Positions 1-64,000 of a DNA stretch of 64,000 nt are shown here, in pieces. The notes below the pieces were generated by a model, which saw nothing but the letters and a program-made list of their open reading frames with translations, did no database searches and had not been told where the DNA came from. The DNA comes from Anaerolineae bacterium (lineage in GTDB: Bacteria > Chloroflexota > Anaerolineae > J036 > Brachytrichaceae). A program made the translations under genes and the position numbers. The stretch's first letter is position 1. Every line of letters begins with the position of its first letter. Where the stretch lies: positions 1-64,000 of the forward strand of contig CANJQH010000005.1 in NCBI GenBank assembly GCA_947476335.1, in the 5' to 3' direction.

Positions 1-2
1 AA

Positions 3-122
3 CTTGATGCGTTGCTTGATGCCTTTGTGATGCATCTACGCACCAAGCGTTTCGCGTGTGCCTTGCTGCGCAACATGAACTTTGATGCTCTGGCATCCTT
101 TGCCAAGGCCCTCCGCGTTTGA
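3..122 (+). CDS. C-terminal fragment of an unidentified protein
   Basis: An open frame runs from the window edge to a TGA at 120-122 and encodes about 39 residues, rich in Leu and Ala, ending in KALRV. The 5' part lies outside the window, so the product cannot be named. It converges on the hydrolase gene whose stop is at 167, leaving 44 bases between. The uninterrupted frame to the window edge and this tail-to-tail layout are the only support; a chance open frame of this length is possible. Confidence 0.35.
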   Translation, partial: LDALLDAFVMHLRTKRFACALLRNMNFDALASFAKALRV

Positions 123-166
123 GCCTTGTTTATTCCGGAAATCTATAAGGTAGCAAGTCACGTTAG

Positions 167-1426
167 TTACCTTTTTTTCTTGACAAAATTGTTGACCGCT
201 GCAGTTGTACGCGTGTGCACCTCAAGCAATTTTGTATGAAAGAGCGCAGGTTCTTCAAAAAATGGGAAGTGTGCGCTGTTCTCGAACCAGATCAGCTGAT
301 GCGTTCCCTGAACCATCGCAGCATACGCTTCAGCAAGCGGAGCGGGGGTGTCGTAATCATGCCGCCCCATAAAGAAATACAGTGGCACAACAGCATTTTT
401 ATGCATCGTCCGCGCATCCCATGTGACTATAAGAGGATCAGAGAAGAGGTTCTGTGAAAAATCCAATCCTGCATCCCACTGTGCAAGAACATTCTTATAG
501 ACGGGGATGGAATAAATCAGGTTTTCAACGCTTTCCGAACCGTGTTCCCCATACACATCACCACCGAAATACCCCATCCAATCATTCGTCACTTCAAATC
601 CATCCGCACTCGTATCACAGTTCGGATTTCCAGAAAGGTTGGGGTTGCTGAATTCCCAGTTATCGGATGGGTAGCCTACACACTCTAGTGCGTCAATTGC
701 CGTCTGATTGCTGGTTCTCCGCGCCTCACTCAGTGCAAATTCGTAGCTTTGCTGCTCATTTTCGACCACTTGCACGACCTGGCCAACGCCGATGTACGCC
801 GCGTAGTGTGCCGGATATTTGGCGACGAGATCGAGGCCGATCATTGTGCCCATCGAATGGCCCAGTACGTAAACTTTCGTGCTGTCCGAGAGATTGAAGT
901 GGTTGACGACGCGCTGCCGAACTGAGTCGGCATCTTCAACGAACTGCGCCAGCGTCATCGTCGTCGGATCCAGATTCGATCGGTATGACAGCCCAGCGCC
1001 GCGCTGGTCATAATCAACAACCAGGAAATCGTTCTCTAGTTCAGGCATACGCGTATGCAATAGGTCGGTCATTGCATAGCCAGGTCCGCCATGAATCACG
1101 AGCAGCATCGGCAATGACGCACTTGTGCCGCGGACGCTCACGGCAATTTGAGCCCCATTGATTGTCAGCGTCTCCGCCCAGGTCACTGGCACGTTCACCG
1201 TGGTCGGCGTTGGCTCTGGCGTCGGCTCTGGCGTTGGCTCAGGCGTCGGTTGTGTTAATTGTGGTGTCGCAGTTGCACCAGGCAAACTCACATTGGGAAC
1301 CCAGATGCTGTTGGGTGTGCCAACTGCTGCCTGTGCCGCATCCGACATTCGCCAGCTGCATGCCGCCGTCAGTAACGCACAAGCGGAAATACCGGTAAGG
1401 GCGAATCTAAGGCCTGTTTGTTTCAT
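167..1426 (-). CDS. Lipoprotein alpha/beta hydrolase, proline iminopeptidase-like (S33)
   Basis: Predicted cell-surface lipoprotein of 419 residues. A signal peptide ends in LLTAAC, with Cys23 as the likely lipidation site. A Pro/Thr/Glu spacer of TPEP repeats (about 57-75) joins it to an alpha/beta-hydrolase domain. The HGGPG oxyanion motif is at 112-116, the nucleophile elbow GHSMG is at 189-193 (Ser191), and the probable acid and base are Asp357 (RHDYD) and His386 (SAHFP). These are features of the prolyl aminopeptidase/epoxide hydrolase-like branch; the substrate is unknown. The SD GAGG precedes the ATG by 8 bases. It is the last gene of the 6167-167 run, 11 bases after xdhC. Confidence 0.85.
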   Translation of the reverse strand: MKQTGLRFALTGISACALLTAACSWRMSDAAQAAVGTPNSIWVPNVSLPGATATPQLTQPTPEPTPEPTPEPTPTTVNVPVTWAETLTINGAQIAVSVRGTSASLPMLLVIHGGPGYAMTDLLHTRMPELENDFLVVDYDQRGAGLSYRSNLDPTTMTLAQFVEDADSVRQRVVNHFNLSDSTKVYVLGHSMGTMIGLDLVAKYPAHYAAYIGVGQVVQVVENEQQSYEFALSEARRTSNQTAIDALECVGYPSDNWEFSNPNLSGNPNCDTSADGFEVTNDWMGYFGGDVYGEHGSESVENLIYSIPVYKNVLAQWDAGLDFSQNLFSDPLIVTWDARTMHKNAVVPLYFFMGRHDYDTPAPLAEAYAAMVQGTHQLIWFENSAHFPFFEEPALFHTKLLEVHTRTTAAVNNFVKKKR

Positions 1427-1437
1427 AACCAGTCACC

Positions 1438-2232
1438 TCAAAACGCGTTCATAGCATGACCATCACCGCCGCGCCGCTGTGCCACAACTTGTGCAAGGAT
1501 GCTTATGGCAATTTCCTCCGGCGTCTCAGCTTCCAGTTCAAGCCCGATCGGTGCGTGCACAGCGGCAATTGACTCGGCAGAAACGCCCGCAGCTTCCAAC
1601 TCCTGCGTCGCCGAAAGCCAGCGTCGTCGGCTGCCCATCACGCCGACGTACGGCAGTTTCGCCGCCAGCAGCGTGGGCAGTACGCGCACATCCTGCACAT
1701 AGCTGCGCGTCACCAGCGCTGCGTATGTACGCGGTGTGAGCAGCGACTCATCGAGCTGCGCACCATAGTCGCCGGAAAGATACAAATCCGCACCGGGACA
1801 TTGCTGCTCGTTGCACAGATCGGATCGGTCATCCGCCACGACCACGCGAAAGCCGGCCCATTTGCCCAGATACGCAAGCGCGCGACCGACGTGGCCGGCG
1901 CCGATGATCAGCAGAATCGGCGCGGCACCAAGCGGTTCGATGAATACCTCCATGGAACCTCCGCACACGCCCGGGTCGCCCTGGCCCGGGTTCACCAGCG
2001 CGAATGACTCCAGTCGCGCCTGCCCTTCGTGCAACACCGCCGCCGCCGCGCGTGCTGTGCGATTTTCCATCTCACCGCCGCCAATGGTGCCGGCTAGCAC
2101 TGTGCCGGTTTCCGATACCAGCATGCGCGCACCGGCGTGGCGCGGCACGCTGCCAGACGCTCGCACGACTGTGCACAGCGCACACGGTTCGCCACGTTCG
2201 AGCATGCGGGCAGCCAGCAATAGCGCGTCCAT
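1438..2232 (-). CDS. xdhC: XdhC/CoxI family molybdenum-cofactor chaperone
   Basis: XdhC-family proteins bind molybdenum cofactor and promote its sulfuration and insertion into xanthine dehydrogenase-type enzymes. This 264-residue protein has the N-terminal XdhC domain (ASGSVPR at 25-31, the GTIGGGEME stretch near 48-56, the PGVCGG segment around 87-92) and a C-terminal Rossmann domain with GAGHVG at 111-116. The start ATG overlaps the stop of the FAD-subunit gene by one base (TGATG), so the two are probably translationally coupled. No molybdenum-binding large subunit or [2Fe-2S] subunit occurs in the window, so its client must be encoded elsewhere. Confidence 0.9.
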   Translation of the reverse strand: MDALLLAARMLERGEPCALCTVVRASGSVPRHAGARMLVSETGTVLAGTIGGGEMENRTARAAAAVLHEGQARLESFALVNPGQGDPGVCGGSMEVFIEPLGAAPILLIIGAGHVGRALAYLGKWAGFRVVVADDRSDLCNEQQCPGADLYLSGDYGAQLDESLLTPRTYAALVTRSYVQDVRVLPTLLAAKLPYVGVMGSRRRWLSATQELEAAGVSAESIAAVHAPIGLELEAETPEEIAISILAQVVAQRRGGDGHAMNAF

Positions 2233-3104
2233 CAGGCAATCGACATCACGGCACGCCGCGCCAGTACGCGCGCCATCGCACGGCGATAGTCAGCTGAACC
2301 GAGAAAATTCTCGGTGGGCGTGAGCAGATCGGTCGCAGCGGTCAGCTCGGCATCTATAAATTCGTTGAGATATTTCTTCTCCACACCGAATTCAAAACGC
2401 GTCAGCCGCACCGGTGTCGCACCCGCGCCGCCCACAGCCAGCCGCATGTTGCCAACAATGCCGGCTTTGATTGCATATTGCGCCGCCACACAGACGATCG
2501 GGTAATCACGCGGTGTGCGGCCAATCCGTTCGAACGCCGAACGGGTGTCGTCGCTCGGACGCGCCACGCGAATTTCAGTAATCAACGCACCCTGCGCCAG
2601 CAGACTGCGTCCATAGGAAAGAAATCCGCTCAGCGGAAGCACCTGAAACACGTCAGTGTCGCGGCTGCTGTTGATCGGCCGCAATCCGTAGATGACGACT
2701 TCGGCATTGCAGGCCAGCAACGCAGTCACCAGCGGCGAAACACAATCGGCGATGGCGAGCGTGCCGCCGATGGTCGCGCTGTTGCGCACACTCAGAGCCG
2801 CAGCTGCATGCGCCGCAGTGCCGATGAGGGACAACCCAGCATGTGAACCATGCTGACCGAACAGAGGATCTTCAACCAGTGACTGCAGCGTCACCATAGC
2901 GCCGATGCGAATCAGATTGCCCAGCACGGTGATCTTGTCCAGGCCGAGGCCGGCAATGTCCACCACAGCCTCGATCTCGCGTGTGGCTTCGCCAATGAGC
3001 CACGTGCCGCCAGAAAGGACGGCCGTCTTCGGATCTTTGCGCATCAGCAGATCTGATGCTTCAGCAAGTGTGCTGGGTTTGTGAAATTCTGAAAAGTTAC
3101 GCAT
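2232..3104 (-). CDS. FAD-binding medium subunit of a xanthine dehydrogenase/CO dehydrogenase-type molybdenum hydroxylase
   Basis: 290-residue homologue of CoxM/XdhB/NdhF medium subunits, which pass electrons from the [2Fe-2S] subunit to FAD. The N-terminal part has the VLSGGTWL loop and the RNSATIGGTLA motif for FAD pyrophosphate binding. The C-terminal part has the ERIGRTPRDYP segment typical of the CO-dehydrogenase flavoprotein C-terminal domain. The start is set at the ATG at 3104 because homology begins at MRNFSEFHKP; an upstream in-frame extension runs into the DegV gene and looks spurious. The gene begins 20 bases after the DegV stop. The partner large and small subunits are missing here. 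Confidence 0.88.
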   Translation of the reverse strand: MRNFSEFHKPSTLAEASDLLMRKDPKTAVLSGGTWLIGEATREIEAVVDIAGLGLDKITVLGNLIRIGAMVTLQSLVEDPLFGQHGSHAGLSLIGTAAHAAAALSVRNSATIGGTLAIADCVSPLVTALLACNAEVVIYGLRPINSSRDTDVFQVLPLSGFLSYGRSLLAQGALITEIRVARPSDDTRSAFERIGRTPRDYPIVCVAAQYAIKAGIVGNMRLAVGGAGATPVRLTRFEFGVEKKYLNEFIDAELTAATDLLTPTENFLGSADYRRAMARVLARRAVMSIA

Positions 3105-3124
3105 GCTTTTCTGCTCTTCGCGCG

Positions 3125-3997
3125 TCACAACGACTGCGCATTTCCTTCGTAAATCATGATGCCGATGCCGGTTCTCCCAATGATTCGGCCAACGAGCGCG
3201 CCACAAGTCATGACAGGGATCGAATCGGCTTTTTTCAGCGACGGTTTCAGCACCTCGATCAGCGCCTGCGAACGTGCACCCGGATTGGGATCGAGCTGCA
3301 CGATAGCGTAATCAGCGCCCGGGTCAAATTCGCAGGCGAATTCTGCCAGCTTCTCGAGCGCGCGATCCGGCGAGCGCACTTTTTCGACGGCCACGAGGTC
3401 GCCTTCCTCCATCGTCAAACAAGGAATGATCTCGAGCATGCGCCCAAGCCATGCTTGCGCTGGCCGCAGCCGGCCGCTGTTCTGCAGGTAACTCATGTCG
3501 TCAGACGAATAGATCGCGTAGATGCCCTGAATAAGCCCGCGCAGATGCTTCACAATTTCGTCGGCGCCAAGACCGCGTTCGGCCATTTCTACGGCCGCTT
3601 GCACAAGCTTGTGCAAACCCATCGCCAGCGTACGCGTATCAACTACGTGTACGTTGCAGCGTCCGCTGACGACGTCACGCGCGATTTTTGCGTTGCGCTG
3701 CGCTTCACTCATCGCTGCCGAAGCGTGCAGCGAAATCACATCCATCTTTGCCGCCGCCGCTTGACGATACGCCGCCGAAAAATCTTCAATGCTCGGAGGC
3801 GTCACAGTAAATGGCTGCGATGCCTGCAGCACACGCCGGGCAAATTCAGACGCGCCCATGTCAACATCCTCACGGATTGACTGGCCCTGCAGCGAAACAA
3901 TATTTGGCAGCACAGTAACGTTATGCTCCATTGCCCAGTCCGATGGAATACGTGCAGATGAATCAGTGACGATACGGACGAGTGGTTTTTTTAACAT
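3125..3997 (-). CDS. DegV family protein (fatty-acid-binding FakB-like)
   Basis: DegV proteins bind a fatty acid and present it to the kinase FakA, which phosphorylates the carboxyl group. The 290-residue product opens with VRIVTDSSARIP, the conserved first strand and Ser-rich loop. It contains the SGRL segment (LQNSGRLRPAQAWLG) and ends with a GALVGRIIGRTGIG region in place of the usual G-x-H-x-GPG signature. The ATG at 3997 fits the family start; 16 further in-frame residues upstream overlap fakA and look non-native. It lies 7 bases downstream of fakA, which supports a FakA-FakB pair. The bound ligand cannot be inferred. Confidence 0.88.
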   Translation of the reverse strand: MLKKPLVRIVTDSSARIPSDWAMEHNVTVLPNIVSLQGQSIREDVDMGASEFARRVLQASQPFTVTPPSIEDFSAAYRQAAAAKMDVISLHASAAMSEAQRNAKIARDVVSGRCNVHVVDTRTLAMGLHKLVQAAVEMAERGLGADEIVKHLRGLIQGIYAIYSSDDMSYLQNSGRLRPAQAWLGRMLEIIPCLTMEEGDLVAVEKVRSPDRALEKLAEFACEFDPGADYAIVQLDPNPGARSQALIEVLKPSLKKADSIPVMTCGALVGRIIGRTGIGIMIYEGNAQSL

Positions 3998-4004
3998 GGT
4001 TGCG

Positions 4005-5738
4005 CTACTCGACACCGATAACAAAGTAGTAATGCGGCTGACCACCGCTCATGAGCTCAACGATTTGATCCGGATACGCGGTGCGCACCGCGTCAGCGAC
4101 AACGCCGGCGTCGGTTGCAGTCATGCCATTGCCGTAATACAGTGTGATCAGCTCCTGCGCACCGGCATCGACCTTCGCCAGCAGCGCCAGCGTTGTTTCA
4201 AGTACCGATTCGCCGGCGACGGACAGCTTATCATTGACCAGGCCGATCGTCTGACCATTGTGCACTGCCACGTTGTTGATCGTCACTGTGCGTGTTGAAG
4301 TGGTGATTTCGCCGGTAATCACTTTGCCGGCGGCCTCCGACATAGAGGCGATATTGGTGTCGATGTCGTTGGCAAAATTGAAGCCAATCGCTGCTGCAAT
4401 ACCCTGCGGAATTGTCTTTGTAATTACGACGCGCGTTGGAATTTTGCTCAACTCTGCAGCTTGTTGTGCCGTCATGACAATGTTGCCATTGTTTGGCAGC
4501 AGCACCACACTGCGCGCATGTGCGGCGTCAATGGCGTTCAGAAAATCGTCGACGCTCGGGTTCATCGTCTGGCCACCTTGAATCACGATGTGCACGCCGA
4601 AGTCTTTCAGCACATCAGCCAATCCTTCACCTGCTGCGACGGCGATCACAGCGACAGGTAGTTCAGGCGCCGAATTGGCATCAGCCTCTTGTGCACTCGG
4701 CGCAAACGCCTCCGACTGCGCCTGCATATCTTCAACGACGACGTCGCGCAGCGAACCGAGCTTGCTGCCGTAGCTGATCGGCACGCCCGGATCCGGCACA
4801 TGCACGTGCACCTTGACGACCTGCTCGTCGCCCAGCACAAGCGGGCAGTCGCCCATCGCTTCGATTGTGCCGCGGATCGCGATTACGTCGAGCGCAGTCC
4901 CGGTTGGTGCATAAATCAGATACTGCACGTCGTAGCCCCAGCCGCCTTCCTGGCTTAATTCTGTGCCGGCCAGTTTCGAGCGGCCGGCCGGGCGCGGCGC
5001 ATTTGCAGCTGCAGTGACATCATTATTTCCGCCGAGATCTTCGCCAGTGATCTGCCGCTTCATGCCGTCAAGAATCGTGTAAAAGCCGTAGCCACCGCTG
5101 TCAATGACGCCGGCATCACGCAGGATCTTCAAATGCTGCGGCGTGCGCTGCGTCGAATCGTACGAAGCGTCGCGTGCACGCATCAGCAGCCCGCGCAAAT
5201 CATGCGAATGACTGGCATAGTGCTCTACGGCATCGGCCGTTTCACGCGCCACGGTCAGAATCGTGCCTTCGACCGGTGTGGCGACGCCCTGGTACGCCAT
5301 GCGCGCCGCTTCGCGGAAGGCCACAGCCAGATCCTGTGCGTCGACAATTTCCTTATGCTCGATCGAACGCGCAAAACCCCGCAGCAACTGCGAAAGAATG
5401 ATGCCGCTGTTGCCGCGCGAACCGCGCAATGCGCCGTTCGAAATCGCCTTCGCCACAGTGCCTACATGCGCCTCTTCCATCGCAGCGACGGCTTCCCATG
5501 CGCTGCGCATCGTATGCATCATGTTCGTGCCAGTGTCGCCGTCCGGCACCGGATACACGTTGTAGGCGTTGATGACCTCTTCCTGACGGCGCAGCCACAG
5601 GTATGCCGCCTTGATGAGTTCTTTCAGCCGAATGCCGTCGATGGTCAATCGAGCGTTCGAATTTCGATCTGTATTCTCACTGGAATCAGACGAAGAATCA
5701 GCTGCCGCGGAATTGATGGATTGGGATTTTTCAATCAT
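4005..5738 (-). CDS. fakA: DAK2-domain fatty acid kinase catalytic subunit (FakA/YloV family)
   Basis: FakA phosphorylates fatty acids bound to DegV/FakB proteins. A Dak2 ATP-binding domain carries the metal-binding motif VYPVPDGDTGTNM near residue 60. A FakA-type middle domain and a C-terminal DegV-like domain (VVLLPNNGNI) complete the usual length of about 550-580 residues. The first 30 residues are Ser/Asn-rich low complexity. ATG 5738 is preferred; an in-frame GTG at 5759 would add seven residues, and neither has a clear SD. The order asp23-fakA with rpmB divergent matches the rpmB/yloU-yloV arrangement of Bacillus. Confidence 0.9.
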   Translation of the reverse strand: MIEKSQSINSAAADSSSDSSENTDRNSNARLTIDGIRLKELIKAAYLWLRRQEEVINAYNVYPVPDGDTGTNMMHTMRSAWEAVAAMEEAHVGTVAKAISNGALRGSRGNSGIILSQLLRGFARSIEHKEIVDAQDLAVAFREAARMAYQGVATPVEGTILTVARETADAVEHYASHSHDLRGLLMRARDASYDSTQRTPQHLKILRDAGVIDSGGYGFYTILDGMKRQITGEDLGGNNDVTAAANAPRPAGRSKLAGTELSQEGGWGYDVQYLIYAPTGTALDVIAIRGTIEAMGDCPLVLGDEQVVKVHVHVPDPGVPISYGSKLGSLRDVVVEDMQAQSEAFAPSAQEADANSAPELPVAVIAVAAGEGLADVLKDFGVHIVIQGGQTMNPSVDDFLNAIDAAHARSVVLLPNNGNIVMTAQQAAELSKIPTRVVITKTIPQGIAAAIGFNFANDIDTNIASMSEAAGKVITGEITTSTRTVTINNVAVHNGQTIGLVNDKLSVAGESVLETTLALLAKVDAGAQELITLYYGNGMTATDAGVVADAVRTAYPDQIVELMSGGQPHYYFVIGVE

Positions 5739-5786
5739 GCTGGTGTTAACGTGGCGCACGGATGATCCGGACGTACGGGCATAAGG

Positions 5787-6167
5787 TTACTCCGCAACAG
5801 TGACGCGTAAAGCTGCAACGTGAACGAAAACGCTGTCGACGACATAACCGGTGCTGCGCTCAATACTATAAGAAACCTGATGCTGCAGCTGGCTCGTCAC
5901 CGATCGAATACGTATTCCATATTCGACGATCACATGCAGAAAAATTTGCACGTGTGTGCGCAAATCCTGCCCCTGCACAAATTCGACAGCAATACCGCGA
6001 TAAGGATTTGTGTGCGTTGCATCGTCACCGGTATAGCGTGAAGCAATACCAACAACGCCGTACGTGCCGAGGGTCGCCGCATAGACAAGCGTGTCTACAA
6101 CGCGCGGAGCAATGGTCACGCTTCCGCGCATATTCTCGACGGTGGTCTGCCTTTGAGGAGTTTCCAT
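5787..6167 (-). CDS. Asp23/Gls24 (YloU-like) family protein
   Basis: The 126-residue protein has the Asp23 domain: GSVTIAPRVVDTLVYAAT near residue 15 and the alternating hydrophobic VQIFLHVIVEYGIRI core. Asp23-family proteins are envelope-associated stress or scaffold proteins whose YloU subgroup is almost always encoded just before fakA, as here (48 bases to the fakA ATG). It is the first gene of the leftward run. Its start lies two bases from a 12-bp tandem repeat in the short divergent region shared with rpmB. Confidence 0.85.
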   Translation of the reverse strand: METPQRQTTVENMRGSVTIAPRVVDTLVYAATLGTYGVVGIASRYTGDDATHTNPYRGIAVEFVQGQDLRTHVQIFLHVIVEYGIRIRSVTSQLQHQVSYSIERSTGYVVDSVFVHVAALRVTVAE

Positions 6168-6169
6168 TG

Positions 6170-6204
6170 TCTCGAAGATTATCTCGAAGATTATCTCGAC
6201 GAGG
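6170..6204. repeat. 12-bp direct repeat in the asp23/rpmB divergent region
   Basis: The unit TCTCGAAGATTA occurs twice in a row (6170-6181, 6182-6193), followed by a partial third copy. It starts 3 bases upstream of the asp23 start codon, where a ribosome-binding site or operator would lie. Confidence 0.8.
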
Positions 6205-6353
6205 GCGGATGGTGTAGAATCGCCACTCGTTCATCACCGATTGTATCTAAACTTTCGGTCAATCACTGGATTACTCAAGCATAAAGGCGGCCGACCAATT
6301 TCATGGTGCATCTTGCGCCGGGAATGGGGGAGTTGCGTGAAAAGGATCTCAAC

Positions 6354-6539
6354 ATGGCGAAGTGTGTAATCACCGGCAAGAAGAAAAGCTTCGGTTTGAA
6401 GCGTTCGTTCTCAATGCGCCGCATCAACCGCTCCTGGAAACCAAATCTTCAGCGCCGCCGCATGGTCATCGATGGCCGCATGCAGACTGTCATGATTAGC
6501 ACGAAGGCGTTGCGCACCATGGTGAAGTCGCAGGACTAG
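6354..6539 (+). CDS. rpmB: 50S ribosomal protein L28
   Basis: L28 is a small basic protein of the large ribosomal subunit. The 61-residue sequence has the family pattern: MAKCVITGKK at the start, then RRINRSWKPNLQ and VSTKAL-like VMISTKALRTM near the end. It lacks the paired zinc Cys residues of some L28 forms and carries only Cys4. The ATG at 6354 follows AAAGGATC at SD distance, so an upstream in-frame ATG is rejected. A strong terminator follows. Confidence 0.95.
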   Translation: MAKCVITGKKKSFGLKRSFSMRRINRSWKPNLQRRRMVIDGRMQTVMISTKALRTMVKSQD

Positions 6540-6567
6540 TCGACGCTTTGCAGCATCGCGCAGATCA

Positions 6568-6591
6568 GGCGGGCAATGGCCCGCCTTTTTT
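6568..6591 (+). terminator. Rho-independent terminator of rpmB
   Basis: A perfect 7-bp GGCGGGC/GCCCGCC stem (6568-6574 with 6579-6585) has a 4-base loop and six T residues. It lies 28 bases after the rpmB stop. Confidence 0.93.
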
Positions 6592-6647
6592 GTGTTTTCC
6601 TGTTTTTGTCTGCACGGAAAATCTCTTCTTCTCCTATACTCCTCGCT

Positions 6648-7454
6648 ATGTCTGATCCGGTACTTGACGCATTGCCTATGCCGCAGCGATTTCGCCTTGA
6701 TCAACGCAATGCACTCATCACTGGCGCAGGGCAGGGCATCGGCCGTGCGTTTGCTCATGCCCTGGCCGAAAGTGGCGCACGCGTCGCCGTCATCGATCTG
6801 AATCTCGCCGCCGCCGAAGCGGTTGCCACCGAACTCACCGCAAAAGGAGCCGATGCATTCGCCATGCGCGCTGATGTCACCAGTGAGGCCGATATCGAAC
6901 GTATGGTCGCTGCAGTTGCTGCGCGCTGGGGCGGATTGCACATCGCCTTCAACAACGCCGGCATTGGCCTCTGGCGCGATTCAGAAGCAATGACGGCCGC
7001 AGAATGGGATCGCATCCTCGACGTCAATCTAAAAGCCGTCTTCCTCTGCTGTCGCGCCGAGGCGCGCATCATGTTGCCAGCCGGCTACGGCAAAATCATC
7101 AATACCGCATCCATGAGCGGCAGCATCGTCAATATGCCGCAAAATCAGGCCGCCTACAACACGTCGAAGGCCGGCGTCATTCACCTGACAAAAAGCCTCG
7201 CCGCAGAGTGGGCGCCGCGTGGCGTACGCGTCAATTGCATCAGCCCAGGCTATACACGCACGCAGCTCGTTGCCGATCTGATTCGCTCGCCCGAAGTGCA
7301 GGCCTTCGCCGAAACATGGCTTGCTCGCACGCCAATGGGTCGTATGGCCGAAGTCACTGACCTGCAAGGCGCCGCCGTTTTTCTTTCGTCCGCCGCTAGT
7401 GATTTCATGACCGGGCACGATCTCGTTATCGATGGCGGATACGCACTCTGGTAG
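6648..7454 (+). CDS. Short-chain dehydrogenase/reductase (SDR)
   Basis: Classical SDR of 268 residues with the cofactor motif TGAGQGIG at 25-32, NNAG at 102-105 and the catalytic set Ser157, Tyr170 and Lys174 (YNTSK). An acidic residue after strand beta-2 (VAVIDL) suggests NAD over NADP. The substrate is unknown; the following zinc dehydrogenase suggests a sugar or polyol oxidation pair. The ATG at 6648 is chosen because TATACT lies exactly 7 bases upstream (6635-6640), pointing to a leaderless transcript, and because an earlier in-frame start would overlap the rpmB terminator. Confidence 0.88.
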
Positions 7455-7482
7455 CTCAAACAAGCTGAAAAATAAGCTGAAT

Positions 7483-8481
7483 ATGAAAGCCATCGTTTTT
7501 GAAGGCGCCCATCGCTTGTCTACGCAGAATGTTGCAGATCCCGTCTGCGGTGCAAACGACGTTGTCGTGCGTGTGACGCAAGCCGGCATCTGCGGCACAG
7601 ATCTGCATATTTTTCGTGGCGAATACTTGTCGGCATTTCCGCTGATCCCAGGACATGAATTCGTCGGCCGCGTCGCCGAAGTCGGTTCGCAAGTGCACAC
7701 TTTCAAGGTCGGCGACCGCGTGGTCGGTGATCCAAATTTGGCATGTGGTGAATGTGAATTTTGTCGCTCGCTACAGCCAAATCATTGCCGCAACTGGCAG
7801 GGGATTGGTATCACGCAGCCAGGCGCATTCGCTGAATATGTGGCCATGCCGGCACGCGCGGTATATCGCGTGCCAGATGAAATCAGCGACACTGCAGCCG
7901 CATTTATCGAACCGCTGTCGTGCGTGGTGTATGCGCTCGGCCACATCCGCGTGCGCGCAGGCGATGACGTGCTGCTCTATGGAGCTGGGCCGATGGGACT
8001 GCTGCTGACGCAGGCGCTGCACCACAGTGGTGCTGCGCGCGTCGTCGTGGTCGAACCGAATGCGCAGCGTGCGGCGCTGGCGAAGCAGGTCGGTGCCGAT
8101 ATTGTGCTTACGCCGCAGGAAGCTGCTGCGCTGGCGCAGGATCCCGGCGAATTTCACGTCGTCGTGGAAGCAACCGGCGTGCCCGCGGTGATCCAGCGCG
8201 CACTGGATCATCTGCGGCCTGGGGGGCAGTATTTGCAGTTCGGCGTGGCGCCCATCGGCACAACCGTTGCCTGGGATCCGTACCGCATTTTCAAAAACGA
8301 CTGGAGCGTGCACGGTTCGTTTGCGCTGTCGTTCACGTTTCAGCCGGCCATTCGCTGGCTCAAATCACGCGCACTGGATGTTGAACTCCTCGTTAGCCAC
8401 GTGCTTCCGCTGAGCGACTTTGAATCTGGTTTCGCCGCATTTATGCGCGGCGACAGCCTGAAAGTGCATCTGCGGCCTTAG
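7483..8481 (+). CDS. Zinc-dependent alcohol/sorbitol-type dehydrogenase (MDR family)
   Basis: 332-residue medium-chain dehydrogenase. The catalytic zinc ligands are the Cys in GICGTDLH and the His-Glu of GHEFVG. The structural zinc lobe is CGECEFCRSLQPNHC, and NAD binds at GAGPMGLLLTQAL. It belongs to the threonine/sorbitol/xylitol dehydrogenase branch; the substrate is not deducible. It follows the SDR gene by 28 bases on the same strand. ATG 7483 begins the conserved MKAIVFEG strand. Its TAG overlaps the convergent rlmN stop by four bases (TTAG). Confidence 0.9.
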   Translation: MKAIVFEGAHRLSTQNVADPVCGANDVVVRVTQAGICGTDLHIFRGEYLSAFPLIPGHEFVGRVAEVGSQVHTFKVGDRVVGDPNLACGECEFCRSLQPNHCRNWQGIGITQPGAFAEYVAMPARAVYRVPDEISDTAAAFIEPLSCVVYALGHIRVRAGDDVLLYGAGPMGLLLTQALHHSGAARVVVVEPNAQRAALAKQVGADIVLTPQEAAALAQDPGEFHVVVEATGVPAVIQRALDHLRPGGQYLQFGVAPIGTTVAWDPYRIFKNDWSVHGSFALSFTFQPAIRWLKSRALDVELLVSHVLPLSDFESGFAAFMRGDSLKVHLRP

Positions 8482-9608
8482 CCTACTTCGGCTTTCAACT
8501 GACCGCAGCCCGCAGCAATGTCGATGCCACGACGCACACGCAATGTGTTTGGCACACCGGCACGGTCGAGCACTTCACGAAAGCGATGCCGCGCTTCGAG
8601 ATCGGGTGCATGGCCGCGATATCCCTGCGTCGGGTTCAACGGGATCATGTTGACGTGCACAAGGTTGGCTGAACGTGGATTTGTCTCTTGCACGAGATCA
8701 ACCAGTGCTTCAGCCTGCTCTTCCGTATCGTTTACGCCATCGATCAGCGCCCATTCGTAGCTGACACGACGATTCGTCTTGCGCACATAATCGCGCGTCG
8801 CGTGCACAACGGACTTCAACGGATAGCGAATGTTGATCGGAACCAGCTTGTCGCGCAGTGTGTCGGTGGCAGCGTGCAGCGACACGGCAAGATTGACTTG
8901 CAGGTCCTCGGCGGTAAAGCGTTCAATGCCAGGCACAATGCCGACGGTGGAAACCGTTATGCGGCGCGCGCCCATGCCGAATCCACCTTCAGCTTCCGGA
9001 TGCATCACACGGTTCACCGCTTCCATTACGTGCGTGTAATTTGCGAATGGTTCACCCATGCCCATCAGCACCAGATTCGACAGACGCTCGGCCTCGGCGC
9101 GCTTGCCGTTGGACTTCTCAGCCTGCGCCAGCGTACGCGCTACACGCACAACCTGTTCGACGATTTCGCCAACGCGCAGATTGCGCATAAATCCACCCTG
9201 ACCGGTGGCGCAGAAGCTGCAGTTCATCGCGCATCCAGCCTGCGAGGAAATGCATGCTGTGCGGCGATGGCCGTCATATTCCATCAACACTGTTTCAACT
9301 TCAGCGCCATCGGGCAAATGGAAGAGCCACTTCTGCGTCCAGCCGTCTGTTGAGCGCTGATGTGCACCAATCGACATGCGCGAAAGCACCACACTATCGC
9401 GCAGCCGTGAGCGCAGCGACTTCGGCAGATCGCTCATTTCATCAATTTCCGACGCCATGCGCTGATACAGCCATGTCCAGATCTGACGCGCGCGAAAAGC
9501 AGGCTCACCCCACGTGTTCAACTGATTGCGCAGCTGTTCGAAGGTCAGGTCGTAAAGAGAGGGCAGGGGAGCGGATGCATCCGCGGATTGGACATTCACG
9601 GGGCACAT
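8478..9608 (-). CDS. rlmN: 23S rRNA A2503-C2 / tRNA A37-C2 methyltransferase
   Basis: RlmN is a radical-SAM enzyme that methylates C2 of A2503 in 23S rRNA and A37 of some tRNAs. The radical-SAM cluster is Cys126, Cys130 and Cys133 (CxxxCxxC), followed by GEPFANY. An N-terminal helical domain precedes the barrel, and the C-terminal TLRVRRGIDIAAGCGQL segment carries the methyl-bearing Cys. At 376 residues it is slightly longer than the usual 350-370. It lies downstream of the Xer recombinase gene and converges with the dehydrogenase. Confidence 0.96.
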   Translation of the reverse strand: MCPVNVQSADASAPLPSLYDLTFEQLRNQLNTWGEPAFRARQIWTWLYQRMASEIDEMSDLPKSLRSRLRDSVVLSRMSIGAHQRSTDGWTQKWLFHLPDGAEVETVLMEYDGHRRTACISSQAGCAMNCSFCATGQGGFMRNLRVGEIVEQVVRVARTLAQAEKSNGKRAEAERLSNLVLMGMGEPFANYTHVMEAVNRVMHPEAEGGFGMGARRITVSTVGIVPGIERFTAEDLQVNLAVSLHAATDTLRDKLVPINIRYPLKSVVHATRDYVRKTNRRVSYEWALIDGVNDTEEQAEALVDLVQETNPRSANLVHVNMIPLNPTQGYRGHAPDLEARHRFREVLDRAGVPNTLRVRRGIDIAAGCGQLKAEVG

Positions 9609-9643
9609 TTTCTCACGCGTATTCGAGTGTGCGCTATTGCGTG

Positions 9644-10666
9644 CTATTTTGATTTGCGCGCTGCTTCATGCGGAGAAAGTCCGTATGTGTGCAGCTGATC
9701 CTTCAGCACGTCGGTCTTCGTGTGTGCATATACGATGCGTGTTGTGGATGGAGAGGCGTGGCCGAGATAGGCCTGCACCGATTCGAGCGGCATGCCTTCG
9801 TTCAACAATTGTGTGGCGCGAAAATGGCGAAAGCTGTGCGGCGACGTATTCGCATTCAGGCCGAGCTTGCGCGCTGTGCTCTTGACCGTGTGCCAGATCG
9901 AGACGCGGCTGAGCTGCTGGCCAGCGCCGCGGCCATGCGAGATGAACAGCGATGGGTTGGAATCTTGTCGCTCGCGGCAATAGGTGCGAATTGCCGCCTG
10001 CGCTTCGGGCGTTAGAAAAAGCATTCGCTCTTTGCCACCTTTGCCGGTGATCAGCACTTCGTTTGCGGCGCCGTCGGCGACCTGGCCGCGCGTCAGGCTG
10101 GCGACTTCACTGACGCGCCCGGCGGAGGCGTAGAGCGTGTGCAGGATCGCGCGCGCGCGCAGATGCTCAAGTCGACGGCGGACGGATTGGCGTGATTTTT
10201 TTTCATCATCAATCTCCGGAATCTGCGGCGGCGGACCGTCGAAGAATTCGATCAGCTGCGGAATGCGTTCATCGGCGATGCGGTGCCGATATCCGCCGCG
10301 CGTTGTTCCACGCGCCGTTTTCAACCGAGCTTCTGCCTTCGCGCGATTCAAATTCTGTGGCAGCCGATCATTTGCGTCGAGCCATTCAAGCAGGCGGCGC
10401 AAGCCTGCCATGTAAAGCTGCTGCGTGGCTTTGGCGTACTTGCGACGCGCCATCTGCGCGCTGAAATTTTTCAATATGTCGGCGTCGATTGTGAGAGCAA
10501 GCGTCACGGCAAGCGTGAGTGCGGCGCGATAGGCGTTGCGCGTATTTTCATTGGCGGAGCGCATCGCATCGAGAAAGCCATCAACCGTCGACCGATCGAC
10601 TTTTGGTTGATCTACTGTGCTCAAAGATGGTGGGGGAGCGGCGACAGACGCCTTCTTCGGGCTCAT
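9644..10666 (-). CDS. Tyrosine site-specific recombinase, XerC/D-like
   Basis: 340-residue tyrosine recombinase with an N-terminal SAM-like DNA-binding domain (about 25-115) and a catalytic domain holding all active residues: Arg184 (AGRVSEV), Lys212 (GKGGKER), His277-x-x-Arg280 (HSFR), His303 (LGHAS) and nucleophile Tyr313. The size and the single polypeptide fit Xer chromosome-dimer resolvases, though phage and element integrases share the fold. The N-terminus has a 30-residue Ser/Pro/Val-rich tail. A 28-bp dif-like site lies 20 bases upstream, as in streptococcal XerS/difSL. No phage or conjugation genes are adjacent. Confidence 0.9.
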   Translation of the reverse strand: MSPKKASVAAPPPSLSTVDQPKVDRSTVDGFLDAMRSANENTRNAYRAALTLAVTLALTIDADILKNFSAQMARRKYAKATQQLYMAGLRRLLEWLDANDRLPQNLNRAKAEARLKTARGTTRGGYRHRIADERIPQLIEFFDGPPPQIPEIDDEKKSRQSVRRRLEHLRARAILHTLYASAGRVSEVASLTRGQVADGAANEVLITGKGGKERMLFLTPEAQAAIRTYCRERQDSNPSLFISHGRGAGQQLSRVSIWHTVKSTARKLGLNANTSPHSFRHFRATQLLNEGMPLESVQAYLGHASPSTTRIVYAHTKTDVLKDQLHTYGLSPHEAARKSK

Positions 10667-10686
10667 GCCAAAATTCTACATCTGTT

Positions 10687-10714
10687 ATTTAACTTAATAA
10701 TCATTGTGTTAAAT
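10687..10714. other. Putative dif-like recombination site (11-6-11)
   Basis: Left arm ATTTAACTTAA (10687-10697), spacer TAATCA, right arm TTGTGTTAAAT (10704-10714). The arms are inverted copies matching at 9 of 11 positions. The right arm differs from the E. coli XerD-side dif half-site TTATGTTAAAT at one position. The total length of 28 and the 6-bp centre equal those of canonical dif. It could also act as an operator for the recombinase gene. Confidence 0.6.
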
Positions 10715-10739
10715 AGCTTTTTTTGTGCAGAGCCGGCAG

Positions 10740-10889
10740 GAGGAAGAAATAACGCCTGCATTTTTCCTGATCTCTGTCCTTTCACATTTCTCCATTTCTA
10801 TATTTCTCCATTTCTATTTCCGAATTCTTTTTCCGAATTTTTCCGCCGGCCCTGCACAAAAATATTTTTGTTTTTACGTTTTTTTGTTT
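10740..10889. repeat. AT-rich pyrimidine tract with imperfect tandem repeats
   Basis: Between the recombinase and the TIM-barrel gene the top strand is strongly pyrimidine-rich. It repeats the unit ATTTCTCCATTTCTAT about twice, then TTCCGAATTC-type units twice, and ends in long T runs flanking AAAAATATTTTTG. No coding potential is visible; composition differs sharply from the flanking genes. Confidence 0.7.
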
Positions 10890-11717
10890 TTATGCGCTCG
10901 CTTCAAAGCGCGCACGAAAACGCTTTGTCATCCATGCACAGATGTCCCACAGATCTGCCAGCGGCTGGCGCGTGTATGGCAGAGATGGCATGTATGTCGG
11001 CGGACCGAATTCCGGCGTGAACGTCATAATCTCGCGGCCGGCAGCACGGTTCGCAGCGACGATGGCGTCCCACCATGCTTCATGATGCGCAAGCGCGTCA
11101 GCGAATTCCGGCGCGCGCGGATCGGAAACCTGCGGGCCTTCCTGATGACCCACGCGTCCATGAATGTGCACAGATCGTTCGCACGCCAGCTTGACAGCTT
11201 CAGGCTGATCATCCAGTAAAGACTCACATACACACGTCCAATGACTGAAGTCGGCGTTCAGGCGCAGTCCCGGAAACCTGCGCAGCAGCACAGCTGTGTT
11301 CACCGGCGTAAACATTACTCGGCCGCGATGCGTTTCATGCCCGACAAGCACTCCGCTCGGCGCAGCAATTTCATTAGACGCAGCCAGCGCACCTTCGACG
11401 AATGTCGCCTGGTCTTCAGCTGTGAACCAGTCTTTGCCACCATGCGCGTTGATCACGATCGGCCCAAACGTCATCGCGCGCACGATGTCGGCACGCAACG
11501 ATGTAATGTGCTCACGCACATTCGCGCCCGCGCTAAATACCATCGGCACATAATCGAGTTTATATTCCGCCAGCAGCGATCGAAATTGCGCCTCCTTTTC
11601 TTTTGCAGGCATCGACGTTTCAATGCCGTCATAGATGCCAGCATCGGCAATCTGCTTGAACTGCTGCTCAAGCGAACCGCTCATACCCCAGAGAGACTTG
11701 TAAATTCGAAGTTTCAT
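10890..11717 (-). CDS. Sugar phosphate isomerase/epimerase-like TIM barrel (xylose isomerase-like, AP endonuclease 2 family)
   Basis: 275-residue protein of the xylose isomerase-like TIM-barrel superfamily, which uses divalent metal to isomerise or epimerise sugars or cleave related substrates. Likely metal ligands are the Glu in HETHRGR, the Asp in NADFSHW, the His of HIHGRVGH and the Glu of TPEFGPP. It lies among a KduD-like SDR and Gfo/Idh oxidoreductases, which suggests sugar-acid or inositol-type catabolism, but the substrate is not evident. A family A palindromic element separates it from kduD. Confidence 0.8.
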   Translation of the reverse strand: MKLRIYKSLWGMSGSLEQQFKQIADAGIYDGIETSMPAKEKEAQFRSLLAEYKLDYVPMVFSAGANVREHITSLRADIVRAMTFGPIVINAHGGKDWFTAEDQATFVEGALAASNEIAAPSGVLVGHETHRGRVMFTPVNTAVLLRRFPGLRLNADFSHWTCVCESLLDDQPEAVKLACERSVHIHGRVGHQEGPQVSDPRAPEFADALAHHEAWWDAIVAANRAAGREIMTFTPEFGPPTYMPSLPYTRQPLADLWDICAWMTKRFRARFEASA

Positions 11718-11768
11718 AACTGCTTAAGAATAAGCGTGCGCTATAGGAATGTCAAAATGCGGCAAGCG

Positions 11769-11879
11769 GTAACTACTCAGGCCCAAATCAGTATTTCCCG
11801 CGAAACACGCTATTCCTTCCCCCTTCGGGGGAAGGAATAGCGTGTTTCGCGTTGGAAAATGGCTGGCCTGAGTAGTTAC
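11769..11879. mobile_element. Family A palindromic MITE, copy A1
   Basis: The element runs from GTAACTACTCAGGCC to its perfect inverted copy. It has an inner perfect 25-bp stem (11799-11823 with 11827-11851). The flanks are an exact 8-bp duplication, GGCAAGCG, at 11761-11768 and 11880-11887. It has no coding content. Confidence 0.92.
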
Positions 11880-11933
11880 GGCAAGCGCCTATCTCCAATG
11901 GCGACGAGTTACTTCACACGAATATTTCAATCG

Positions 11934-12710
11934 TCATCTTGCCAGCCATGCGCCATCAACGACGAGCACGTGCCCATGCACGTAGTCGCTTGCTGCCGAT
12001 GCGAGAAAAAGCGCAGGCCCGGCCAGATCTTCTGGCACGCCCCAGCGCCCTGCAGGAATACGCTCGAGCAACTGCTTTGAACGCACCGGGTCGGCCACCA
12101 GCGCTTCAATGTTTTCTGTGTTCATATATCCGGGTGCGATGGCGTTCACATTAATCCCTTTGCCCGCCAGTTCGTTTGCCATTGATTTTGTCAGCCCTGC
12201 CAGCGCATGCTTCGCAGCGGCGTACGCGTGCACACGAAATCCGCCCTGAAATGTCAGCACAGACGCGATGTTGATAATCTTTCCGCTGCCTCGCTCGGCC
12301 ATGTGTCGTGCTGCGCGCTGCGACAGAATCCAGCATGCATTCAGATTTACATCCATGACCTCGTCCCAGTATTCGATCGGAAAATCCAACACATCCGCGC
12401 GTCGCTGAATTCCCGCGTTGTTCACCAGTACATCCAGTCTGCCAAATTTCTCCAGCACCTCATCTACCAGGCTTTCTGCAGCGGCGCGGTTCGTGAAGTC
12501 TGCGGATAGCGCCGCTCCACGGCAGCCGGCCTGCGCAATGGCTTCCAATGTCTGATCTGCGCGCCCAGACCGTGATGTCACCACAACGTCCGCCCCACCC
12601 TGCGCCAGCGCAATGGCCATCGCAGCTCCCAGTCCTTTGTCGCCACCAGTTACAAGCGCGACTTTGCCATCGACTCGAAATTTTCCCATCACTGTTTTGT
12701 CCGTCACCAT
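11934..12710 (-). CDS. kduD: 2-dehydro-3-deoxy-D-gluconate 5-dehydrogenase-like SDR
   Basis: KduD interconverts 2,5-diketo-3-deoxygluconate and 2-keto-3-deoxygluconate in uronate and pectin degradation. The 258-residue SDR has TGGDKGLG at 21-28, NNAG at 97-100 and Ser150/Tyr163/Lys167. Its C-terminus, PAGRWGVPEDL followed by SDYVHGHVLVVDGAWLAR, is very close to the KduD pattern. Related gluconate 5-dehydrogenases are the main alternative. ATG 12710 is favoured because TACAAC lies 7 bases upstream on the minus strand; ATG 12689 is also possible. The gene is divergent from the Gfo/Idh pair. Confidence 0.75.
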   Translation of the reverse strand: MVTDKTVMGKFRVDGKVALVTGGDKGLGAAMAIALAQGGADVVVTSRSGRADQTLEAIAQAGCRGAALSADFTNRAAAESLVDEVLEKFGRLDVLVNNAGIQRRADVLDFPIEYWDEVMDVNLNACWILSQRAARHMAERGSGKIINIASVLTFQGGFRVHAYAAAKHALAGLTKSMANELAGKGINVNAIAPGYMNTENIEALVADPVRSKQLLERIPAGRWGVPEDLAGPALFLASAASDYVHGHVLVVDGAWLAR

Positions 12711-12774
12711 GTTGGGTGTTGTATCACGCCGTGCTTGATCGCAAAATTCATTGCTTCGCACTACACTCGCTGAC

Positions 12775-13803
12775 ATGATCAGATTTGCCGTCATCGGCAT
12801 CACCCATGGGCATATCTACGGCCAGGTGCAATGCCTGCTCGATGTCGGTGCGACGTTTGTTGGCTGGCACAGCTATACGCATGAGGAACCGGTGCGTGCA
12901 GCTTTCGCACGTGCGTTTCCAGATGTGCCTCGGTTTGAAGACGAAGCCGCATTGCTCGACGACATCTCGATTCACATGATCGTCACTTCGACGGTGCCAG
13001 CCGATCGCGCACCACTCGGCATTCGCGCCATGCGCTGTGGCAAAGATTTCATGACGGACAAGCCTGGTTTTACGACGCTCGAACAACTGCACGAAGCGCG
13101 CAGAGTGCAGGCCGAGACTGGGCGTATTTATTCGATCTGCTACAGCGAGCGCTTCGAAAATCGCGCCACCACCCATGCCGTTGATCTTGTACGCAGCGGC
13201 GCTATCGGAACAGTGGTGCAGACGATTGGCCTCGGCCCGCATCGCAGTAATCTGAGCACGCGCCTGCCTTACTTCTTTCAGCGCCAGCGCTACGGTGGCA
13301 TTCTGTGTGACATCGGCTCGCATCAGTTTGATCAGTTCCTCACATTCACAGGTTCCACAAGCGCCGAAATCGTCGCTTCGCAAGTCGGCAATCTGGCGCA
13401 TCCACAGCATCCTGAGCTGGAAGATTTTGGTGACGCACTGTTGCGTGGCAACAACGGCTCAGGCTATCTGCGCGTCGACTGGTTTACCCCCAACGGCCTG
13501 CCAGTCTGGGGAGATGGGCGCCTGACCGTGCTCGGCACCGAAGGCTATATTGAGCTGCGCAAGTATGTCGACATTGAAGGGCGACCGGGCGCGAATCACT
13601 TGTTCCTTGTGAACGGCAAGGGTACGCAATACATCAACTGTGATCACGTTCCCCTCCCCTATGGAGCTGCATTGGTGCGCGATGTGCTTGATCGTTCAGA
13701 GACGGCCATGTCGCAGGTGCATTGTTTTCTCGTCAGCGAACTCGCTTTGCAGGCACAGGCGCGTGCGGCGATTCTTACAGCGGCAAATGGAGGCAATGCG
13801 TGA
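12775..13803 (+). CDS. Gfo/Idh/MocA family oxidoreductase 1
   Basis: 342-residue NAD(P)-dependent oxidoreductase with an N-terminal Rossmann fold, but the usual GxGxxG is altered (IGITHGHIYG). The CGKDFMTDKPG segment occupies the place of the family's EKP motif. A C-terminal alpha/beta domain follows (YGGILCDIGSHQFDQF). These enzymes oxidise or reduce sugars, inositols and derivatives; the substrate is unknown. ATG 12775 lies 7 bases after TACACT (12762-12767), so the message may be leaderless. Its TGA overlaps the next gene's GTG start. Confidence 0.85.
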   Translation: MIRFAVIGITHGHIYGQVQCLLDVGATFVGWHSYTHEEPVRAAFARAFPDVPRFEDEAALLDDISIHMIVTSTVPADRAPLGIRAMRCGKDFMTDKPGFTTLEQLHEARRVQAETGRIYSICYSERFENRATTHAVDLVRSGAIGTVVQTIGLGPHRSNLSTRLPYFFQRQRYGGILCDIGSHQFDQFLTFTGSTSAEIVASQVGNLAHPQHPELEDFGDALLRGNNGSGYLRVDWFTPNGLPVWGDGRLTVLGTEGYIELRKYVDIEGRPGANHLFLVNGKGTQYINCDHVPLPYGAALVRDVLDRSETAMSQVHCFLVSELALQAQARAAILTAANGGNA

Positions 13804-14927
13804 AGAGCCGTCGCGTTGCGCTGGTTGGCCTTGGCATCGGGCGGCAGCATGCTGCCGCATATCGCGCACTCGCAGGCCGTTTTGAGATCGCGGCAGTTTG
13901 CGCTCGCAGCGAAGTTTCTGCACGCAAGGCCGCGAATGATTTTGGTGCGCAGCACGCATTGACGAACTTTGATGATGTGCTGCAGTTGCCGAATATAGAC
14001 ATCATTGATCTCTGCACACCGCCGCATTTGCACGTCGAGCAGGCGCTGGCCGCGCTGCACACGGGCCATCACGTTATTTGTGAAAAGCCGGTTGCCGCAG
14101 ATGTCGCCGACATCGATCGTCTCGCAGCCGCCGAAGCTGCATGTGGCCGCTGGCTCATGCCGATTTTCCAATACCGCTTCGGCGCCGGGCTCGGCACGCT
14201 GCTCGATCTGCAGGCGCGTGGTCTTACTGGTGATCCGCTGCTTGCGACGGTCGAAGTGCACTGGCGCCGTCGTGCTGATTACTATCACGTCCCATGGCGC
14301 GGCCGGATTGAAACTGAGTTGGGTGGTGTACTAACCAGCCAGGCGGTGCATGCAATTGATGCATTGACTTGTGCATTTGGCAATGTTCGTCGCGTTGCTG
14401 CGTTTGCTGCCACTGCGATTAATCCTGTCGAAGTTGAAGATAACGCAGTGGTCAGCCTGCAGATGTGCAACGGCGCGCTTGTGACGATCAGCGCCACACT
14501 CGGATCCGGCGCAGAAATTACGCGGCATCGCTTCGTATTTCGCAATCTCGTTGCAGAAAGCAATACGCGGCCGTATTCAAACTGCGAGGGTCCGTGGACA
14601 TTTACATCAGACGATGTGGAACATGCGACGACGCTGCGACAGGCATTGGCCGAAATCGAAGCGGTGCGCGGGAATTTTTCTGCAGCAGCAACGGAAAATA
14701 AAGCGGTTAACGCTGCGGTTAACGCTAATGAAGCCAGCATGCTCAACGGATACACACCCCCTGTCGGCTTCGAACCACAGATGCGCGCATTTGCAGATGC
14801 ACTTGATATGGAACAACCCCCGCCTGTGACGATCATGGATGCACGGCGCAGCGTGATGCTCCTAAGTGCAATTTATGATTCAGTGCGCAGTGGTGAGATC
14901 ATCGAGCTGCCGCGACTGAATTTATGA
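13800..14927 (+). CDS. Gfo/Idh/MocA family oxidoreductase 2
   Basis: 375-residue paralogous oxidoreductase with a canonical Rossmann GLGIGRQHAAAYRAL at the N-terminus, the EKPVA motif after VICEKP, and a C-terminal domain with VLTSQAVHAIDAL. The start is a GTG at 13800 that overlaps the upstream TGA (GTGA) and has a strong SD, GGAGG, at 13789-13793 with a 6-base spacer. Translational coupling of two dehydrogenases suggests they act on successive intermediates or as hetero-oligomer. Its stop overlaps the start of the cyclotransferase gene (ATGA). Confidence 0.88.
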   Translation: MKSRRVALVGLGIGRQHAAAYRALAGRFEIAAVCARSEVSARKAANDFGAQHALTNFDDVLQLPNIDIIDLCTPPHLHVEQALAALHTGHHVICEKPVAADVADIDRLAAAEAACGRWLMPIFQYRFGAGLGTLLDLQARGLTGDPLLATVEVHWRRRADYYHVPWRGRIETELGGVLTSQAVHAIDALTCAFGNVRRVAAFAATAINPVEVEDNAVVSLQMCNGALVTISATLGSGAEITRHRFVFRNLVAESNTRPYSNCEGPWTFTSDDVEHATTLRQALAEIEAVRGNFSAAATENKAVNAAVNANEASMLNGYTPPVGFEPQMRAFADALDMEQPPPVTIMDARRSVMLLSAIYDSVRSGEIIELPRLNL

Positions 14928-15829
14928 AACACTTGCAAACATGTGCGTTATTAGTTTTTCTGCTGTGTGCATGCAGCGCTCCTGCAACGCCGCTTCCTTC
15001 TCCCACCGCATCAGAGGAACCTGCAACGGAAGTTTCCCCGACGCAAACGCCAGCTGCGACTGCACAACCGCAGACTGAGCCGATTTCCACAGTGACAGTG
15101 CCTTCGCAGAAGCATGCGATGGAGTCGATAGAGTCGCTTGGCTTTCGTGTAGTGATGAGTTACCCCCATGCGATCGACGCATTTACGGAGGGCCTTGTTT
15201 TTGTTGATGGCCGCTTGTTCGAAAGCACAGGTTTGAAAGAACGGTCCAGCCTGCGTGAAGTGAGTTTGAGCAATGGCAATGTGCTGCGCAAGCACGATGT
15301 TGCCAGGGAATACTTTGGCGAAGGACTGGCGCTCGTTGGTGATGAGCTGGTGCAGTTGACGTGGCAGGAAGGTGTGGCGTTTCGCTACGATCGCGATTCA
15401 TTTGCCGAGCGCGGTCGCTGGAAATACACGGGGGAAGGATGGGGTTTGGCGTTCGATGGTGCGTCGCTCGTGATGAGCGACGGCAGTGCGCAGATTCGCT
15501 TTCGCAATCCGCACACTTTCGATGTGCAGCGCACGATCACCGTCACCGTCGCCGGCCGTCCGCTTACGCAGCTCAATGAGCTCGAATACGCCGATGGCGC
15601 ACTTTGGTCCAACGTCTGGCAAACTGACGCAATTGCACGCATTGATCCGCAGACTGGTGTAGTGACAGGTGTGCTCGACCTGACGACGCTCTGGCCTGCG
15701 GATCAACGTCCACCCGACGCGGATGTGCTCAACGGTATCGCTTTTGATTCAGCCAGCGGCGAATTTCTCGTCACCGGCAAGTTCTGGCCACACGTGTATC
15801 GACTAGCAATTTCGAAGATAAGTCAGTAA
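14924..15829 (+). CDS. Glutaminyl-peptide cyclotransferase, lipoprotein (beta-propeller type)
   Basis: Plant/bacterial-type glutaminyl cyclase, which converts N-terminal Gln to pyroglutamate. The 301-residue protein has a signal peptide with lipobox LCAC (Cys17), a Thr/Pro-rich linker to about residue 60, then a five-bladed propeller with AFTEGLVF, EGLALV, EGWGLAFDG, ELEYADGALWSNVW and NGIAFD. The FTEGL and NELEY...NVW motifs are diagnostic. Start ATG overlaps the Gfo/Idh stop. A role for the enzyme in this sugar-oxidation unit is not obvious; the coupling may be only for expression. Confidence 0.88.
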   Translation: MKHLQTCALLVFLLCACSAPATPLPSPTASEEPATEVSPTQTPAATAQPQTEPISTVTVPSQKHAMESIESLGFRVVMSYPHAIDAFTEGLVFVDGRLFESTGLKERSSLREVSLSNGNVLRKHDVAREYFGEGLALVGDELVQLTWQEGVAFRYDRDSFAERGRWKYTGEGWGLAFDGASLVMSDGSAQIRFRNPHTFDVQRTITVTVAGRPLTQLNELEYADGALWSNVWQTDAIARIDPQTGVVTGVLDLTTLWPADQRPPDADVLNGIAFDSASGEFLVTGKFWPHVYRLAISKISQ

Positions 15830-15886
15830 TTCACGAGATCTTTTTACGTAAATTCCGCAGGATAAGTCTCACGCGTTCAACAGATA

Positions 15887-15955
15887 GGGAGTGACTAAAT
15901 CTGAGTAGATCCCGCGAATCATGGGTTTCTCGCTGCTTTGATTTAGCCATTCTCC
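15887..15955. mobile_element. Family B palindromic MITE, degenerate copy B2
   Basis: The left end GGGAGTGACTAAAT matches copy B1 at 28447; the right end is a decayed inverse (ATTTAGCCATTCTCC). The 8-bp flanks AACAGATA (15879-15886) and AGCAGATA (15956-15963) match 7 of 8. The inserted end provides the last codons and stop of glpD. Confidence 0.8.
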
Positions 15956-17541
15956 AGCAGATATCCGCGTGCAAGTGCGACATAGGTTTCCACCTGTGCG
16001 CGTGTCTGGTCATCATTCCAGCCGAGTTCACGTGCCAGTACTGCGGCCACAGCCGGCGCCATCTCGATGCTTGCACGCGCATTCAGCAGCAGCGCTCGTG
16101 TGCGGCGTGCCAGCACGTCTTCAATATTGCGTGCCATTTCGAACCGTGCCGCCCACGCTGCTTCCCCCAGCAGATATGGGAGTGACGGATGCATGCGCTG
16201 GCTTAGTTCGTCACTCTCTGCGCAGACAGCTTGTACAGCAGCTGCGTCCGTGCCATACACACGCCACGGGTCTTCAGATGCAGATTGCGTTGCGCCGTGC
16301 AAAGACAGATTTTCCGTCGTGCTTGGTTTTGCCTGCAATCCGCCAACGCGCGCAGCGCGGTTGATGACATCTTCCGCCATATGCCGATAAGTCGTCCATT
16401 TACCACCAGTGATTGTCACCAGCCCGGAATCACTGATCATGATCGTGTGATCGCGCGACAATGACTTGGTGCTGGTGCCGTCGCCGGCTTTCACCAGCGG
16501 ACGCTGGCCAGCATAGATGCTCTGTACGTCTGCGGTCGTTACCGGGCGGCTTAAATAGCGCGACGCGTGCGACAGCAGGAATTCGATTTCAGCAGACAGC
16601 GCACGCGGTTCTTCTTCAGGCGCAGCCACGGGTGTGTCCGTCGTGCCGACAACCACACGGTCATGCCAGGGTACAGCAAACAATACGCGGCCGTCATCCG
16701 TTTTTGGGATCATCACTGCGTGGTCGCCTGGCAGAAAGGACCGATCGAGCACAATATGCACACCTTGGCTGGGAGCCACGATTGCGCGCGCCGATGGATT
16801 ATCGGTGCGACGCAGTGCGTCGACGAATACACCAGTGGCATTAATGACGACTTTTGCATTCACGTGGTGATGGATGCCAGTTTCACCATTTTCACTATTG
16901 ATGAACGTGACACCGGAGATTCGTCCGTCGGTGCGCTGCAGGTCAACCACGCGCGCGTAATTCAGCGCATGTGCACCATGATCGAGCGCAGTGCGCAACA
17001 ACGTCACTGCAAGGCGTGCGTCATCGAACTGACCGTCGAAATACACTACGCCACCCTTCAGGCCGGTGCTTTGCAGCGTCGGCGCCAGGCGCAACGCTTC
17101 TGTGCGGCCGACCAATCGCGAGAAGCCGAACCCGAGTCGACCTGCAAGCACGCTGTAAAGCAATAGGCCCGTGCCGTAGAAAAGCTGGTCAAACCAGTGA
17201 TAGGCAGGTACTATGAGTGGCAGCACGGCGCACAAATGCGGCGCGTTGCGTTGCAACAGACCGCGTTCTCGCAGCGCTTCGAAGACGAGCGACACATTGC
17301 CCTGCGCCAGATAACGTACACCACCATGCACGAGCTTTGTGCTGCGACTGGAGGTGCCTTTTGCAAAGTCTACGGCCTCCAGCAGCAGCGTTTTGTAGCC
17401 TCGGGCGGCGGCATCGACTGCAGCGCCGAGGCCGGTCGCTCCACCGCCGACGATGACAATGTCGTAGTCGGTCTGACTTTCAATTTTTTCGAGCAGTACA
17501 TTACGCGAAACCTGGCGTGAGACATACGAAGTTGCGTTCAT
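15943..17541 (-). CDS. glpD: Aerobic glycerol-3-phosphate dehydrogenase
   Basis: FAD enzyme at the membrane that oxidises sn-glycerol-3-phosphate to dihydroxyacetone phosphate and feeds electrons to quinone. The 532-residue protein has the dinucleotide motif IVGGGATGLGAAVDAAARG near residue 30, TSSRSTKLVHGGVRYL, and the C-terminal DAO_C domain. The ATG at 17541 is preferred over the GTG at 17542-17544; CATACT lies nine bases upstream. Its last codons and TAA lie inside the decayed family B element, so the present C-terminus (ENG) is insertion-derived. It is divergent from the VWA protein gene. Confidence 0.93.
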   Translation of the reverse strand: MNATSYVSRQVSRNVLLEKIESQTDYDIVIVGGGATGLGAAVDAAARGYKTLLLEAVDFAKGTSSRSTKLVHGGVRYLAQGNVSLVFEALRERGLLQRNAPHLCAVLPLIVPAYHWFDQLFYGTGLLLYSVLAGRLGFGFSRLVGRTEALRLAPTLQSTGLKGGVVYFDGQFDDARLAVTLLRTALDHGAHALNYARVVDLQRTDGRISGVTFINSENGETGIHHHVNAKVVINATGVFVDALRRTDNPSARAIVAPSQGVHIVLDRSFLPGDHAVMIPKTDDGRVLFAVPWHDRVVVGTTDTPVAAPEEEPRALSAEIEFLLSHASRYLSRPVTTADVQSIYAGQRPLVKAGDGTSTKSLSRDHTIMISDSGLVTITGGKWTTYRHMAEDVINRAARVGGLQAKPSTTENLSLHGATQSASEDPWRVYGTDAAAVQAVCAESDELSQRMHPSLPYLLGEAAWAARFEMARNIEDVLARRTRALLLNARASIEMAPAVAAVLARELGWNDDQTRAQVETYVALARGYLLENG

Positions 17542-17656
17542 CACAACGTGAGTATGCCACGCACACGCTATGATGTATTTTGTCAGGTCGCTGGGAACTT
17601 TATTTCAGGAATGCACTGTCGAATTATGCGACAACATCCTTGACTTGTCAGTAAGG

Positions 17657-17768
17657 GTAACTACTCAGGCTAGCTATTTTTCCAACGCGAAACACACTAT
17701 TCTCTCCCCCGAAGGGGGAGAGAATAGTGTGTTTCGCGGGAAATACTGATTTGGGCCTGAGTAGTTAT
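17657..17768. mobile_element. Family A palindromic MITE, copy A2
   Basis: Inverse orientation to A1: the GAAATACTGATTT side is on the right. The termini GTAACTACTCAGGC and GCCTGAGTAGTTAT flank a long stem with a GAA-type loop. The 8-bp flanks CAGTAAGG (17649-17656) and CAGAAAGG (17769-17776) match 7 of 8. It lies between divergent glpD and the VWA gene. Confidence 0.9.
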
Positions 17769-17785
17769 CAGAAAGGAGAAGAGAC

Positions 17786-19558
17786 ATGAACCGCAACCGT
17801 ATTTGGTTCTTCGTAATCGTGGTCTTCGCAGTGCTTGGTGTTGGGGCTGTGCTTGCCGTGCGCGGTATCGCGAATTTGATTTCGCAAAATTCACCAATTG
17901 TGCAAAAGCCGAACAACGCCATTGAAATCGATCTGGTGTATGCGCCGGAAGAAGAGTTGTACATTTCGCAGACGATTACAGATTTCAACCGCAGTATGGC
18001 GGATGGTGTGAATCCTGTAACAGGCAAGAATCTTGCGCGTGGCGAACGTCCGATTTGGGTGAATGGACGCAACATGAGCTCAGGCATCGCGGCACAGGGC
18101 ATCATCAATGCACAAATTGCGCCGAATAACACTAACGTGGTCAAGCCGACGATTTTCTCGCCGAGCGTGCGCCATTGGCTGGCTCTGGTGAACTTCCAGA
18201 CTGGTCAGCAGATTTTCGATGTGAATGGTTCGCCTGCAACAGCGCGTGCGCCAGTGGTGATGGCCATCTGGGAGTCGCGTCTGAATGCGCTGAAGGCGAA
18301 GCATCCTGGTCAGGAAATAGGTTGGCAGGAGCTTTTCGGTGTGTTTGATGCGCCGAATGGCTGGAACGACTACGGCTTGAGTGGTCGACAGGCGGTTTAC
18401 TACGGCCATACTGATCCGCTTGTTTCGTCAACGGCACTTTCTACGTTGATCTCGGAGTTTTACGCCGGCGCAATATATGGCAATGGCAGCAAAACGAGCG
18501 ACAAGCTCACTTTGCAGAACGTCAATGATCCACGCGTACAACAGGAAGTGCGCAATATTGAAGGGCTCATCAAGCATTACTCAGCGCGCACAACGGAGTT
18601 CAAGGAATATATTGCACAGGGGCCTGAGTATCTCGATTTCGTTGCACTGGAAGAGAATGACCTGATTTATATCAATCAGGGTAAGACACAGTACAAGCCG
18701 CCGGAAAAACTTGTGGCGCTGTATCCAAAGGAAGGCACTTTCTGGCATGATCATCCATTTGCGGTGCCGAGCGCATCATGGGTAAGTGATGAACAGAAAG
18801 CCGCTGCGGCTGTATTCACAGCATATGTGCAAAGTGAAACTGTACAAAAGCGCGTGCTGGAAAATGGTTTTCGGCCGGTGAATCCTGCCGTATCGATTGG
18901 TTATCCAATTTCAAGTGACCTTGGCGTTAATCCGGCTGAACCGCGTATTTTGCCGGTGCCTGAACCTGCAGTGATTGCGGCTGTGCAGCAGTCGTGGCAA
19001 TTGGTGAAAAAGCAGGCTGATGTGCTTTTGCTTGTTGACACTTCGGGTTCGATGCGCAGCGACGATAAGATCGGCCGCGCGCGTGACGCAATCAAGAGCT
19101 TCCTCGAAGATCAGGCGGGTACAAACAACATTGGCCTCGTGCGTTTTAGCAGCGACATTGAAACTGTAGTTCCTCTTGCTGGCTTTGAAACCAATCGCAG
19201 CGAGGTGCTTGCTGGCGTTGATCAGCTACGCGCCAGCGGTGACACAGCGCTATACGACGCATTACTACAAACCATCGACGATTTTGGGAAGTCTGGCGAT
19301 GGATCGCGCATTCGCGCCATAGTGCTGCTATCTGATGGACAAGATACGTCGAGTAATGCACATGTCAACGATATTGTTATGAAACTCCAGGCAGTGCGCA
19401 ATAGCCGAACACCGATTCTTGTGATTCCGATTGCGTACGGTTCGGATGCGGACATTAATGCGCTAAATGCAATTGCACGCGCTTCAGACACAAAGGTCCA
19501 GTCAGGAGATGCGGAGAACATTCGCAATCTGCTGAGTGTGATCAGTTCGTATTTTTAA
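17786..19558 (+). CDS. Membrane-anchored substrate-binding-like protein fused to a von Willebrand factor A domain
   Basis: 590-residue protein with one N-terminal membrane segment (about 7-25). Next comes an extracellular solute-binding-protein-like region (about 45-400), with LVYAPEEE..., HWLALVNF and a WHDHPFAVPSA segment. The C-terminal VWA domain has a complete MIDAS: Asp418-x-Ser420-x-Ser422, Thr487 in GDTAL and Asp517 in LLSDGQD. VWA domains bind ligands through metal and mediate protein contacts, so a surface adhesion or sensing role is plausible. A good SD (AAGGAG, 17773-17778) precedes the ATG by 7 bases. Base composition is visibly lower in GC than its neighbours, and palindromic elements flank it on both sides. 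Confidence 0.85.
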   Translation: MNRNRIWFFVIVVFAVLGVGAVLAVRGIANLISQNSPIVQKPNNAIEIDLVYAPEEELYISQTITDFNRSMADGVNPVTGKNLARGERPIWVNGRNMSSGIAAQGIINAQIAPNNTNVVKPTIFSPSVRHWLALVNFQTGQQIFDVNGSPATARAPVVMAIWESRLNALKAKHPGQEIGWQELFGVFDAPNGWNDYGLSGRQAVYYGHTDPLVSSTALSTLISEFYAGAIYGNGSKTSDKLTLQNVNDPRVQQEVRNIEGLIKHYSARTTEFKEYIAQGPEYLDFVALEENDLIYINQGKTQYKPPEKLVALYPKEGTFWHDHPFAVPSASWVSDEQKAAAAVFTAYVQSETVQKRVLENGFRPVNPAVSIGYPISSDLGVNPAEPRILPVPEPAVIAAVQQSWQLVKKQADVLLLVDTSGSMRSDDKIGRARDAIKSFLEDQAGTNNIGLVRFSSDIETVVPLAGFETNRSEVLAGVDQLRASGDTALYDALLQTIDDFGKSGDGSRIRAIVLLSDGQDTSSNAHVNDIVMKLQAVRNSRTPILVIPIAYGSDADINALNAIARASDTKVQSGDAENIRNLLSVISSYF

Positions 19559-19590
19559 AATTTCAGGGCCACACACATCGTTTTTCTGAA

Positions 19591-19670
19591 GTAACTACTC
19601 AAGCCTAAGACCAGTATTTTCAGTAAATTGCGTGTTTCGCGTTGAAAAACTGGTTGTCCTGAGTAGTTAC
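19591..19670. mobile_element. Family A palindromic MITE, shortened copy A3
   Basis: Termini GTAACTACTCAAG and CCTGAGTAGTTAC with the AGTATTTTC side on the left. Most of the inner stem is missing. No convincing target duplication remains. It lies between the convergent VWA and recF genes. Confidence 0.85.
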
Positions 19671-19710
19671 TTGAAGGAAGCTTTCAAGAAAGACAGCGTG
19701 TTGTGAATGA

Positions 19711-20910
19711 CTACGATGTGCTGATCACACCGAGCCGCACAGTAAGTGAAGCTGCGTCTGGAAGTTGTTCACGTTCAAGTTGATGAATGTCTGTTGTTGT
19801 AATTACAGTCTGCTGGGAGTCGCCGATGTGGCGCAGCAGACAGCGGCGACGATGTGGGTCGAGTTCAGCGAGCACTTCGTCGAGCAGCAGAATCGGTTCT
19901 TCTTTTGTGCGTTCGCGCATCCAAGCTACTTGCGCCAGTTTAAGTGCTAGCACTGCGGTGCGCTGCTGGCCACGTGAACCGAATTCGCCTAGGTCCATGC
20001 CGTTTGCTATGAAACGAAATTCATCGCGATGTGGGCCTGTTAGCGTTACGCCACGTGCAAGTTCTTCCGACCTGCGTGTTGTCAGCGCCGTTTGAAACGC
20101 TTTGCACAGGTCTGCTTCGTTCATACCTGCTGGTGGCTGCGTTGTATCAAAGCCGATTTGATATGCTTCATCAACTGCATTAGGTTGGGTGGCATCAAAG
20201 CTGGGCTGATACATGATTTGCAAAAATTCTGCGGCATTTGACAGTTCACGATGCAAAGGCAGCGCTAGTTGGGCGAGTTCACTGAGTGCTCGGCGGCGTG
20301 CTAGAGAGATTGCTACGCCATCAGGTGCGAGCTGCTCATCCCAGACCGCAAGTTCGTCCGGATCAATTCGTCGTTCACCGGATTGTCGCAGCAATGCATT
20401 ACGTTGTGACAATGCTTTTTCGTAACGATCAAGTGCGCGTACATATTCAGCATCGACTTGAGAAAGTGCTGCGTCAATAAAATCACGGCGGGCAGCAGGC
20501 GGGCCATATACGAGTTCAACGTCACTGGGCAAAAAAAGTACTACGGAAAGTTGGCCGATCAAATCAACGCTGCGGCGTGGGGTGCGGTCTATGCGAATTT
20601 CTTTTTTAATTCGCCCGCCCTCCCCTTTTTGAATCATCATCTCAAGTAGATGGCTGCCATCACTGCGCTCAATGTTTGCTTTGAGCATTGCATAAGGGAA
20701 AGGCCCATCTTCTTCGGCACCCCAGCGGATGATTTGTCTGTCTGCGTTTGTGTGCGGCGAATGAGCTGTTGCTAGAAAATATAGTGCTTCGAGTAGAGAA
20801 GTTTTTCCTTGTGCATTGTCGCCTTGGACGATGACTAGTCCACGTTTCAGGTCGATTTCGAGACGTGCATATAGTCTAAAGTTTGTTAGGGAAATATGCT
20901 TCACAATCAT
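19711..20910 (-). CDS. recF: DNA replication and repair protein RecF
   Basis: RecF is an SMC-like ATPase that helps load RecA at gaps with RecO/RecR. The 399-residue protein has Walker A GDNAQGKT at 30-37, the signature EFGSRGQQRT and Walker B ILLLDEVLAELD. It is the last gene of the nusA-to-recF run, seven bases after ribF. It is not next to dnaA/dnaN as in many genomes, so its position gives no evidence for an origin here. Confidence 0.95.
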   Translation of the reverse strand: MIVKHISLTNFRLYARLEIDLKRGLVIVQGDNAQGKTSLLEALYFLATAHSPHTNADRQIIRWGAEEDGPFPYAMLKANIERSDGSHLLEMMIQKGEGGRIKKEIRIDRTPRRSVDLIGQLSVVLFLPSDVELVYGPPAARRDFIDAALSQVDAEYVRALDRYEKALSQRNALLRQSGERRIDPDELAVWDEQLAPDGVAISLARRRALSELAQLALPLHRELSNAAEFLQIMYQPSFDATQPNAVDEAYQIGFDTTQPPAGMNEADLCKAFQTALTTRRSEELARGVTLTGPHRDEFRFIANGMDLGEFGSRGQQRTAVLALKLAQVAWMRERTKEEPILLLDEVLAELDPHRRRCLLRHIGDSQQTVITTTDIHQLEREQLPDAASLTVRLGVISTS

Positions 20911-20917
20911 AAAATGC

Positions 20918-21676
20918 CTATGCGAAATTTACTTGCACGACAGAATATGGTTCGCTGTAGATTATTTGTTCAAGCAGCCCATCCGCCCCGTCAGTAGGTG
21001 AGAGGAAGATACGGTTCGGTTTCCCGTGCACGGTCACAGCGTATTCACCCGGCGTCGGCCAAAACCGCCGTGCATCGAGATGCAAGTGCCGGCCATCCTC
21101 TGCCAGCTGCGCTGAAATTGCATATGTCCGCCCCAGGCACGTCGTCACATCCTGCATGTCGCCACGCAGCAACGAGTCTCGCACACGCGAACTCGACGAT
21201 GGCCGCCCATCAACGACATATTGATCAACCACGTTCACTGCAAATCCATAACGATCCCCTGCCCTGCGCAGCCAGTCCACATTGCCCTCACGCTGATGTC
21301 CAAAGGCAAAGTCCGGTCCAATCCACAAGCTGCGCATATCAAATGCCTCAAGCATCCAGCGGGTGAATTCGTCCGCACGCGTTTGGATTGTGTCCGGCGT
21401 GAACGCATGCACCAGCATCACATCCACATCCAAATCTGACACGAGCACAGCCTTCTCATCAGGCAGAGATAAATAACGCTCTTCCACACCCCTCAGCACA
21501 GCACGTGGATGCGGGTAAAACGTGACGACAGCCGCCTGCATGTCACGCAAGCGCGCCTCACGCACCGCCGACCCAATCAAGTGCCGATGCCCACGATGCA
21601 CCCCATCAAAAGTACCGATGCAACATATGGTTGGCCCGGCCACAGGCACTTCACGAAACGACTGTGTCAGCAGCAT
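20918..21676 (-). CDS. ribF: RibF-like FAD synthetase with degenerate riboflavin kinase region
   Basis: RibF normally phosphorylates riboflavin and adenylates FMN. This 252-residue form has a complete adenylyltransferase domain: GTFDGVHRGH at 21-30, IGPDFAFGHQREGN and SSSRVRDSLLRGDM. The C-terminal riboflavin kinase part is reduced to about 70 residues, and the expected GR-x-LGFPTAN motif reads GRHLHLDARRFWPTPGEYAV, with the PTAN metal/phosphate loop gone. The start is ATG 21676, where homology begins, overlapping the truB 3' end by 26 bases; longer in-frame N-termini are spurious. It may be monofunctional. Confidence 0.85.
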   Translation of the reverse strand: MLLTQSFREVPVAGPTICCIGTFDGVHRGHRHLIGSAVREARLRDMQAAVVTFYPHPRAVLRGVEERYLSLPDEKAVLVSDLDVDVMLVHAFTPDTIQTRADEFTRWMLEAFDMRSLWIGPDFAFGHQREGNVDWLRRAGDRYGFAVNVVDQYVVDGRPSSSSRVRDSLLRGDMQDVTTCLGRTYAISAQLAEDGRHLHLDARRFWPTPGEYAVTVHGKPNRIFLSPTDGADGLLEQIIYSEPYSVVQVNFA

Positions 21677-22583
21677 TCTCTTCCGCCGCAAGCACCTTGA
21701 TCGGCCGCAGCAGCCCCTTATCAACAGAACCGACCGCCAGAAATACGCCACCTGGACCATACACACGACACAGTTCTGCAGATGTGCCCACGTCCATGCG
21801 CACACTTTGTCCGCGACAGATGCCACGCGCCTGTGCGGCATTCAAATTTACTAACGGCGCAGCAGACAGCACCGTATCCGCCGGTCGCAGCCGGGCGGCC
21901 AGCTGGCCCTGATCCGCAAGCGCCTGGGCATCGTCCGCGGTCAACGCATCCTTCACATCAAAGTTGCCGACAGCCGTACGACGCAGTGCGGAAAGATGTG
22001 CCCCGCATCCCAGAATCATGCCAATGTCCCGCGCCAATGCGCGCACATACGTGCCACTGCCACAGTGAATTTCAGCATGCAACAGCGCCGATTCAGCTTC
22101 ATCACGACGCAGCACAAGGGAATAAATCTGTACGCGCCGCGCCGCCAGATCAACCTCTTCACCCTGTCGTGCGCGCGCATATGCACGAACACCATCTTTT
22201 TTGATCGCGCTGAATTGCGGCGGAACTTGCTCAATCTCGCCGAGAAAACGCGCCGCCAGCGCGGCAAGCCCATCAGAAGTCACCTCAGGCACCGGGTACG
22301 TTTGAACGACCTCTCCCTCCGCATCATCCGTATTTGTGCGCGCACCAAGCCGGATTACGGCGCTGTAATGCTTGTCCTGGCCGACTAGATACTCCACAAG
22401 CCGCGTCGCCTGACCAATGCACAACGTCAGCAAACCAGTTGCCATCGGGTCAAGCGTGCCAGCGTGGCCGACGCGGCGAGTTCCCAGCCAGCGACGCGCA
22501 CGTGCCACAGCATCGTGCGAGGTAATTCCCATTGGCTTGTCCAGAAGCAGCAGGCCTCCGACTACGTCGGATTCTTTACCCAT
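21651..22583 (-). CDS. truB: tRNA pseudouridine-55 synthase
   Basis: TruB makes pseudouridine 55 in the T-loop of tRNAs. The 310-residue protein opens with GGLLLLDKPMGITSHDAV and has the catalytic Asp in HAGTLDPMATGLL and the SGTYVRALARDIG motif. A C-terminal PUA-like extension follows (VNLNAAQARGICRGQ). It sits in the usual place after the DHH phosphatase and before ribF, overlapping ribF. Confidence 0.95.
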   Translation of the reverse strand: MGKESDVVGGLLLLDKPMGITSHDAVARARRWLGTRRVGHAGTLDPMATGLLTLCIGQATRLVEYLVGQDKHYSAVIRLGARTNTDDAEGEVVQTYPVPEVTSDGLAALAARFLGEIEQVPPQFSAIKKDGVRAYARARQGEEVDLAARRVQIYSLVLRRDEAESALLHAEIHCGSGTYVRALARDIGMILGCGAHLSALRRTAVGNFDVKDALTADDAQALADQGQLAARLRPADTVLSAAPLVNLNAAQARGICRGQSVRMDVGTSAELCRVYGPGGVFLAVGSVDKGLLRPIKVLAAEENAADTVVS

Positions 22584-22591
22584 CGCACCTT

Positions 22592-23581
22592 TTAGCGTTT
22601 CTGTGCCGCTTCGCGCAGCAGAGGAAGCACTCGATTGACCGCATCACGCATCGGACCCGACAACGTGCATCCCGCCGCCGCCGGATGACCGCCGCCGCCG
22701 AGTGTGATCGCCACTTGTGCCACGTCAAATCCTGGAACTGCGCGCAGGCCAATGTCAATATCACCGCTCACCTGTTCCACAAATACGGCGGCAATGTCCA
22801 CTTCATTTGCTGTGATCAGCGCACCGACGAGGCCGCCATCGCCGCGATCTTCGCGCACGCCAAGTTCCTTGCGCAGCTTGCGCGTGATCGCAGCATGCGC
22901 AATACGATTCTCCAGATGCGCAGCCACTGCACCTCCCCCTTGCAGGCGGATCTGCTCCCACGAGCGCATCACAAGCGCCTTCCGCGTGATCTCCGTCAGC
23001 GGCGCTCCAGAATGCATCAGCTCTATCGCACTGGCGAGCGTATCAGGTGTAGTGTTCGACGTGCGGAACGCCAACGTATCCGTGATCACACCGGTCAGCA
23101 GCGCAGTGGCAATTTCAGCCGTCATCGGAACCTGCATCTGCTTGCTCAGACGCAACATCATCTCCGATGTCGAAGCCACCGTAGAGTCGATCACATTTAC
23201 GTTGCCATACTGGGTGTTTGTGATGTGGTGATCAAATACCACCATCGGCAGTGCATCATGCTTCTCCGACGTCAAGACCGTGCCGATGCGCGAACGATCC
23301 GCAGCGTCGACTGTGACGATCAAATCAAAATCACCCGTCGGCCGCTGTCGAATATCTCGCAGACCATTCAGATATTCGAAACGCGGATGGGGAGCATCCT
23401 GAATAACCGGCTGCACCTGCTTGCCAATTGCACGCAGGATCAGCGTAAGCCCGAGCAGGCTGCCAATGGCATCGCCGTCAGGAGAGACATGAGTAATGGC
23501 CAGCACACGAGTGGAAGCGCGCAAAATCTGTTCTGCATGCGCCCAAATCTCGGGATCGGCTTTAATGCTGTTCTTTCCCAT
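22592..23581 (-). CDS. nrnA: DHH-DHHA1 phosphoesterase, NrnA-like
   Basis: NrnA-type enzymes degrade nanoRNAs and cyclic-dinucleotide products and dephosphorylate pAp. The 329-residue protein has the four DHH motifs: HVSPDGDAIGS, VDAADRSRIG, VVFDHHITN and the glycine-rich DHHA1 end GGGGHPAAAGCT. The gene order rbfA-nrnA-truB-ribF is widely conserved. It starts 42 bases after the rbfA stop. Confidence 0.9.
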   Translation of the reverse strand: MGKNSIKADPEIWAHAEQILRASTRVLAITHVSPDGDAIGSLLGLTLILRAIGKQVQPVIQDAPHPRFEYLNGLRDIRQRPTGDFDLIVTVDAADRSRIGTVLTSEKHDALPMVVFDHHITNTQYGNVNVIDSTVASTSEMMLRLSKQMQVPMTAEIATALLTGVITDTLAFRTSNTTPDTLASAIELMHSGAPLTEITRKALVMRSWEQIRLQGGGAVAAHLENRIAHAAITRKLRKELGVREDRGDGGLVGALITANEVDIAAVFVEQVSGDIDIGLRAVPGFDVAQVAITLGGGGHPAAAGCTLSGPMRDAVNRVLPLLREAAQKR

Positions 23582-23623
23582 GTCCTCAATTGTGTGTGAT
23601 GCAGCGGATGCCCTTCATGCGCA

Positions 23624-23986
23624 TCAGCCCTTGCGTGCCTCGTTCTGCACGCGAATCTCATCGAACAGCTGCGACATACGATCGCCGCGCTCGAGTGATT
23701 CATCAAATTCGAACCAAATATGCGGCGTGTTACGCGTATGCAAGCGCTTGCCAAGTTCACGGCTCACCCACCCCGCCGCCGATTCCAGCCCGCGCTGCAC
23801 TTCTGCCTTGCGTTCCGCATCGCCGATCACGCTATAAAACACTTTTGCATGCCGCGTGTCCTGCGACAGAGCGACATCAGTTATGGTGATGCCCGCCACG
23901 CGTGGATCATTGATCTCGCGTTCGAGCAGCGCACATACATGAGTGCGCACCAGATCGGTAATCCGACGCTCGTATTTTTTACTCAT
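23624..23986 (-). CDS. rbfA: 30S ribosome-binding factor A
   Basis: RbfA is a KH-domain factor for late 30S maturation. The 120-residue sequence contains the VAGITITDVALSQDTRHAKVFYSVIGD core and the HTRNTPHIWFEFDESLERGDRM segment that define the family. GGAG precedes the ATG. A family A palindrome lies between it and infB in the same operon. Confidence 0.93.
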   Translation of the reverse strand: MSKKYERRITDLVRTHVCALLEREINDPRVAGITITDVALSQDTRHAKVFYSVIGDAERKAEVQRGLESAAGWVSRELGKRLHTRNTPHIWFEFDESLERGDRMSQLFDEIRVQNEARKG

Positions 23987-24005
23987 GTTCCACTCTCCGC
24001 CCGCC

Positions 24006-24065
24006 GCAACTACTCAGCCCAAGATCCGATTTTCACGATTGAAATCGACCCGCCTAAGTAGTTGC
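24006..24065. mobile_element. Family A palindromic MITE, decayed copy A4
   Basis: Termini GCAACTACTCAG and CTAAGTAGTTGC enclose a short hairpin-forming core. The 60-bp remnant lies within the infB-rbfA intergenic gap of the operon. The 8-bp flanks agree only at 5 positions. Confidence 0.7.
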
Positions 24066-24084
24066 CGCACGGTCGGCAGGCGCC

Positions 24085-26055
24085 TTAGCGCGCCTGCTCT
24101 TCTTCCACGACGAACTCGATCATGTCTCCAGATTTGAATTCGCTGAAACCGTCGATCCCGACGCCACACTCATATCCCTGCCGAACTTCCTTCACGTCTT
24201 CCGTCAGTCGCTTGAGCGAGCCGACTGTGCCCATGTACACCGACTGGCCACCGCGCATAACCCGTGCACGCACGTTGCGCTGGGCCACGCCATTGCGCAC
24301 CGACACACCAGCGATCGCGCCGATTTTCGGAATGCGAAAGACCTGCTTAACTTCAGCAGTGCCGATGATCTTCTCAACGATCTTCGGCGCCAGCATACCC
24401 TTCATCGCCATTTCGACGTCTTCGAGCAGCTTGTAGATGACGTCATACAGGCGAACATCAATGCCGTTCGATTCCGCTTTCTTCCGCGCCGCGGTATCCA
24501 GCGTAACTTCGAAGCCGAGCACTACAGCGCCCGATGCAATCGCCAGCTCGATGTCGGACTCCGTAATCGCACCCGTGCCCTGCAGAATGATATCGAGGCG
24601 AACCTCGTCATCTTTATTCTCTGCATTCAACGAAGTGTTCAGCTTGTTCAGCGACTCGATAATCGGCGGCAGCGAACCCTGATTATCCGACTTGACGATC
24701 AGATACAGCTTCTTCGTCTTGCTGGCCTTAGCCATCGCGAAGTACTGATCAAGGCTCACCGCGCGTTGTGCGCCGTGCGAACCACCACGCGCCGCCAGGT
24801 TCTGCGCCGCCAACGCGCGCGCAGCCTTTTCATCTTCAACCACTTCGAGCACGTCGCCAGCGGCAGGCACGTCCGACATACCAGTGATGCTCACCGGAAC
24901 CGACGGCGCAGCCTTTTTTACGTTCTGGCCACGGAAATCGAACATCGCGCGCACGCGACCCGAAACGCTGCCGACTACAAACGCATCACCGACATGCAGC
25001 GTGCCGTTCTGCACCAGTACAGTCGCCATCGGGCCCTTCGATTTGCTCAGCTCCGCCTCGATCACAGTCGCCACCGCGCGTTTGCTCGGGTTCGCCTTGA
25101 TTGTCTCGAGCGATTCTGCCGTCAGCAATATGCCTTCCAAAAGATCATCGATGCCCTTCTTCTGGCGCGCACTCACCTCAACAAACATCGTGTCGCCACC
25201 GTACTCGTCCGGCACGACGCCGATTTCCATCATTTCCTGCTTCACGCGCTGCGGGTTGGCATTCGATTTATCAATCTTCGTCACCGCCACCACGATCGGC
25301 ACCTGTGCAGCCTTTGCATGCGCAACAGCCTCTCTCGTCTGAGGCATGACGCCGTCGTCTGCAGCAACGACGAGCACCGCCACGTCCGTCACCTGCGCAC
25401 CGCGCGCGCGCATCTGCGTGAACGCCTCATGGCCGGGGGTGTCCAGAAAGGTCACTTTCTTGCCGCCGTGATCGACCATATACGCGCCGATATGTTGGGT
25501 GATGCCGCCAGCTTCGCCTTCAGCCACATTGCTTTTGCGAATCACATCCAACAGCGACGTCTTGCCATGATCGACGTGACCCATGATGGTCACGACGGGC
25601 GGACGCATCACCAGACCCGCTGCGTTTTCGGACTGTTCCTTCGCAAGCAGCCGCTGCTTCAGCGTCGTCTGGCGCTGCTTCGGCTTACCGTCGCCGCCAG
25701 CAACTACCGTCTCATCCGGAATGGCAGACTCGACAAGGATCGGAATCTGCTTCGCTTCCCAGCCAAATTTTTCCAGCGCCAGCGATGCTGTATCAAAATC
25801 CAGCTGCTGATTGATCGTCGCCATCATTCCAAGCTGCATCAGCTCACGAATAATATTGATCGGGCTGATGTTGATCTTCACTGCCAGGTCGCGCAACGCG
25901 ATGCTCTCCGGCAGCTCGATGGTCTTTGGCTCCTGGGGCCGCGGCGGCGCAGCCGAACGCTGCGGGCCACTGGATCCGCCGTATCCCGGACGCGGCGGTC
26001 CGCGATGACCACCGCGCGAACCACCCGCCGATCGCGACTTGCTGATATCCGCCAT
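24085..26055 (-). CDS. infB: Translation initiation factor IF-2
   Basis: IF-2 is the GTPase that positions initiator tRNA on the ribosome. The start ATG 26055 is supported by GAGGT at SD distance; the longer in-frame extension overlaps ylxR and is rejected. The product is 656 residues, a short IF-2: a Gly/Arg/Pro-rich stretch (about 5-45), an IF2_N domain near 50-100, then the G domain with [17 protein letters not shown] and TKID, followed by domains II-IV ending in the [14 protein letters not shown] segment. Confidence 0.96.
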
Positions 26056-26171
26056 ATCGATTACCTCATTCGACCGCGCGACCGGAATGCAACCCGCCGC
26101 ACGGCCCTGACACGAACAACGCAGGCTTCTCACCTGCGTTGTCAACACTTTTCTATCCGACTCTCTGTGCC

Positions 26172-26444
26172 TCACCCAAAACTGCTGAAATATTCCAGCA
26201 ACGCTTCCCGGTCAGCATCAGCGATCGGTCGCTCGAATTCGGCTTCCAGCCGCCGACGCGTCAACGCAGAGCGCAACGCCGCCAAGCTTCTGGAAACATA
26301 GGCGCCGCGGCTGCCCGCTAATTTGCCTGTTTCGTCGACCATAATACGCCCGTCTGCAATGCATACGATTCGGATCAGCTCTTTTTTCGGGAATTTCTCA
26401 CCCGTTCCCAGACACGTCCGCGTCGGCACATGCTTCGTGCGCAC
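26172..26444 (-). CDS. ylxR: YlxR/RnpM family RNA-binding protein
   Basis: 90-residue DUF448 protein; YlxR (RnpM) binds and modulates RNase P RNA in Firmicutes. It has the family motif RTCLGTGEKFPKKELIRI near the N-terminus and GSRGAYVSRS in the middle. The start is a GTG at 26444 with SD GGAG seven bases upstream. It lies between nusA and infB as in most bacteria; the gap to infB is 116 bases. Confidence 0.9.
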   Translation of the reverse strand: MRTKHVPTRTCLGTGEKFPKKELIRIVCIADGRIMVDETGKLAGSRGAYVSRSLAALRSALTRRRLEAEFERPIADADREALLEYFSSFG

Positions 26445-26461
26445 AATTTTGCTCCAATTTA

Positions 26462-26491
26462 CCCTGATTTGCCCTGATTTGCCCTGATTTG
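26462..26491. repeat. Three tandem copies of a 10-bp unit between nusA and ylxR
   Basis: The unit CCCTGATTTG is repeated exactly three times in the 50-base gap between the nusA stop and the ylxR start, upstream of the ylxR SD on the transcribed strand. Confidence 0.9.
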
Positions 26492-26494
26492 CTG

Positions 26495-28324
26495 TTATTC
26501 GATCTCTTCGACATCATCAGCGCGACGATGTGTGCGCGCAGGCACCATACGTCCAAGCACTTCGTCGAAGACCAGGGCACGTTCCTTACCCTTCTTGTCC
26601 TTCTTACCGCGCGGCAAGAGCTTGGCATCATCTGCCAGTGGCACGCCGTTCTCGTCTACTTCGATGACGTCATCGTCGTCGTCGTCGTCGCTGCTCACCG
26701 CTTCGATGAAGAGCTTCTGCGCTTCTTCGGGTGTCTCGCCGACTACAGGCAATGCTGCAACCTGAGCCGCTTCCTGCGGCGTTACTTCAACAACCGCTTC
26801 AATTCGGCCGACGACTTTGTCCAGCGCCTGCTTAATTTCGCTCAGCGCCTTCGATCCGATATTCGGAATCGAAAGCAGACCTTCATCGCCGCGCATGCTG
26901 TATTCCAGCAGCTGACCCACGTTGATCACGCCAGCGGCCACGATATGCTGCGTCACGCGCGCGGACAAACCCAGCTCATCAAGCGACATGCCATACGTCT
27001 CGCGGGGAATCGCTGCCATAGCCGCTTCGCGCGCCTGTCGGCGCTCTTCGAGAATCTGTGGCCGCGATGCAGTAGTGTCTGTGGTAGCCTCGATATTCGA
27101 CTGGCGCCACTGATACACACTGTCGATGACGCGCTTCACCATGCCGAATTCTTCCGGCGACAGCGGCTGCGGGAAAGCACGCTGACGAATCAGCAGCTCG
27201 CGCAGGCTCGGCGCAGACTGGGCGACGTCGTTACCAATCCATGTGCGCAGCGATTCATCATTTTCGAGCAGCTGCAGCGCCTCATTCAACGCCTCGCTTC
27301 CGCTCTTAATGTCGATGCGCCAGCGGGTCAGGCGCGCGGCAAGACGCGCATTCTGCCCTTCGCGCCCAATCGCCAGCGAAAGCTGGTCGTCCGGCACAAT
27401 TACGGTGGCATTCTTGTTGTCCACCGACGGATGCACAGACATCACTTTGGCCGGCCCAAGTGCTTTCGTAATGAACACGCCAGGATCAGCGTTCCACTCG
27501 ATGATGTCAATCTTTTCACCGCGCAGCTCAGTGATGATGCTTTGAATGCGCGCTCCGCGCTGGCCCACACATGCACCCACCGGGTCGACGCCAGCCTGCA
27601 GTGCTGCCACCGCTACCTTCGAACGTGAGCCTGGCTCGCGCGCAATTTCCTTGATTTCAACCGCGCCGCTGGCCACCTCAGGCACCTCAATCTCGAGCAG
27701 GCGCTTGAGCATATTCTTGTGCGCACGCGAAAGCACGATCTGCGGCCCGCGCGATGTGCGCTTCACCTCAGCGACATACGCACGCACACGCTGTTGCATG
27801 TCGTACTTTTCGCCAGGGATCATCTCCTTCTTCGGGAGCTGACCTTCAATGCGGCCAAGGTTAATCGTAAATCCAGTCGAATTCAGCGCAGTAACGGTTC
27901 CGCTGACGATTTCGCCTTCACGCTCGATGAAGGTGTTGAACTGGAAATCTTTTTCTGCTTCGCGCAGTTTCTGCACGATGATCTGTTTGGCATTTTGTGC
28001 GGCGATACGGCCGAGATCATTCGGCGTGACGTCGACCATAATGCAATCCCCGAGCATCGCATCCGGCTTCTGCCGCAACGATTCCTCGAGGCCAATTTCG
28101 GTTCGCTCATCTATCACGGACTCGACGACTTCTTTTTCGACGAATACGCGCATGTCGCCGCTGTCCATGTCGACCAGCGAAGAAACCGCTTGGCCAGGCA
28201 TGATATTCGCGTATTTGCGATACGCCTGGACGATAGCCTGCTCGATCACACGGGTGACGACCTCGCGAGGCAGTGTGCGTTCGGCACTGATCTGGTTTAG
28301 GGCAAGTACAAATTCGCTCTTCAT
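26495..28324 (-). CDS. nusA: Transcription elongation/termination factor NusA with C-terminal helix-hairpin-helix and acidic tail
   Basis: NusA binds RNA polymerase and RNA and modulates pausing and termination. The 609-residue protein has the N-terminal domain, an S1 domain (GEIVSGTVTALNSTGFTINLG) and two KH domains (PVGACVGQRGARIQSI, LAIGREGQNARLAARLTRW). The C-terminal region includes LGLSARVTQHIVAAGVI and LLSIPNIGSKALSEIKQAL, which resemble the RNA polymerase alpha C-terminal domain. An acidic patch (SSDDDDDDDVIEVDE) and a Lys-rich tail follow. GAGGTC precedes the ATG. No rimP is visible upstream. Confidence 0.95.
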   Translation of the reverse strand: MKSEFVLALNQISAERTLPREVVTRVIEQAIVQAYRKYANIMPGQAVSSLVDMDSGDMRVFVEKEVVESVIDERTEIGLEESLRQKPDAMLGDCIMVDVTPNDLGRIAAQNAKQIIVQKLREAEKDFQFNTFIEREGEIVSGTVTALNSTGFTINLGRIEGQLPKKEMIPGEKYDMQQRVRAYVAEVKRTSRGPQIVLSRAHKNMLKRLLEIEVPEVASGAVEIKEIAREPGSRSKVAVAALQAGVDPVGACVGQRGARIQSIITELRGEKIDIIEWNADPGVFITKALGPAKVMSVHPSVDNKNATVIVPDDQLSLAIGREGQNARLAARLTRWRIDIKSGSEALNEALQLLENDESLRTWIGNDVAQSAPSLRELLIRQRAFPQPLSPEEFGMVKRVIDSVYQWRQSNIEATTDTTASRPQILEERRQAREAAMAAIPRETYGMSLDELGLSARVTQHIVAAGVINVGQLLEYSMRGDEGLLSIPNIGSKALSEIKQALDKVVGRIEAVVEVTPQEAAQVAALPVVGETPEEAQKLFIEAVSSDDDDDDDVIEVDENGVPLADDAKLLPRGKKDKKGKERALVFDEVLGRMVPARTHRRADDVEEIE

Positions 28325-28446
28325 CGAATGACCTCAGCGTAGAAAAGCAAAAGTGGGCTTGCGACCCACTTCCATTCGTTAGCGCCTGAAGTTGAAACTT
28401 ATTTATACCACGTTTCAATAGATGCGTCAAAAGATGCGTCAAAAGG

Positions 28447-28543
28447 GGGAGTGACTAAACTCAAGGATATTCCGCGAATCACGGCATCGCCCCGCCGCCC
28501 TGCCGTGATTCGCGGGTTCATGTAGTCGAGTTTAGTCACTCCC
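28447..28543. mobile_element. Family B palindromic MITE, intact copy B1
   Basis: Perfect 16-bp terminal inverted repeats, GGGAGTGACTAAACTC, surround an inner CCGCGAATCACGGCA palindrome. The flanks are an exact 8-bp duplication, TCAAAAGG, at 28439-28446 and 28544-28551. It occupies the 465-base gap before moaB, which also has a GATGCGTCAAAA tandem pair beside it; nothing else is recognised there. Confidence 0.92.
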
Positions 28544-28789
28544 TCAAAAGGCACGTTCATGGTGACAGTTCAGGGTTCAGGACTGACGTAAAAATCCTGA
28601 GCGAGGCTATATTCGGCTGGCGACATCGACGCCGACGTTCGTCAAGCCAAACACGCACAAGGAGAAAGGGGATTGGCCGCACAAAAAGCAGCGTCAGTGC
28701 GCCGATTGCTGAAATCTGCCCCAAACGCCGGATGCGTCCGACACCAGGCCGCCTCAGGGTGCACCCTGTCCAACGACTACAATCACACC

Positions 28790-29308
28790 ATGACCAGCCC
28801 TTCTACTGAACAGCATCGCGCCATTGCCCATCGCCAGGGCCCAGTGCACGTCGCCGTGGTCACCGTCAGCGACACGCGCACGCGGGAAAATGACACAGGG
28901 GGAGACCTGATTCAGCAGCGGCTGATTGATGCCGGCCACGTCGTGGTTTTTCGCGAAATTGTGCGCGACGAACCTGAGCGCATCGACGCACTGCTCGAAC
29001 GCATCGTCGTGGAAACTGACGCACGGCTGATTCTTTTCACCGGCGGAACCGGAATCGCGCCGCGCGACACTACCTTCGACGTTATTTCGCGCCGACTGGA
29101 AAAAACCATGCCCGGATTTGGCGAATTGTTCCGCATGCTCAGCTTTAAGGAAGTCGGCGCAGCTGCCATGCTTTCACGTGCTACTGCCGGAACGTATCGT
29201 GGACGTGTAGTTTGTTCAATGCCGGGAAGCCCAAACGCGGTGCAGGTGGCCATGGACAACCTGATTCTTCCTGAGATTGAACATCTTGCGTGGGAAGTAG
29301 CCCGCTGA
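28790..29308 (+). CDS. moaB: MoaB/MogA family molybdenum cofactor protein
   Basis: MoaB/MogA enzymes adenylate molybdopterin before molybdenum insertion. The product has [24 protein letters not shown] and [11 protein letters not shown], all typical. It would serve cofactor supply for enzymes such as the XdhC-dependent hydroxylase. Two starts compete: ATG 28790 (172 residues, TACAAT six bases upstream, leaderless-like) and TTG 28673, which has a strong AAGGAG at 28659-28664 and would add 39 residues without homology. The ATG is used because the domain starts soon after it. Confidence 0.88.
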
Positions 29309-29359
29309 AGAGATTGATGCAGACTGGAGCCAGGCTATGGCCAAAGAAGTAGAGGAGAA

Positions 29360-29432
29360 AGCTACCTACGGGAGTTGAACCCGAAACCTATCGCTTACGA
29401 AGCGATTGCTCTACCGATTGAGCTAAGGTAGC
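29360..29432 (-). tRNA. tRNA-Thr (anticodon CGT)
   Basis: Cloverleaf on the minus strand. The acceptor arm is GCTACCT with AGGTAGC, the D-stem GCTC/GAGC, the anticodon stem ATCGC/GCGAT with loop TTCGTAA (anticodon CGT, reading ACG), and the T-arm GGG-TTCAACT-CCC. The discriminator is U and the CCA is not encoded. It is single, not in a tRNA cluster. Confidence 0.95.
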
Positions 29433-29589
29433 AGTTGAACGGACAGCAGTATACACACGGACCACAGGTGAGTCAATAGGAGAGTGCTCAAATCTAAAAT
29501 GATGCGCCCTTCGTCCCGGATTCACTCACGCAGCGCGAGGACCGGATGGGCCATTTTCCAGCTCCGCAGAGGTGGGTTTTACTTACCTG

Positions 29590-29618
29590 TTGACACATTT
29601 CCCTCCCTCCGTTAGTAT
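29590..29618 (+). promoter_or_regulatory. Sigma-70 promoter of the aro operon
   Basis: The -35 TTGACA (29590-29595), a 17-bp spacer and the -10 TAGTAT (29613-29618) predict a start near 29625, about 14 bases before the leader ATG. The 157 bases between the tRNA and this promoter contain no recognised gene; 29480-29565 may hold a decayed inverted repeat. Confidence 0.85.
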
Positions 29619-29638
29619 CCACACTCGTGGGTTTGAAC

Positions 29639-29728
29639 ATGTGCTTGTACGCAGGCTACCGCTATTATGGCTACTTTAGCAAGGCTAAAGAGAGCTTACT
29701 CGTGCGCGTATTCAGCACGGCAGGATAG
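29639..29728 (+). CDS. Tyr-rich attenuation leader peptide of the aro operon
   Basis: A 29-codon ORF lies directly after the promoter and before an intrinsic terminator. Residues 4-13 are YAGYRYYGYF: five Tyr codons and a Phe codon within ten codons, far above expectation. Downstream genes make chorismate, DAHP and prephenate-derived Tyr/Phe precursors. The SD is weak (GTGGG), and an in-frame GTG at 29627 could give a nearly leaderless start. The peptide itself probably has no function; ribosome stalling at the Tyr codons would be the sensing event. Confidence 0.82.
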   Translation: MCLYAGYRYYGYFSKAKESLLVRVFSTAG

Positions 29729-29752
29729 ACGGAACGAAACGAACATCCTACA

Positions 29753-29788
29753 GGGCGCGGAGCACAGTAAGCTCTGCGCCCTTTTTTT
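29753..29788 (+). terminator. Attenuator terminator upstream of aroH
   Basis: An 11-bp stem (29753-29763 with 29771-29781, one G-U) has a 7-base loop and seven T residues. Bases 29766-29775 (AGTAAGCTCT) are the exact complement of 29691-29700 (AGAGCTTACT) in the leader, giving an antiterminator that excludes the terminator. TTTAGC/GCTAAA (29675-29680, 29684-29689) and CGTGC/GCACG (29701-29705, 29715-29719) are further leader hairpins. Confidence 0.88.
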
Positions 29789-29829
29789 GTGTCACGGCCG
29801 TTTCAATACAGCAGGAGGAGTAAATTGAT

Positions 29830-30198
29830 ATGTGGATGCGAGGTGTCAGAGGCGCGACTTGCGCCACAGCCAACAGCAAAGAAGCCATCATCGAAACAAC
29901 GAAACAAATGCTGCAGCGCATTATTGTTGAGAACGACATGCAGCCGGACGAAATCGCCAGCGCATTTTTCTCGACCACGCGCGACCTAAATGCCGAATTC
30001 CCGGCCATCGCTGCACGCCAGCTCGGGTGGACCGATGTGCCGCTCATGTGTATGCACGAAATGGAGGTTCCCGGCGCCTTGCCTCAATGTGTGCGAGTGA
30101 TGGTGCACTGGAACACTGACAAACGGCCGAACCAGATTCGACACATCTATATCAACGGCGCCGAAAAGCTGCGCCCTGACCTGGTGCGCGAAGGCTGA
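29830..30198 (+). CDS. aroH: Chorismate mutase, AroH class
   Basis: Trimeric AroH-type chorismate mutase, converting chorismate to prephenate. At 122 residues it matches the Bacillus AroH length. Characteristic segments are MRGVRGATCATANS (Arg near the N-terminus), ATTRDLNAEFPA-like STTRDLNAEFPAIAAR, VPLMCMHEMEVPGALPQCVRVMV and the late RHIYINGAEKLRPDL. The SD AGGAGG (29813-29818) is strong. It is the first gene after the attenuator and so the first to respond to it. Confidence 0.94.
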   Translation: MWMRGVRGATCATANSKEAIIETTKQMLQRIIVENDMQPDEIASAFFSTTRDLNAEFPAIAARQLGWTDVPLMCMHEMEVPGALPQCVRVMVHWNTDKRPNQIRHIYINGAEKLRPDLVREG

Positions 30199-30290
30199 CA
30201 AACCAACCCGAACAAAATCGCTCGATCGGCGACTCTCACCACAGCAATCGTGCTGAAAAAGCGTGATGCGCAGATCGCAATATAGAAATT

Positions 30291-31373
30291 ATGTCCTTCA
30301 AAACCGACGACGTGCGCATTCGCGAAATCAAGGAGCTTGCTCCGCCCGCGCATCTGATGCGCGAATTCCCACTTTCCAACGACGCATCCAGGGTTGTATA
30401 CAACGCTCGCGAGGCGATCCACGGCATCCTGCACGGAAACGACGACCGTATGTTCGTCGTCGTCGGCCCATGCAGCATTCACGACACCCGTGCCGCACTC
30501 GAATACGCCGACCGCCTCAAGCTGCTGGCGGACCAGCTGACGAACGACCTCGTAATCATCATGCGCGTGTATTTTGAAAAGCCGCGCACGACGGTCGGCT
30601 GGAAAGGCCTGATCAACGACCCATATCTGGACGGCTCGTTTCGCATCAACGAAGGCCTGCGCATCGCGCGCGAGCTGCTGCTGGAGATCAACTCGCTTGG
30701 CCTGCCGGCGGCAACGGAATATCTCGACACAATTTCTCCACAGTACATCGCTGATTTGATCGCATGGGGCGCCATTGGCGCGCGCACAACCGAATCGCAG
30801 GTGCACCGCGAACTCGCCAGCGGGCTATCCTGCCCCGTCGGGTTCAAAAATGGCACGGATGGCAACATCAAAATCGCTTCAGACGCAATGATGGCCAGCC
30901 GCATGCCGCACCATTTTCTGTCAGTCACGAAAAGCGGCGTGAGCGCCATCGTTTCGACGGCGGGAAATCCGGATTGCCATGTGGTGTTGCGCGGTGGAAA
31001 AGATCCGAATTACGACGCCGCCAGCGTGCGCGCAGCAACGCAGTTCCTCATCAGCGTCGGGCTGAATCCGCGCCTGATGATCGACGCCTCACATGGCAAC
31101 AGCAGCAAAAAACACGAGAACCAGATCCCGGTTTCCGAAGACATCGCCCGGCAGGTCGAACGCGGCGAACACAACATCGCCGGCGTCATGATCGAGTCGA
31201 ACCTGCTGGCCGGCCGCCAGGATATCGTCGCCGGCAAACCGCTGGAGTATGGCAAAAGCGTGACCGACGCGTGCATCGGCTGGGATGACACGGTGCAGCT
31301 GCTGACGCGCCTGGCCAAAGCCGTGCGCAATCGCCGCGGCATCACCGAAAAGCCGGCGACGGCTGCAGTCTGA
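30291..31373 (+). CDS. aroG: 3-deoxy-7-phosphoheptulonate (DAHP) synthase, class I alpha
   Basis: Condenses phosphoenolpyruvate and erythrose 4-phosphate, the entry step to the shikimate pathway. The 360-residue protein follows the E. coli AroF/G/H pattern: DDVRIREIKELAPP, VVGPCSIHDTRAALEYA, FEKPRTTVGWKGLINDP, SHGNSSKKHENQ. AroF, AroG and AroH paralogues of E. coli differ in feedback inhibitor; which amino acid inhibits this enzyme cannot be read from the sequence. It starts 92 bases after aroH and 5 bases before tyrA. Confidence 0.93.
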   Translation: MSFKTDDVRIREIKELAPPAHLMREFPLSNDASRVVYNAREAIHGILHGNDDRMFVVVGPCSIHDTRAALEYADRLKLLADQLTNDLVIIMRVYFEKPRTTVGWKGLINDPYLDGSFRINEGLRIARELLLEINSLGLPAATEYLDTISPQYIADLIAWGAIGARTTESQVHRELASGLSCPVGFKNGTDGNIKIASDAMMASRMPHHFLSVTKSGVSAIVSTAGNPDCHVVLRGGKDPNYDAASVRAATQFLISVGLNPRLMIDASHGNSSKKHENQIPVSEDIARQVERGEHNIAGVMIESNLLAGRQDIVAGKPLEYGKSVTDACIGWDDTVQLLTRLAKAVRNRRGITEKPATAAV

Positions 31374-31378
31374 ATCCG

Positions 31379-32266
31379 ATGACGAACGAAAATTCCGCAC
31401 CAGACAGCGCACCCGCGCGCACAATCTGCATTGTCGGCATCGGGCTGATGGGCGCTTCCTTTGCCCTGGCGCTCAAAGCACGCGGCTACAACGGGCGAAT
31501 CACTGGCGTTTCGCGCAGCACCGCCACGCGTGACAAAGCGTTGCAGCGCAGCGTCGTCGATTTCGCCACGACCGATCTGGCCGAGGGCGTGCGCGACGCG
31601 GACGTAATTGTGCTGTGCACCCCCGTGCGGCTGCTCGTGGAACAAATCGCTGCAGTTGGCGCACTCTGCCGGCCGGGTGCAATCATCACCGACATGGGCA
31701 GCACAAAGAGCAACGTCATCGCCGCCATGAACGCGCTGCCCGCGCACGTGCGTGCGATCGGTTCACATCCAATGTGCGGCAAAGAAACCGCCGGCATCGA
31801 CGTGGCCGAACCCGGCCTGTACGAAAACGCGCCATGGATTCTGACACGCAGCGCGCGCACCGACGATGAAGCATTCGCCGTCATACAAGCACTCGCCGTG
31901 CTCGTTGGCGCGCGGCCGCGCGAAATTGATGTGACGCAACATGATGCACTGCTCGCCCACGCCAGCCATCTTCCGTGGGCAGTGTCGACCGCGATGGTCT
32001 ACACCACCGACCATTTTGCTGTCGACCATCCAGCGGTCTGGCAAGTGACCGCGGGCGGCTACCGCGACACCAGCCGCGTCGCTGCAAGCGACGTCACGAT
32101 GTGGACGGACATCGCACTGACCAATCAGTCCGCCATCCTCGCGGCCATTCGAGATTTTCAGTTTAGCCTTGATCAGCTGGCCGTGCTGATCGAACGCGGC
32201 GACGAGGCGGGCCTGCGCTCATTCATCGAACGTGCAGCAGTGGCAAGAAAAGCGAAATACGGGTGA
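31379..32266 (+). CDS. tyrA: Prephenate dehydrogenase
   Basis: Oxidises prephenate to 4-hydroxyphenylpyruvate, the committed step to tyrosine. The 295-residue protein has NAD-binding VGIGLMGASFALAL near residue 20, SHPMCGKETAG and the helical C-terminal dimerisation domain with HASHLPWAVSTAMV and GGYRDTSRVA. No ACT domain is present, so classical Tyr feedback by that domain is unlikely, which fits control at transcription by the Tyr-rich leader. Confidence 0.92.
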   Translation: MTNENSAPDSAPARTICIVGIGLMGASFALALKARGYNGRITGVSRSTATRDKALQRSVVDFATTDLAEGVRDADVIVLCTPVRLLVEQIAAVGALCRPGAIITDMGSTKSNVIAAMNALPAHVRAIGSHPMCGKETAGIDVAEPGLYENAPWILTRSARTDDEAFAVIQALAVLVGARPREIDVTQHDALLAHASHLPWAVSTAMVYTTDHFAVDHPAVWQVTAGGYRDTSRVAASDVTMWTDIALTNQSAILAAIRDFQFSLDQLAVLIERGDEAGLRSFIERAAVARKAKYG

Positions 32267-32320
32267 ACTTAATTTCAGATTTCAGGTGGGTTCACGCCGA
32301 CGCTGAAAATCTGAACTCTG

Positions 32321-32403
32321 GCAACGATTCAGGCCGTCCGATTTTTCAACGCGAAACACGCGCGTGTTTCGCAGGAAATACTGATCCAGTCCTGAATCGT
32401 TAC
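32321..32403. mobile_element. Family A palindromic MITE, copy A5
   Basis: Termini GCAACGATTCAGG and CCTGAATCGTTAC with core GCGAAACACGCGCGTGTTTCGC; inverse orientation. The 8-bp flanks GAACTCTG (32313-32320) and GAAATCTG (32404-32411) match 7 of 8. It lies between tyrA and aroA, so the operon is read through it or restarts after it. Confidence 0.88.
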
Positions 32404-32420
32404 GAAATCTGAAATCTGAA

Positions 32421-33731
32421 ATGGACAAAACCCTCTCCCGAATCCGCGCACTACAAGGTGTATTGCGCGTGCCGAGCGACCGCAGCATCACCGTGCGCGC
32501 GACGTTGCTCGGCGCCGTGGCCGACGGCGTCAGCCGTGTGCGCGAGCCGCTCGATTCCGATGACACCAATGCTGCGCTGGACTGCCTTGCTGGCCTCGGC
32601 ATAGCGGTGGCAAATCTTTCGAGCATGTGCGATCCGCTTGGATTGCGCATTCCTGGACTTGGGCTACGCGGGCTGCGCGCGCCACGCGAGACGCTGCACT
32701 GCGGTTCGTCAGGCGCAACAATGCGACTGCTGGCGGGCCTGCTGAGCGGGCAGCATTTCGATAGCACGCTCGATGGCAGCGAACAGCTGCGGCGGCGGCC
32801 GATGCGGCGCGTTACGGATCCGCTGGCGGTGATGGGCGCGCACATCGACAGCATTGACGGCAAAGCACCGCTTGCCATTCACGCAGCGTCGTCACTGCAT
32901 GCGCTCGACTACGTCATGCCCGTAGCGAGTGCGCAGGTGAAATCGTCGATCTTGCTGGCGGGTTTGTACGCCGACGGCCCGGTGACGGTGCACGAGCCAG
33001 CACCGACGCGCGATCACACCGAGATCATGTTGCGCGCAATGGGCGCAGACATACGCACAGAGCGCAACGCTGACGGCAGTGCGGCGGTGACTTTGACGCC
33101 GCCGACGCGTCTGCGGCCGCTCGACATGCTGGTGCCAGCGGATATTTCGTCAGCGGCATTTTTTCTTGTTGCAGCGGCGCTGTTGCCCGAATCAAAGCTG
33201 ACGTTGGTGGAGGTGGGGGTGAACGAAACCCGCACCGGCCTGCTGGACGCGATGCGGCAGATGGGGGTGCAGATTGAACAGCGCAACACGCGCACCGAAG
33301 CGGGCGAACCGATTGCTGACCTGGTGGTGCACAGCGGCGAGCTGCACGCAATTGAAATTGGTGGCGCGCTGGTGGCGCGCATGATCGATGAACTGCCGAT
33401 TTTCGCCGTGCTGGCGACGCAGGCGCACGGCCGCACTGTAGTTCGCGATGCACAAGAGCTGCGTGTGAAGGAAAGCAACCGCGTCGAAGGGCTCGTGGCG
33501 CAACTGCGCGCGATGGGCGCACAAATTGAAGCAACGATGGATGGCTTTGTCATCAACGGCCCCACCCCGTTGTTGGGCGCAACCGTCGACGGTTTGGGCG
33601 ACCATCGTATGGCGATGTCGCTGGCGGTAGCTGCGCTGGCGGCACAAGGCGACACGTGCATTACGGGTGCGGAGTGCGTAAGCAAGACATACCCGGAGTT
33701 CTGGCGTGACTTGGATCGCGTTATGTTTTAA
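32421..33731 (+). CDS. aroA: 3-phosphoshikimate 1-carboxyvinyltransferase (EPSP synthase)
   Basis: Transfers the enolpyruvyl group of PEP to shikimate 3-phosphate. The 436-residue protein has LHCGSSGATMRLLAG (residues near 92-106), ASAQVKSSILLAGL, PADISSAAFFLVAAALLP, RVKESNRVEGLVAQL and GDHRMAMSLAVAAL, all family signatures. The KESNR form replaces the more common KESDR. The start lies 17 bases after the family A element. The stop codon is the first base of a bidirectional terminator hairpin. Confidence 0.95.
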   Translation: MDKTLSRIRALQGVLRVPSDRSITVRATLLGAVADGVSRVREPLDSDDTNAALDCLAGLGIAVANLSSMCDPLGLRIPGLGLRGLRAPRETLHCGSSGATMRLLAGLLSGQHFDSTLDGSEQLRRRPMRRVTDPLAVMGAHIDSIDGKAPLAIHAASSLHALDYVMPVASAQVKSSILLAGLYADGPVTVHEPAPTRDHTEIMLRAMGADIRTERNADGSAAVTLTPPTRLRPLDMLVPADISSAAFFLVAAALLPESKLTLVEVGVNETRTGLLDAMRQMGVQIEQRNTRTEAGEPIADLVVHSGELHAIEIGGALVARMIDELPIFAVLATQAHGRTVVRDAQELRVKESNRVEGLVAQLRAMGAQIEATMDGFVINGPTPLLGATVDGLGDHRMAMSLAVAALAAQGDTCITGAECVSKTYPEFWRDLDRVMF

Positions 33732-33765
33732 ATCAAACCCGGCTTTTTAGAAGCCGGGTTTGATT
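33731..33765 (+). terminator. Strong hairpin after aroA
   Basis: A perfect 15-bp stem (33731-33745 with 33751-33765, AATCAAACCCGGCTT arm) has a 5-base loop and a T-rich downstream tract (TTTAGTTTCTTAATTTT). It separates aroA from aroE, which starts 24 bases further on. Confidence 0.75.
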
Positions 33766-33789
33766 TAGTTTCTTAATTTTGTTTTGCCT

Positions 33790-34605
33790 ATGCGAATCGG
33801 ACTCATCGGCTACCCCGTACAGCACAGCGCCTCGCCACGTATGCAGAACGCTGCATTCGCCGCCGTCGGACTCACAGAATGGACGTACGAGCTGTGGCCT
33901 ACGCCGCTCGACGCACTTGCCGAACGGTTGCGCGAATTGCGAAAAAACCACCACATCGGCGGCTGCAATGTCACCATTCCACATAAACAGAATGTGCTCG
34001 GCGCCCTCGACGTCCTCAGCGACCACGCACGTATGCTCGGCGCGGTCAATACCATCGTCAAACGCGACGGACAGCTAATCGGTCACAACACGGACTGGCT
34101 GGGGTTTCTCGCCGACCTGCGCTTCAACGGCTTCGAGCCCGTCGGTGGGCAGCGCGCGCTCGTGCTCGGCGCCGGCGGCTCGGCACGCGGCATCGTCTAC
34201 GCACTGCTCAAGTGCGGACTGCGCGTTCACATTGTTAATCGCGATGCCGCGCGCGCCCATTCTCTGGCGCATGACCTGCATCCGCTCGGCACCGTGTCCG
34301 CCATCACCACCATGCACCAGGCCGGCGCCATCGACCTGATCATTAACTGCACGTCCGCCGGCATGGATCCACACCTCGACACCACGCCATGGCCGCTCGA
34401 TCTGCCCTTCCCGCGACAGGCATTTCTGTATGACCTCGTCTACAAACCACGACAGACTGTGTTGATACAACAAGCCGAGGCAGCCGGCGCGCGCTGCGCC
34501 GGCGGAATCGGCATGCTCGCCGAGCAAGGCGCCGCCGCCTTTGAACTCTGGACTGGCGTCCCCGCCGCGCAGGTTGCGCCTGTCATGCGCGCCGCGCTCG
34601 GCTAA
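33790..34605 (+). CDS. aroE: Shikimate dehydrogenase (NADP)
   Basis: Reduces 3-dehydroshikimate. The 271-residue protein has MRIGLIGYPVQHSASPRMQNAAF at the start with the shikimate-binding Ser residues. It also has NVTIPHKQNVLGALD with the catalytic Lys, NTDWLGFL with the catalytic Asp, and Rossmann VLGAGGSARGIVYALL. The ATG at 33790 is chosen over an in-frame TTG two codons upstream. aroC follows after 27 bases. Confidence 0.94.
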   Translation: MRIGLIGYPVQHSASPRMQNAAFAAVGLTEWTYELWPTPLDALAERLRELRKNHHIGGCNVTIPHKQNVLGALDVLSDHARMLGAVNTIVKRDGQLIGHNTDWLGFLADLRFNGFEPVGGQRALVLGAGGSARGIVYALLKCGLRVHIVNRDAARAHSLAHDLHPLGTVSAITTMHQAGAIDLIINCTSAGMDPHLDTTPWPLDLPFPRQAFLYDLVYKPRQTVLIQQAEAAGARCAGGIGMLAEQGAAAFELWTGVPAAQVAPVMRAALG

Positions 34606-34632
34606 CCCACACGTAGAATCACCGCCATCTAT

Positions 34633-35814
34633 ATGCTGCGATTTCTTACTGCCGGCGAGTCGCACGGCCCCGCGCTGACCGCCATCCTCGAAGGCATGCC
34701 CGCGGGCCTGCCACTGCACTCCGAATTCATCGACCGCGACCTGGCGCGCCGCCAGCAGGGCTACGGCAGCGGCGGTCGCATGAAAATCGAACGCGACCAT
34801 GCGCGCATCACCAGCGGTGTCATGGCCGGCCACACTACGGGCGGGCCGATCGCCTTCACCGTTGAGAATCTCGACTACGTGAAGTGGGCCGAACGCGACA
34901 TCGAAGCGATGACGATTCCACGGCCGGGCCATGCCGATTTGACCGGCGCGGTGAAATACGGCTACCGCGAATTACGCCTGGCGCTCGAGCGCGCCAGTGC
35001 CCGTGAAACAACGATGCGCGTCGCCGTCGGCGCCGCATGTCGCGCACTGCTGGCCGAATTCGGCATCATCATCGGCGGCTATGTCGAAAGCATCGGCGAA
35101 GTCGGCATCGGCGAAACGACGAGCGGGCCAATCGACTACGCCGCGCGCTTCGCCGCAGCCGAACAATCGGACGTGCGCTGCTACGACATTGCTCGATCCG
35201 AACGAATGCGCGCGCGCATTCGCCAGATCATGTCAGAAAAAGACACGCTCGGCGGCGTCATCGAGGTCGTCGTGCTGAACGCACCCCCCGGCCTCGGCAG
35301 CCATGTGCACTGGGACCGCCGGCTGAGCACGAAGCTGGCCGCCGCGGTAATGAGCATCCACGCGGTAAAGGGCGTCGAAATCGGCGACGGGTTCGCCGAA
35401 GCGCAGCTGCCCGGCACGCAGGTACAAGACGAGCTGTTTCTTCAAGATGGCGAACTGCGCCGGCGCAGCAACCACGCCGGCGGTATCGAGGGCGGCATCA
35501 GCAACGGCGAGCCAATCGTGCTGCGCGCGGCATTCAAACCGATCGCCACCACACTCAACCCACTCGATTCCGTCGATCTCGCAAACGGCGAAGCAGTGAA
35601 GACAAAGTACGAACGCAGCGATTTCTGCCAGGCGCCGCGCGCGGTGCCGATCGTCGAGGCAATGGTGGCCCATGTGCTCGCGGAGGCGCTGCTCGAAAAA
35701 CTTGGCGGGGACTCGATCGACGAAATGAAGCCGCGCTTCGCAGCGCTGCGCCGCATGCGGCTCGACGAGCTGCCAATGGACGCTGCGCCGTGGCGCTTCG
35801 GGTTCCAGCCATGA
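34633..35814 (+). CDS. aroC: Chorismate synthase
   Basis: Uses reduced FMN to convert EPSP to chorismate. The 393-residue protein has FLTAGESHGPALTAILEGMPAGLP, RRQQGYGSGGRMKIERD, SGVMAGHTTGGPIAF, HAGGIEGGISNGEPI and RSDFCQAPRAVPIVEAMVA, the family's FMN and EPSP motifs. TAGAAT lies 13 bases before the ATG, allowing an internal promoter. The TGA overlaps the aroKB start (ATGA). Confidence 0.96.
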   Translation: MLRFLTAGESHGPALTAILEGMPAGLPLHSEFIDRDLARRQQGYGSGGRMKIERDHARITSGVMAGHTTGGPIAFTVENLDYVKWAERDIEAMTIPRPGHADLTGAVKYGYRELRLALERASARETTMRVAVGAACRALLAEFGIIIGGYVESIGEVGIGETTSGPIDYAARFAAAEQSDVRCYDIARSERMRARIRQIMSEKDTLGGVIEVVVLNAPPGLGSHVHWDRRLSTKLAAAVMSIHAVKGVEIGDGFAEAQLPGTQVQDELFLQDGELRRRSNHAGGIEGGISNGEPIVLRAAFKPIATTLNPLDSVDLANGEAVKTKYERSDFCQAPRAVPIVEAMVAHVLAEALLEKLGGDSIDEMKPRFAALRRMRLDELPMDAAPWRFGFQP

Positions 35815-37463
35815 GCCGCGCCATCGCCCTCGCCGGTTTCATGGGCACCGGCAAGACCACGATCGGCGTCGAGCTGGCGGCGCTGCTCGACATGCCTTTC
35901 GTCGACGCTGATGTCGAACTCGAACAGCGTGAAGGGCGCAGCATTTCCAAAATCTTCGCTATCGATGGCGAGCCATATTTCCGCGCACGCGAGCGTGAGC
36001 TGCTGCAGGAACTCAGCCAGCGCAGCGACATCGTCCTCGCCACAGGCGGCGGCATGGTGATCGATGCCGAAAACCGGCGGCTGCTGCTGGAGCGCTGTCT
36101 GTGTATCGGGCTGAGCGCACCGGCCGATGTGATTCTTGAACGCGTCGGCGGCGCCGAAGCGGCCCAGAAGCGGCCGATGCTGCGCAGCGCCGACGTGCGC
36201 GCACGCATCATCGAGCTGCTCACGGCGCGCGCGCCGGCCTACGCCGAGCTGCACTACCGCATCGAAACCGCCGGGCGCACACCGAACGAACTCGCCATGG
36301 AGATTGCCACCATTGCGCGCGCTGAAGTGCGCCGCATCCCGGTTGCCATTCCACCAGCCAGCCGCTACGACATCGTCATGGGCGATGGAATGCACGGCCA
36401 ACTCGGCCGCATGATTGCGCAGCGCGGCTGGAGCGGCCCTGCAGCAATCGTCAGCGACGACGTCACCGGCCCTCACTTCGCAGATGCGCTGCGTAAATCA
36501 CTGCGCGCCACCGGCATTGACGCATTCCTCGTCACCACACAGCATGGGGAACAGAACAAGACACTGGCTACGGTCGAATCGTTGTATCGCGCGTTCAGCG
36601 AACACGGCATGGATCGTCAGTCAGCGGTGATCGCACTGGGCGGCGGCGTGCTCGGCGACACCGCCGGCTTTGCAGCCGCGACCTATCTGCGCGGCGTGCC
36701 ATTCGTTCAGATGCCGACGACGCTATTGGCGATGGCGGATTCAAGCATCGGCGGCAAAGTTGGTGTGGACACGCCATTCGGAAAAAACCTCGTCGGCGCA
36801 TTCAAGCAGCCCGACCTCGTCGTGATGGACGTGCGCTGCCTGCGCACGTTGCCAGTGATCGAGCTGCGCTGCGGCCTGGCTGAAATCATCAAAGCCGCGC
36901 TGATTCGAGGCGGCGACGACTACGCACAGATTCGCGCATTGGAACACAGCCCGCTCGGGAGCCTTGATGTGAGCACTCCCCATCCCGATGCCGTCGATGA
37001 TGCGCTCCTGCATCTGCTGGTGAACGCAATTCATCTGAAGCGCGAAGTAGTGCAAGAGGACCCGGAGGAGCGCGGGCGGCGAGCCGTGCTGAACCTCGGC
37101 CACACTTTTGGCCACGGCATCGAAGCGTACAGCGGGCTGAAACTGAAGCACGGCTATGCAGTTTCGCTTGGCATGGTGTGTGCACTGCGGCTTTCCGAAG
37201 CTCTTTGCCTATGCGAATCCGAATTCGTCGAGGATGTACTCCACATTCTGCGCGGCGTCGGCCTGCCCACAAGCACACACGATGTCGCTGACCTGCTGCC
37301 GGGCTGGGACATCGGCGAAATCTGGCGGCTGATGCAGTCCGACAAAAAGAAGCGCGCCGGACGGCTGCGCTTCGTGCTGATCCGCAGCGCCGGCGACGTC
37401 TTCGTCCGCGGCGACGTCGACGAAGTCGCAGCCCGCGCGGCGCTGGCTGCGTTGAATCGCTGA
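35811..37463 (+). CDS. aroKB: Bifunctional shikimate kinase / 3-dehydroquinate synthase fusion
   Basis: 550-residue fusion. Residues 1 to about 170 are shikimate kinase, with P-loop GFMGTGKT at 9-16, DADVELEQREG, ATGGGMVIDAENR and QKRPML. Residues from about 180 are dehydroquinate synthase: VIALGGGVLGDTAGFAAATYLRG, PTTLLAMADSSIGGKVGVD, FGKNLVGAFKQP and RAVLNLGHTFGHGIEA with the zinc His residues. The start overlaps the aroC stop. The two activities are the fifth and second steps of the pathway, not consecutive ones. A same-frame open reading frame continues upstream inside aroC but is a shadow. A hairpin follows the stop. Confidence 0.95.
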   Translation: MSRAIALAGFMGTGKTTIGVELAALLDMPFVDADVELEQREGRSISKIFAIDGEPYFRARERELLQELSQRSDIVLATGGGMVIDAENRRLLLERCLCIGLSAPADVILERVGGAEAAQKRPMLRSADVRARIIELLTARAPAYAELHYRIETAGRTPNELAMEIATIARAEVRRIPVAIPPASRYDIVMGDGMHGQLGRMIAQRGWSGPAAIVSDDVTGPHFADALRKSLRATGIDAFLVTTQHGEQNKTLATVESLYRAFSEHGMDRQSAVIALGGGVLGDTAGFAAATYLRGVPFVQMPTTLLAMADSSIGGKVGVDTPFGKNLVGAFKQPDLVVMDVRCLRTLPVIELRCGLAEIIKAALIRGGDDYAQIRALEHSPLGSLDVSTPHPDAVDDALLHLLVNAIHLKREVVQEDPEERGRRAVLNLGHTFGHGIEAYSGLKLKHGYAVSLGMVCALRLSEALCLCESEFVEDVLHILRGVGLPTSTHDVADLLPGWDIGEIWRLMQSDKKKRAGRLRFVLIRSAGDVFVRGDVDEVAARAALAALNR

Positions 37464-37526
37464 ATCGGTGCTTTTTTGAAAATCCGCCCCATCTCAGCGA
37501 CGTCATCCACAACTGGTGAAAATGCA

Positions 37527-37562
37527 CGTCACCTGCGCCCTCAAAAAAGAGCGCAGGTGACG
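37527..37562. terminator. Hairpin between convergent aroKB and the 37596 ORF
   Basis: A 12-bp perfect stem, CGTCACCTGCGC (37527-37538) with 37551-37562, encloses an A-rich loop. It lies between two genes that converge, so it can end transcription from either side, though there is no T run. Confidence 0.6.
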
Positions 37563-37595
37563 CAGAGACAAAAACGATTTTTCTCTAACCACAAC

Positions 37596-37913
37596 TTAGG
37601 CACCTGCAAAAGCAACTCCAAGCACACGGTAGTTTCGCAGTTCGAAGTCCGTCTGCATCGAACATCCCAGCCGACTCGCATACTTTAAATATGTGCCGAC
37701 CTTGCCAAGCACGATAATTTCGTGATGTAAATATTGCCCGGGACATCGACTACCACTGCATAACTGCGCCTCGATCAGCCACATGTGATCCGTCTGAAAA
37801 TCTCCTCGAATATTCTGTAGCAGCCACCGTCGCAGCCGCCCCCTGCGTTCAACATGCATCACAGTCCCGATCACCTGCACCGTCTTTCCGTAAAAATATC
37901 CAAGATCTCGCAT
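37596..37913 (-). CDS. Hypothetical protein, 105 residues, possible OB-fold
   Basis: Not recognised. The protein alternates hydrophobic strands (KTVQVIGTVMHVERRG, HHEIIVLGKVG, FELRNYRVLGVAFAGA) with a Cys-containing loop (LCSGSRCPG), suggestive of a small beta-barrel such as an OB fold. Coding status is supported by a perfect SD, GGAGGT, at 37920-37925 six bases before the ATG at 37913, and by position opposite aroKB with its own spacer. A longer in-frame start at 37940 lacks this support. No partner gene is adjacent. Confidence 0.6.
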   Translation of the reverse strand: MRDLGYFYGKTVQVIGTVMHVERRGRLRRWLLQNIRGDFQTDHMWLIEAQLCSGSRCPGQYLHHEIIVLGKVGTYLKYASRLGCSMQTDFELRNYRVLGVAFAGA

Positions 37914-38010
37914 CTGTGTACCTCCGAGTTCAATTTCCACTCAGCCAGCTGCTCAGCCTTCTGCATTCTGTCAGCAACCCCAACTTTCGCTCTTTCAGAT
38001 CAAGTCTTTC

Positions 38011-38093
38011 GTAACTGCTCAAGCTGGTTTATTTCCCATCGCAAAACACGCGCATTTTTCACAGAAAATACTGATCCAGGCATGAGTAGTTGC
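38011..38093. mobile_element. Family A palindromic MITE, copy A6
   Basis: Termini GTAACTGCTCAAGC and GCATGAGTAGTTGC, core GCAAAACACGCGCATTTTTC decayed, inverse orientation, no target duplication left. It lies in the 349-base gap between the 37596 ORF and aroQ; the rest of this gap shows only a weak TTGACC-based promoter candidate. Confidence 0.8.
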
Positions 38094-38262
38094 CCCGTTA
38101 AATGCGAAAGTTTTTGTATGCGCTGTGCTTCGCCAAAAATTGACCTACATGAAACCACGACGCAAGAATCATGGCACAAACTTCATGAATATTCAGTGCG
38201 TAACACTGGCAAAAAGCTGACGAAGTGCAGACATGATGGCGGCGTTCTACAATCGCATCCGC

Positions 38263-38709
38263 ATGAGTACGCACATTCTGGTCCTGCACGGACCCAATCT
38301 GAACCTGCTCGGCCTGCGCGAGCCCGAGGTGTACGGACGCACGACACTGGCGGACATCGACCACGCGCTCGCCGAAATCGCCGCAGCGCGCGGCGCGGTG
38401 CTGACGACGCTGCAAAGCAACCACGAAGGCGCGCTCATCGACGCGCTTCATGCGGCCCGCACGACAACGCGCGGTGTTCTGATCAATCCAGGCGGCCTGA
38501 CGCACACCAGCGTGGCTCTACGCGATGCCATCGCCGGCATCGCCCTGCCCTGCGTCGAGGTCCATCTTTCAAATGTGCATAAGCGCGAGGAGTTCCGCCA
38601 TCATTCGTTCATCTCCGCCGTCGCCGTCGGCACCGTCGTCGGCTTCGGCTGGCGCAGCTACACCCTCGGTCTGACGGCGCTGCTCGACCATCTGGAAGGC
38701 GCAAAGTGA
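38263..38709 (+). CDS. aroQ: 3-dehydroquinate dehydratase, type II
   Basis: Dehydrates 3-dehydroquinate, step three of the shikimate pathway. The 148-residue protein has [17 protein letters not shown] with the catalytic Tyr, [30 protein letters not shown] and [18 protein letters not shown] with the catalytic His. ATG 38263 is chosen because homology starts there and TACAAT lies nine bases upstream (38248-38253); an ATG at 38233 would add ten residues. Its TGA overlaps the MFS gene's GTG start. Confidence 0.95.
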
Positions 38710-39959
38710 GCGTAGCTTCTTCCGCTTCCGCGCCTCTGCCGAAAGGGCTGAACGGCTACCGCGTCATGCTGGCGCGCAATCCGAATGTGCGCACGCTGTG
38801 GTTCGGACAGGTCGTTTCGTACCTGGGCGACTGGTTCAACACCGTAGCCGTGCTCGGCCTGATCGTTGAGCTGACACATTCAGCATCAGGGGCGAGCCTG
38901 TCAATTGCAACAGGCATCCTGCCATCGGCTTTCGCTGGCTTGTTCCTGGCCGGCATCGCAGCTGACCGCTTCAACCGCAAGCACGTGATGATCGCAGCCG
39001 ACCTGATCCGCGCCGCCGTCGCATTGACGTACCTCATCGTAGACACGCCGGAGAAGGTATGGCTGGCCTACGTCGCCACAGCGACGCTGTCGTTCACATC
39101 AGCATTCTTCGCACCGGCATCGTCGGCGGCGATGCCGAATTTGGCGACGCGCGAAGAGCTGCCACTTATCGGCGCGCTCGGACAGACGACGTTCGCCACA
39201 ACCATCGTGGTGGGCGCGATGCTGGGCGGCGCAGTAGCGCATCTGTGGGGCCGCGAAGTCTGTTTCATGTTGAACTCGGCATCGTTCCTGCTGTCTGCAT
39301 TTTTCATTTCGCGCGCGTATGGAAAATTCAACGCGGTGCCCGGCGCGGCAGCATCAGGAGGCATGGGATGGCGCATCCTGACGGAAGGCGCGCGCTACAT
39401 TCGCTCGAACGAAGTGACGCGCGCATACGTATTCGTCAAGCTGGCATGGGCATGGATCTTCGGTGGAGTGGGCTTGTATTCGATCTTTGCCATACAGATT
39501 TACGACGTCGGTGACGTTGGCACAAGCTGGTTGTATGCGGCGCGCGGCGTCGGCGCATTCATTACGCCGCTGCTGTTCGGCAGCATATTTTCGCTGCACG
39601 AGCACACTCGGTTGAAATGGGCCATCCGCGCCGGAATCCTTATCTCGATCACCGGATACGCCATCTTCGGACTAAGTACGAACGCGTGGCAGGGCATGCT
39701 CGGCACGTTCATCGGCCACGCCGGCGGCGCACTGGTTTGGACATTCTCGAACGTGATCGTGCAGTCGAGCGCGCCTGATTACGTCCGCGGACGCGTAATG
39801 GCGCTGGATTCGGTCATCATGAGCAGCGTGCTGGCAGTGTCAGCCCTACTCGCCGGCGCCATTGCCAGTGCGACAAACCCACACATCGGCGTGCTGGCGA
39901 TGGTGGCGCTGGCGATCGTCGGTGCTGGCATATGGCTGGTGAAATTTCGCGGGAAATAA
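38706..39959 (+). CDS. MFS transporter, enterobactin-exporter/NreB-like (MFS_3)
   Basis: 417-residue major facilitator with 12 predicted membrane segments. It has the [31 protein letters not shown] start and the inter-helix 2-3 motif [15 protein letters not shown], typical of the EntS/NreB group of proton-driven exporters. The start is a GTG that overlaps the aroQ stop (GTGA), so it is translationally coupled to the shikimate gene. An export role for an aromatic metabolite is possible but only inferred from position. Confidence 0.85.
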
Positions 39960-40020
39960 CGAACGTATTGCGACATATGCACCGCTTCGGGCTGCATATC
40001 GCAGCCATACCTGTCCTCTC

Positions 40021-40132
40021 GTAACTACTCAGGCCCAAATCAGTATTTCCCGCGAAACACACTATTCTCTCCCCCTTCGGGGGAGAGAATAGTGTGTTTC
40101 GCGTTGGAAAAATGGCTGACCTGAGTAGTTAC
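40021..40132. mobile_element. Family A palindromic MITE, intact copy A7
   Basis: Perfect ends GTAACTACTCAGG.../...CTGAGTAGTTAC with long inner stem (CACACTATTCTCTCCCCC arm). The flanks are an exact 8-bp duplication, GTCCTCTC, at 40013-40020 and 40133-40140. Orientation as A1. Confidence 0.93.
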
Positions 40133-40183
40133 GTCCTCTCTATTCAGCCTCTCCTCACCCACCTCGCATAGCCTTCCACCCCG

Positions 40184-41686
40184 ATGAATATCCTCGTCGT
40201 GGGTGCGGGCGTCGGCGGCGCCACCGCCGCCGCACTGCTCGCCAAAGCCGGCCACCGCGTCACTTTGCTCGAAGCGCATGTCTATCCCGGCGGCTGCGCC
40301 GGCACGTTCTTTCACCAGGGCTATCGCTTCGATGCCGGCGCCACGCTCGCCGGCGGCTTCCACCCCGGCGGCCCGCACGACGTCGTCGGCCACACACTCG
40401 GCATCCGCTGGAAGACGCACCCTGCCGAACCCGCCTGGCGCGTACACCTGCCCGACCGCACCATCACACGCTTCGGCCACGAAGCGAACTGGCACGCCGA
40501 ACTCGAGCGCACCTTCGCCGCCGCCCCCGATCGCGATGCAATCCTGCGCTTCTTCTTTCGATCCGAACGCATCAGCGACGCCGTCTGGAACTTCGCCGCC
40601 CGCCGCCCGACCTGGCCGCCATCCTCCGTCGCCGATCTCTTCCGCACTGCGGCCACGCTGCGACCCGACACACTTCTCACCCTGCCCCTGCTCACACAGA
40701 CGATGGGCGCATGGGCGCGCAGCAGCGGCGTGCGCGATCGCGCAGCGCTCACGTTCCTCGACGCGCAGCTGCTCATCAGCGCACAGACCACGGCCGACAA
40801 TGCCAGCGCGCTCTTCGGCGCCGCCGCAGCCGATCTGCCGCGCAAGGGCGTCAACCACATCGAAGGCGGCATCGGCACAATTTCGCGCCAGCTCATCGAT
40901 GCGCTCGTCGCACACGGCGGCGAAGTACATTACCGCCAGGAGGTCACCCGCTTCGAAACGCGCAACGGCCGCATCATCGCAGCGCACACAAACAAAGGCG
41001 CCCGCTTCGAATGCGACGCCGTCGTCGCAAATTTCACACCGTGGGATCTCGCGCGCCTGCTCGGGAAAGATGCACCGCCGGCACTCACACGACAAACACA
41101 GCGCATGCGCGATCAATGGGGCGCGTTTACGCTCTACCTCGGCGTACAGGACGATGACGAGAACGGCGCCGAGGATTCAAGCGTCGAACATCATCAGGTC
41201 GTCGCCGATTACACACAGCCGCTCGGTGAGACAAACTCGATCTTCCTTTCATTCTCGATGCGCGGCGACGCCGCACGTGCGCCGGCAGGCCATCGCGCGC
41301 TGACGATTTCCACACACACGCGCACAGCCGAGTGGTGGGCGCTGCGCGACAAACCCGGCGCAAAGCAGGAGTACGACGATCGCGTCGCACACTACGCCGA
41401 AACGATGCTCACCCACGCCGAACGCGCCGTGCCCGGCCTGCGCTCGCACATCCGACTACAGCTCGAAGGGACGCCGGTCACGTTCCGCTTCTACACGCGC
41501 CGCCATCGCGGTGGCGTCGGCGGCTTCCCGTTCACCAGCATCTTCACCGCGCGCGGCCCCGCCACCGGTTTGCATAACGCATGGCTCGTCGGCGACTCGA
41601 TCTTCCCCGGCCAGAGCACCGCGGGCGTAACGATGGGCGCGCTGCGCGTCGTCGATGAAATCGGACGACGTCACTTCAAAATGTAG
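40184..41686 (+). CDS. Carotenoid desaturase/isomerase-like FAD oxidoreductase (CrtI/CrtISO/CrtD family)
   Basis: 500-residue flavoprotein with N-terminal ILVVGAGVGGATAAALLAKAGH and LEAHVYPGGCAGTFFHQGYRFDAGATLAGG, the phytoene desaturase pattern. The C-terminal FAD segment is HNAWLVGDSIFPGQSTAGVTMGALRVVDEI. The central part has a VEGGIGTI-like HIEGGIGTISRQLIDAL. The family includes phytoene desaturases, carotene isomerases and 3,4-desaturases; no other carotenoid gene lies near, so the reaction is open. It overlaps the convergent AlbA-domain gene by 16 bases. Confidence 0.82.
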   Translation: MNILVVGAGVGGATAAALLAKAGHRVTLLEAHVYPGGCAGTFFHQGYRFDAGATLAGGFHPGGPHDVVGHTLGIRWKTHPAEPAWRVHLPDRTITRFGHEANWHAELERTFAAAPDRDAILRFFFRSERISDAVWNFAARRPTWPPSSVADLFRTAATLRPDTLLTLPLLTQTMGAWARSSGVRDRAALTFLDAQLLISAQTTADNASALFGAAAADLPRKGVNHIEGGIGTISRQLIDALVAHGGEVHYRQEVTRFETRNGRIIAAHTNKGARFECDAVVANFTPWDLARLLGKDAPPALTRQTQRMRDQWGAFTLYLGVQDDDENGAEDSSVEHHQVVADYTQPLGETNSIFLSFSMRGDAARAPAGHRALTISTHTRTAEWWALRDKPGAKQEYDDRVAHYAETMLTHAERAVPGLRSHIRLQLEGTPVTFRFYTRRHRGGVGGFPFTSIFTARGPATGLHNAWLVGDSIFPGQSTAGVTMGALRVVDEIGRRHFKM

Positions 41687-43086
41687 TACGTCCCTTTTTT
41701 CTCACCGACGCGCAGCAACACGCCAAGATCAACCAGACCAGAAAGATCGGCGCGCAATGTCTCCGCAGTCACCTGCGGACATAGCGCCTGCATATCACGA
41801 TTGGTGATGCGGCTATGCTCGCGCAGATAATGCACTGCGCGCACCTGGCGTTCGTTCATACCGCTAGGATCGGCGCTCGAGCGCGGCTCGCCCGCCGATC
41901 CTGCATACAGACCCTGTAATGCAACACGACGCTCACGCACATTCGACAGCGTCACGGTGAAGCTGTACGACGTAGCATGAAAACGCGGCGAGGGATGCCC
42001 GGCGGCGACCATGTCCTCAATCATGCGATCAACGCCAAGGCCGAGCTCCTCAATGTAGCCCCACTGAAAAAGCCCCTGCACAATGCGCGGGTTGCGCGAG
42101 AAGTGTTCCTCAATGATGTTGTCCAGCGTGATGTAGCCCGCCAGCCCACCCGGCGAAATGATCTCAAGACGGTCGGCATACTTGCGCACTTCGATGCGGC
42201 GCCCACGCAGTCGATAGTCTCGATGACATACCGCATTCACCAGCGCTTCGCGCACCGCAAACACCGGATACTCCAACACTTCCTCGCGCTCAAGCCCTTT
42301 GACAATCGCGCCCACGCGCATCTCCTCAAAGACAACCTGCCACGTGCGCTGAATCACCTGCGACAACGGCCCACCAATTTCTTCACGTCGCCCATAGCCG
42401 ACGCGCCCTTGTTCGCCACGCGGCCCGGTGCCTGGAAATTTTACGAACACCACACCGCTGTGCGGTAGAAACGCCTGCGGGTTGCGACAAAAAAGCAGCA
42501 CGCCAGCCACCGTCGGACGCCCATGAAAATCAAGCGCACCGATGTCGTGCAGCAGGCTGGCCGCGTTCTGCACCGTCGGCGGCACGATGCCGGTGAGCCG
42601 ACGTGTGCGCGACTCGCGGCGCGCAATGTACTCGGCAACGATGGCGTCATCGAAGTCGTCGAGCGTGGCGCCGGCGACGGCGTCGGCCTCGTAGTCGCCG
42701 GTGGATTTGGTCGACGCCAGCCCGCGAATTTCTTCTCCAGTCAACGCACGATTTTCGCGGCCAGTACGAACAAACACACGTCCATCGGCAAGCGAATGCA
42801 AATCGAGGCTGCGCGGAACGCGAATCAGAACCGCCGGACCACTGGCATTGCCGCTCGCCTCGATCGCCGCTCGCACAGGCGGACTCGTCAATGCCGCAGC
42901 GCGCCGCAGCAGCGCCTCAACATCCTCGGACGTGAGCGACGACGTTTCGCGACCATGCTCGTCGTAACCAGGCACGATCGTTCCACCGTCACTGTTGGCG
43001 AACGCCACCAGCGTTTCAGAAAGATGCTGTACGTCAGCCTGCTTCAGCCAAGCGAGTAGATGGCCTGTGGCTCGAAGAGAAGTCAT
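41671..43086 (-). CDS. AlbA_2/Schlafen-type ATP-binding transcriptional regulator-like protein
   Basis: 471-residue protein with an N-terminal AlbA_2 (Schlafen-like) domain (ETLVAFANSDGGTIVPG). A central HATPase_c_4-type domain follows (YPVFAVREALVNAVCHRDYRLRG, IISPGGLAGYITLDN, ELGLGVDRMIEDM). The C-terminal winged-helix-like region is RQVRAVHYLREHSRITNRDMQ...LRADLSGLVDLGVLLRVG. Members are annotated as putative regulators or helicases and recur near mobile or defence genes; the function is not established. ATG 43086 fits the domain start. It lies 16 bases after the FGE-like gene on the same strand. Confidence 0.8.
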   Translation of the reverse strand: MTSLRATGHLLAWLKQADVQHLSETLVAFANSDGGTIVPGYDEHGRETSSLTSEDVEALLRRAAALTSPPVRAAIEASGNASGPAVLIRVPRSLDLHSLADGRVFVRTGRENRALTGEEIRGLASTKSTGDYEADAVAGATLDDFDDAIVAEYIARRESRTRRLTGIVPPTVQNAASLLHDIGALDFHGRPTVAGVLLFCRNPQAFLPHSGVVFVKFPGTGPRGEQGRVGYGRREEIGGPLSQVIQRTWQVVFEEMRVGAIVKGLEREEVLEYPVFAVREALVNAVCHRDYRLRGRRIEVRKYADRLEIISPGGLAGYITLDNIIEEHFSRNPRIVQGLFQWGYIEELGLGVDRMIEDMVAAGHPSPRFHATSYSFTVTLSNVRERRVALQGLYAGSAGEPRSSADPSGMNERQVRAVHYLREHSRITNRDMQALCPQVTAETLRADLSGLVDLGVLLRVGEKKGTYYILK

Positions 43087-43102
43087 CGTTGAGCCAAAAT
43101 TA

Positions 43103-44164
43103 TCAGCGCAATTGTGATATTGCGCAGCGAAACCCGACATCACCTGCCGATGCCGATGCATCGACTTTGATGCGGCGCGTGGTGCGCAGTTCCTCCGGCA
43201 GATTCGTGAACGAGCCGCCGCGGATCACTTTCTGATCAGCCTTCTGCGGCCCCTGTGGGTCGGTCACGTCTCCTGCGGCGTAGGTATCGGGCCGATACCA
43301 GTCCTGCACCCATTCCCAAACGTTGCCAGCTGCGTCAAACATTCCATCCACTGCACGATTACGCGCGTTGAAGCCGACGGGCGCGGTGTCGCCAACGCTC
43401 ACAGCCGCCGCATCGAAGTCCCTCCCCCACGGGTAACGCAGCGCATCCACACCCCGCGCAGCACGCTCCCACTCAGCTTCAGTAGGCAAACGCTTACCCA
43501 CCCAGCGGCAATAGGCTTCGGCGTCGTACCACGACACCCAGCGCACCGGATGATCAAAGCGCGAGCCCACAGCATCGATGCTCCAGATTTTGTTGAACGG
43601 GGAAGCATTTTCTTCAGCATTGGTTCGCCAATGCAGCGCGCGCACGAAATCGCGGAATTCGCCGACGGTCACCTCATAGCGGTCGATGACATACGTGCTC
43701 AGCATCACTCTATGTTCGGGTGCCTCATCACCACCGTCGCGGTTGCTGCCCATGACAAACACGCCGGTTGGAATCACGATCATAGAACCGGGTGGCCCGT
43801 CGCCGCCATAGATGCGCTGGTGAACGGACGTGCCAAATGGCGCACCATTCGCGCGTAGCGCAATTTCAAATTCGCCATTCTGCGTCGCCTGCCAGGCGAA
43901 GACCACCGCCCCCGTCCCACTGCGCGGCGCCGGCGATGTCGCGACCACGGCACCGTCGACAAGCAGCTCAAGCACACCACCTGGCGGCGCTGCCTCGATG
44001 CGCACAGAGTACCAGCGCCGCACACCCGCACGCTGCGCAGGAAGTTCGCCAGCGGTCGCGCGCGGCGACACAAATTCAGCCGAACCACCCGCACCGAAGG
44101 CAGGTCGCCCGTTCACCGCGAACACTACTGAGATAATCACCGTCGTCCAAAAACCAGTTCGCAT
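43103..44164 (-). CDS. Secreted FGE-sulfatase (SUMF1/EgtB) domain protein lacking the catalytic Cys pair
   Basis: 353-residue exported protein with a signal peptide (TTVIISVVFAV, about 6-23), a beta-rich linker domain (about 30-135) and a formylglycine-generating-enzyme-like C-type-lectin fold. Motifs are GVFVMGSNRDGGDEAPEHRV, YEVTVGEFRDFV, WVSWYDAEAYCRWVGKRLPTEAEWERAARG, GNVWEWVQDWY, RGGSF and GFRCA. True FGEs have Cys residues after RGGSF for copper; here that stretch is TNLPEELRTTRRI, so oxidase activity is unlikely. ATG 44164; the longer in-frame N-terminus is rejected because it overlaps the divergent gene. Confidence 0.85.
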   Translation of the reverse strand: MRTGFWTTVIISVVFAVNGRPAFGAGGSAEFVSPRATAGELPAQRAGVRRWYSVRIEAAPPGGVLELLVDGAVVATSPAPRSGTGAVVFAWQATQNGEFEIALRANGAPFGTSVHQRIYGGDGPPGSMIVIPTGVFVMGSNRDGGDEAPEHRVMLSTYVIDRYEVTVGEFRDFVRALHWRTNAEENASPFNKIWSIDAVGSRFDHPVRWVSWYDAEAYCRWVGKRLPTEAEWERAARGVDALRYPWGRDFDAAAVSVGDTAPVGFNARNRAVDGMFDAAGNVWEWVQDWYRPDTYAAGDVTDPQGPQKADQKVIRGGSFTNLPEELRTTRRIKVDASASAGDVGFRCAISQLR

Positions 44165-44188
44165 ATCGTACTTTTGTACCACAGCTCC

Positions 44189-44929
44189 ATGCCGAAGCGC
44201 CTCATGCCCACCCCTGTTCAGCTGAACAACGAAATGTTGTTGCTCGGGCTTGAAAAGACTACGCACGTGCTCACAATCGCTGAGATGCACCGCGGAGCGC
44301 TGCTGCTCGATCTCGTGCGCTGCGTGCTGATGACGCGCGACGGACACGCGACAGGCTTGCCACTGCACCACCAGGGCCGGCTATTCGTACAAAATGAGCC
44401 GGGGCGCGAACTGGCGCTCGATCTTGAAGACACAGCCGTCGCCGCAGTCCTTCACGACGCACAAAGTGTGCGCAGCCCGGCACGCCACGCCGGCCACTCG
44501 TTTTTTGCAGCGCTCACAGCGACGGCACCGCGCGCGCGCATGCGCACCATCGAACGCATCGCCGTCGGCCTGCGCCCCCTCGGCGCCGCAGCACCATGGA
44601 TCACTACCGTGCTGTGGAGCGAAGGTAAACATCTGTGCACACCCGGCTCATGGAGCGATTTTCTGGCGAACGGCGGCTGGATGATCGAGCCATTATTCAT
44701 GGAACCGCGCTCAGCGCTGCGCGGATACCAGCGCACACATGCGCTCAGCGACGCACACATGCAGCTCATCACATCCCTGCTGCAGCGCCGCCTCGAAACC
44801 ACAAATGAGTGGCTGCTGCTCGAACGCGAAGACTACGATGCACTGCTGTCATCCGGGCAGCACGGCTTCATCACAGCAAACGACCTGCTCCTGAAGTTAA
44901 AGATTCATAATCCCTACAGGCCGAGCTGA
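44189..44929 (+). CDS. Hypothetical protein, 246 residues
   Basis: Not recognised. The product is mixed alpha/beta without membrane segments or a signal peptide, basic and Leu/Ala-rich. Local patterns include [29 protein letters not shown] and [32 protein letters not shown]. Its start is only 24 bases from the divergent FGE-like start, and its end overlaps convergent ruvB by 16 bases. Third-position G+C matches neighbours, so it is probably real. A second in-frame Met at codon 6 (44204) is an alternative start. Confidence 0.6.
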
Positions 44930-45963
44930 CCCTGTTCGGTGCGTGTATACGCGAGGCCCAGGTGCGCAAAAGCGCGCGCAGTCGCCACACGGCCGCGCGG
45001 GGTGCGGTCGAGAAAGCCGAGCTGCAGAAGATACGGTTCGACGACGTCCATGATTGTGTCGCTCTCTTCGCTGATGCTGGCGGCGAGCGTCTCCAGTCCA
45101 ACCGGGCCGCCGTTGAATTTCTCGATAATCGCGCACAGCACGCGCCGGTCGATGTCATCGAGGCCGAGCGGATCCACTTCAAGCAGCGACAGTGCAGCAA
45201 CGGCGAGCGCCTGCGTCACGCGGCCGTCACCCTTCACCTGTGCGTAGTCGCGCACACGGCGCAGCAGGCGCAGTGCTACGCGCGGTGTGCCACGTGCGCG
45301 ACGCGCCACCTCGCTACGCGCGTCGTCATCGAGCGGCGTATTCAGCAGTTGCGCTGCGCGAGCGACGATCAACTCGATTGCCGCGACGGGATAGAAGTCG
45401 ACGCGCAGCTGCGCACCGAAGCGCGCACGCAGCGGCGCGGTCATCAGCGCCAAACGAGTAGTAGCCCCGACGATGGTGATCGGCGGCAGCTTCAGCCGTA
45501 CGCTGCGCGCACTTGGCCCCTTACCGATCACGATGTCGAGCGCCTGGTCTTCCATGGCCGGATATAGCACTTCTTCAACGGCACGGTTCAAACGATGAAT
45601 TTCATCGATGAACAAAATATCGCCCGCATGCAGGTTCGTGAGAATCGCAGCAAGATCGCCCGCACGCTCGATGGCAGGGCCCGATGTGACACGCACAGCC
45701 GTGCCCATTTCGTTACCGGCAATATGTGCCAGCGTCGTTTTGCCAAGGCCGGGCGGCCCATGAATCAGCACATGATCGAGCGACTCGCCTCGCGCGCGCG
45801 CAGCAGCAATCATCACCCGCAGGTTGTCGCGTACGGTGTTCTGACCAATCAGCTCGTCGAGCCGCTGCGGGCGCAGCGCACGGTCGAGCGCGCCCTCATC
45901 GCCGGACTGTTTCACGCCATCCACCGTGCGTCCGTCGGAAGCACCGCCATCCTTCACATTCAT
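44914..45963 (-). CDS. ruvB: Holliday junction branch migration helicase RuvB
   Basis: Hexameric AAA+ motor that drives branch migration with RuvA. The product has [18 protein letters not shown], Walker [14 protein letters not shown], Walker [25 protein letters not shown], sensor [19 protein letters not shown] and the C-terminal winged helix ending [17 protein letters not shown] 45963 gives 349 residues. It is preferred to an upstream in-frame start because a TATAAT -10 box lies between the two (45973-45978), only nine bases before this ATG. ruvA and ruvC are not in the window. Confidence 0.96.
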
Positions 45964-45972
45964 TGCGCGCAA

Positions 45973-46000
45973 ATTATAGGACGCATGTTCTATCACCCAA
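45973..46000 (-). promoter_or_regulatory. Promoter of ruvB, predicting a leaderless message
   Basis: On the minus strand, TTGGGT (45995-46000), a 16-base spacer and TATAAT (45973-45978) precede the ruvB ATG at 45963 by nine bases. Transcription would start within about three bases of the start codon, and no SD is present. Confidence 0.65.
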
Positions 46001-46200
46001 GCCATGCCTAAGCCATGGGACGCAGCCGCCGTTGCGCGCGCTCATTTTCTTCCGTCGAAATAGCACCGAAGGCGCGACGCAGCCCCAGCCCAGACCATCG
46101 GTCTGGGTGACGGCCCGCGCCATCTCGTGAAATTTGCCCACAACGGCGGACGCACCCGTTACAAACAAACAGTAATTCACCACCGCGTAAAATTCCCTCC

Positions 46201-46794
46201 ATGCCTCTGCTCATCGACGGCCACAACCTCATCGGCCAATCCCCGGATCTCAAACTCAGCGATCCGAATGACGAGGCGAAACTGATTCACCGCCTGAAGC
46301 AGTATGCGATCAAAGTGGACAAACAAATCACGGTGATTTTTGACAACGGCAAACATGCCGACTTCGCACAGCTGTGGGATTCGCATGAGCAGCACGGCAA
46401 GGTCAATGCACGCTGGGCGCCGTCGGGACGGATCGCCGACGACGTCATTCGCGATATCGTCGGCGGCACAAAAGACCGTCGCGGCCTGATGGTAATCACC
46501 TCAGACGGCGCAGTCGCCAGCTTCGTGCGCGCATGCGGCGTGCGCGTCCAGTCATCGGCCGAATTTGTAAAGGAATTACAGAAAGTGCTCGGCGAGAAAA
46601 ATCAGCCCATAGCAAAACCCGCCAACAGCAGCACAAGCGAAATCGACGAATGGCTGAAAGTATTCAAGGAACCAGCTACATCCCGCATCGAGCCGCTGCC
46701 ATTCAAGGATCCGATCAGTGAAGTAGAGAAAAAGCGCCTGCGCCGCATGGAACAGCTGCGCAAGCAAACTCGCGGCGGCGGACGGCTGTCATGA
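46201..46794 (+). CDS. NYN/YacP-like (Rae1-type) ribonuclease domain protein
   Basis: 197-residue PIN-like NYN nuclease fold: the first-strand LLIDGHNLIG with the metal Asp, VIFDNGKHADF, ADDVIRDIVGGTKDRRGLMVITSDGAVASFVRACGVRVQSSAEF. A charged helical tail follows (EVEKKRLRRMEQLRKQTRGGGRL). Bacillus Rae1/YacP cleaves mRNA on the ribosome; whether this one does is inference. TAAAAT (46188-46193) lies seven bases before the ATG, indicating a leaderless start. The TGA overlaps the next start (ATGA). Confidence 0.85.
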   Translation: MPLLIDGHNLIGQSPDLKLSDPNDEAKLIHRLKQYAIKVDKQITVIFDNGKHADFAQLWDSHEQHGKVNARWAPSGRIADDVIRDIVGGTKDRRGLMVITSDGAVASFVRACGVRVQSSAEFVKELQKVLGEKNQPIAKPANSSTSEIDEWLKVFKEPATSRIEPLPFKDPISEVEKKRLRRMEQLRKQTRGGGRLS

Positions 46795-47528
46795 CGAACG
46801 CCAGCCTACTCATCGCCGTCGGTGCAGCAATTTTTTTCGGCGCACTCATCCAGTCCACCGTCGGTTTCGGCAGCGCGCTGATCGCGATGCCGCTGCTCAC
46901 GCGGCTGCTCGGCCTGCACGAGGCGACGGCGCTGTTCGGCGTCATCAGCATGGCGATGAGCGTTGTCTTGCTCGCGCTGGGCCATCGAAGGCTCGATTTG
47001 CGTGAATCATGGCAGCTCAACGTGGCAGCAATCCTCGGCGTGCCCGTCGGGCTCTGGGTGCTGCAAGTGGCACCAGAATCGTTCGTGCTGCACGGCCTGG
47101 GCGCATTGCTGCTGATTTACGGCGGCGGCGGACTGTGGCTGAGCCGCAGCGGGAAACGCATCGTCCTGAGCGCACCACAATGGCTGGCGTGGCCGATGGG
47201 CTTCATCTCCGGCATCCTCGGCGGCGCTTACAACACCAACGGCCCGCCGCTCGTCGTGTACGGCACACTGCGGCGCTGGGAACCGGAGAAGTTTCGCGTC
47301 ACGCTGCAAACAGTATTTTTCACATCGAGCATCGCCATCGCACTCGGCCATGCCAGCGCCGGCTTCTGGCACAGCAGCACATTCGTGCAGGCGCTGCTAT
47401 GCCTGCCTTTATTGTGGCTGGCCGCACAGATCGGCCGCAGGCTCACCACACGCATCGATGCGACAACGTTCGTGCGCTGGGTCTATGCAGCACTAATCGT
47501 GCTCGGCGTATCACTGCTGGCGCGCTAA
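46791..47528 (+). CDS. TSUP (TauE/SafE) family membrane exporter
   Basis: 245-residue protein with about eight membrane segments. It has the family's duplicated start motif: FFGALIQSTVGFGSALIAMPLLTRLL in the first half and MGFISGILGGAYNTNGPPLVVY in the second. TSUP proteins export sulfite, sulfoacetate or organosulfur anions, among others; the substrate here is unknown. It is coupled to the NYN nuclease gene and overlaps the convergent oxidase-operon gene by four bases. Confidence 0.88.
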   Translation: MTNASLLIAVGAAIFFGALIQSTVGFGSALIAMPLLTRLLGLHEATALFGVISMAMSVVLLALGHRRLDLRESWQLNVAAILGVPVGLWVLQVAPESFVLHGLGALLLIYGGGGLWLSRSGKRIVLSAPQWLAWPMGFISGILGGAYNTNGPPLVVYGTLRRWEPEKFRVTLQTVFFTSSIAIALGHASAGFWHSSTFVQALLCLPLLWLAAQIGRRLTTRIDATTFVRWVYAALIVLGVSLLAR

Positions 47529-48016
47529 TTCACCCTGACAGCTATCACGGTCACATAGGTTTCATCGGGGAAGACACCCCACAGGCGCGCGCGCAGGCGA
47601 TATTCGCCGGGGCCGTCAAACAGTCGGCCGCGCACGACAAGCACATCCCTCTCCGTTTCAAAATTAAATACACGGCCATCCACCTGTGACGCAGGCGCCA
47701 CTTCAAGTGTGCCAGACACAGTACGGTTTGCACCGAGCCGCAAATCCGTCGTCTTCAGCATGACCACACCCTCCGCCCCAGCGACACCAGGAAAAGGGCT
47801 GACAGAGTAGGCGAGCTCCATATTCGCCACGCGCTGATGGCCGAAACCATCCGCGTTCAGCGGCATTTCAATGGAAGGCGCCGGCCACGGCGCAGCAGAT
47901 ATGGTCCCACGCATGCGGCTAATCGCGATACCCGCCATGACAATCACCATTCCACAGACGACGGCGATCACGATAAAACGCAAACCAAATCGCAAGCCAA
48001 GTCGATGATTCACAAG
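47525..48016 (-). CDS. Membrane-anchored hypothetical protein at the end of the oxidase operon (FixH/YtkA-like?)
   Basis: 163-residue protein with one N-terminal membrane segment (FIVIAVVCGMVIVMAGIAI, about 13-31) and a periplasmic beta-rich domain. The latter contains MLKTTDLRLGANRTVSGTLEVAPASQVDG and ends in RLWGVFPDETYVTVIAVRVN. The GTG at 48016 lies seven bases after the coxC stop; a longer in-frame ATG start would lie inside coxC. The topology and position resemble FixH/YtkA-type accessory proteins of copper oxidases, but no firm family signature is visible. Confidence 0.65.
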   Translation of the reverse strand, partial: LVNHRLGLRFGLRFIVIAVVCGMVIVMAGIAISRMRGTISAAPWPAPSIEMPLNADGFGHQRVANMELAYSVSPFPGVAGAEGVVMLKTTDLRLGANRTVSGTLEVAPASQVDGRVFNFETERDVLVVRGRLFDGPGEYRLRARLWGVFPDETYVTVIAVRVN

Positions 48017-48023
48017 TCCCGTC

Positions 48024-48599
48024 TCACAACACGTACAGCACGGTAAACACCGCCAGCCACACAGCAACGATGAAGTACCAGTACATCACTGTCGCATCAA
48101 CGAGCAGGCGTCGCCGCGCGTTCAGCTGATGCATCGACGCACGGACAAGCACGATCAACATCAGTACGACGCCGACAAAGACGCGCACCGCGTGAAAAAA
48201 CAAGAGAAAGAGGAAGAGCGAGCCGTAGCTGCTGCCCTGTGCAATGTACGCCAGCTCACGAAATTCCTGCGTCTGCACCGCCATAAAAACCACGGCGCAT
48301 ACGACGGAGGCGGCCATCCAAAATACCAGACCTCGCTGGTCGTCACGCCCGATGCTGCGCGACGCAAGCCACATGGTGACAGCGCTGATCAGCGTCAACG
48401 CCGTATTCAACACAGCCGGCGCAAGCAACGGGCGCGCAACGCCATCCGGCGGCCACGCCGAGTTTGACGTAACGCCGAGGTAATACCACGCGAAAAACAA
48501 CGCAGCGAAAAACATCGTCTCGGAGACGATGAACAGGCGCACACCGATGCGACCGGTGCGCCGCCGCTGCTCGATCGCGAATTGAGCCGAACTCAGCAC
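48024..48599 (-). CDS. ctaE: Cytochrome c oxidase subunit III
   Basis: 191-residue subunit with five predicted membrane segments, the short form of caa3-type enzymes lacking the first two helices. Motifs are LFIVSETMFFAALFFAWYYLG, GLVFWMAASVVCAVVFMAVQTQEF, SLFLFLLFFHAVRVFVGVVLMLI and the final YWYFIVAVWLAVFTVLYVL with the conserved W-x-x-V. The GTG at 48599 has GAGG about nine bases upstream; an ATG at 48641 is the alternative. Confidence 0.92.
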   Translation of the reverse strand: MLSSAQFAIEQRRRTGRIGVRLFIVSETMFFAALFFAWYYLGVTSNSAWPPDGVARPLLAPAVLNTALTLISAVTMWLASRSIGRDDQRGLVFWMAASVVCAVVFMAVQTQEFRELAYIAQGSSYGSLFLFLLFFHAVRVFVGVVLMLIVLVRASMHQLNARRRLLVDATVMYWYFIVAVWLAVFTVLYVL

Positions 48600-48803
48600 G
48601 TTCTTTTCCTCACGAGAATCGCACCCCAACGGAATGCGCAAAGATTTTTATGGGTAACTCAGTCCTTCCTCGATCGATCTTGTGAATCGCTGTTTCTCAT
48701 CACTAAAGCAGCCGGAGCAGCCAGGAACATCAAGAACGATAGAAATTGCAATTCACAAACAGATTTCAAAACGACAAGTCGTTTTTTCAGGCACAGCCCT
48801 GAG

Positions 48804-49034
48804 TTAATGTGCGGCGCCAGAATCCTCCACATCAGCTGCGTTGCGGACTTCGTCGTAAATCCACGTGTAAAGTCCGTATCCAGTCAGCAGTACGCCGAGC
48901 ACGATAAAAGGGACGCGAAAAATCGTCGGCGCAATCGAAAATCCCATCAGGCACATACCCGCAGCCAGCAGCAACGGCGACAGGCTCGGGGCAGGCATGT
49001 GAATGTGCTCTTCGTGTTCGTTGGTGTGATTCAT
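48804..49034 (-). CDS. Cytochrome c oxidase subunit IV-like small membrane protein
   Basis: 76-residue protein with a His-rich N-terminus (MNHTNEHEEHIHMPAPS) and two membrane segments (LSPLLLAAGMCLMGFSIA and VPFIVLGVLLTGYGLYTWIYDE). Small two-helix subunits with MPAPS-type starts occur between coxA and coxC in caa3-type operons. The ATG 49034 is used; an in-frame upstream start falls inside a palindromic element. The 204-base gap to coxC contains no recognised gene. Confidence 0.75.
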   Translation of the reverse strand: MNHTNEHEEHIHMPAPSLSPLLLAAGMCLMGFSIAPTIFRVPFIVLGVLLTGYGLYTWIYDEVRNAADVEDSGAAH

Positions 49035-49056
49035 AACAATTAAAAAATTTCCCAAT

Positions 49057-49130
49057 GCAACGACTCAGGCCAGTCCAATTTCCATCGTGTGTTTCACAGA
49101 AAATTTCGTCCTGAAGCTGAGTCGCTGTCT
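49057..49130. mobile_element. Family A palindromic MITE, decayed copy A8
   Basis: Left end GCAACGACTCAGGC and right end GCTGAGTCGCTG with a GTGTGTTTCAC core. The flanks CCCAAT/CCAAAT suggest a worn duplication. It lies inside the oxidase operon, upstream of the subunit IV gene. Confidence 0.65.
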
Positions 49131-49143
49131 CTCCAAATCCGTT

Positions 49144-49260
49144 TTAGCGCGGCATGTACGTCAGCACCCATGCCATACCGATAGCACTTCCCAAAAGGAA
49201 GACACCTAGCGCGGCGATGACGGTCCATCGCGCGCGGTTTTTCATATTTGCAGGAATCAT
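49144..49260 (-). CDS. 38-residue single-span membrane protein in the oxidase operon
   Basis: A short ORF starting at ATG 49260 encodes 38 residues: a basic N-terminus (MIPANMKNRARW), one hydrophobic helix (TVIAALGVFLLGSAIGMAWVL) and a short PR-ending tail. Position between the CtaA/CtaB fusion and subunit IV, on the same strand, suggests a small oxidase subunit or assembly factor such as the single-helix subunits of caa3/ba3 enzymes. No SD is clear, so it remains a prediction. Confidence 0.6.
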   Translation of the reverse strand: MIPANMKNRARWTVIAALGVFLLGSAIGMAWVLTYMPR

Positions 49261-49287
49261 TACTGCTCACTTTTGATCGAGCTGGGC

Positions 49288-49383
49288 CTAAGTTCCTGTC
49301 CATAAGTTTTGTCCGGCAGATTCGCCTCCCCCGCTTTGCGGGGGAGGCGAATCTGCCGCCAGAACTTTTGGCGACTCACTTAG
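49288..49383. repeat. Family C inverted-repeat element C1
   Basis: Imperfect ends starting CTAAGT on both strands flank a perfect 20-bp stem (49315-49334 with 49338-49357, loop TTT). The right end CAGAACTTTTGGC...ACTTAG recurs at 50800-50823. The TAA stop of the CtaA/CtaB gene lies in this end. Confidence 0.8.
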
Positions 49384-50720
49384 ATCAGCACAAGACGGTC
49401 AATCATCATCACGACGAACAGCAGCGCCAGGTACAACAGCGAATAGCCATAGAGTCCCCAGATACGCTTCGGAACCGGGTCACGCTGCGCACGCCACGCG
49501 TAATAGATAAACAGCCCTCCGAGCGCAGTCGCACCGATCAGATAGATCCAGCCCATCACGCCAAGCGGCACGAGCGCGAGTGAAATCGCGAACATGCCCA
49601 CAGAGTAGATCACAATCTGGCGCGACGTTTCTACATCGCCTGCGACAACCGGCAACATCGGCACGCCAGCTGCAGCGTAGTCGCGTTTTTTCATCAGCGC
49701 CAGCGCCCAGAAATGCGGCGGCGTCCAGTAGAACACGATCAGGAAAAGCAGCATCGCCGCCCACGTGATCGAGCCGCTGCCGGCTGCCCAGCCGATCATC
49801 GGTGGAATCGCGCCGGCGCCGCCGCCGATGACGATGTTCTGCCAGGTGCTGCGCTTGAGCCAGTGCGTGTAGATCACCGTGTAGTAGACGAAGCCGATCA
49901 CGGCCAGCGCCGCCGCCGCAATGTTCACAAACAACACGAAAATCAACAGCGACAACGCAAACATCGTCAATCCAAAGACCAGCGCCCGCCGCGGCGTCAC
50001 ACGCCCGCTTGGAATCGGCCGCAGTTTCGTGCGACCCATCTTGTCATCAATGTCGCTGTCGTACCACATGTTCACCGCATTCGCAGCCCCGGCCATCATG
50101 TAGCCACCCAGCAGCGTCCACAGCACAAGGTACCACGGCGGCGCACCGCGCGGCGTCACAAACATGCCCGCCAGCGTGGTAAACAGCAGCAGCGAAATCA
50201 CACGCGGCTTCGTCAGCGCCACATACGCGCCGATCATTTCCTGCATCACCCGGCCCGAATCCGTGCTGCGCAGCGCCAGCGCTGCAGCGACGGACGAAGC
50301 CAGCGTCAGCACGCCCAGCAGGCCGTGCATAGTCACATCCGCAGGCGGCAGCGCCGCACGCACGAGCACAGCGCCGATCAGCACATCAGACGCAGCAAAG
50401 ACCAGCGCCAGCAGCGAATACACTCGTGCAGGCGCGGGCGCTCGAACAACCCACGACGCAGCCGCAACGGCAGCGAGCAGCACACCCACAAGCACGACCA
50501 CAGCACGATGCGCCAGATCGACCCATGCGCCGGGCGAGCCCACAAAGGCGCACATCGGCCAGCTCGCACATGCCAACGCCGCACCGAGCGGCCGCAGCAG
50601 CAGCCCGGAGACCAGCACAAGCACGACCGTGGCCGCCGTCACCGCCGCCACTCGTGGAAGAGCGCGGGCAACGAACGACGTCGGTCGACTAACGGCGATC
50701 TCGATATTCATAATATGCAA
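49380..50720 (-). CDS. ctaB: Half-size heme A synthase (CtaA-like) fused to protoheme IX farnesyltransferase (CtaB)
   Basis: 446-residue membrane protein. Residues about 20-155 form four helices like one half of CtaA: the CASWPMC pair (Cys51, Cys57) in the first loop, a heme-ligand candidate His71 (LAHR) and a second His132 (MHGLL) 61 residues later. Residues about 160-446 are CtaB: VALTKPRVISLLLFTTLAG, NAVNMWYDSDIDDKMGRT with the Asp-rich motif, RPIPSGR and YTHWLKRSTWQNIVIGGGAGAIPPMIGW. The fusion would make heme O and possibly heme A for the adjacent oxidase. Confidence 0.92.
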   Translation of the reverse strand: MHIMNIEIAVSRPTSFVARALPRVAAVTAATVVLVLVSGLLLRPLGAALACASWPMCAFVGSPGAWVDLAHRAVVVLVGVLLAAVAAASWVVRAPAPARVYSLLALVFAASDVLIGAVLVRAALPPADVTMHGLLGVLTLASSVAAALALRSTDSGRVMQEMIGAYVALTKPRVISLLLFTTLAGMFVTPRGAPPWYLVLWTLLGGYMMAGAANAVNMWYDSDIDDKMGRTKLRPIPSGRVTPRRALVFGLTMFALSLLIFVLFVNIAAAALAVIGFVYYTVIYTHWLKRSTWQNIVIGGGAGAIPPMIGWAAGSGSITWAAMLLFLIVFYWTPPHFWALALMKKRDYAAAGVPMLPVVAGDVETSRQIVIYSVGMFAISLALVPLGVMGWIYLIGATALGGLFIYYAWRAQRDPVPKRIWGLYGYSLLYLALLFVVMMIDRLVLI

Positions 50721-50799
50721 AAGTGTACCCGTCCCAAATTTCCCCGTCCTTCACATGCATAAGACAAGCACAAGCGAGAGGGCCGGAAAATTCAGGCAT

Positions 50800-50823
50800 C
50801 AGAACTTTTGGCAAGGCACTCAG
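50800..50823. repeat. Solo family C end, C2
   Basis: CAGAACTTTTGGC followed by a CACTCAG end, matching the right end of C1 in 19 of 24 bases. It lies at the 3' end of coxA and supplies its TGA. No second end is found nearby. Confidence 0.75.
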
Positions 50824-52454
50824 TGATGTGCAGCCGGCGTCACTCCGCCGTTGCGCGCATCCAGCGCCGGACGATCACTCTGCACCGTCGGGATGACGGC
50901 AAAGTTGTACTCGGGCGGCGGCGACGGAATCATCCACTCAAGCGTGTTGCCTTCCCACGGATCGGCCGGTGCCGCTTCCTTCGAGCGCGCGATCTTCACC
51001 AGATTGATGATGAACACCAAAATTGACAGTGCAATCGTGAACGCACCAATCGTCGCCACCAGGTTGCCTGCGGCCCAGCCACGGTCACCTGCGTAAGTCG
51101 CGATGCGACGCGGCATGCCTTCGAGGCCGAGGATATGCATCGGAAAGAACGTCAGGTTGAAACCGAAGAACATCAGCACAAAATGCAGCTTGCCGAGTTT
51201 GTCGTCGAACATGCGGCCGACCATCTTCGGTGCCCAGTAATACAAGCCTGCAAAGATGCCGAACACCGATCCACCAAACAGCACGTAATGGAAGTGCGCA
51301 ACCACCCAGTAACTGTTGTGCAAGTACGAATCGACCGGGCCCGCTGCCTGTATCACACCAGTAATGCCACCAATGACAAACGTGCTCAGAAAGCCTATGC
51401 ACATCAGCAGCGGCGTCTTGAGGTTCAGCGACCCACCCCACATCGTAAAGATCCAGTTGAACATCTTCACGCCCGTAGGAACGGCGATGACCATCGTGGT
51501 GAAGATGAAGAAGCGCTCGATCGCCGGGCTCACACCGCTGACGAACATATGGTGCACCCACGTCGTGAAGCCAAGAATGCCGATCAGCGCCGTCGAAATC
51601 ACCACGGCCTTCGCGCCGAAGAGCGGCTTACGCGAGAACACCGGCAGCACTTCAGAGACCACACCCATCGCAGGCAATACCATGATATATACGGCCGGAT
51701 GCGAATAGAACCAGAACATGTGCTGCCACAGGCGCGCGTTGCTGGTAGTGAAAAACTGTGTTGAAAAGTTGCGGTCCGCCACAAGCATCACCAGCGCCGC
51801 CGTCAGCACCGGCGTGGCCAGCAGCACCATCACCGCCGTCGTGGCCATTGCCCACACGAACATCGGGATCCGCCATGCCGTCATGCCCGGCGCGCGCATC
51901 GTGAATATGGTGACCATGAAATTCACCGCACCCAGCGTGCTGCCGATGCCGGCCAGGATCAGACCGAGCAGCCAGATATCCATGCCCGATTGCGGCGAAT
52001 AAGTCGATGTCGAAAGCGGTACATATGCCGTCCACGCCGCCGCTGAGCGATCACCGACGAGGAACGCGATCGACATCACCAGGCCGGCACCGAGCGTGAT
52101 CCAGAAGCTGAATGCATTCAGCCGCGGGAATGCCACGTCGCGCGCACCGATCATGATCGGCAGGAAATAGTTGCCGAAGCCGCCCACCAGCATCGGGATC
52201 GTGAACAGGAAAATCATGCCTGTCCCGTGCATGGTAAAGATCTGGTTGTACGTGTTCGGATCGACCAGCGTCATCCCCGGCGCAGCCAGCTGCGTGCGGA
52301 TGATCAACGCCAGAAGACCGGACCCTATAAAGAAAACGAAGGCCATCACCATGTACATGAGGCCGACTTTCTTGTGGTCGACCGTAGCCAACCACCCGAG
52401 CAGGCCACTTTTGGCCTTGTCCTGCGAACGAACGGGAATGCTGATGCTTGCCAT
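50820..52454 (-). CDS. ctaD: Cytochrome c oxidase subunit I, type A2 heme-copper oxidase
   Basis: 544-residue catalytic subunit with about 12 helices carrying heme a, heme a3 and CuB. Heme a ligands are in MHGTGMIFLFTIPML and VVAHFHYVLFGG; the CuB region is FYSHPAVYIMVLPAMGVVSE. Tyr250-Ser251-His252-Pro-Ala254-Val-Tyr256 has Ala in place of the D-channel Glu of A1 enzymes, and the Tyr-Ser pair marks the A2 subgroup (Rhodothermus/Thermus caa3). The ATG at 52454 is used; 52472 is possible, with GAAGAG upstream. Confidence 0.95.
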   Translation of the reverse strand: MASISIPVRSQDKAKSGLLGWLATVDHKKVGLMYMVMAFVFFIGSGLLALIIRTQLAAPGMTLVDPNTYNQIFTMHGTGMIFLFTIPMLVGGFGNYFLPIMIGARDVAFPRLNAFSFWITLGAGLVMSIAFLVGDRSAAAWTAYVPLSTSTYSPQSGMDIWLLGLILAGIGSTLGAVNFMVTIFTMRAPGMTAWRIPMFVWAMATTAVMVLLATPVLTAALVMLVADRNFSTQFFTTSNARLWQHMFWFYSHPAVYIMVLPAMGVVSEVLPVFSRKPLFGAKAVVISTALIGILGFTTWVHHMFVSGVSPAIERFFIFTTMVIAVPTGVKMFNWIFTMWGGSLNLKTPLLMCIGFLSTFVIGGITGVIQAAGPVDSYLHNSYWVVAHFHYVLFGGSVFGIFAGLYYWAPKMVGRMFDDKLGKLHFVLMFFGFNLTFFPMHILGLEGMPRRIATYAGDRGWAAGNLVATIGAFTIALSILVFIINLVKIARSKEAAPADPWEGNTLEWMIPSPPPEYNFAVIPTVQSDRPALDARNGGVTPAAHH

Positions 52455-52544
52455 AAATATTTCACGGCGCATCTCTTCATCGTGCAACCAGTGCACAAAA
52501 ACAAAGATAGGCGCCAAATCTGCGCAGATTTTTCTGATTGCCGA

Positions 52545-53279
52545 CTAGCGGGACGCGACGACGGTCTCTTGCGCTGCGACTGAGCCCTTATACCAGGCGT
52601 TGAATTCTTCCTGCGGCACAATTTTGATGTTGTTCAACATGTACGCGTGGCGGACGCCGCAGAAGAAATTACACTGACCAATGTACTCGCCGGGCTGTGC
52701 ATCTTGAATAAAAATCGCCGTGCGCTCACCGGGATTGACGTAGAGCATCGGCCCCAGCTGCGGTACCCACCAGGCGTGAATTACGTCGGCGGAGGTTAGG
52801 TCGAGGCGAATCGACTTACCGGCCGGCAGCACGAGCGCTTTGCCGTCGTTGCTGTCCGCAACGAGGCCGCCGGCGGTCTTGTAGGTATACGTCCAAAACC
52901 ACTGGCGTCCGGTGATTTCCACCACCAGATCAACCGCAGCCGATTCGTTTACGCGCCGCTCAGCGACCTTGTCGCCGATGGCGTGTATTCGCGTGATAGG
53001 CGCGTTGGAAGAGCCATGGCCCGTCAACTTGCCGGCAGTGTCGATGGACAACCAGAAAACAATGGCCACAACGATAGCCGGCACGATTGTCCATCCAAGC
53101 TCGGCAAGATTATTGCCGTGCACCGGGACGGGCGAATCTGTCGCACTTTTACGACGAAAGCGCACAGCCGTGACCAAAAGCAGTACTTCGACGAGCACGA
53201 ACGTGACCACGGCGAGCACGAACACGACATCGTAAAGGTTCTTGATGAGCTGTGCGTCAGGGGTAGCGGGAGGGAGCAT
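52545..53279 (-). CDS. ctaC: Cytochrome c oxidase subunit II
   Basis: 244-residue subunit with two N-terminal membrane helices (about 16-37 and 62-78) and a cupredoxin domain that holds CuA. CuA ligands are Cys203, Cys207, His211 and Met214 (CNFFCGVRHAYM) with the upstream His in VIHAWWVP; QWFWTYTYKTAGG is the electron-entry Trp region. No fused cytochrome c domain is present, unlike many caa3 enzymes, so a separate donor is needed. It is the first gene of the leftward oxidase operon. Confidence 0.94.
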   Translation of the reverse strand: MLPPATPDAQLIKNLYDVVFVLAVVTFVLVEVLLLVTAVRFRRKSATDSPVPVHGNNLAELGWTIVPAIVVAIVFWLSIDTAGKLTGHGSSNAPITRIHAIGDKVAERRVNESAAVDLVVEITGRQWFWTYTYKTAGGLVADSNDGKALVLPAGKSIRLDLTSADVIHAWWVPQLGPMLYVNPGERTAIFIQDAQPGEYIGQCNFFCGVRHAYMLNNIKIVPQEEFNAWYKGSVAAQETVVASR

Positions 53280-53302
53280 GTTTTTTTGTTACCTGCGAGA
53301 TC

Positions 53303-53369
53303 CCGGCGAAATCATGCTCCAGCACTCCACCTGCTCAAAGAGCGGTCGGCACAGAACCAATTTCGCCGG
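53303..53369 (-). ncRNA. Candidate structured leader RNA of the oxidase operon
   Basis: In the 348-base gap before ctaC, 53303-53312 and 53360-53369 form a perfect 10-bp helix (CCGGCGAAAT/ATTTCGCCGG) closing 47 bases with a GCTC-TTT-GAGC hairpin. Two further hairpins lie upstream (CCTAAAC/GTTTAGG at 53374-53388 and GGCCGGATTCGGCC near 53397-53410). No known riboswitch motif was recognised. Confidence 0.45.
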
Positions 53370-53523
53370 ACAACCTAAACCGTTTAGGCGCCACCGGGCC
53401 GAATCCGGCCAGCGGCTTCCGATTTTAACCGATCGAGCCTCACGGTCGTGTGACTTTCAGCGGATGCTTCACTGGTCATTCGTCATGGCGCAACACCTCC
53501 ATCACCAATGTGTGCGAATGGAT

Positions 53524-53551
53524 TTGACAAGTAGCTGCATGTCCGTATAAT
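53524..53551 (+). promoter_or_regulatory. Consensus sigma-70 promoter of the GntR-korAB operon
   Basis: Perfect TTGACA (53524-53529), a 16-base spacer and perfect TATAAT (53546-53551). Downstream direct repeats ATTCGATTCATC (53560-53571) and ATTCGATTGATC (53587-53598), 27 bases apart, are a plausible operator for the GntR protein encoded next. Confidence 0.85.
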
Positions 53552-53627
53552 CTAGTTTAATTCGATTCATCCGATAAATCCGAGAGATTCGATTGATCGG
53601 AATGTAGTGTAGTAGGAAATCGCTGAA

Positions 53628-54347
53628 ATGCGCAAGCAGCCCTCCGAATTGCTCAATTTCATCTTTGACAATGCACACGCCCTGCCCGACGGAAAGCTTC
53701 CGTCGCTCGACGTGCTCAGTGTGCAACTCCGCATCAGCACTGGAAAGCTGCGAGAACAGCTTGAAGTGGCGCGGGTGCTTGGCATTGTCGAAGTGCGTCC
53801 GCGAACCGGTATCCGGCTCACGGAATACGCCTTTGCGCCGGCAGTGCGCTTCAGCCTGCTCTATGCGCTCTCGTTGGACCACAACCTGTTCGACAGTTTC
53901 TCCGCGCTGCGCAACCACGTGGAGTTCGCCTTCTTCCACGAAGCAGTTGCCAAACTCACAGCCGACGACTACGCGCATCTCAAGATGCTGGTGCAACGAG
54001 CCTGGGACAAACTGGAAAACGATACGGTGCGCATTCCTCATGCCGAACACCGTGATCTGCATCTGACTATCTTCAGCCGCCTGAACAATCCATTTGTGCG
54101 CGGGCTGCTCGAGGCGTACTGGGATGCGTACGAAGCCGAAGGGTTGAGCGTCTTCAGCGATTACGACTACCTGCACGAAGTGTGGCAGTACCACGACGGA
54201 ATCGTGAACGCGATCGTCATGGGCAGTCACGATGAAGCCTATCGACTGCTGGTTCAGCACACCCGGCTGATTCAGCGCATTCCCAAATCACGGTCAATGC
54301 GTCCGCGCAATTCTGTGCGGTCCAAACTCCCCGAGGAGCTTTCATGA
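53628..54347 (+). CDS. GntR/FadR-type transcriptional regulator
   Basis: 239-residue regulator with an N-terminal winged helix (LPSLDVLSVQLRISTGKLREQLEVARVLGIVEVRPRTGIRL) and an all-helical C-terminal FCD ligand domain containing RNHVEFAFF, HRDLHLTIFSRLNNP and YHDGIVNAI with metal-type His residues. It is coupled to korA by ATGA overlap, so it probably senses a metabolite of the 2-oxoacid oxidoreductase step and controls this operon, including itself. Confidence 0.88.
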   Translation: MRKQPSELLNFIFDNAHALPDGKLPSLDVLSVQLRISTGKLREQLEVARVLGIVEVRPRTGIRLTEYAFAPAVRFSLLYALSLDHNLFDSFSALRNHVEFAFFHEAVAKLTADDYAHLKMLVQRAWDKLENDTVRIPHAEHRDLHLTIFSRLNNPFVRGLLEAYWDAYEAEGLSVFSDYDYLHEVWQYHDGIVNAIVMGSHDEAYRLLVQHTRLIQRIPKSRSMRPRNSVRSKLPEELS

Positions 54348-56176
54348 TTTCGAATTCAGTTACAACCGCAGACACACAACTCACAGCAGCACAGCGTCCG
54401 TCCGTCGTTAACGATTTTTCGATCACGGCAGCGACGAAAAATGGCTCCGGCAGCCAGACGGCAAACCTGGCGCTGCTGCGCTCGCTATTCAAAATGGGCA
54501 TTCCCGTCAGCGGCAAGAACATGTTCCCATCGAACATTCAAGGCCGCCCGACCTGGTATACCATCCGCACCAGCGGGGATGGTTTTATCGCCCGGCGCGA
54601 CGTCTCTGAAATCATGGTGGCGCTGAATCCTGACACCGCACTTGAAGATCATGAGAAGACGGCGCCCGGCGGCGCTTTCTTCTACGAAGAAACGATCAAG
54701 ATGCCGCTGCAGCGCGACGACATCAGCTATTACCCGATTCCGGCCAAACGCATCGCCAGCGAGCTCGAAAAGGACCCCAAGCTCAAAACGTATTCGGCCA
54801 ACATGGTCTACGTCGGCGTGCTGATGTGGTCGCTCGGCATTGAAGAGCGCGAGATGGAAGCGGCGCTGATGCACCATTTCAAGGGCAAGCAGAAGCCGGT
54901 CGATTCGAATATGAAGGTGGTGCGCACTTCGATCGAATGGGCGCAGGCCAACCTCACCAAAACCGACCCATTCCGCGTCGAGCGCATCGACAAGACCAAA
55001 GGTCTGATCATGATCGACGGCAACACTGCCGGCGCACTGGGCTCAATCTACGGCGGTGTCAGTTTTGTCGCTTGGTATCCGATCACCCCGGCCACCAGCG
55101 TCGCCGACGGCCTGACGGATTACCTGCCGCGCCTGCGCATCGATCCTGAAACCAAGGCGCCGACCTATGCGGTGGTCCAGACGGAAGACGAACTCGCCGC
55201 ACTGGGTATGGTGCTTGGCGCAGGCTGGGCGGGCGCACGTGCGATGACCAGCACGTCGGGCCCGGGCATCTCGCTGATGGCCGAGTTCTCCGGCCTCGGC
55301 TATTTCGCCGAACTGCCGGCGGTGATCTGGGATGTGCAGCGCATGGGCCCGGCCACCGGCCTGCCCACACGCGTCTCACAGGGCGACATTATCAAAGCCT
55401 ACTGGCTCGGCCACGGCGACACCAAGCACGTTGTGCTGCTTCCCGGTGATCCCTTCGAGTGCTTCGAAATGGGCTGGCGTGCGCTCGACCTCGCCGAGCG
55501 CCTGCAGACGCCAGTTTTCGTACTGAGCGACCTCGACATAGGTATGAACCAGTGGATGTGCAAGCCGTTCGAATATCCGACCGAGGCGATGGACCGCGGC
55601 AAGGTGCTGACCGCCGAGCAGCTCACCGAACTCAAGGGCTTCGCGCGCTACAAGGACATCGACGGAGACGGCATCGGCTGGCGCACACTGCCGGGCACGA
55701 ACCATCCGCTCGCGGCGTACTTTACGCGCGGCTCCGGCCACAACGAACGTGCGCAGCTGTCTGAGCGCAGCGAAGACTGGGAAGCGAACATGGAGCGCCT
55801 CACGCGCAAATTTGAAACGGCGCGCTCGCTGGTGCCTGCGCCGGTAATCGACAGCGTCGAGGGCGCCGAAATCGGTTTCATCGGCTTCGGCAGCACCACG
55901 CCGGCGATCGACGAAGCCCGCACACTGCTTGCGCACAAGGGCATCAAGACCAGCTTCCTGCGCGTGCGCGCACTGCCGCTGCATCAACAGGTGCACGACT
56001 TCATCGCCGCACACAAAAAGATTCACGTCGTGGAAATGAACACGGATTCACAGCTGGCGTCACTGCTCGCGCTGCACGTACCCGAATTCGCCACACGACT
56101 CGTGCGCACCAACAACAACAGCGGCCTGCCCATCTCGGCGGCGTGGCTGATCAAGCGCATCGAAGGCGCGAAGTAG
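54344..56176 (+). CDS. korA: 2-oxoacid:ferredoxin oxidoreductase, fused gamma-alpha subunit
   Basis: 610-residue subunit of 2-oxoglutarate:ferredoxin oxidoreductase type enzymes. Residues about 35-220 are the gamma (transferase) domain, with LFKMGIPVSGKNMFPSNIQGRPTWY and APGGAFFYEETI. The pyrimidine-binding alpha domain follows: GNTAGALGSIYGGVSFVAWYPITPATS, QTEDELAALGMVLGAGWAGARAMTSTSGPGISLM, and an alpha C-terminal domain with VIDSVEGAEIGFIGFGSTTPAIDEA. It oxidatively decarboxylates a 2-oxoacid to acyl-CoA and reduces ferredoxin. 2-Oxoglutarate is most likely but not proven. Confidence 0.9.
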   Translation: MISNSVTTADTQLTAAQRPSVVNDFSITAATKNGSGSQTANLALLRSLFKMGIPVSGKNMFPSNIQGRPTWYTIRTSGDGFIARRDVSEIMVALNPDTALEDHEKTAPGGAFFYEETIKMPLQRDDISYYPIPAKRIASELEKDPKLKTYSANMVYVGVLMWSLGIEEREMEAALMHHFKGKQKPVDSNMKVVRTSIEWAQANLTKTDPFRVERIDKTKGLIMIDGNTAGALGSIYGGVSFVAWYPITPATSVADGLTDYLPRLRIDPETKAPTYAVVQTEDELAALGMVLGAGWAGARAMTSTSGPGISLMAEFSGLGYFAELPAVIWDVQRMGPATGLPTRVSQGDIIKAYWLGHGDTKHVVLLPGDPFECFEMGWRALDLAERLQTPVFVLSDLDIGMNQWMCKPFEYPTEAMDRGKVLTAEQLTELKGFARYKDIDGDGIGWRTLPGTNHPLAAYFTRGSGHNERAQLSERSEDWEANMERLTRKFETARSLVPAPVIDSVEGAEIGFIGFGSTTPAIDEARTLLAHKGIKTSFLRVRALPLHQQVHDFIAAHKKIHVVEMNTDSQLASLLALHVPEFATRLVRTNNNSGLPISAAWLIKRIEGAK

Positions 56177-56220
56177 GTAGAAACGCGACTTGCTGCTTGC
56201 CACGTTTCATCCGTTTTGAA

Positions 56221-56300
56221 CTCTGAATCGCGTTCTCCCATCCCGCGCCCCTCCGAAGAAAGGGCGAAAGAAAAGAAGGGAAAAAGGATGCGATTCAGAG
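56221..56300. repeat. Inverted repeat between korA and korB
   Basis: Perfect 11-bp arms, CTCTGAATCGC (56221-56231) and its inverse (56290-56300), enclose an A/G-rich strand with CCCTTTCTTC-type complement. It lies in the 174-base korA-korB gap, which holds no other recognised feature. It may be a processing hairpin or a further repeat family. Confidence 0.65.
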
Positions 56301-56350
56301 GGTGAAATTGACAAAACAGCACAAGCAGTAAGTCTGATGGAGAACAAAAC

Positions 56351-57454
56351 ATGACACAGACCATCAACAGTGGCCAAAGCGTTAAGCCGGCCAGCGTCGC
56401 ACAGAACATGCCGCTATCCGGCCTGGCCAAAAAAGCCAACGTCAACATCATCGGCCTCGAAAAGGCCGACTACAAGGGTGCAGACAGCACACTGTGCAGC
56501 GGCTGCGGCCACGACTCAATCTCGGCCCAGATCATCACCGCCTGCTACGAACTCGGTATACAGCCTGAATCGCTGATCAAGTTCAGCGGCATCGGCTGCT
56601 CGTCGAAATCGCCGGCGTACTTCATGAGCCGCTCCTTCGGCTTCAACTCGCTGCATGGCCGCATGCCGTCCGTCGCTCAGGGTGCGCTGCTGGCGAACCA
56701 CTCGCTGCAGGGCCTCGGCGTCAGCGGCGACGGCGACACCGGTTCAATCGGTATCGGTCAGTTCCTCCACTTGGTGCGCCGCAACCTGCGCATGGTGTAC
56801 ATCATCGAGAACAACGGTGTCTATGGCCTGACCAAAGGACAGTTCAGCGCCACTTCAGACATCGGACAGGAGCTCAAGCACGCCGGCAAGAACGAGCTGC
56901 CTCCGATCGACCTGTGCGCCGAAGCCATCATCAGCGGCTGCGGCTTCGTCGCACGCTCTTTCGCCGGCGACCCGAAGCAGGTCGTACCGCTCATCAAAGC
57001 AGCGCTGCGCCACCGCGGCACCGCCGTTCTCGACATCATCAGCCCGTGCGTGACGTTCAACAACAAAGACGACAGCACCAAGAGCTACACCTGGGGCCGC
57101 GAACACGACGAGCGCATCAACGACATCCAGTTCGTGCCGAACGCCAACGAGATTCAGGTTGAATACAACGCCGGTGAAGCCAAGGAAGTCGAACTGCACG
57201 ACGGCTCGAAGATCGTGTTGCACAAGGTCGACGAAACCATGCACGATCCGACCGACAAACACGCCGCCATGCGCTTGCTCACCGACGCGCACGACAAGCA
57301 GGAATTCGTCACCGGCCTGCTCTACATCGATCCGAATCGCGAAAACCTCGCCGAAGTGCACGATCTCGGCGAAACGCCCATCGCGCACATCCCCAATAGC
57401 AAGCTGCGCCCAAGCCCGGAAAGCCTGCTGAAGCTGATCGCAGGCATGTTCTAA
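56351..57454 (+). CDS. korB: 2-oxoacid:ferredoxin oxidoreductase, beta subunit
   Basis: 367-residue thiamine-diphosphate subunit. It has the [4Fe-4S] start CSGCGHD, SGIGCSSKSP with a further Cys, the TPP/Mg motif GDGDTGSIGIGQ, ENNGVYGLTKGQFSATS and the late Cys in ISPCVTFNN. It has no extra ferredoxin domain, so electrons go to free ferredoxin. It pairs with KorA as in the korAB two-subunit enzymes. A repeat-rich spacer follows before tyrS. Confidence 0.92.
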   Translation: MTQTINSGQSVKPASVAQNMPLSGLAKKANVNIIGLEKADYKGADSTLCSGCGHDSISAQIITACYELGIQPESLIKFSGIGCSSKSPAYFMSRSFGFNSLHGRMPSVAQGALLANHSLQGLGVSGDGDTGSIGIGQFLHLVRRNLRMVYIIENNGVYGLTKGQFSATSDIGQELKHAGKNELPPIDLCAEAIISGCGFVARSFAGDPKQVVPLIKAALRHRGTAVLDIISPCVTFNNKDDSTKSYTWGREHDERINDIQFVPNANEIQVEYNAGEAKEVELHDGSKIVLHKVDETMHDPTDKHAAMRLLTDAHDKQEFVTGLLYIDPNRENLAEVHDLGETPIAHIPNSKLRPSPESLLKLIAGMF

Positions 57455-57458
57455 GCGA

Positions 57459-57577
57459 GGATAGTGGCCAGTGATAGTGGTTGGTGATAGTGGATGGTGA
57501 TAGTGATAGCAGATAGATTGTTAATCAGCACTCCGCTATCACTATCTACTAACACTATCTACTAACACTATCTACCA
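57459..57577. repeat. GATAGTG tandem/inverted repeat cluster upstream of tyrS
   Basis: Several GATAGTG units on the top strand (57470-57510), then an inverse set CTATCACTATC and two exact tandem CTACTAACACTAT units (57535-57577). GTGATAGTGATAGC and GCTATCACTATC can pair into a long hairpin. Confidence 0.8.
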
Positions 57578-57606
57578 GCTCTAACCATCCCGCACGATCA
57601 CTCGAA

Positions 57607-58833
57607 ATGACCCTCGATCCCACATCGCTCTCCCTCGACGAACAAGTTGCACTGCTCATGCAGGGCACAGATTTCGGCGATGAAACGCTTGCCCGCACAA
57701 TGGCGCGCGAACTGCGCACGCGTCTCGAAAAAAGCCGGGAGACCGGCAAGCCGCTGAAGATTTACACCGGCTACGACCCGCGCACATCCGACCTGCATCT
57801 CGGTCATACGATCACCATGCGCAAGCTGCGCCAGTTCCAGGAGCTGGGACATGAAGTCGTCTTCCTGATCGGCAACTACACCAGCCTGCTCGGTGATCCA
57901 TCCGACAAGAATAAGGCGCGCGAGCTGCTGACAGCCGACGATGTCGCGCGCAATGGGCGCACGTACGCCGAACAGGCGTTCAAAATTCTCGACCCACAGA
58001 AAACCCTCGTGCGTTACAACGCCGAGTGGCTCAGCACGTTGTCCTTTCTCGATGTCATTAAACTGGCGCAGAATTTCACGATTCAGCAATTCATGACGCG
58101 CGAAAACTTCGCGCTGCGTCTCGAAAAAGGCGAGCCAATTTACCTGCACGAGACGTTCTACGCGCTCATGCAGGGCTATGACGCCGTCGCGCTGGAATGC
58201 GATGTACAGGTTGGCGGCAGCGACCAGCTGTTCAATATTCTGACGGCCGGCCGCAAGCTGCAGGAAGCGTACGAACAGCGCCCACAAATCGGCTTATTCG
58301 TAAAAATTCTGCCCGGCACCGACGGCGTCGTGAAAATGTCGAAGTCGCTCGGCAATCACATCCCGATTCTGGCCTCACCCGAGGACATGTACGGCAAGGT
58401 GATGAGCGTGCCTGATTCGGCAATTCAGGTCTACTTCGAACTCGCCACACGCTACACTCCCACCCAAGTCGAAGCAGCAAAAGCCAAGCTTGCGAGCGGC
58501 GTCAACCCGCGCGACGTAAAAATGGAGTTGGCGCGCGAGATCGTCTCGATTTTCCACGGCGACGCAGCTGCCACAGCTGGCGAGCAACACTTCATCAACC
58601 TGTTTCAGAAGGGCGACGTGCCCGACGAAATGCCAGAGATCGCACTCGGCGATGCGCGCAATATCGTCGACGTCATCGTGCAGGCCAGCTTCACCAAAAG
58701 CAAGGGCGACGCCAAACGCCTGATCGAAGGCGGCGGCGTCAGCATCGACGGCGAACGCATCACCGACTGGAAAGTAGAGGCTCATCCCGGTGTGCTGAAA
58801 GCCGGCAAACGCAATTTCGCGCGGCTGGTGTGA
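57607..58833 (+). CDS. tyrS: Tyrosyl-tRNA synthetase (TyrZ-type with S4 domain)
   Basis: 408-residue class I synthetase that charges tRNA-Tyr. HLGH (the HIGH motif) is at 64-67, KMSKS is near 244, and a C-terminal S4 RNA-binding domain (DAKRLIEGGGVSIDGERITDW) follows. The FIGNYTSLLGDPSDKNKAR pattern places it in the TyrRS group with KMSKS and a 400-residue length. Its charging level feeds directly into the Tyr-codon leader of the aro operon. It is flanked on both sides by GATAGTG repeat hairpins. Confidence 0.95.
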   Translation: MTLDPTSLSLDEQVALLMQGTDFGDETLARTMARELRTRLEKSRETGKPLKIYTGYDPRTSDLHLGHTITMRKLRQFQELGHEVVFLIGNYTSLLGDPSDKNKARELLTADDVARNGRTYAEQAFKILDPQKTLVRYNAEWLSTLSFLDVIKLAQNFTIQQFMTRENFALRLEKGEPIYLHETFYALMQGYDAVALECDVQVGGSDQLFNILTAGRKLQEAYEQRPQIGLFVKILPGTDGVVKMSKSLGNHIPILASPEDMYGKVMSVPDSAIQVYFELATRYTPTQVEAAKAKLASGVNPRDVKMELAREIVSIFHGDAAATAGEQHFINLFQKGDVPDEMPEIALGDARNIVDVIVQASFTKSKGDAKRLIEGGGVSIDGERITDWKVEAHPGVLKAGKRNFARLV

Positions 58834-58839
58834 GGAGAA

Positions 58840-58912
58840 GCAGATAGTGATAGCAGATAGTGATAGTGATCGACTGTGCTCTGCAATTCACGATCACTAT
58901 CCACCATCTTCT
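58840..58912. repeat. GATAGTG repeat hairpin downstream of tyrS
   Basis: AGATAGTGATAG units are followed by a 10-bp inverted pair, ATAGTGATCG (58863-58872) and CGATCACTAT (58891-58900). It uses the same GATAGTGATAG unit as the cluster before tyrS. The hairpin may end tyrS and the convergent aminotransferase transcript. Confidence 0.75.
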
Positions 58913-58925
58913 CTCCACTCTCTCT

Positions 58926-60263
58926 TCACGCCACCACGAATTCGTCCGAGATCTCGAGGGCTCTGTCGATGATCTCCAGACCGAAATCGAGTTCTTCTTT
59001 CGTCACACACAGCGGCGGATTGGCGAAGAAACTGTTCCAGCGCACAAACGTGAACAGGCCGTTGTCATTGAAGAATTTCTTGATGAGGTTCATCACCTCC
59101 ATGTCCTTGCCCGAAGCGTTGTAAGGCGCCATCGGCTCCTTCGTCTCGCGGTTTTTCACGAGTTCAAAGATCGAGAACAGACCGATGTGTCGCACATCGC
59201 CGACAGATGGATGATTTGCCTTCATATCGTCCATGCGCTGCGCCAGATATGCGCCCATCGTCGCCGCATTCTCAACAAGCTTGTCGTCGATCAGGACATT
59301 AACTGCCGCGACCGCTGCTGCGCAACTCACTGCATGGCCGCCGTACGTCAATCCAGCCCACAGCACGTGGTTGTCGAAATATTTGCCGATCTCTTCACTG
59401 ACGATGCAGTTGCCGAGCGGCAGGTAGCTGCTGGTGAGGCCCTTCGCCATCGTCATGATGTCCGGCACGATGTCGTAATGTTCGCACGCAAACATCTTGC
59501 CAGTGCGTCCAAAGCCGCACATCACTTCATCAAGGATCAGAAAAATACCGTACTTGTCGCACAACTGGCGCAGGCCCTGATAGTACGACTTCGTCGGAAT
59601 GATGATGCCGTTCGTGCCGGTGATCGTCTCGGCGATGATTGCAGCGATGTTGCCCGGACCTTCAAACTTGATGATGTCCTCAGTCTGATTCAGGCACTCC
59701 GTCATGAATGCCTCTTCACTGATGGGCAGCCGGCTGCGGTAATAGAAGGGATCAGGAATCCGGTGCACCCCGGGAATCCCCGGCTCAGCTGCCCAGCGAC
59801 GCGGATCGCCCGTCAGCGTCATCGAAGCCGCAGTACCACCGTGATAACCACGATAGCGCGCGAGAATCTTGTGCTTGCCACTCACCATGCGCGCAATCTT
59901 GATCGCGTTCTCCACCGCTTCGGAACCACCGAGTGTGAAGAAGCTCTTCTTCAGATTGCCGGGCGTAATTTTTGCCAGCATCTCACCAAGCACCGCCCGC
60001 GGCTCCGTCGTCGCATACGGATTGATGTACGCGATTTTATCGAGCTGGTCAATAATGGCCTGCTTGACACGTTTGTTGCCGTGGCCAATATTCACGCTCA
60101 TCAACTGTGAGTTGAAGTCGATGAATTTTTTGTTGTCGGCCGTCCAAAAATAAACACCCTCTGCACGGTCTGCTGTGAGCGGCGAATAGCCACCCTGCAT
60201 GCTCCACTCAAACAAGGTGTATTCCCTGCTCTTCTCGATGATTTCTTTTTCCGTGAGTGCCAT
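58926..60263 (-). CDS. Class III pyridoxal-phosphate aminotransferase
   Basis: 445-residue fold-type I transaminase. It has the phosphate-binding SGKHKILARYRGYHGGTAAS region, GGSEAVENAIKIAR, the aspartate in FLILDEVMCGFGRTGKMFA, and the Lys in MTMAKGLTSSYLPLG. Family members transfer the omega-amino group of taurine, beta-alanine, GABA, ornithine or similar; the substrate cannot be fixed. ATG 60263 is used because homology begins at MALTEKEIIEKSREY. It stands alone on this strand, bordered by a family A element. Confidence 0.88.
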   Translation of the reverse strand: MALTEKEIIEKSREYTLFEWSMQGGYSPLTADRAEGVYFWTADNKKFIDFNSQLMSVNIGHGNKRVKQAIIDQLDKIAYINPYATTEPRAVLGEMLAKITPGNLKKSFFTLGGSEAVENAIKIARMVSGKHKILARYRGYHGGTAASMTLTGDPRRWAAEPGIPGVHRIPDPFYYRSRLPISEEAFMTECLNQTEDIIKFEGPGNIAAIIAETITGTNGIIIPTKSYYQGLRQLCDKYGIFLILDEVMCGFGRTGKMFACEHYDIVPDIMTMAKGLTSSYLPLGNCIVSEEIGKYFDNHVLWAGLTYGGHAVSCAAAVAAVNVLIDDKLVENAATMGAYLAQRMDDMKANHPSVGDVRHIGLFSIFELVKNRETKEPMAPYNASGKDMEVMNLIKKFFNDNGLFTFVRWNSFFANPPLCVTKEELDFGLEIIDRALEISDEFVVA

Positions 60264-60346
60264 GCGACGGAGTCTACTCCGAAATATCAGAGGAGAAAAA
60301 CTGGGGCATCCGCCGTTGAAAGCGCGCAGCACAAATCTCAATTGCC

Positions 60347-60407
60347 GTAACAACTCATGCCTGGATCAGTGTTTCGCGTTGGAAAACCGGATGGCCCAAT
60401 TCGTTAC
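60347..60407. mobile_element. Family A palindromic MITE, core-deleted copy A9
   Basis: Ends GTAACAACTCATGCC and GGCCCAATTCGTTAC with GTGTTTCGCGTTGG left of the core. The flanks CAATTGCC (60339-60346) and TCATTGCC (60408-60415) match 6 of 8. Its right end contains the TAA of the DUF4230 gene. Confidence 0.75.
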
Positions 60408-61123
60408 TCATTGCCGATAAACCGCACTTCTCGATATCCCGCCAGCAGCAGCATGTGCTCGATGATCATGCGGCCGTTGCGATCAGCATCCTCAAGAATG
60501 CCGCTCTCCACAGCCGTCGCGCGAATCGCCTGCACCGCCTTCTCACGCGCCTGCGATTCAAGATCCTTCGACTGCGGCAGCAACACCAGATTCGTGCGAT
60601 CGAACACGCGCGTCGTGCAGCGGCTCGTTTCGTCGTCGATGAGATACACGTCCTGAATTTCGGCACGAGGCAGGCGCACCGTTACTCTTTCGCCGTCGAC
60701 AATCACATCCTCAGCGCGCAAGTTCGACAAATCGATGCCCGCACGCACACGGCCGCACGCGATCAGCACCAGGCGCTCATAAACAATGCTGCCGACCCGT
60801 GCTTTTTCTGCCTCAACCACCGTCGACATCAACGTCTGCGCAGTAACCAAGTCCGCAGCCGCACGCACCTGCAACATCGCAGGCGGACGCACAATCATCG
60901 TCGGCGTGCTCTGTGGCAGCACCGTCGCCAGCATACCGCCCGGCTTCACGTTCTCAAACACATCGCTCACCGCGCGCCCCATGCTGAACACGATCGCCAC
61001 CACCAGCAGCGCCGCCGCCGCGATCACCCCGGCGAAAACCAGCAGCGCCATCACGCAGCCGCTGCGCGGTGGACGCGAACCCGATTGCGCAGATTCAGGA
61101 GAAGTCTGAACACCTGTGTGCAT
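60404..61123 (-). CDS. DUF4230 domain membrane-anchored protein
   Basis: 239-residue protein with a Ser/Pro/Arg-rich cytosolic start, one membrane segment (VMALLVFAGVIAAAALLVVAIVF, about 24-46) and an extracytoplasmic DUF4230 domain. The latter contains QTLMSTVVEAEKAR, LVLIACGRVRAGIDLSNL, VTVRLPRAEI and QAREKAVQAIRATAVESGI. The function of DUF4230 is unknown; the fold is thought to be SPFH-like by weak analogy only. The last residues and TAA lie in a MITE insertion and its target duplication. Confidence 0.8.
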   Translation of the reverse strand: MHTGVQTSPESAQSGSRPPRSGCVMALLVFAGVIAAAALLVVAIVFSMGRAVSDVFENVKPGGMLATVLPQSTPTMIVRPPAMLQVRAAADLVTAQTLMSTVVEAEKARVGSIVYERLVLIACGRVRAGIDLSNLRAEDVIVDGERVTVRLPRAEIQDVYLIDDETSRCTTRVFDRTNLVLLPQSKDLESQAREKAVQAIRATAVESGILEDADRNGRMIIEHMLLLAGYREVRFIGNE

Positions 61124-61215
61124 ACCAACAAAGCAGAAAGCGCACGTTCAACGGTACTACGTTCAGCCAGGGCCCATCTCGATGAGACAAACCCTGACCA
61201 GATCATCACTTCCAC

Positions 61216-61506
61216 TCAGTATTCGTTCGACGGCGGTGGTTCTTCCATCGGAATTCCCAGCGCGCGCACATGGTCTTCGAGCTTCTTCGTGCTCGGCTCA
61301 ACCAGCACCGACCCGTCTGGGAACAGCAGCGTCGGAATACTGCGGAAGCCGTTGTTGACCGACTTCACATATTCTTCAGCATCCTTGCTCTTATCGACGT
61401 CGACCCACTCATACGTGATCTTATGCTTGTCCATCCACGAACGTGCACGGCGGGTATCGCCACACCACATGGCACCGTAGAATTTCACTGTTATCTGTTC
61501 AGACAT
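61216..61506 (-). CDS. Glutaredoxin-like protein, monothiol CGDT motif
   Basis: 96-residue thioredoxin-fold protein with KFYGAMWCGDTRRARSWMD: one active Cys (Cys15) in CGDT rather than CPYC, then NGFRSIPTLLFPDGS with the cis-Pro. The form resembles mycoredoxin/glutaredoxin-like domains with a WCGDT motif. It probably reduces a mixed disulfide with a low-molecular-weight thiol. It lies 23 bases downstream of the VWA chelatase gene on the same strand. Confidence 0.88.
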   Translation of the reverse strand: MSEQITVKFYGAMWCGDTRRARSWMDKHKITYEWVDVDKSKDAEEYVKSVNNGFRSIPTLLFPDGSVLVEPSTKKLEDHVRALGIPMEEPPPSNEY

Positions 61507-61529
61507 CTCATTGCTCCTTTAGCTTCTTC

Positions 61530-62465
61530 TTACTTGAGCTCTTTTTTCACTGCTTCATACAACGCTTCTGCATGCAGCTCGCGCAGCGAGAGACAGCGTG
61601 CTTCCATCTGCTCCGCCAGCTTGCGCGCCAGCCCCTGATCAAACGCCGCATGTTCCATGTTGATCACCACCGATCGAATATGCTCATCGCGAAACTGATT
61701 CGCAATGCGATGCGCCTCGATCTGCGGCGGCAGGTTGCCCATGCTCACGTTGCCGGCGCCATCCGTCAGCAGGATAAACAGTGGCATCACCTCCGGGTGA
61801 ATGCGCTTCTCGCGCTGAATGACGTGGTGTGAAAGCGTCAGCCCGGCGCTCAGCGGTGTCTTTCCACCAACGGGAATATCGCGCAGCGCGCGCTGTGCAA
61901 GATCGACCGACGACGTCGGCGGCAGCACCAGCGTCGCCGTCGCCTTCTGAAAAACGACAAGGCCGACGCGGTCGCGCCGCTGATACGCATCCGTCAACAG
62001 TGACATGATCGCGCCTTTCGTCGCCATCATGCGCTCGGCCACGGCCATGCTCCACGATGCGTCCACAGCGAACATGATCAGGTTCGCCGCACGACGCACG
62101 CGCAGCTTTTTGCGCAGGTCCGGCTTGCGCACCAAGAAAGCCATCGGCTTCTCTTCGGCTGGCACCTCACCTCTCTGCACCGCATCCTCGACCTCAGCGC
62201 GACGCCGCTTCTGGTGCACCGCTGCAGCACGCAACGTGGCGTCGAACGCCAAGTCCTCAGGCCGGCCGCGCATCGGCAGCGCCTTAATGTAACGACCGCG
62301 CTTACGCTCGGTCTTCGTCGTGCTGCGCTTACCCGCGCTGGATCGCGTCATCTTGTCCAGCGGCGTATTTAGCTTGCGTGTGTTGAATTCCTGACCAATT
62401 TTGGTCTGCTGACCACCTTTGAAGTCCTGCGCGCTCTGCGGGGCCGCCGGGGCTGACTGCGGCAT
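61530..62465 (-). CDS. VWA-domain partner of the chelatase ATPase (ChlD/BchD C-terminal-like)
   Basis: 311-residue protein with an acidic/basic linker rich in Lys/Arg (about 38-125) and a VWA domain whose MIDAS starts Asp135-Ala-Ser137-Trp-Ser139, then GKTPLSAG and LLTDGAGN. It corresponds to the C-terminal half of magnesium chelatase subunit D without the AAA-like N-terminal domain. It lies 38 bases after the AAA+ gene. Magnesium, cobalt or another metal-insertion partner is undetermined. Confidence 0.85.
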   Translation of the reverse strand: MPQSAPAAPQSAQDFKGGQQTKIGQEFNTRKLNTPLDKMTRSSAGKRSTTKTERKRGRYIKALPMRGRPEDLAFDATLRAAAVHQKRRRAEVEDAVQRGEVPAEEKPMAFLVRKPDLRKKLRVRRAANLIMFAVDASWSMAVAERMMATKGAIMSLLTDAYQRRDRVGLVVFQKATATLVLPPTSSVDLAQRALRDIPVGGKTPLSAGLTLSHHVIQREKRIHPEVMPLFILLTDGAGNVSMGNLPPQIEAHRIANQFRDEHIRSVVINMEHAAFDQGLARKLAEQMEARCLSLRELHAEALYEAVKKELK

Positions 62466-62503
62466 GGCGTCCGCAGGACTTTGCGAATTCTCCGAATTTT
62501 CGT

Positions 62504-63607
62504 TCAGCCCCGTTTCACTTTTTTTGCTGAACCATCCTGCTGCTGCTGATTTTGCTGCTGCGTCGACGACTCCTGCTGCTGTTCTTCGATCTGCTGCAGC
62601 TTTTCACTCAACACCTGCATGGCATGCTCGGTATCTTGGAACGGATGGCGCTTGAGGCGATGCGGCAGCGCGAGTTCGGCCGACATCAGAATGTCCTGGT
62701 CGGTGATCTCGGTGCGGCCCATCAGCGCCGCATGCGCACGTGATGCGCGCAAAATCACCAGGTCGGCGCGATGACCGTCCACACCGAGCGACGCCACGAG
62801 ATTGGCGATCGTCGCCAGGTCGCGCTGCGCATACTTCACAGATGAAACACGCTCACGCGCCTCATGAATTTCCTGCGTCAACGCATATTCGAACGATTGC
62901 CATTCGATCTGGAAAGCAGTCGGATCAGCTTCGTACGCCAGGTTGCGCTCAAGAATCTGCATGCGCGACTTCGGATCCTTCACGCCGGCCACATCCACAC
63001 ACAGCGCAAAACGGTCCAGCAGCTGCGGCCGCAAATCGCCCTCTTCCGGATTCATCGAACCGACGAGCACGAAGCGCGCCGGATGCGAAAAGCTGATGCC
63101 TTCGCGCTCGACTACATTGACGCCCATAGCAGCCACGTCCAACAACAGATCAACAACGTGGTCATCGAGCAGGTTCACTTCGTCCACATACAGCACGCCG
63201 CGGTTGGCCGCAGCCAGCACGCCAGGCTCAAAATGCTTCTCGCCGCGCTGAATGGCTTTTTCAATGTCAAGTGTGCCGACCACGCGGTCTTCGGTGGCGC
63301 TGACAGGCAGATTGACGAAACGCGTGCGGCGCTTGACAACATGGAACACCTCGCCGCGATCGCTGCGCTGCTGCAAATCTTCCGTCCAGCTGGACTTATT
63401 GGCCGGATCCGACGAATACGGATCACCTTCGAAGACGTCGATTTCCGGCAGAATCGCTGCCAGCGCGCGCGCAGCCGTCGACTTGGCCGTGCCGCGTTCA
63501 CCGCGGATCAGCACGCCGCCGATCTGTGGATAAATCGCATTGAGAACGAGTGCGCGCTTCATTCGGTCCTGACCGACGATGGCGCTGAACGGAAAAATAC
63601 TTGCCAT
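62504..63607 (-). CDS. bchI: Magnesium/cobalt chelatase-type AAA+ ATPase (BchI/ChlI family)
   Basis: 367-residue MoxR/ChlI ATPase: FPFSAIVGQDRMKRAL at the start, Walker A GERGTAKS at 36-43, NLPVSATEDRVVGTLDIE, Walker B GVLYVDEVNLLDDHVVD, sensor VGSMNPEEGDLRPQLLDRF. It ends in a Gln-rich tail (QQQESSTQQQNQQQQ). With the VWA protein it forms a two-gene chelatase-like motor; no large H subunit is present. Chlorophyll, cobalamin or non-tetrapyrrole roles are all open, so the symbol is by family only. Confidence 0.88.
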   Translation of the reverse strand: MASIFPFSAIVGQDRMKRALVLNAIYPQIGGVLIRGERGTAKSTAARALAAILPEIDVFEGDPYSSDPANKSSWTEDLQQRSDRGEVFHVVKRRTRFVNLPVSATEDRVVGTLDIEKAIQRGEKHFEPGVLAAANRGVLYVDEVNLLDDHVVDLLLDVAAMGVNVVEREGISFSHPARFVLVGSMNPEEGDLRPQLLDRFALCVDVAGVKDPKSRMQILERNLAYEADPTAFQIEWQSFEYALTQEIHEARERVSSVKYAQRDLATIANLVASLGVDGHRADLVILRASRAHAALMGRTEITDQDILMSAELALPHRLKRHPFQDTEHAMQVLSEKLQQIEEQQQESSTQQQNQQQQDGSAKKVKRG

Positions 63608-63751
63608 GGTGGGCGGTATTGTAGCTTGCGGAGGACATCAAGAATTGCAAGGCCATTGCAAGGGATGCACTCGCCGTTGGAAGTGAAGGCCGCGGATTTT
63701 TGATGTGCAAATCCACACTCTCTGCTTGTCCACAGGCTCCACACGAAATTT

Positions 63752-64000
63752 TTATGCGCCGGACTTCCGGCCCGAAAGCCCGATCAGCAATGCGACAACA
63801 GAGACGAACAACGTACCGAGTGTAAGCAGCTTGAACAGCGGCGGCTGTGACAACAGCGCCGCACCGCCGAAAAGTGTGCAAACGAGGAGATAGGCAATAC
63901 AAATACGGCGCGGGCTCCAGCCCATATCGATGAGGCGCAGGTGCAGATGGCCACGATCCGCATGTGCAGGGCTACGGCCGCGCCGCGCCCGATCGAAAAT
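63752..64000 (-). CDS. Polyprenyl-phosphate GlcNAc-1-phosphate transferase (WecA/TagO family), C-terminal part
   Basis: 82 residues at the C-terminus, with the 5' part beyond the window end. The start IFDRARRGRSPAHADRGHLHLRLIDMG fits the cytoplasmic loop of WecA/TagO/MraY-like transferases: DRA-RRG, then ADRGHLH. The usual HxHH reads HLHL. Two membrane segments follow (about 34-51 and 62-76). These enzymes start lipid-linked glycan assembly in the membrane. Confidence 0.88.
   Translation of the reverse strand: MFDRARRGRSPAHADRGHLHLRLIDMGWSPRRICIAYLLVCTLFGGAALLSQPPLFKLLTLGTLFVSVVALLIGLSGRKSGA

Follow-up and report, generated by a model that had tools for sequence, protein, structure and literature searches.

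A gene-linked dif-like site and its putative recombinase near the probable replication terminus of an Anaerolineae bacterium

Does the 28-bp element lying directly in front of an Xer-like recombinase gene in an Anaerolineae bacterium represent the dif site of its chromosome, and does the adjacent recombinase act on it alone? These questions are raised by the window considered here (the whole stretch of DNA analysed, 64,000 nt), which comprises positions 1-64,000 of contig CANJQH010000005.1 (GCA_947476335.1). The host draft genome comprises 125 contigs with a total of 3.42 Mb and is 92.7% complete. The locus consists of the following features:

10687 to 10714, minus strand (that of the adjacent gene): dif-like site of the 11-6-11 layout, read directly from the sequence, present as a single genomic copy, conserved beside orthologous genes and located at a KOPS convergence point
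10687 to 10697, no strand: gene-proximal arm ATTTAACTTAA, the reverse complement of which is one mismatch from the E. coli XerD half-site
10698 to 10703, no strand: 6-bp region TAATCA, read directly, presumably central by analogy with the dif layout
10704 to 10714, no strand: gene-distal arm TTGTGTTAAAT, one mismatch from the E. coli XerD half-site
10673 to 10678, minus strand: possible -10 element TAGAAT between the site and the start codon; a similar TANNAT-type hexamer occurs 5' of the start in most family orthologues
9644 to 10666, minus strand: Xer-like tyrosine recombinase of 340 aa (PF00589, 105.8 bits)

The site reads ATTTAACTTAA-TAATCA-TTGTGTTAAAT; its arms are symmetric as inverted repeats at 9 of the 11 positions, and a spacer of 20 bp (10667-10686) separates it from the recombinase ATG (10666). 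Layout, arm symmetry and spacing are exactly those given in an earlier note on this DNA, and the single mismatch that it reported between the right arm and the E. coli XerD half-site, which we take to be TTATGTTAAAT, is found in the left arm as well. Arm symmetry alone is weak evidence because 16 of the 63,973 28-mers of the whole window reach at least 9/11. The likeness to the XerD half-site is much rarer: in the 64 kb, no 11-mer other than the two arms lies within one mismatch of it. Elsewhere in the window (11769-11879), nested inverted repeats (GTAACTACTCAGGCC ... GGCCTGAGTAGTTAC) surround a long perfect hairpin at about 11800-11855, which by eye resembles a small MITE-like element.

The 28-mer occurs once in the host genome at up to three mismatches, as the earlier note had expected. 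A relaxed arm pattern with at most two mismatches also gave a single copy, and the reversed control pattern gave two. Searching for a canonical dif (by its consensus, up to three mismatches) revealed no match in the host and scattered matches in five of the 28 family genomes, all of them at three mismatches and at a rate close to that of the reversed control. A separate canonical dif was rejected on these grounds. The standard XerC/XerD pair accompanied by a better dif elsewhere, which the earlier note had considered damaging to its proposal, did not appear: no canonical dif was matched, and the 92.7% complete draft lacks a standard xer pair, having one XerD-like gene besides the site-adjacent recombinase, itself below the model cut-off.

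The position of the site was compared with GC skew in five relatives. In the stretches sampled, the skew change-point lies 12.7 kb from the orthologous site in G021, 15.9 kb in G016, 38.8 kb in G004, 10.9 kb in G043 and 13.1 kb in G002, so that in all five the skew turns from positive to negative 11-39 kb away. In G021, which consists of a single contig, positive values prevail in the sampled skew between about 3.27 Mb and, past the record start, about 1.25 Mb, and negative values between about 1.28 and 3.03 Mb; the coordinate of the site is 1.2637 Mb. The host contig has only 10.7 kb of sequence to the left of the site; to the right, out to 84 kb, nearly every 5-kb step shows the expected negative skew. 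The skew switch that the earlier note had proposed as a check is seen near the orthologous site in the five relatives. The dnaA gene of G021 (G021:C1:4020175, 4.02 Mb) is remote from the skew origin, and that of G002 (G002:C62:86922) has the site only 8 kb away; dnaA is no guide to the origin in this group.

The second line of evidence is provided by octamers of the E. coli KOPS consensus, which we take to be GGGNAGGG. The window contains two groups of them:

6729 to 9568, plus strand: KOPS-like octamers GGGNAGGG, two in number (6729, 9561), on the left side and directed toward the site
13652 to 53687, minus strand: eight KOPS-like octamers (13652, 20618, 21257, 34405, 38543, 40680, 43420, 53680), right of the site and directed toward it

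Beyond the window, the same contig carries two more octamers directed toward the site and a single one pointing away, so the site is faced by both octamers on its left and by 10 of the 11 on its right. Over six genomes, 174 octamers point toward the site and 54 away from it (toward/away: G021 69/30, G016 48/11, G004 19/6, G043 19/2, G002 7/4, host contig 12/1), and in G021 plus G016 the polarity of this octamer is the strongest of 56 letter-matched arrangements. The best convergence interval holds the site in four of the five relatives (G016, G004, G043 and, as one of two equal intervals, G021); in G002, where the split is drawn from 11 motifs, it misses the site by about 10 kb. An unguided search of G021 for polar k-mers had mostly picked up repeats, probably of a CRISPR-like array, and its result did not carry over to G016; the KOPS consensus was tested thereafter, against letter-matched controls. 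The host genome encodes an FtsK with the gamma domain. The suggestion that the site marks the terminus thus gains from both the skew switch in five relatives and the KOPS-like motifs converging on the site.

As a separate observation, the CRISPR-like array of G021 (L094, G021:C1, about 1264800-1268300), the repeats of which were seen in translated frames, apparently adjoins the dif-like site. We considered an element inserted at the G021 site and rejected it; the adjacent 6 kb looks like a CRISPR-like repeat array, and no second site was found at its far end.

To what extent gene and site form a unit can be judged from the 28 family genomes. The recombinase is found at E<=1e-50 in 18 of them, and the family site pattern (up to three mismatches) in 14, all among these 18. 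In each of the 14, a copy shares its contig with the recombinase gene, at a distance of no more than about 1.5 kb; the site adjoins the gene in 12 and lies about 1.4 kb off in G002 and G015. Thirteen of the 14 have one copy and G015 has two. Its second copy (L039, G015:C157:4958-4983) is on another contig beside a sugar-kinase-like gene and may represent contamination or a real second site. Among the four genomes with the gene and without the pattern, G007, G013 and G018 carry a diverged dif-like site upstream, and in G009 the gene is cut by a contig end. At up to three mismatches no site pattern was found in the 10 family genomes without the recombinase, and the reversed control pattern gave one match across all 28. 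These 10 genomes include G011, a 99%-complete draft from a genus in which the other sampled members have both gene and site; therefore, the system is dispensable within the group. A search in G011 via the homologue of a gene flanking the site in G021 led to a 7.75-kb contig with different neighbours, and the locus may either have been lost from G011 or be missing from its assembly.

Outside the family, the recombinase has homologues at E<=1e-50 in 80 of the 396 sampled genomes of the class, nearly always as a single gene. We scanned 30 upstream regions of such non-family homologues, and seven contained sites symmetric at 10 or 11 of 11 positions, compared with 2.4% of random windows, a pool which itself includes true sites. 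An AT-rich control (19%) was set aside because it drew on few stretches, with true sites among them. The other distant upstream regions yielded a few weaker dif-like candidates by eye, and more than half of the 30 had no clear site. In G059, there is neither an upstream site nor a skew switch near the gene. Linkage of gene and site is frequent and not universal.

Owing to the position, copy number and conservation of the site, the dif reading is well supported: it is very probable that the 28-bp element is the chromosomal dif of the host and that the adjacent gene encodes its recombinase. The protein retains the R-K-H-R-H-Y catalytic set of tyrosine recombinases: in an alignment of 17 homologous sequences R184, H277, R280, H303 and Y313 are invariant and K209 is nearly so. 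It falls below the cut-off of every NCBIfam Xer model that it matches, namely XerA (140.2 bits, its best Xer score, cut-off 220), XerD (138.9 bits, cut-off 329.6), XerC (135.5 bits, cut-off 335.15) and XerS (62.5 bits, cut-off 267). The nearest solved structures are archaeal XerA and E. coli XerD; the profile match to the XerH structure (E = 3.1e-14) is weaker than those to XerA and XerD. The AlphaFold2 model has a mean pLDDT of 83. Records of Candidatus Roseilinea and Thermoflexales are among the close homologues.

The earlier note had called this recombinase a lone one, which is correct only in part, since a search for a second xer gene revealed three PF00589 genes in the host genome: the site-adjacent recombinase, an XerD-like gene on contig C96 (275 bits, under the XerD cut-off of 329.6) and a weak match on contig C25. 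The C25 gene (L004, G000:C25 36442-36843) is a diverged tyrosine-recombinase-like one, in which the usual HxxR and catalytic tyrosine motifs seem to be missing, and weak PF00589 matches resembling it recur in relatives. The main alternative within the dif reading is therefore a heteromeric one, in which the adjacent recombinase would occupy one arm and the XerD-like C96 protein the other, in the XerC/XerD style. This alternative is favoured by the XerD-like gene of the host and by a further Xer-like match to the window protein in 13 of the 15 genomes that carry a strong orthologue (counting the host, and G009 despite its cut gene). The two genomes without such a match are G014, which has PF00589 matches of 83 and 27 bits besides the recombinase, and G004, where one weak 40-bit match is the sole PF00589 hit beyond the site-adjacent recombinase. 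No XerD-like PF00589 partner was thus found in G004 (a draft 94% complete), which argues against heteromeric action; this genome has both the skew switch and KOPS convergence, and the site-adjacent recombinase is the sole strong PF00589 gene found in it. The XerD-like gene is moreover retained in family genomes without the recombinase and the site, e.g. G011 and G006, which also speaks against its being a partner at this site.

The arms themselves bear on the same alternative. Their outer bases differ between genera (TTTAAC in the host, TGTTAC in g3 and g6, ATTAAC in g8), and the changes on one side are mostly matched by those on the other. For six genera, 49 of the 66 arm positions are symmetric, compared with 41.6 expected after random reassignment of right arms between genera (p = 0.0055; the g8 site was recognised partly by symmetry). 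Perfectly palindromic sites occur in distant lineages (G028, L168, L164, G096 and G242). A permutation over 12 lineages gave 105 of 132 symmetric positions compared with 82 expected; it is biased because some of the distant sites were chosen for symmetry, and therefore we relied on the six-genus family test. Co-change of the outer bases and the palindromes of some lineages run counter to two different proteins and would fit one protein reading both arms. The inner bases, on the contrary, differ between the two arms in a constant way in most family sites, which favours the heteromeric arrangement; such asymmetry could also set the order of cleavage. Taken on both sides, we regard heteromeric action as rather unlikely. 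Because of arm co-variation, the lack of a canonical dif match in the host and that of an XerD-like match in G004, the recombinase likely works alone at its site, as far as can be judged from sequence comparison. The earlier note's proposal of single-recombinase dimer resolution is upheld in its dif part, and its homomeric part remains a likely one in a host that has a second, XerD-like gene.

One can also suggest a mobile element, with the gene as its integrase and the 28-mer as its attachment site, as location of a recombinase beside its own site is typical of such elements, the gene neighbourhood varies between genera, and the distribution is patchy. However, phage and plasmid records gave only matches of less than 60% identity, and the element is a single copy at the point of skew and KOPS convergence in five relatives (four genera), and a search at up to three mismatches gave no second site there. 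This makes the mobile-element origin very improbable. Two viral contigs from IMG/VR (L182 4528-4549 and L183 235-256) match the family site pattern beside the same small phage gene; by our own estimate this is probably due to chance, and a dif mimic is possible.

Equally improbable is the idea that the element serves as an operator or as part of a promoter in self-regulation of the recombinase and not as a recombination site: in most family orthologues it lies, as here, 20 bp from the start codon and beside a possible -10 element, but in G002 and G015 it is about 1.4 kb away from the gene, and an operator need not be positioned at a KOPS convergence. A consensus promoter scan detected no promoter. 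The aligned upstream regions suggest that binding of the recombinase at the site may also repress its own gene; autoregulation on top of recombination is possible.

Returning to the reading of the element as a chromosomal dif, we suppose the following sequence of events. Each 11-bp arm would be bound by one recombinase monomer, and two sites occupied in this way would synapse within a dimeric chromosome. FtsK, following the converging GGGNAGGG octamers, would gather the two sites at the septum and might activate the recombinase through its gamma domain. Finally, Tyr313 would exchange strands across the TAATCA centre, and the dimer would be converted into two monomers.

The unit can be compared with several known systems. 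The XerC/XerD/dif system of E. coli and most bacteria uses a 28-bp site of the 11-6-11 layout, and the Anaerolineae unit shares with it the length and layout of the site, arms at no more than one mismatch from the XerD half-site, KOPS-like motifs and the FtsK gamma domain; it differs by the linkage of site and gene, the near-symmetric arms and a recombinase far under the XerC and XerD cut-offs. As summarised in PMC5357621, XerS/difSL of streptococci and lactococci consists of one recombinase gene adjoining its site near the terminus and works with FtsK, and difSL is 31 bp long with a larger central region. The Anaerolineae unit is similar in the adjacency of gene and site, here 20 bp apart, and in its location near the terminus, and presumably also in working with FtsK, whereas its site is 28 bp long with a 6-bp centre and its protein scores 62.5 bits against the XerS cut-off of 267. 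The same source describes XerH/difH of Helicobacter and Campylobacter as one FtsK-dependent recombinase with the site near its gene (PMC5357621); here the protein is remotely alike, and the arms and the centre of the site differ. In layout, the Anaerolineae unit is thus like XerS/difSL and, less tightly, XerH/difH; it does not belong to the former and probably not to the latter.

Archaeal XerA gives the best NCBIfam score (140 bits) and the best solved relatives, but our recombinase is under the 220-bit cut-off and its bacterial host has an FtsK with the gamma domain; XerA, according to PMC5357621, is independent of FtsK. XerL/dif of Legionellales, according to the account in PMC9765430, is a lineage-specific single-recombinase dif/Xer system found by genome comparison. 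The parallel, drawn from its description only, is that a lineage-specific system was again found by comparing genomes, though in a different phylum. Within Chloroflexi, Kono et al. report dif predictions for three Dehalococcoides genomes with XerCD orthologues (PMC3025954). These sites share the phylum and the 28-bp length with ours; they belong to another class and are not gene-linked. Our literature search for dif sites in Chloroflexota and XerD in Anaerolineae found no description of a gene-linked dif system.

The presented data would extend the gene-linked, apparently single-recombinase type of dif to a large, mostly uncultured branch of Chloroflexota. The site can serve as a terminus marker for draft genomes in a group where dnaA, at least in G021, is off the skew origin, and the combination of a short site with naturally diverse cognate recombinases is useful for studying how specificity and both arms change jointly. 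The question is also raised of how chromosome dimers are resolved in the relatives which lack the unit and have the XerD-like gene. Tentatively, and with more doubt than confidence, we suggest that Anaerolineae possess a self-contained xer-dif cassette, composed of a distinct recombinase clade and a diverging near-palindromic dif, both arms of which co-evolve with the recombinase; the cassette may be gained, lost and re-installed at the terminus in varied neighbourhoods, often beside a separate XerD-like recombinase. If this is true, chromosome dimer resolution would represent an exchangeable module in this class.

Follow-up and report, generated by a model that had tools for sequence, protein, structure and literature searches.

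A predicted aromatic leader peptide and transcription attenuator upstream of aroH in Anaerolineae and Chloroflexia

The trp and pheA leaders of Gammaproteobacteria combine a leader peptide rich in codons for the product amino acid with mutually exclusive 1:2, 2:3 and 3:4 helices and an intrinsic terminator in front of the biosynthetic genes. Leaderless poly-Cys attenuator ORFs, whose peptide is translated from an mRNA that practically lacks a 5′ UTR, were reportedly described in mycobacteria by Canestrari et al. in 2020. In the ilvB-II attenuator of Corynebacterium, an upstream ORF carries the control codons, and the antiterminator arises when an upstream loop pairs with one strand of the terminator stem (PMC10272879). 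A survey of 2010 stated that leader-peptide systems had so far been recognized in Proteobacteria and Actinobacteria alone and added Firmicutes (PMC2965389), where his attenuators, a case of leader-peptide attenuation outside Proteobacteria, were predicted by comparative genomics (PMC9413887, PMC2965389).

The locus described here resembles each of these systems in the respects just named. It lies on the forward strand of a stretch of 64,000 nucleotides (the whole of the DNA analysed, hereafter the window) from a genome close to Candidatus Roseilinea, phylum Chloroflexota. Unlike the trp and pheA leaders, the system has no Rfam relation, a mixed Tyr/Phe/Trp run, a leader that in Anaerolineae is almost without 5′ UTR, and aroH–DAHP synthase as its target; furthermore, its antiterminator takes the terminator loop and the tops of both arms, whereas the textbook 2:3 helix of trp and pheA takes the 5′ arm. 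The mycobacterial attenuators differ in their Cys codons and their phylum. The Corynebacterium attenuator differs in concerning branched-chain amino acids, in belonging to Actinobacteria and in its sequence (PMC10272879), and those of Firmicutes differ in their His codons and their phylum (PMC9413887, PMC2965389). No covariance model of the Rfam 15 leader families (trp, Phe, His, Thr and Leu leaders, and others) matched. No report of a leader-peptide attenuator in Chloroflexota was found in the literature searched; Lopatovskaya et al. 2010, reportedly a wide survey of attenuators, may hold an earlier prediction.

We predict that the locus is a ribosome-mediated attenuator which senses charged Tyr and Phe tRNAs and controls aroH–DAHP synthase–tyrA–aroA, and we assign this reading a probability of about 0.87. 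As a predicted attenuator of the Trp/Phe type, the locus combines every sequence-testable hallmark of classical ribosome-mediated transcription attenuation. What would set it apart are an antiterminator that grips the terminator at its apex and a 5′ UTR that is short or missing. The transcribed region is arranged as follows.

29590–29618, forward strand: promoter, TTGACA and TAGTAT separated by 17 nt
29639–29728, forward strand: leader peptide ORF MCLYAGYRYYGYFSKAKESLLVRVFSTAG; relatives have a short aromatic-rich ORF at the equivalent position
29648–29677, forward strand: control codons, Tyr at 29648, 29657, 29663, 29666 and 29672, Phe at 29675
29813–29818, forward strand: Shine-Dalgarno sequence AGGAGG of aroH, recognized from the sequence
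29830–30198, forward strand: aroH-type chorismate mutase (CM_1), which opens the operon
30291–31373, forward strand: DAHP synthase (DAHP_synth_1)
31379–32266, forward strand: tyrA, prephenate dehydrogenase
32421–33731, forward strand: aroA, EPSP synthase

The short leader ORF thus holds a run of five Tyr codons and one Phe codon, and the genes of the operon (chorismate mutase, DAHP synthase, prephenate dehydrogenase, EPSP synthase) produce the amino acid predicted to be sensed. The Phe codon (TTT, 29675–29677) directly follows the last Tyr codon, which the first-pass annotation had correctly placed at 29672–29674; the arm of the antiterminator therefore starts 13 bases after the last aromatic codon of the run, which is the Phe codon. 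In the same genome, a simple ORF scan of approximately 800 nt upstream of pheA and of each of two chorismate-binding enzymes revealed no further attenuators. A tRNA-Thr gene (CGT; 29360–29432, reverse strand) is located divergently, just 5′ of the attenuator promoter.

A near-perfect TTGACN-17-TANNNT box is found directly 5′ of the leader ORF in nearly all relatives. The distance from the −10 box to the ATG is 9–11 nt in most Anaerolineae, 12–18 nt in most members of the window's family and about 32–43 nt in Chloroflexia. The window has a longer spacing of 20 nt between −10 box and ATG, but an alternative in-frame GTG start at 29627 is 8 nt past the box. Among 24 Anaerolineae and family members counted, a Shine-Dalgarno core precedes none of the leader ORFs versus 21 of the 24 aroH genes. 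Judging from predicted start sites, the 5′ UTR ahead of the translated leaders of Anaerolineae and of the family is probably a few bases long. With starts so nearly leaderless, one may ask how ribosomes manage to load in time on a leader that has no Shine-Dalgarno sequence.

Between the promoter and aroH, the RNA can form three helices, like the trp leader; the first of them was absent from the first-pass annotation.

29669–29696, forward strand: P1, the 1:2 hairpin, pairing 29669–29672 with 29693–29696 and 29674–29680 with 29684–29690, based on folding and covariation
29691–29705, forward strand: antiterminator 5′ arm, comprising 29691–29700, the bulge C29701 and 29702–29705
29762–29775, forward strand: antiterminator 3′ arm, comprising 29766–29775 and 29762–29765, which make up the loop of the terminator and the apical part of each of its arms
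29752–29788, forward strand: intrinsic terminator, stem 29752–29763/29771–29782, loop 29764–29770, U tract 29782–29788

The terminator, a strong one, and its tract of seven T therefore lie between the leader ORF and the first gene. The complementarity of 10 bp reported earlier was confirmed: AGAGCTTACT (29691–29700) and AGTAAGCTCT (29766–29775) are exact complements with 65 bases between them, and the downstream segment indeed consists of the loop bases 29766–29770 and, at the start of the 3′ arm, the five bases 29771–29775. The claimed mutual exclusivity holds as well, since this pairing is unable to form with the terminator (29752–29782) closed. In folding, the antiterminator is longer than previously described, with four additional pairs (29702–29705/29762–29765) beyond the one-base bulge C29701.

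A terminator/antiterminator pair 5′ of an amino acid operon could also belong to a T-box that binds tRNA, or to a riboswitch for a metabolite, in which case the short ORF would be a by-product, and tyrosine genes in other bacteria are under T-box control (PMC1262725). However, a search of the window and 19 related loci against Rfam 15 matched only a tRNA and an unrelated FMN riboswitch. The aptamer, specifier codon and T-box sequence of such an element were not found, no Rfam T-box model matching even at E-values up to 10, and the conserved elements are the ORF of aromatic codons and the overlapping helices, with no separate aptamer domain. We consider a T-box or riboswitch highly improbable.

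The perfect helix is rare by chance at its particular place. In 2000 dinucleotide shuffles of the leader, a perfect leader–terminator helix of at least 10 bp arose nine times, and in 2000 such shuffles of 29678–29751 four times. Inverted repeats of 10 bp anywhere in a 230-nt tile are less rare, being present in 30 of 637 tiles of the window (about 5%), and the weight therefore rests on the location of the helix and on comparative evidence. For the latter, the arms of 17 leaders of the window's family were aligned without gaps, since MAFFT alignments, given mixed loop lengths, put the 5′ arm of the terminator out of register. Rows were picked by the presence of the conserved arm, a selection that leans towards structure, so that the slid and shuffled controls weigh more than the raw percentages. 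In these 17 leaders the ten pairs of the antiterminator were formed in 88.8% of cells versus 26–50% in slid controls, and five of the ten pairs were changed on both sides, which was reached in none of 500 shuffles. The check on homologous leaders thus turned up compensating changes, and the antiterminator that excludes the terminator is conserved by covariation. For instance, the leader UUACU and loop AGUAA of the window correspond to UUAUU and AAUAA in one relative (L009), AGAGC and GCUCU to GGAGC and GCUCC in another (L007), and in a third (L183) the leader UUGCCG pairs with CGGCAA. In several relatives, the outer positions of the antiterminator do not pair.

Across 61 leaders of Chloroflexota, the mean match between a leader and its own terminator was 25.27 versus 19.94 after permutation (sd 0.56, maximum of 2000 permutations 21.67), a difference whose size overstates independence as the set contains related sequences. 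As in the window, many of the helices in this set reach across the terminator from its 5′ arm through the loop into its 3′ arm. In Chloroflexia alone, the loop part was paired in 81 of 110 cells versus a permuted value of 78.4 (maximum 83); the arms vary too little in this class for covariation within it alone to say anything. A constitutive terminator accompanied by a chance inverted repeat, without any regulation, would agree with the frequency of 10-bp repeats in the window's tiles, but the compensating changes, the phylum-wide conservation and the occurrence as a single copy per genome at the same operon speak against it, and of all readings we hold this to be the least probable, with a negligible chance of being correct.

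P1 (GGCU-A-CUUUAGC-AAG-GCUAAAG-AG-AGCU) overlaps the control codons and competes with the antiterminator, as does the 1:2 hairpin of classical attenuators: its 5′ side spans the last Tyr and the Phe codon, and bases 29691–29696 are common to both helices. Its pairs are formed in 93% of cells, and three of eleven are changed on both sides (11 double-change cells), again reached in none of 500 shuffles. The first-pass annotation had a different competing state in mind, namely a ribosome at the stop codon masking the upstream arm. The footprint of a ribosome is usually about 30 nt. When the A site holds the stop codon (29726), it would extend from approximately 29708 to 29738, which is 3′ of 29691–29700, and the proposed masking was not borne out. 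The companion claim that the upstream arm lies outside a stalled ribosome stood up, as the arm begins 12–27 nt after the last aromatic codon. An otherwise identical attenuator, in which masking at the stop codon instead of P1 blocks the antiterminator, would fit Chloroflexia and most other Anaerolineae, where the end of the stop codon is merely 2–16 nt (about 9) past the antiterminator arm and hence inside the footprint; in these groups direct masking may contribute alongside P1. For the window and its family, however, this variant is unlikely, given the 23–40 nt from the end of the arm to the end of the stop codon and the strong conservation and covariation of P1. P1 is the better candidate for the competing state in the window, because it shares 29691–29696 with the antiterminator and covaries.

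The behavior of growing transcripts was approximated by equilibrium folds of truncated transcripts, not by kinetic simulation. Hiding the RNA 5′ of 29685, as would a ribosome whose A site holds the Tyr codon at 29672, gave the antiterminator a probability of 0.95–1.0 for transcript ends from 29771 to 29779, before the terminator took over at 29781. A ribosome stalled on the Tyr codons thus favors the antiterminator in these folds, as had been proposed. In the free leader, P1 persisted to 29771, the antiterminator was short-lived and the terminator prevailed at 29779. With everything up to 29738 hidden, the terminator formed from 29775 onward. Without a ribosome, the fold still visits the antiterminator briefly (29773–29777), so P1 does not block it completely. 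At equilibrium the completed terminator outcompetes the antiterminator (−39.0 versus −31.9 kcal/mol), and the switch must therefore be kinetic. In these models, the four additional pairs could let the antiterminator nucleate on the loop and the upper 5′ arm while the 3′ arm has yet to be transcribed.

The sequences themselves show the helices, their exclusivity, their covariation and their conservation. In the mechanism that we infer from them, including its stalling, its coupling, its start sites, the direction of regulation and the most important tRNA, transcription would start near 29625 and a ribosome would soon initiate the leader peptide. Upon shortage of Tyr- or Phe-tRNA, this ribosome would stall on 29648–29677 and hide the 5′ arm of P1; the freed bases 29691–29705 would pair with 29762–29775 while RNA polymerase passes the terminator loop, keeping the top of the terminator open and allowing the polymerase to read through. 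When charged tRNA is plentiful, the ribosome would run through, and either P1 would re-form or the transiting ribosome would cover the arm. The antiterminator would then lose, and the terminator would stop transcription before aroH.

Relatives were located by AroH searches, which yielded 80 loci in genomes with names and, of 400 Chloroflexota genomes sampled, 222 with matches; this wider set was found through the protein and goes beyond the reach of the covariance model mentioned below. An aromatic leader ORF, defined as a short ORF with at least five aromatic residues in eight, precedes aroH in almost every sampled member of Chloroflexia and in the majority of the sampled Anaerolineae. At further Chloroflexota loci, it was found in 23 of 60 cases (0 of 60 on the opposite strand). 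Examples are FSFSYFWFYGYFAAGKGSLLPR (Ca. Roseilinea mizusawaensis), NTFYGYFYYFTELHTARSLRT (Oscillochloris) and MLKSARWFAYFYFYGFRNSAAVGGA (another family of Anaerolineae). Such a leader is absent in sampled Planctomycetota, Dehalococcoidia and the other sampled families of Chloroflexota. Family genomes without aroH retain it, 5′ of DAHP synthase. A covariance model of the family leader (R1) detected one site per genome in 11 of 199 genomes of the class, all from the window's family, and had no matches outside this family among the 199.

The aromatic runs of relatives mix F and Y, with some W, and that of the window has Tyr and Phe; the sensing of Tyr alone proposed by the first-pass annotation was accordingly abandoned. 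The composition of the run also bears on a nascent-peptide arrest leader, in which the peptide itself and not a shortage of charged tRNA stalls the ribosome. The peptide is partly conserved within clades (e.g., SLL.R, or WFAYFYFYGF...VGGA in Anaerolineae), but F, Y and W interchange freely in the run, and the conservation of the C-terminus is explained by the RNA pairing encoded there. Peptide arrest is therefore very unlikely, and we retain the sensing of charged tRNAs.

Going by the sequences compared, the predicted attenuator is conserved across two classes, Anaerolineae and Chloroflexia. Whether these leaders form one old, undescribed family that reads all aromatic tRNAs simultaneously, with an apex-gripping antiterminator and an essentially leaderless start in Anaerolineae, we regard as an even bet. 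The system would offer a testable case of coupled transcription–translation control of aromatic synthesis in Chloroflexota, including Chloroflexus-like and Roseiflexus-like phototrophs, and the covarying pair of P1 and antiterminator would allow attenuation to be tested cleanly beyond Proteobacteria, Actinobacteria and Firmicutes.

Several single loci deserve mention. In some Anaerolineae-like operons (L076, L052, L041, L079) pheA follows aroH, so the sensing of Phe would be direct there. One locus of Chloroflexia (L117) has kept the aromatic leader while the 5′ arm and loop of the terminator are missing (GATAGACGCCCTCTCTG); it may be unregulated, or the repeat may have collapsed in assembly. 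A metagenome-assembled genome labelled only "bacterium" (LB3_1; L033) has the aromatic leader HRAFSFGYFYFTERSKLL 5′ of aroH together with a terminator-like hairpin, a possible occurrence outside the sampled classes. Finally, at a threshold of 1e-6 the DAHP synthase of the window does not match its counterparts in this operon of close relatives; most of these relatives carry two copies of apparently another subtype (L010:5500–7638; L076:6534–8793). Both types exist in other members of the window's family, and the difference looks like loss or replacement.
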